From: Bacteroidales bacterium
Lineage (GTDB): Bacteria > Bacteroidota > Bacteroidia > Bacteroidales > B18-G4
DNA: 13,652 nucleotides
Assembly (NCBI GenBank): GCA_023132505.1
Contig: JAGLYE010000018.1
Coordinates: 1-13,652, forward strand
Reading direction: 5' to 3'
How positions within the stretch are numbered: the stretch's first letter is position 1; the number at the start of each line of letters is the position of its first letter. Shown here piece after piece: positions 1 through 13,652 of the stretch. The notes under the pieces are model-generated. The model had not been told where the DNA came from and did not search any database. It saw only the letters and a list, made by a program, of their open reading frames with translations. The translations under genes and the position numbers were made by a program.

Positions 1-25
1 TCAACCCTCAACCCTCAACCCTCAA
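1..25. repeat. Heptamer tandem repeat (TCAACCC)3 plus partial unit
   Basis: Three perfect consecutive copies of TCAACCC occupy bases 1-21 and are followed by a partial TCAA. The tract begins at the window edge, so its true copy number is unknown. It lies 13 bp past the stop codon of the leftward radical SAM gene, in non-coding DNA as far as can be seen. No hairpin-plus-T-tract terminator is visible in the 38 bases available here. Confidence 0.75.
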
Positions 26-38
26 AACTACAGAAAGA

Positions 39-974
39 TCAAAGATCCTGAAGTTTATATGAGTAGCTTCCTTCCGGCACTTGAGAGGCCTGGTCCAGCA
101 TTTTGATGTATTGCCCGCAATTGCTGCCGATCTTATTTTCCTCCCACTCGCCAATGCTGAGGATTACTTCGTAACCCGCATTTTTGAGGGCGTCAACCAC
201 AGCATATTCTTTTTCCTCCCTCACAATCAGGGAATCGATATTATTCATGCGGGCCTTGAACGTAGGATTGACCGGGGTGATCTTAATAAGGAAAGTTTCG
301 GGATTGAAATGATTAAGCAAGGATTGTGGGTCAAGGATATTTTCCTTGCCAAGCGCAAAATTCAGGGTAAGCTTCTTCCCTCCTTCCGAATAAAAGCGTT
401 CTCCGAATAAAGCCATCTTTTCAAAACTCCATTTTTTTACCGGTACCAGCTTGTTGCGCTGTTCTTCATCCGTGCTGTGAAGCGAAAACTGCAGCTGGAA
501 TGATTGGTCGTAATATTCCTTTTTAATATTCAGAAGTTTTTCAAAAAAAGCATCCGTTCCATGCGGAGCTATTGTAGAAAGAGAGCCTACGAAATTATGG
601 ATAGGATATTTCGCAGGAAATTGCTCCAGAACATCCAGCACAGCATGGTTGAGCGATGGCTCACCCATACGTGCAAATTGTATCTTGAATTTGTCGGTTT
701 CAGGTATTCCCGAGGGAAAACGATAATTTACCAGGTAATCTATCTGAAAGAAGATTTCCTCTGCACTGAGCTTTCCTTTATAATCTCCGCCGGCATCGCA
801 AAATTTACAGTCGACCGGACAACCGAACAATGTAGAAATAATGATCACCCATTTCTTGCTTATGTCTATGGGTGGCTGTATGGATTCAACAAATTCGATG
901 CGCCTGCCATCACTATTCTCGGCAATAAAAACCGATGCAATCGTATTTTCCTGTGTTCTGCTAATTACCTTCAT
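39..974 (-). CDS. RlmN-like radical SAM protein lacking the RlmN N-terminal domain
   Basis: This 311-residue protein is a radical SAM enzyme, seen from CPVDCKFC (Cys52, Cys56, Cys59), the CxxxCxxC site for a 4Fe-4S cluster and S-adenosylmethionine. Further landmarks match the RlmN/Cfr methyltransferase group: MGEPSLN (103-109) resembles GMGEPLLN, FSLHSTDEEQRNKLVP (163-178) resembles the SLHAPNDELR block, TPVNP (233-237) resembles IPFNP, and NCGQY (285-289) resembles the ACGQL segment with the methyl-carrying Cys355 of E. coli RlmN. RlmN methylates A2503 of 23S rRNA and A37 of some tRNAs. This protein is 73 residues shorter, all at the N-terminus, and the RlmN resolving cysteine (Cys118) corresponds to Ile45. 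It has only four cysteines. The substrate is therefore uncertain; a nucleic acid target is an inference from similarity. Its ATG overlaps the preceding oxidoreductase stop codon by 4 nt (ATGA), which supports this start and translational coupling. It is the last gene of the leftward operon. Confidence 0.85.
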   Translation of the reverse strand: MKVISRTQENTIASVFIAENSDGRRIEFVESIQPPIDISKKWVIIISTLFGCPVDCKFCDAGGDYKGKLSAEEIFFQIDYLVNYRFPSGIPETDKFKIQFARMGEPSLNHAVLDVLEQFPAKYPIHNFVGSLSTIAPHGTDAFFEKLLNIKKEYYDQSFQLQFSLHSTDEEQRNKLVPVKKWSFEKMALFGERFYSEGGKKLTLNFALGKENILDPQSLLNHFNPETFLIKITPVNPTFKARMNNIDSLIVREEKEYAVVDALKNAGYEVILSIGEWEENKIGSNCGQYIKMLDQASQVPEGSYSYKLQDL

Positions 975-1765
975 TCGCTGATAATCTTTTCCCTGATAGC
1001 CATGGCCGCCCTTATTCCGTCACCTATGGCGACTGAAGTCTGCCTCGTCGTTCCGTTCTTTACATCTCCAATAATATATAAGAGGCCTTGCTGTTCAAGC
1101 TGCCGGTGGTTTTCTTCCAGTTCAGCTGACAAACATCCCAGTTCAGGCTTCCGGCCGGTGGCAAAAATAGTATAATCAGATGAAAACCCCGGATTTGAGT
1201 TTTCAACATAAGTTATGTTTGCCTGTTTTTGAGCAATTTCAAACAATGCAGGAACACATCTTATCTTTGTGCCCCTGTTCAGAACGGTAACTTTATTGTG
1301 AGCTGAGAGGGTCATGGCATAATCAAAAGCTGCATCACCGGCACCCACTATATCGATCAGTTTTCCTTTTATATCCCGCAGGTGATATACTTCCGTACAG
1401 ATCTTCTTATCAGTTGCATATTTCGACTTTGTACCTGTTGCAATAACCACGAGCTGAGCAGATAAATCTAAATCTGGAGCACTCATTTCGAACCTTCCCG
1501 ACGAGTATTTCAAATTTCTGATTTCTGATTTCTGGTATCTGATATCAAACCTGTCAAGGTGCGCCTTCAGCTTTTTAACCAATTCCGGTCCGCTGATTCC
1601 TTCCGGATACCCGGGATAATTGTCCAGTCTCCATGCGTTCTTCACCAATCCCCCGATGCTGTCCCTTTCGAAAAGCAGAGGGTCAATACCGTATCTTTTC
1701 AATTGTACAGCACAGGCCACACCCGCCGGGCCACCTCCGATAATGATCACCTGCTCTTTAAGCAT
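971..1765 (-). CDS. FAD/NAD(P)-binding oxidoreductase, thioredoxin-reductase fold
   Basis: This 264-residue flavoprotein has the two-dinucleotide-domain layout of the thioredoxin reductase / YumC-type ferredoxin-NADP reductase family. GGGPAG (10-15) near the N-terminus binds FAD. ATGTKS (109-114) closes that half. VGAGDAAFD (140-148) is the NAD(P)H-binding loop. FATGRKP (201-207) and IGDV (232-235) are the usual C-terminal FAD motifs. The redox CxxC of thioredoxin reductase is missing: a single Cys123 lies near the expected place, but its partner position is Val126. The stretch VYHLRDIKGK before the second Rossmann loop looks more like ferredoxin-NADP reductases of this fold. It probably moves electrons from NAD(P)H to a protein or small-molecule acceptor; which one cannot be told. 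It could supply electrons to the downstream radical SAM protein, which is inference from coupling alone. It is shorter than the usual 300-330 residues. The start overlaps the upstream hydrolase gene by 8 nt. Confidence 0.85.
   Translation of the reverse strand: MLKEQVIIIGGGPAGVACAVQLKRYGIDPLLFERDSIGGLVKNAWRLDNYPGYPEGISGPELVKKLKAHLDRFDIRYQKSEIRNLKYSSGRFEMSAPDLDLSAQLVVIATGTKSKYATDKKICTEVYHLRDIKGKLIDIVGAGDAAFDYAMTLSAHNKVTVLNRGTKIRCVPALFEIAQKQANITYVENSNPGFSSDYTIFATGRKPELGCLSAELEENHRQLEQQGLLYIIGDVKNGTTRQTSVAIGDGIRAAMAIREKIISE
1514..1541. repeat. Heptamer tandem repeat (ATTTCTG)3 plus one degenerate copy, inside a CDS
   Basis: Three perfect tandem copies of ATTTCTG (1514-1534) are followed by a degenerate copy GTATCTG (1535-1541). 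The tract lies inside the leftward oxidoreductase gene and encodes about residues 75-84, in the linker between the FAD-binding start and the NAD(P) domain. Because the unit is 7 bp, gain or loss of a single copy would shift the reading frame. The current copy number keeps the frame open. Confidence 0.8.
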
Positions 1766-2414
1766 CGTTCAACAGATCTAAAAGTGTATTGGTTTTTACA
1801 GGACGGGAAAACAAATAAGCCAGGTTCAGAAAGGTGGCAAGATGAAATTCATAGTTGTATGCTGCTGTGGCATCCACAGGCATCACTACATCAAAACCTT
1901 TAACAAAAGCAGATCTTGCCGTACTTTCACAGCAGAGGTTAGTCATAAGGCCTGTGATGATAAGTTGTTTTACACCGGCATGGAGTAGTTGTTGCTCAAG
2001 ATCTGTTTCATAAAACGCATCAAACTGGCTCTTTTTCAATACTGTTCCACCCATTGCGGCGATATTTTCAGATATATCACTCCTGGGATCTTTTTCATTG
2101 ATCAGCTCATGCCAGCGAATACCCATCATACCGGCATTTTCTTTATTGTTAAGGTGCCTGGTAAGTATCACCGGCATCTTCATTGCTTTGCATGCCTGCA
2201 TTATCTTAAGCACGTTTGGAAGGATCACCGGGGAGGAAGGCACAAATGCATGCTCATCAGGGTCGAGGAAATAGTTTTGCATGTCAACTACCAGCAATGC
2301 CAGATGGCCAAAATCCGGTTTGAACATCCGCATACCGGAATAATACTTCACTTCTTCGATCATTTCTTCAGATTCAAGATCGATATTATCAGGGGTAAAG
2401 TACTTTTCTTTCAT
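1758..2414 (-). CDS. Isochorismatase-family cysteine hydrolase
   Basis: This 218-residue protein has the isochorismatase-like hydrolase fold. The catalytic Asp-Lys-Cys triad is visible: Asp44 in LVVDMQN, Lys128 in VLKKSQFDAF, and Cys161 in LMTNLCCESTAR. The GLMT turn before the cysteine corresponds to the conserved cis-peptide region. Family members hydrolyse isochorismate, nicotinamide, N-carbamoyl compounds, ureidoacrylate and related amides, and many remain uncharacterised; sequence alone does not decide the substrate. About 30 residues precede the first core strand, a short N-terminal extension rich in acidic residues. No signal peptide is seen, so it should be cytoplasmic. It is the first gene of the leftward operon, with a Bacteroidota-type promoter box 22 nt upstream of its ATG, and its 3' end overlaps the oxidoreductase start by 8 nt. 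Family assignment is secure; function is not. Confidence 0.88.
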   Translation of the reverse strand: MKEKYFTPDNIDLESEEMIEEVKYYSGMRMFKPDFGHLALLVVDMQNYFLDPDEHAFVPSSPVILPNVLKIMQACKAMKMPVILTRHLNNKENAGMMGIRWHELINEKDPRSDISENIAAMGGTVLKKSQFDAFYETDLEQQLLHAGVKQLIITGLMTNLCCESTARSAFVKGFDVVMPVDATAAYNYEFHLATFLNLAYLFSRPVKTNTLLDLLNDA

Positions 2415-2436
2415 TCGTTTGCTTCTGTGTTATATG

Positions 2437-2444
2437 CAAATGTA
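2437..2444 (-). promoter_or_regulatory. Probable -7 promoter box for the leftward operon
   Basis: On the minus strand this reads TACATTTG, a full match to the Bacteroidota -7 consensus TAnnTTTG. It sits 22 nt before the hydrolase ATG, giving a short leader. No TTG or TTTG is present at the expected -33 distance; the region there is simply A/T-rich. The call therefore rests on one element plus its position. Confidence 0.5.
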
Positions 2445-2497
2445 AGGTAAAAAATAAATGAAATTATATCTTTACGTTTCGAATCAGGAGTTTTTTG

Positions 2498-2607
2498 TAC
2501 CCTCCCCCAACCCCTCCCTGCCAGCAGGTAGGGTAGTAATGCTTGAATCACAATAATAGCAAGCGTTCTCCCTCCTTTTTCGAAGGGAGGGAGACAGGGG
2601 GTGTGTA
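2498..2607. repeat. Cloverleaf-forming inverted-repeat element, possibly a dispersed intergenic repeat
   Basis: This 110-bp block has C-rich runs on its left side and G-rich runs on its right, and it folds by hand into a four-way cloverleaf. The outer stem pairs 2498-2508 with 2597-2607 (two mismatches, including five C-G pairs in a row). Arm 1 is 2512-2533 (eight pairs around one mismatch, loop CCAG). Arm 2 pairs 2538-2545 with 2560-2567 (eight pairs, one wobble). Arm 3 pairs 2568-2578 with 2583-2593 (eleven pairs, one wobble, loop TTCG). Almost every base outside the loops is paired. The composition differs sharply from the A/T-rich spacer around it. It resembles the C-run/G-run intergenic repeats common in environmental Bacteroidota, which is recollection rather than a search result. 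It contains no gene; open frames across it are low-complexity and unsupported. Confidence 0.6.
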
Positions 2608-2631
2608 AAAGATTTTTTTTCAATAAATAAC

Positions 2632-2661
2632 TTGTATTTAAAAAAAGATTTTTTACCTTTG
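2632..2661 (+). promoter_or_regulatory. Primary promoter of the str-S10-spc operon
   Basis: TTG at 2632-2634 and TACCTTTG at 2654-2661 are separated by 19 nt. This exactly matches the Bacteroidota housekeeping sigma promoter pattern (-33 TTG, -7 TAnnTTTG). A/T-rich tracts lie within and just upstream of it, as expected for a strong ribosomal promoter. Transcription would begin a few bases after 2661, leaving a leader of roughly 190 nt before rpsL. No comparable promoter was seen further down the operon. Confidence 0.8.
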
Positions 2662-2726
2662 CAGCCGCTTTTGATGATTCGTCTGAAAGAGCAGAAAATC
2701 CAACGGAAACCTGACAAATTGAGGCA

Positions 2727-2781
2727 GATATAGGTTCCACCCCGATACACGGGACGCGTCTTCAAAGACCTACCCTATATC
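2727..2781 (+). promoter_or_regulatory. Structured segment of the rpsL leader (three-way junction candidate)
   Basis: GATATAGG (2727-2734) is perfectly complementary to CCTATATC (2774-2781) and can close a 55-nt domain. Inside it are two small hairpins: CCCG/CGGG (2741-2744 with 2750-2753, loop ATACA) and GTCT/AGAC (2758-2761 with 2766-2769, loop TCAA). The domain lies well downstream of the predicted transcription start and about 80 nt before the rpsL ATG, where autoregulatory ribosomal protein sites often occur. It is not one of the known r-protein leaders that I can recognise. The pairing is seen; regulation is inferred. Confidence 0.4.
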
Positions 2782-2861
2782 ATCTTCCCTTAGATTTTCG
2801 AAAAACATGAATGTTAAACATCTCTTTTTGAGGGGATTAAAAATAATTAATAAGTCTTAAT

Positions 2862-3236
2862 ATGCCAACAATACAACAATTAGTTCGCAAGGGACGAAAA
2901 AAATTAACTGACAAGAGCAAAGCACCTGCACTGGATTCATGTCCACAACGCAGGGGTGTTTGTGTAAGGGTTTATACCACAACCCCGAAAAAACCTAACT
3001 CAGCCATGAGGAAAGTGGCCAGGGTAAGGCTTACAAATGGAAAAGAAGTGAACGCCTACATCCCTGGTGAAGGCCATAACCTCCAGGAACACTCCATTGT
3101 AATGATCCGGGGTGGAAGGGTAAAAGATCTTCCCGGTGTACGTTATCACATCATAAGGGGTGCGCTTGACACTTCAGGTGTTGAAGGCCGGACACAGCGT
3201 CGGTCAAAATATGGTACAAAGAAACCTAAGAAATAA
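2862..3236 (+). CDS. rpsL: 30S ribosomal protein S12
   Basis: S12 sits at the decoding centre of the 30S subunit, where it helps monitor codon-anticodon pairing. The 124-residue product is full length and nearly invariant, with [11 protein letters not shown] at the N-terminus, [18 protein letters not shown] (40-57) and [13 protein letters not shown] (84-96). Lys43 and Lys88, the sites where substitutions commonly give streptomycin resistance, are both the wild-type residue. Asp89, which RimO methylthiolates in E. coli, is also present. This is the first gene of the operon. The start is preceded by an A/T-rich stretch rather than a close Shine-Dalgarno sequence; an AGGGG at 2831-2835 is too distant to act as one. 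Confidence 0.98.
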
Positions 3237-3266
3237 GAAGATATACAATAATTATATAATATAACG

Positions 3267-3734
3267 ATGAGGAAAGCAAAACCTAAGAAACGGACCATTC
3301 TTCCTGATCCAAAATATAGTGACATTTTGGTTACTAAGTTTGTGAACAACATGATGTACAGCGGCAAGAAAAATATCGCTTATGAGATTTTCTACGCTGC
3401 CATGGATATTGTCGCTGAAAAAACCCAGGAAGACCCTGTTGAAGTTTGGAAAAAAGCACTTGCAAACGTTACCCCTGCTGTAGAGGTAAGAAGCCGTCGT
3501 ATCGGTGGTGCCACTTTCCAGATCCCTTCAGAGATCAGGCCAGGGAGGAAAATGTCGATAGGAATGAAAAACCTGATCAGCTTTGCCCGTAAACGTCATG
3601 AAAAAACCATGGGTGAAATGCTTGCAGGCGAAATTCTGGCTGCGTACAAAGAAGAAGGTTCTGCTTTCAAGAAAAAAGAAGATACACACCGTATGGCCGA
3701 AGCCAACAAGGCTTTCAGCCATTTCAGGTTTTAA
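3267..3734 (+). CDS. rpsG: 30S ribosomal protein S7
   Basis: S7 binds the 3' major domain of 16S rRNA, nucleates assembly of the 30S head and contacts E-site tRNA. The 155-residue protein begins [19 protein letters not shown] and ends [12 protein letters not shown], a typical short bacterial form without the C-terminal tail of E. coli K-12. The centre has [18 protein letters not shown], the conserved rRNA-binding region. It follows rpsL after a 30-nt A/T-rich spacer. In E. coli the S12-S7 spacer is longer and carries the S7 feedback site; here the gap is too short and unstructured for a similar element, so control probably lies elsewhere. Confidence 0.98.
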
Positions 3735-3751
3735 AAGAACAAAAATAAGAG

Positions 3752-5857
3752 ATGCCGGAAAATCTGACATACACGCGTAACATTGGCATTATGGCTCACA
3801 TTGATGCGGGTAAAACCACAACAACGGAGCGTGTATTGTATTATACCGGTATCAATTACAAAGTTGGTGAGGTACACGACGGCACTGCAACGATGGACTG
3901 GATGGCTCAGGAACAGGAAAGGGGCATCACCATCACTTCTGCAGCAACAACTGTGTACTGGACCACCGACGAACAAAAATATCGCATCAACATTATCGAT
4001 ACTCCGGGACATGTTGATTTCACCGTAGAAGTTGAACGCTCACTCCGTGTGCTCGATGGCGCTGTTGCACTTTTCTGTGCCGTTGGCGGTGTAGAGCCAC
4101 AATCAGAAACCGTATGGCGCCAGGCCGATAAATATGGCGTACCCAGAATCAGCTTTGTAAATAAAATGGACCGTTCAGGAGCCGACTTTTACACTGTTGT
4201 AAGCCAGATCAAAGAAAAGCTGGGTTCTAAGCCGGTGATCATGCAGATCCCTATCGGAGAAGAAGATGAATTCACCGGGCTTGTTGACCTGGTAGAAAAC
4301 AAAGCATACAGCTGGGATGAAGAGAACTTTGGTGTTATCTATAAGGAAATTCCTATCCCTGAAGACCTGAAGGAAACCGTTGAGAAGTACAGGACAAAGA
4401 TCATCGAAGGCGCTGCTGAAGACAATGAAGCATTGTTGGATAAATTCCTTGAATCGCCTGACAGCATCACAAAAGAAGAACTCATCGAATCTGTTCGCAA
4501 AGCAACCCTCGAGCTTAAGATCACCCCGGTATTGTGTGGATCTGCATTTAAAAACAAGGGTGTACAAAAACTGATCGATGCCATCATCTATTACCTCCCC
4601 TCTCCGCTTGATATCCCTCCCATTACCGGAGAAAACCCATTCACACAGAAAAAAGAAACAAGGAACGCATCAGACGAAGAGCCCTTTTCAGCCCTTGCCT
4701 TCAAAATCGCTACAGATCCTTTTGTAGGACGTATTGCCTATTTCAGGGTTTACTCGGGCAGTCTGAAAGCAGGTTCTGTTGTGCTCAATGTAAACACCAA
4801 TAAAAAAGAAAGGATCGCGCGCATATTGCAAATGCATGCAAACAAGCGCAATCCTGTAGAAAATATTTATGCTGGCGAGATCGGGGTAGCTGTTGGCTTC
4901 AAAGAGATCCGTACAGGGGATTCTCTGACCGATATCAAACACCCCCTCCTGCTGGAGAACATTCATTTCCCGGAACCTGTTATCAGCATGGCTATAGAAC
5001 CCAGGTTTCAGGATGATATAGATAAATTGAATGCAGGTTTAAGAAAACTGTCTGAAGAAGACCCGACTTTTACGATAAGGATGGACGACGAAACAGGACA
5101 AACCATTATCAGCGGCATGGGTGAACTTCACCTTGACATTCTTACCGACAGGTTAAAAAGGGAATTTAGCATTGATTGTAACAAAGGAACACCGCAGGTA
5201 GCTTATAAGGAGTCTATCAGCAATACCGTTGTTCATCGCGAGATATATAAAAAACAAACCGGTGGCAAGGGCAGGTTTGCCGATATCACCGTTGAGATTG
5301 GCCCTGCAGAAGATGGTCTCCGTGGCTTACAGTTCATTGATAACATCAAAGGAGGGGCGATCCCTAAAGAATATATCCACGCTGTTGAAAAAGGCTTTAA
5401 ATCGGCTATGATGAACGGCGTAATGGCAGGCTTCCAGCTTGAAAACCTCCGGGTAAGGCTCATTGATGGCAGCCAACACCCTGTTGATTCAGATGCATTA
5501 TCGTTTGAAGTAGCTGCCGGACTGGCTTTCAGGGAAGCATGTAAAAAAGCAGGCCCCGTATTACGCGAACCCATCATGCAGGTTGTGATTACCACTCCTG
5601 ATGAATATGTTGGGGAAGTAAGCAGCGACATGAACAAAAGAAGGGGTCAGATGGAAGGGATATCAACAATTAACCGTCTTCAGGAACTTCGGGCAAAGGC
5701 CCCGCTGGCCGAAATGTTCGGGTATGTAACAACCTTACGTACACTGACATCAGGCCGGGGAAATGCAAACCTTGAGTTTTCGCATTATGCCGATCTTCCG
5801 AAAAACATCCTGGAAGACATTTTATATAAAATTAAAGGATACGTAGTAAATTATTAA
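3752..5857 (+). CDS. fusA: Elongation factor G
   Basis: EF-G is the GTPase that drives translocation of tRNAs and mRNA and, with the ribosome recycling factor, splits ribosomes. The 701-residue product has all GTPase motifs: G1 AHIDAGKT (15-22), G2 RGITI (57-61), G3 DTPGH (83-87), G4 NKMD (137-140) and G5 GSAFK (263-267). Domain II follows from about residue 300, then domain III with MSEE-like LSEEDPTF and [12 protein letters not shown], domain IV with [13 protein letters not shown], and domain V ending YVVNY. Length and domain order are those of canonical translocating EF-G; nothing suggests a resistance or recycling-only paralogue. It lies 17 nt after rpsG. In many bacteria tuf comes next, but here rpsJ follows directly, as usual in Bacteroidota. 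Confidence 0.98.
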
Positions 5858-5880
5858 TAAGATCTTAAATTAAGAAAACC

Positions 5881-6186
5881 GTGAGTCAGAGGATCAGAAT
5901 TAAGTTAAAATCGTACGATTACAATTTGGTTGACAAATCAGCCGAAAAGATCGTAAAGACTGTAAAATCCACTGGAGCTGTGGTTAGCGGACCCATTCCG
6001 CTGCCAACAAACAAACAGATCTTTACTGTGAACAAGTCCACTTTTGTGAACAAGAAATCAAGAGAGCAATTTCAGCTCTGTTCATATAAAAGACTATTGG
6101 ACATTTACAGCACCACCAGTAAAACGATCGATGCCTTAATGAAGCTGGAACTTCCCAGCGGTGTTGAAGTTGAGATCAAAGTGTGA
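5881..6186 (+). CDS. rpsJ: 30S ribosomal protein S10
   Basis: S10 is a head protein of the 30S subunit and, in E. coli, doubles as NusE in transcription antitermination. The 101-residue product starts [20 protein letters not shown] and contains [16 protein letters not shown] and the conserved central and C-terminal strands ending GVEVEIKV. The start codon is GTG: no in-frame ATG occurs near it, and the residues encoded right after the GTG align with the normal S10 N-terminus. A 23-nt spacer follows fusA and contains the 10-bp palindrome TAAGATCTTA but no promoter. This joins the str and S10 blocks into a single unit, replacing the usual leader-bearing start of an independent S10 operon. Confidence 0.97.
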
Positions 6187-6208
6187 TAAAGTTTTAAACG
6201 ATAAGATA

Positions 6209-6838
6209 ATGTCAGGAATAATTGGTAAAAAAATCGGGATGACCAGCATCTATGACGATGCCGGTAAAAACATACCCTGCACAGTGATTGAAGCAGGCCC
6301 GTGTGTTGTTACCCAGGTGAAGACTAAAGAAATTGATGGCTATGATGCAATCCAGATTGCCTATGATGACAAGAAGGACAAGCATACTACCGGTGCCCTT
6401 AAGGGACATTTTGTAAAAGCCGGTGTGAGCCCAAAGAAGATCATCAGGGAATTCACCAGGTTTGAAGCAGGTCATCAAAAGAAATACGGAGATGTGCTTA
6501 CTGTCGATATTTTTGAAGAAGGCGAATTTATTGACGTTGTAGGCTACTCAAAAGGTAAAGGTTTCCAAGGCGTTGTGAAACGCCATGGTTTCAAGGGTGT
6601 GAATGATGCGACTCACGGGCAGCACAACAGGTTGCGTGCCCCAGGTTCCATTGGAGCTTCCTCTTATCCCTCCAGGGTATTTAAAGGCATGCGCATGGGC
6701 GGCCGCACCGGAGGCGACAGGGTTAAGCTTATCAACCTGCAGGTAATCAAGATCGTGCCTGAAAAAAATCTGATCTTAGTTAAAGGTGCCGTACCAGGCC
6801 CCAATGGTTCATATGTAATTGTTGAAAGATGGAGTTAG
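6209..6838 (+). CDS. rplC: 50S ribosomal protein L3
   Basis: L3 is an early-assembly 50S protein whose extended loop reaches toward the peptidyl transferase centre. The protein is taken as 209 residues starting [16 protein letters not shown]. An open frame extends 16 codons upstream to 6161, but that region overlaps rpsJ and encodes residues unlike any L3, so the ATG at 6209 is preferred. The hallmark [17 protein letters not shown] (112-128) and [16 protein letters not shown] (164-179) segments are present. At the place of the methylated glutamine of E. coli L3 (AGQMGN) there is Arg166 (GGRTGG). The 3' end overlaps rplD by 10 nt, suggesting translational coupling. Confidence 0.97.
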
Positions 6839-7455
6839 TAGTATATAAATCAAACGGAGAAAAAAGTACCCGTAAGATCAAGCTGAACAAGGCGATCTTT
6901 GAGGTAGAGCCTAACGATCACGCTATCTGGCTGGATACCAGGCAGATTATGGCCAACCGCCGACAGGGAACCCATAGCAGCAAAGAAAGAAATGCGATTA
7001 CCGGCAGCAGGCGTAAGATCAAACGTCAAAAAGGTACCGGTACAGCACGTGCCGGCGATATTAAAAACCCGATATTCCGTGGCGGTGGAAGGACATTTGG
7101 CCCACGACCCAGAGATTATGGATTCAAGCTGAATAAAAAGGTTAAAAGACTTGCCCGTCGTTCTGCCCTTACCTATAAGGCAAAAGACAAAGAATTGTTA
7201 ATCCTTGAAGATTTCAGTTTTAACGAAGCCAAGACAAAGAATTTTCTTGAGCTGCTGGGACATTTTGACCTTACCGATCAGAAAACCCTGCTTGTACTCC
7301 CTGAAACAGATGAAAATATTTTGCTTTCGGCCAGGAACATTCAAAAAGCCAAGGTGATCAATGCAAGCAGTTTGAATACTTATGACATTCTGAATGCCAA
7401 CATACTGCTGATCGCTGAAAGCTCGATGAAAGAGATTGAAAAGATTTTAGCATAA
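6829..7455 (+). CDS. rplD: 50S ribosomal protein L4
   Basis: L4 binds 23S rRNA domain I and lines the nascent peptide exit tunnel with its long loop. The 208-residue protein has the loop signature [18 protein letters not shown] followed by [14 protein letters not shown], where tunnel-constriction and macrolide-resistance substitutions map in other bacteria; no obvious deletion or change is seen. The C-terminal half is the usual Rossmann-like globular domain. In E. coli L4 represses the S10 operon through a leader upstream of rpsJ. No such leader exists here because rpsJ follows fusA by 23 nt, so that form of control cannot operate in the same place. The start lies inside the end of rplC, in another frame. 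Confidence 0.97.
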
Positions 7456-7473
7456 TCATAATATAAAAAAGCA

Positions 7474-7764
7474 ATGGATATCATTATAAAACCTGTGATC
7501 ACGGAAAAGATGACGGCGATGGGTGAAAGCCTGAACCGCTTCGGTTTTATCGTGAACAGAAAAGCCAATAAACTTCAGATCAAGAAAGCTATTGAAGATC
7601 TTTATGATGTTGAGGTGATTTCTGTAAACACGATGACTTACAGGGGTAAAACCAAATCAAGGTTTACCAAGACCGGGATCATCAGCGGTAAAACAGCATC
7701 CTATAAGAAGGCTATTATCACAGTAGCCGAAGGTGAAACAATTGATTTTTATAGCAATATTTAG
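7474..7764 (+). CDS. rplW: 50S ribosomal protein L23
   Basis: L23 sits at the tunnel exit and is the docking site for trigger factor and the signal recognition particle. The 96-residue product starts MDIIIKPVITEKM, the usual signature, and continues with FIVNRKANKLQIKKAIEDLY and VISVNTMTYRGK, the conserved core and rRNA-contacting loop. Length is normal. It is separated from rplD by 18 nt and from rplB by 4 nt, so L23 and L2 are likely translated in coupled fashion. Confidence 0.97.
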   Translation: MDIIIKPVITEKMTAMGESLNRFGFIVNRKANKLQIKKAIEDLYDVEVISVNTMTYRGKTKSRFTKTGIISGKTASYKKAIITVAEGETIDFYSNI

Positions 7765-7768
7765 ATAG

Positions 7769-8593
7769 ATGGCTTTAAAGAAATACAAACCAACGACACC
7801 AAGTCAGCGCTTCAAGATCATCAGCGCTTTTGACGACATCACTGCTTCCTCTCCGGAGAAGAGCCTTCTGGCTCCACTGAAGCAAAGTGGTGGAAGGAAT
7901 AGTGAAGGTAAAATGACTGTCCGCTACAGGGGTGGTGGCCACAAGCAGCGTTACAGGATCATTGATTTTAAAAGGGAAAAGGAAAATATTCCTGCAACCG
8001 TGAAATCAATAGAGTATGATCCTAACCGTACTGCCAGGATCGCCCTGCTGTATTATAAGGATGGGGAAAAAAGGTATATCATTGCACCGCATGGTCTTGA
8101 AGTAGGACAGGAAGTCCTTTCAGGCAAGGGTGTTACGCCAAACATTGGCAATACAATGTACCTGAGTGAGATCCCCTTCGGGACTATCATTCACAATATT
8201 GAGCTCAGGCCGGGCCAGGGTGCCAAACTCGCACGCAGTGCCGGGTCTTACGCCCAGTTCATGACCCGTGAAGGAAAGTTTGCAGTTATCAAGCTTCCAT
8301 CCGGGGAAACAAGGATGATCCTTCAGAGCTGCAGGGCTACCATAGGCATGGTATCCAATGTTGACCATCAGCTTGAAAAATCAGGTAAAGCAGGCCGGTC
8401 ACGTTGGCTTGGACGCCGTCCGAGAACACGTGGCGTTGCCATGAACCCTGTTGATCACCCCATGGGCGGTGGCGAAGGAAGGGCTTCCGGTGGACACCCG
8501 AGGTCAAGAAAAGGATTGCCAGCGAAAGGTTATAAAACCAGATCGAAAAAGAAGGCATCCAACAAGTATATCATTGAAAGACGTAAAAAATAA
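7769..8593 (+). CDS. rplB: 50S ribosomal protein L2
   Basis: L2 is a large primary 23S rRNA-binding protein needed for subunit joining and peptidyl transferase activity. The 274-residue protein has the OB-like and SH3-like core with [19 protein letters not shown] (51-69) and the C-terminal extension [20 protein letters not shown]. His230 in DHP corresponds to the functionally important His229 of E. coli. Two residues on, E. coli has His but this protein has Met232, which is the form I associate with Bacteroidota. The basic tail [17 protein letters not shown] is normal. The gene is complete, with rplW 4 nt upstream and rpsS 16 nt downstream. Confidence 0.98.
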
Positions 8594-8609
8594 TTAATAT
8601 CATCGCGCT

Positions 8610-8888
8610 ATGAGTCGTTCGTTGAAAAAAGGACCATATATACATTACAAACTGGAAAAGAAAGTTCTGGACCAGGCTGGGAGTAAAAAGAAGTCAGTGA
8701 TCAAAACCTGGTCAAGGGCATCAATGATCTCTCCCGACTTTGTTGGACTTACAATTGCAGTCCATAACGGGAACAAATTCATTCCGGTTTATATTACCGA
8801 GAACATGGTAGGCCATAAGCTCGGGGAGTTTGCCCCTACCCGCCAGTTCAGGGGACATGCCGGGAACAAGGATAGAGGCAGAAGATAA
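8610..8888 (+). CDS. rpsS: 30S ribosomal protein S19
   Basis: S19 is a 30S head protein close to the A-site finger and subunit bridge B1, forming a complex with S13. The 92-residue product opens with [14 protein letters not shown] and carries [23 protein letters not shown] and [19 protein letters not shown], which together are diagnostic of S19. Length equals that of E. coli S19. It lies between rplB and rplV with spacers of 16 and 25 nt, as in the canonical S10 operon. Confidence 0.98.
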
Positions 8889-8913
8889 TAATGAAATATA
8901 AAAGATAAGCATA

Positions 8914-9324
8914 ATGGGAGCTAGAAAAAGAAATCGTGCTGAGCAATTAAAAGAAGCCAGGAAAAGCCAGTATTTTGCCAAGCTGAATAATTGCCCCACA
9001 TCTCCAAGAAAAATGAGGCTGGTAGCCGACTTGGTCAGGGGAATGGATGTGATGTCTGCACTTAGTGTACTTGAACATTCACCCAAGGAAGCTGCTAAAA
9101 ATGTCCATAAACTGTTGCGTTCGGCCATTGCCAACTGGCAAACCAAGAATGAGGGTGTCAGGATAGAGGAAAGCAACCTTTTTATCAAAGATATCTATGT
9201 TGACAGTGCAAGGATGCTGAAAAGGATCCGTACTGCACCACAAGGCAGGGCCCACAGGATCAGGAAGCGTTCAAACCATGTAACACTGGCGCTGGACAGC
9301 AAAACAGAATTGGTTGAAAACTAG
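8914..9324 (+). CDS. rplV: 50S ribosomal protein L22
   Basis: L22 spans the 50S subunit and its beta-hairpin lines the exit tunnel beside L4. The 136-residue protein has the helical core ([19 protein letters not shown]) and the hairpin region [34 protein letters not shown], with the conserved RAHRI tip intact; changes there give macrolide resistance in other species. It is longer than the 110-residue E. coli form because of an N-terminal extension of about 20 basic residues, common in this phylum. The start at 8914 follows a spacer of 25 nt that is rich in A and T. Confidence 0.97.
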
Positions 9325-9350
9325 AATATAAAATACAAAAGATACTATTA

Positions 9351-10061
9351 ATGGGACAAAAAACTAATCCAATAGGACTTCGCTTAGGGATCATCAAAGG
9401 ATGGGATTCCAACTGGTATGGAGGTAAGGACTTCGGCAGCAAGCTGCTTGAGGACCACAAGATCCGTCAATACCTGTCTGCCCGTCTGGCAAAAGCCGGA
9501 ATCTCAAAGATCATCATTGAGCGTACGCTAAAGCTGGTTACCGTTACCATCTTTACTGCCCGCCCAGGTATCATCATTGGGAAAGGTGGTTCGGAAGTGG
9601 ATAAGCTGAAGGAAGAGTTGAAAAAGCTGACTAAAAAAGAGATACAGATTAATATTTCTGAGATCAAACGCCCGGAACTGGATGCAAATATCGTTGCCAG
9701 CTCCATTGCCAAACAAATTGAAGGCAGGATTTCTTTCCGTCGTGCTATCAAGACCTCGATCGCCTCTACCATGCGTATTGGTGCCGAAGGTATAAAGGTT
9801 GTGATCTCAGGCAGGCTGGGTGGAGCGGAAATGGCCCGCAGTGAACAATACAAGGACGGCCGTATCCCGTTGCATACCCTTCGCGCAGATATTGACTATG
9901 CCAAGATTGAGGCCCATACTACCTATGGCAGGATCGGCATTAAAGTCTGGATTTGTAAAGGCGAGATATATGGCAAACCCGAACTGGTGCCCTCCCTCAG
10001 TGAAGGACATAAAAAACAGGCTATGAGAAAGACCGGACGCCCGGGTGGAAGAAGAAGATAA
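9351..10061 (+). CDS. rpsC: 30S ribosomal protein S3
   Basis: S3 forms part of the mRNA entry channel and has helicase-related contacts with mRNA. The 236-residue product starts [20 protein letters not shown], the standard N-terminus. The type II KH domain shows [17 protein letters not shown] with the GKGG loop at 77-80. The C-terminal domain has [17 protein letters not shown] and [20 protein letters not shown], followed by the [12 protein letters not shown] signature. It ends in a basic tail GRPGGRRR. Length is close to that of E. coli S3 (233). It is followed by a 30-nt A/T-rich spacer before rplP. Confidence 0.98.
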
Positions 10062-10091
10062 GATTCATATAATATATTAAACAATAAATAA

Positions 10092-10514
10092 ATGTTACAG
10101 CCAAAGAAAACCAAGTACAGAAAGCAGCAGAAAGGCCGCATGAAAGGCAATGCCCAGCGTGGCAATCAGCTTGCCTTTGGCTCTTTTGGCATCAAGGCTA
10201 TGGAAGAATGCTGGCTTACAGGACGGCAAATCGAGGCTGCACGTCAAGCCGTTACGCGTTATATGAAACGTGAAGGACAGATTTGGATCATGGTGTTCCC
10301 TGACAAACCGGTTACCAAAAAGCCTGCGGAAGTACGTATGGGTAAAGGAAAAGGTGCACCTGAATATTTCGTTGCCAGGATTAGCCCCGGCAGAATACTT
10401 TTCGAAGCAGAAGGCGTTCCACTGGATGTTGCCAAAGAGGCGCTCCGGCTGGCAGCCCAGAAACTTCCGGTGAAATGCAAATTTGTTGTAAGAAGAGATT
10501 ATGTTGAATATTAA
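10092..10514 (+). CDS. rplP: 50S ribosomal protein L16
   Basis: L16 organises the A-site region of the 50S subunit and contacts the elbow of incoming tRNA. The 140-residue protein has [19 protein letters not shown] at the N-terminus, then [21 protein letters not shown], the loop [20 protein letters not shown] and [19 protein letters not shown], covering the whole family signature. No unusual insertions are seen. The gene is 12 nt upstream of rpmC. Confidence 0.98.
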
Positions 10515-10526
10515 ACAATCACAATA

Positions 10527-10736
10527 ATGGAACAGGAAGTTATCATAGAATTGGGAACCGCGGAACTGATCGAAAGATTGGATGAAGATAAGAAACAACT
10601 GGTAAAGCTTAGGCTCAACCACGCAGTTTCTCCGCTGGAAAACCCTAACAAGATCACGTTCTACAAGAAAGCCATCGCCAGGATGGAAACCGAGTTGAGA
10701 AGTAGACAATTAGAAGAAGACAATAATAATCAATAA
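10527..10736 (+). CDS. rpmC: 50S ribosomal protein L29
   Basis: L29 is a small two-helix protein near the tunnel exit beside L23. The 69-residue product shows the normal pattern: a first helix [22 protein letters not shown], the turn SPLENPNKI and a second helix [15 protein letters not shown] short acidic and Asn-rich tail (EEDNNNQ) follows. Recognition is helped by its position between rplP and rpsQ; only one base separates its stop from the rpsQ start. Confidence 0.95.
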
Positions 10737-10737
10737 G

Positions 10738-10992
10738 ATGGAAAGAAATCTTAGAAAAGAAAGAACCGGTGTCATTGTGAGCAACAAGATGGACAAATCC
10801 ATCGTAGTGCAGGTAACCCGTAATGTTAAACACCCGGTTTACGGAAAATACATGAGAAAAAGCACAAAGTTCATTGCCCATGACGAAAAGAACGAATGCA
10901 ACATCGGAGATACTGTGCGGATCATGGAAACCAGACCTATCAGCAAAAACAAATGCTGGAGGTTAGTAGAAATCGTTGAAAGAGCTAAGTAA
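10738..10992 (+). CDS. rpsQ: 30S ribosomal protein S17
   Basis: S17 is a primary 16S rRNA-binding protein with an OB fold, needed early in 30S assembly. The 84-residue product has [39 protein letters not shown] and the signature [20 protein letters not shown]. The length matches E. coli S17. The start is one base after the rpmC stop and rplN begins two bases after its own stop, so rpmC, rpsQ and rplN are probably translated by coupled re-initiation. Confidence 0.98.
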
Positions 10993-10994
10993 AA

Positions 10995-11363
10995 ATGATA
11001 CAACAAGAATCGAGACTGTCAGTAGCTGATAACAGTGGTGCCAAAGAAGTACTCTGTATCCGCGTCCTGGGTGGAACCAAAAGGAGGTATGCCTCCATCG
11101 GTGACCAGATCGTAGTAACCGTCAAGAATGCACTCCCTTCCGGCAATGTCAAGAAAGGAACTGTGATCAGGGGGGTTGTGGTTAGAACAAGAAAAGAGAT
11201 CAGGCGCCCGGATGGTTCATATATCCGTTTTGACGACAACGCCGTTGTGCTGTTGAATGCGACAGGAGAAATGATCGGCACCCGTATTTTTGGGCCCGTT
11301 GCCAGGGAATTAAGGGATAAGAAATTCATGAAAATCGTTTCACTGGCACCCGAAGTGCTTTAA
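10995..11363 (+). CDS. rplN: 50S ribosomal protein L14
   Basis: L14 is a conserved beta-barrel protein at the subunit interface that forms intersubunit bridges and is the binding site of the silencing factor RsfS. The 122-residue product starts [19 protein letters not shown] and has [41 protein letters not shown] and [20 protein letters not shown]. Length is the family norm. In E. coli this is the first gene of the separate spc operon; here it follows rpsQ by two bases and has no promoter of its own, so the S10 and spc blocks are continuous. Confidence 0.98.
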
Positions 11364-11384
11364 AAAAGATAAATACCACTAAAC

Positions 11385-11708
11385 ATGGCAAGTAAGATAT
11401 ATATTAAAAAAGGTGATACGGTGATGGTCATTACCGGCGAATCAAAAGGCATGCAGGGCAGGGTTCTCAAAATAGAACCTAAGGCCTACAAAGCCATTGT
11501 AGAAGGTGTGAACGAAGTAAGTAAGCACACCAAGCCTAATGCCGACAACCCGAAAGGCGGGATCATCAAAAAAGAAGCCTTAATACATATTTCCAACCTG
11601 AAATTGGTCGACGGAAAAGGAAACCCAACCAGGATTGGAAGGAAAACAGATGAAAAGACCAACAAAACCGTAAGGGTTTCAAAAAAAACAGGGGAGGTCA
11701 TTAAATAA
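11385..11708 (+). CDS. rplX: 50S ribosomal protein L24
   Basis: L24 binds the 5' end of 23S rRNA and is one of two assembly-initiating proteins of the 50S subunit. The 107-residue product carries the KOW motif in [23 protein letters not shown], then [13 protein letters not shown] and [19 protein letters not shown], which are diagnostic. A basic tail follows. Its TAA stop shares one base with the ATG of rplE (TAATG), a classic stop-start arrangement for coupled translation. Confidence 0.97.
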
Positions 11709-12265
11709 TGGAATATACAGCAAGACTTAAAACCAGGTACTTCGAGGAGATCATTCCCGCATTAACCAAGCAGTTCGCATACAGGAACCGCATGGAAGTA
11801 CCCAAGATCCTGAAGATCTCTGTGAACCAGGGGCTCGGCAAAGCCATTGTGGACAAAAAAATGATTGATACAGGTATTGAGGAACTGACTATGATTACCG
11901 GCCAGAAAGCCGTTTCTACAAAGTCAAAAAAGGATATATCAAATTTTAAGGTCCGTAAGGGAATGCCCATTGGCGTCAGAGTTACCCTGCGTGGCGATAA
12001 AATGTATGAATTCCTTGACAGGCTGGTCTCAGTGGCCATACCGAGGATCAGGGACTTCAGGGGTATTAACGACAAAGGTTTCGACGGACGCGGCAACTAT
12101 ACTTTCGGTGTTTCCGAACAGATAATCTTTCCGGAGATCGAGATTGACAAGATCAACAATATCAACGGGATGGATATCACCATCGTAACCAATGCCAAAA
12201 ACGACAAGGAAGCCCTTGCATTATTAAAAGAATTCGGTTTACCGTTTAAAAATCAAAATAGTTAG
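11708..12265 (+). CDS. rplE: 50S ribosomal protein L5
   Basis: L5 binds 5S rRNA and contacts P-site tRNA in the central protuberance. The 185-residue product starts [19 protein letters not shown] and includes [40 protein letters not shown] and the C-terminal [18 protein letters not shown] block. In E. coli the start region of this gene holds the S8 feedback site on the spc mRNA. I could not recognise an equivalent structure here. The gene overlaps rplX by one base and is followed by rpsN after three bases. Confidence 0.98.
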
Positions 12266-12268
12266 AAT

Positions 12269-12538
12269 ATGGCTAAGGAATCAATGAAAGCCCGTGAAGT
12301 AAAAAGGGCAAAGCTCGTTGCGAAATATGCAAAAAAAAGAGCAGAGCTGCTTGCAAATGGCGACTACGCCGGATTGCAAAAGCTTCCGAAAAATGCATCC
12401 CCGGTCCGCTTGCATAACCGATGCAGCCTGACCGGAAGACCGAAAGGATACATGCGTCAATTCGGTGTTTCCCGTATCAATTTCAGGGAGATGGCTTTAC
12501 AGGGCCTCATACCGGGAATCAAGAAAGCTAGCTGGTAA
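12269..12538 (+). CDS. rpsN: 30S ribosomal protein S14, zinc-free type
   Basis: S14 is a head protein of the 30S subunit, assembling late near S3 and S10. The 89-residue product has the zinc-independent (C-minus) form: the CxxC pairs of the 61-residue zinc type are absent, and only one cysteine is present, in [13 protein letters not shown]. The C-terminal [25 protein letters not shown] is diagnostic. It is intermediate in length between the zinc form and the 101-residue E. coli form. It starts three bases after rplE. Confidence 0.97.
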
Positions 12539-12557
12539 TATTATAAAGAATACTTAG

Positions 12558-12959
12558 ATGACAGATCCAATTGCAGATTATTTGACCAGGCTCAGGAATG
12601 CAGTCATGGCAAACCACAGGATTGTAGAGATACCTGCTTCCAATATCAAAAAAGACATCACCAAGATATTGCACGAAAAGGGATATATCCTGAATTATAA
12701 ATTCGTTGAAGATGGAGGCAATAATCAAGGCACCATCAAGATAGCACTGAAATATCATCCGGTGACTAAACAGGCAGCCATCAACAAGCTTCAACGTGTC
12801 AGTAAGCCCGGCCTTCGTAAGTATGTCAGGTCCGACAAGCTCCCCAGGGTATTGAATGGGCTGGGTATCGCCATCCTTTCAACTTCTCAAGGTGTAATGA
12901 CCGATAAGGAAGCAAGGAATGAAAATGTTGGTGGTGAAATTTTATGTTACGTAAGTTAA
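12558..12959 (+). CDS. rpsH: 30S ribosomal protein S8
   Basis: S8 is a primary binder of the 16S rRNA central domain and, in E. coli, the translational repressor of the spc operon. The 133-residue product begins [20 protein letters not shown] and ends with [20 protein letters not shown] and ILCYVS, the family signature containing the rRNA-contacting STSQG loop. Length is typical. Spacers are 19 nt to rpsN and 16 nt to rplF. Confidence 0.98.
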
Positions 12960-12975
12960 AACAGGAGTATAAGAT

Positions 12976-13530
12976 ATGTCACGTATAGGAAAATTACCAA
13001 TCACTGTTCCTGAAGGTGTTGAAATCAACATCTCTGACGATAATGTGATAATTGTGAAAGGTAAGCTGGGTGAACTGCAGCAACAGATAAACAAAGATAT
13101 GACCCTGAAGCTGGAAGATGCCACACTAACCATCAAAAGGCCAAGTGAATCGAAAGAACACAAGGCACTGCACGGACTTAGCAGAGCCCTGATAAACAAT
13201 ATGGTTATTGGAGTTTCTGAAGGTTATTCCATTGTGCAGGAACTGGTAGGTGTTGGTTATAAAGCATCAGCCACTGGACAGGTACTTGAGCTGGCGCTGG
13301 GGTATTCTCACAGTATATTTCTCGAACTTCCGCCGGAAGTTTCCGTGGAAACAATCACAGAAAGGGGAAAGAACCCAAGCATCACCCTGAAATCACATGA
13401 TAAACAGCTTATCGGCCAGGTAGCTGCCAAAATCAGGTCATTCCGTAAGCCAGAACCATATAAAGGCAAAGGAATCCTTTATAAAGGCGAACAGATCAGG
13501 AGGAAAGCCGGTAAAGCAGCTGCAGAATAA
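12976..13530 (+). CDS. rplF: 50S ribosomal protein L6
   Basis: L6 lies beside the sarcin-ricin loop and factor-binding site of the 50S subunit. The 184-residue product starts MSRIGKLPITVPEGVEINI and consists of two related alpha/beta domains. The first ends around HKALHGLSRALINNMVIGVSEG. The second carries LVGVGYKASATGQVLELALGYSH and the C-terminal signature RKPEPYKGKGILYKGEQIRR. Length is normal. It is followed by a 33-nt spacer, the largest in the spc part of this window, before rplR. Confidence 0.98.
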   Translation: MSRIGKLPITVPEGVEINISDDNVIIVKGKLGELQQQINKDMTLKLEDATLTIKRPSESKEHKALHGLSRALINNMVIGVSEGYSIVQELVGVGYKASATGQVLELALGYSHSIFLELPPEVSVETITERGKNPSITLKSHDKQLIGQVAAKIRSFRKPEPYKGKGILYKGEQIRRKAGKAAAE

Positions 13531-13563
13531 AATTTAGGTAAGAATATTTAAAATCCTGAAAGG

Positions 13564-13652
13564 ATGAAAAAGATAAAAGACAGGAAACAATACAGAAGGT
13601 ACAGGATCAAGTTAAGGATCAGAAAAACCATTTCAAGCGGAACAGTTGCCAG
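13564..13652 (+). CDS. rplR: 50S ribosomal protein L18, 5' part only
   Basis: The window ends 29 codons into this gene. The visible residues are highly basic (MKKIKDRKQYRRYRIKLRIR) and then read KTISSGTVA, comparable to the start of L18, where a basic helix precedes K(I)SGTxxRPRL. L18 binds 5S rRNA with L5 in the central protuberance. The ATG at 13564 is the only candidate start, since an in-frame TAA lies 15 bases upstream. Position after rplF is exactly where rplR occurs in the canonical spc order, and that carries much of the assignment. Confidence 0.85.
   Translation, partial: MKKIKDRKQYRRYRIKLRIRKTISSGTVA

Follow-up and report, generated by a model that had tools for sequence, protein, structure and literature searches.

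The 311-amino-acid RlmN-like radical SAM enzyme encoded in the window (the whole 13,652-nt stretch of DNA analysed here) keeps the cysteine that corresponds to the methyl carrier of RlmN and lacks the cysteine that resolves the RlmN adduct. The observation made in the preliminary description was confirmed and proved wider than first noted, as the enzyme belongs, by its sequence, to a widespread branch with members in bacteria, archaea and phages. Because the pairing of a kept carrier cysteine with an absent resolving cysteine is conserved across the family and common to its phage relatives, it is, judged by these alignments, a functional trait and not the quirk of a single sequence. The features discussed below are listed in Table 1.

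Table 1. Positions of the enzyme, its diagnostic residues, its cassette partners and the split phage relatives (window positions unless a locus is named).
Feature	Position	Strand	Basis
RlmN-like radical SAM enzyme, 311 aa	39..974	minus (CDS 974-39)	ORF, fold and family searches
CxxxCxxC cluster triad Cys52/56/59	798..821	minus	85/85 aligned rows
Ile45, at the place of RlmN resolving Cys118	840..842	minus	hhalign and column counts
Arg102 within ARMGEP (Gly in RlmN)	669..671	minus	column counts
Lys231 within KITPVNPT (Asn in RlmN)	282..284	minus	column counts
Cys286 within IGSNCGQY, equivalent of methyl carrier Cys355	117..119	minus	hhalign, 83/83 rows
FAD/NAD(P) oxidoreductase, thioredoxin-reductase-like without CxxC, 264 aa	971..1765	minus	profile scores, fold of family member L041
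Isochorismatase-like cysteine hydrolase, 218 aa	1758..2414	minus	PF00857 5e-36, residue conservation
Split phage core plus carrier peptide	L195:5833-6795; L197:5842-6764; L198:5821-7164; L200:5001-6459; L202:3836-4916		viral loci L203-L281 alike

Fold comparison identified a single radical SAM domain of the RlmN type, at 16-18% identity to RlmN in structural alignments. RlmN is the dual-specificity 23S rRNA/tRNA adenine C2-methylase, and Cfr is the 23S rRNA adenine C8-methylase (structure PDB 9p0p). With RlmN (TIGR00048; PDB 3rfa, 5hr7) the window enzyme shares the fold, the CxxxCxxC site, the MGEP motif, the equivalent of Glu27 and the CGQ carrier loop; it differs in having neither the N-terminal domain nor the resolving Cys118, and in its cassette setting. 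The four cysteines first reported are all that the 311-residue translation contains, and alignment with hhalign bore out the proposed equivalence of Ile45 with RlmN Cys118 and of Cys286 with Cys355; Cys286 is, by position, the predicted methyl carrier. The N-terminal domain is absent, as had been noted, with the structural match beginning at RlmN residue 80.

The enzyme scored 44 bits against the RlmN model TIGR00048, below the curated cut-off of 290, and likewise fell short of the Cfr models NF000424 (44.7 bits, cut-off 530) and TIGR04432 (41.2 bits, cut-off 550). Class A radical SAM methylases have two conserved cysteines, according to the portions of the source used here (PMC9692996); the window enzyme has their single RlmN-fold radical SAM domain but not the second catalytic cysteine, whereas Cfr, by the same account, keeps its resolving cysteine as C105 (PMC9692996). 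Because the cut-offs are missed and the resolving cysteine and N-terminal domain are both missing, the enzyme should not be classed as RlmN or Cfr; its working principles, to the extent that sequence reveals them, are RlmN-like. The question raised in the preliminary description of a full-length RlmN elsewhere in the genome is answered by a separate contig of the host assembly (75.7% complete), which encodes one at 351.8 bits, above the TIGR00048 cut-off. RlmN above the cut-off was also found in 20 of 32 other carrier genomes; the other 12, of unstated completeness, had none above it, and seven of them are labelled archaeal (L049, L053, L060, L061, L062, L096 and L110). Judged by gene content, the window enzyme is no substitute for RlmN. 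A cassette-bearing Methanoculleus genome encodes a 278-aa RlmN-like protein (L133:1486-2322, minus strand) that has no N-terminal domain and keeps the resolving cysteine.

A protein database search with the window enzyme returned 5023 matches at E up to 1e-3, of which 120 were listed and the rest may include true RlmN. Relatives were confirmed on genome contigs in 423 cases, and 80 of these, at 51-80% identity, were kept. Their hosts belong to Bacteroidota, Ignavibacteriota, Cloacimonadota, Chloroflexota, Latescibacterota, Krumholzibacteriota, Zixibacteria, Melainabacteria, KSB1, the archaeal Methanomicrobiaceae and Thermoplasmata, and other groups. The gene is present in 7 of the 9 genomes of the host's own family. 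Beyond that family its occurrence is patchy (matches at E up to 1e-20, query genomes counted): 5 of 296 genomes in the host's phylum, 23 of 80 in the phylum of locus L074 and 2 of 294 in the Methanogenium phylum. No plasmid copy was found at E 1e-10, and neither the cassette nor a split RlmN came up as described in searches of one open-access library.

Conservation was assessed in an 85-row alignment of the window enzyme, 77 of the 80 kept loci and seven loci from the host's own family, some of them near-duplicates; L086, L111 and L112 were left out because their ORF was not picked. The cluster triad is invariant, and GSNCG is found in all 83 rows that reach it. Position 45 is Ile in 69 rows, Met in 5, Val in 4, Leu in 3, Thr in 2 and Cys in 2. 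The proposed pairing of position 45 with Cys286 thus stood for the carrier cysteine without exception and for the non-cysteine residue in 83 of 85 rows. Homologues with Cys45, which had been named as evidence against the idea, do exist, as the two remaining rows, and these form one nested clade in the tree. No other cysteine can replace the resolving one generally, because 27 of the 85 rows hold exactly four cysteines.

A core-only tree of 45 chosen rows (12 RlmN, 13 cassette enzymes, 14 split phage enzymes, four phage enzymes of a kind referred to here as phage A, L133 and Bacteroides phage Versailles) separated RlmN, phage A and L133 from the cassette, split and Versailles enzymes with support of 99/95. 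All members of the first side have Cys45; on the second side it is absent save in one derived cassette row, L085. The tree is unrooted, its bootstrap not fully settled, and Versailles and L133 lie on long branches, so the claim goes no further than a clade beside RlmN, in which lack of the cysteine may be ancestral or derived. The window enzyme has Arg102, Lys231 and Asn205 where RlmN has Gly, Asn and Glu, and the first two of these residues mark the same division. Arg precedes MGEP in 85/85 cassette and 74/74 split enzymes, against Gly in 20/20 RlmN; Lys231 is found in 85/85 cassette rows and, within the tree sample, in 14/14 split enzymes and 1/1 Versailles, whereas at this position all 12 RlmN have Asn and all four phage A enzymes Thr. 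The absence of the resolving cysteine is therefore accompanied by two basic residues. Gln162 and Asn205 also differ from RlmN, but phage A and L133 share both, so they are not marks of the side without the cysteine. Glu27 is matched by Glu in every group and row of the tree sample.

Phage relatives were sought in several ways. When viral contigs were initially scanned using the cellular family, no relative emerged, whereas tblastn of annotated phage records gave 21 matches, 20 of them listed at 26-36% identity and 80-125 bits. The only PHROG match of the window protein was phrog_24834 (109.9 bits, E 2.6e-31, residues 35-304), in a collection that has no curated cut-offs; this compares with 44 bits for the RlmN model. 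Nine phage regions were fetched (L194-L202) and three kinds of enzyme were seen. Phage A (L196, L199, L201 and, later, L282) has both cysteines; its genes at L196:5881-6840, L199:4878-5822 and L201:3884-4813 encode both catalytic cysteines and a GGGCGQLW loop and no N-terminal domain, and that of L196 sits among tRNA genes. Scores alone cannot sort the kinds, because phage A matches the window protein at 106-107 bits (H3/H4), within the 80-125 bits of the other listed matches. The Versailles enzyme (L194, phrog_24834) resembles the window enzyme in having Thr instead of Cys45, Arg before MGEP, Lys231 and a carrier-like cysteine in cis; it differs in being phage-borne, at 31.5% identity, in having CGN where the window enzyme has CGQ, and in its long branch. 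Among the annotated Versailles neighbours fetched, no isochorismatase-like hydrolase and no flavoprotein was named.

The third kind (L195, L197, L198, L200 and L202, from Moorella phage MTATph1, Kehishuvirus 'tikkala', Pectobacterium phage Wc4 and others) has Gly at position 45 and ends before the carrier loop. These split enzymes share with the window enzyme the lack of Cys45 as well as Arg102, Lys231, Asn205 and Gln162, but their carrier-type cysteine lies on a separate small ORF. At all five loci a small downstream ORF encodes GY or GF, then E, then AACGQ, and in the L197 peptide Gly precedes the Cys by 19 residues and Glu by 7, the spacing also seen for window Gly267 and Glu279. In L198 and L200 another ORF lies between core and peptide. 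In Vibrio phage D479 (L202:4635-4916) the peptide motif occurs twice in tandem within one ORF. The peptides of L195, L197 and L202 had no PHROG match up to 0.01 and no Pfam match over cut-off.

A viral-contig scan with the five split cores gave 98 relatives, of which 80, near-identical contigs among them, were kept; five loci were dropped as having no ORF that matched the core pattern, leaving 75 recognised cores. Gly at position 45 and no carrier in cis were found in 74 of these. A carrier peptide was present at 62 of the 74 split loci, downstream at 61, upstream at one and never on the minus strand, and 12 had none in the flanking sequence covered. Four of these 12 (L260, L276, L279 and L280) share their last 20 residues, and the final 20 residues of another, L209, are identical to those of L208, where a peptide is present. 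From core stop to motif start the distance is 44-61 nt in 43 loci and 95-1935 nt in 18. If the first Met is taken as the start, 56 of the 61 downstream peptides are 38-54 aa long and 42 have one Cys; 50 are distinct. An alignment of 27 chosen peptides showed ten invariant columns, with AACGQ in 27/27. The peptide profile matched at least 2905 database proteins at E up to 0.01, which may include C-terminal fragments of RlmN-like proteins; among the 120 matches listed, most carried no source name and five were called RlmN by JGI.

In the window the enzyme is encoded third in a cassette of overlapping genes, after the hydrolase and the flavoprotein, the flavoprotein gene overlapping the radical SAM gene by 4 nt and the hydrolase gene overlapping the flavoprotein gene by 8 nt. 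This three-gene cassette recurs in many bacterial phyla and some archaea; the hydrolase is absent at 8 of 67 loci and an adjacent flavoprotein at 3 of 72, with a flavoprotein gene about 1.5 kb off in L070. The hydrolase exceeds the PF00857 cut-off of 27 (124.8 bits) and conserves Asp44 (62/62 rows), Lys128 (64/64) and Cys161 (64/64), which we take to be the Asp/Lys/Cys catalytic set. The flavoprotein scored 120 bits against thioredoxin reductase TIGR01292 (cut-off 343.45). Unlike low-molecular-weight thioredoxin reductase, it has no conserved CxxC, nor was any conserved Cys pair found in 75 rows or in the 57 rows of a second alignment, and there is therefore no disulfide relay; its role may resemble that of a ferredoxin or flavodoxin reductase. 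At 264 aa the window flavoprotein falls some 30 aa short of most relatives (about 295 aa), and its profile alignment shows two in-frame gaps.

Other neighbouring features were also surveyed. An MttB-like gene lies upstream at 8 of 20 loci from one phylum, and homocysteine methyltransferase and/or methionine-synthase activation proteins occur at some of the MttB-flanked loci. In that phylum (L074:695-4414, L170-L183) the cassette adjoins genes for MttB-like, homocysteine methyltransferase, methionine-synthase activation and corrinoid proteins. When 67 of 123 same-strand neighbour genes were scanned, PF06253 was found in five and every other family in at most two, among the 25 of 77 families listed. 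PF06253 is present in 8 of 42 genomes tested, the host genome not among them, and the link to methionine and corrinoid metabolism, being local to one phylum, was kept out of the mechanism. RNA control by a riboswitch was considered and set aside: Rfam at gathering thresholds gave one tRNA only across the window and 14 loci, and seven sub-threshold matches from a permissive scan of window positions 2300-2900 were taken as chance. Between the cassette and the first ribosomal-protein-like ORF (2411-2860) there are overlapping short ORFs on the minus strand (2411-2740 and 2484-2765).

In RlmN, as the consulted parts of the source describe it, one SAM methylates C355 and a second yields the radical that activates this methyl group (PMC9692996). 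The methylene radical then adds to adenine C2, after which release of the adduct requires C118, which perhaps acts as a base (PMC9692996); whether the resolving cysteine of RlmN and Cfr acts as disulfide partner or general base is described there as debated, and the electron source that re-reduces the cysteinyl radical as unidentified (PMC9692996). The reading that we prefer, to which we would give an even chance, is that the clade beside RlmN and Cfr acts on a different, probably small, substrate by cysteine-methylene radical chemistry that dispenses with a resolving cysteine. Its computed basis is the RlmN fold, the kept triad and Cys286, the absence of the resolving cysteine save in a derived pair, Arg102 and Lys231, and the recurrent cassette. 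One SAM would methylate Cys286, and the 5'-deoxyadenosyl radical from a second SAM would take a hydrogen from the methylated residue. The resulting S-CH2 radical would add to an unsaturated carbon, not in A2503 or A37 but in another substrate, probably a small molecule, polar or anionic, held by Arg102 and Lys231; the presence of a hydrolase partner, the lack of the N-terminal domain and the altered polar residues all suggest such a substrate. The proton removal attributed to RlmN Cys118 might fall to another group (Lys231, Glu27) or not be needed. The flavoprotein may supply electrons to the cluster, to the cysteinyl radical that remains after release, or to both, and the hydrolase could act before or after the radical step in the same small-molecule pathway. 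The preliminary suggestion of another substrate or another way of resolving the adduct is favoured by the host RlmN, the missing N-terminal domain and the cassette, and gained partial support.

Several points weigh against this reading. RlmN and the phage relatives keep a nucleic acid in play, and Glu27 would fit a base-like substrate; phage A, with both cysteines, scores like the split enzymes, partners are missing at some loci, and Cys45 does occur. There is a lesser but real chance that, like RlmN, the enzyme C-methylates adenine in RNA or DNA. Glu27, Lys231 or Arg102 would then serve as the base releasing the Cys-CH2-adenine adduct, and the partners would amount to no more than an electron supply and an unrelated hydrolase. 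This would agree with the RlmN fold and the universal Glu27, with the tRNA genes in the phage regions (at least five in two of the nine, two in a third), and with the JGI name '23S rRNA (adenine2503-C2)-methyltransferase' given to many listed relatives, which looks like automatic naming. However, there is no N-terminal domain, RlmN is already present in the host and in most other carrier genomes, the hydrolase is co-conserved, and the TIGR00048 score is far below its cut-off. Position 205 is Asn as against Glu in 12/12 RlmN, yet phage A and L133 share this Asn. That Cys286 is instead a hydrogen-atom donor or a residue handling the cluster or SAM, in non-methylating radical SAM chemistry, seems improbable: the loop IGSNCGQY departs from IxAACGQL of RlmN and the pocket residues are rebuilt, but Cys286 aligns with the carrier and keeps CGQ, and the phage peptides retain AACGQ throughout. 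The low identity to RlmN might even suggest a decayed, functionless copy, a notion with next to no credibility given identities above 50% between phyla, invariant motifs and a conserved operon.

The absent resolving cysteine may also bear on how long the adduct lasts. According to the part of the source at hand, RlmN C118A traps a covalent adduct (PMC9692996). It is conceivable, if doubtful, that the clade does not resolve the same thioether at once, the substrate being tethered to Cys286 by a methylene bridge while the flavoprotein and hydrolase act, and the split phages leaving the peptide on the substrate. The phage carrier is indeed a small separate peptide, mostly with a single Cys and once in tandem, but a carrier in cis that was used once would make the cellular protein a single-turnover enzyme unless released. 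In a bolder form, which we regard as unlikely, the phage peptide of about 40 residues would be handed over and left on its target, a nucleobase or a small molecule, through a Cys-CH2 thioether, and the cellular cassette would be the in-cis version, whose partners finish or release the product. A longer-lived adduct is worth testing because the phage peptide is separate.

A clade without the resolving cysteine and with an Arg102/Lys231 signature offers a direct route to testing what that cysteine is for. The cassette provides three genes with which to seek a new substrate, and perhaps also an electron donor dedicated to the enzyme, of the kind still sought for RlmN. The separate phage carrier peptide, if it truly works as a carrier, would give the radical SAM superfamily a new architecture.
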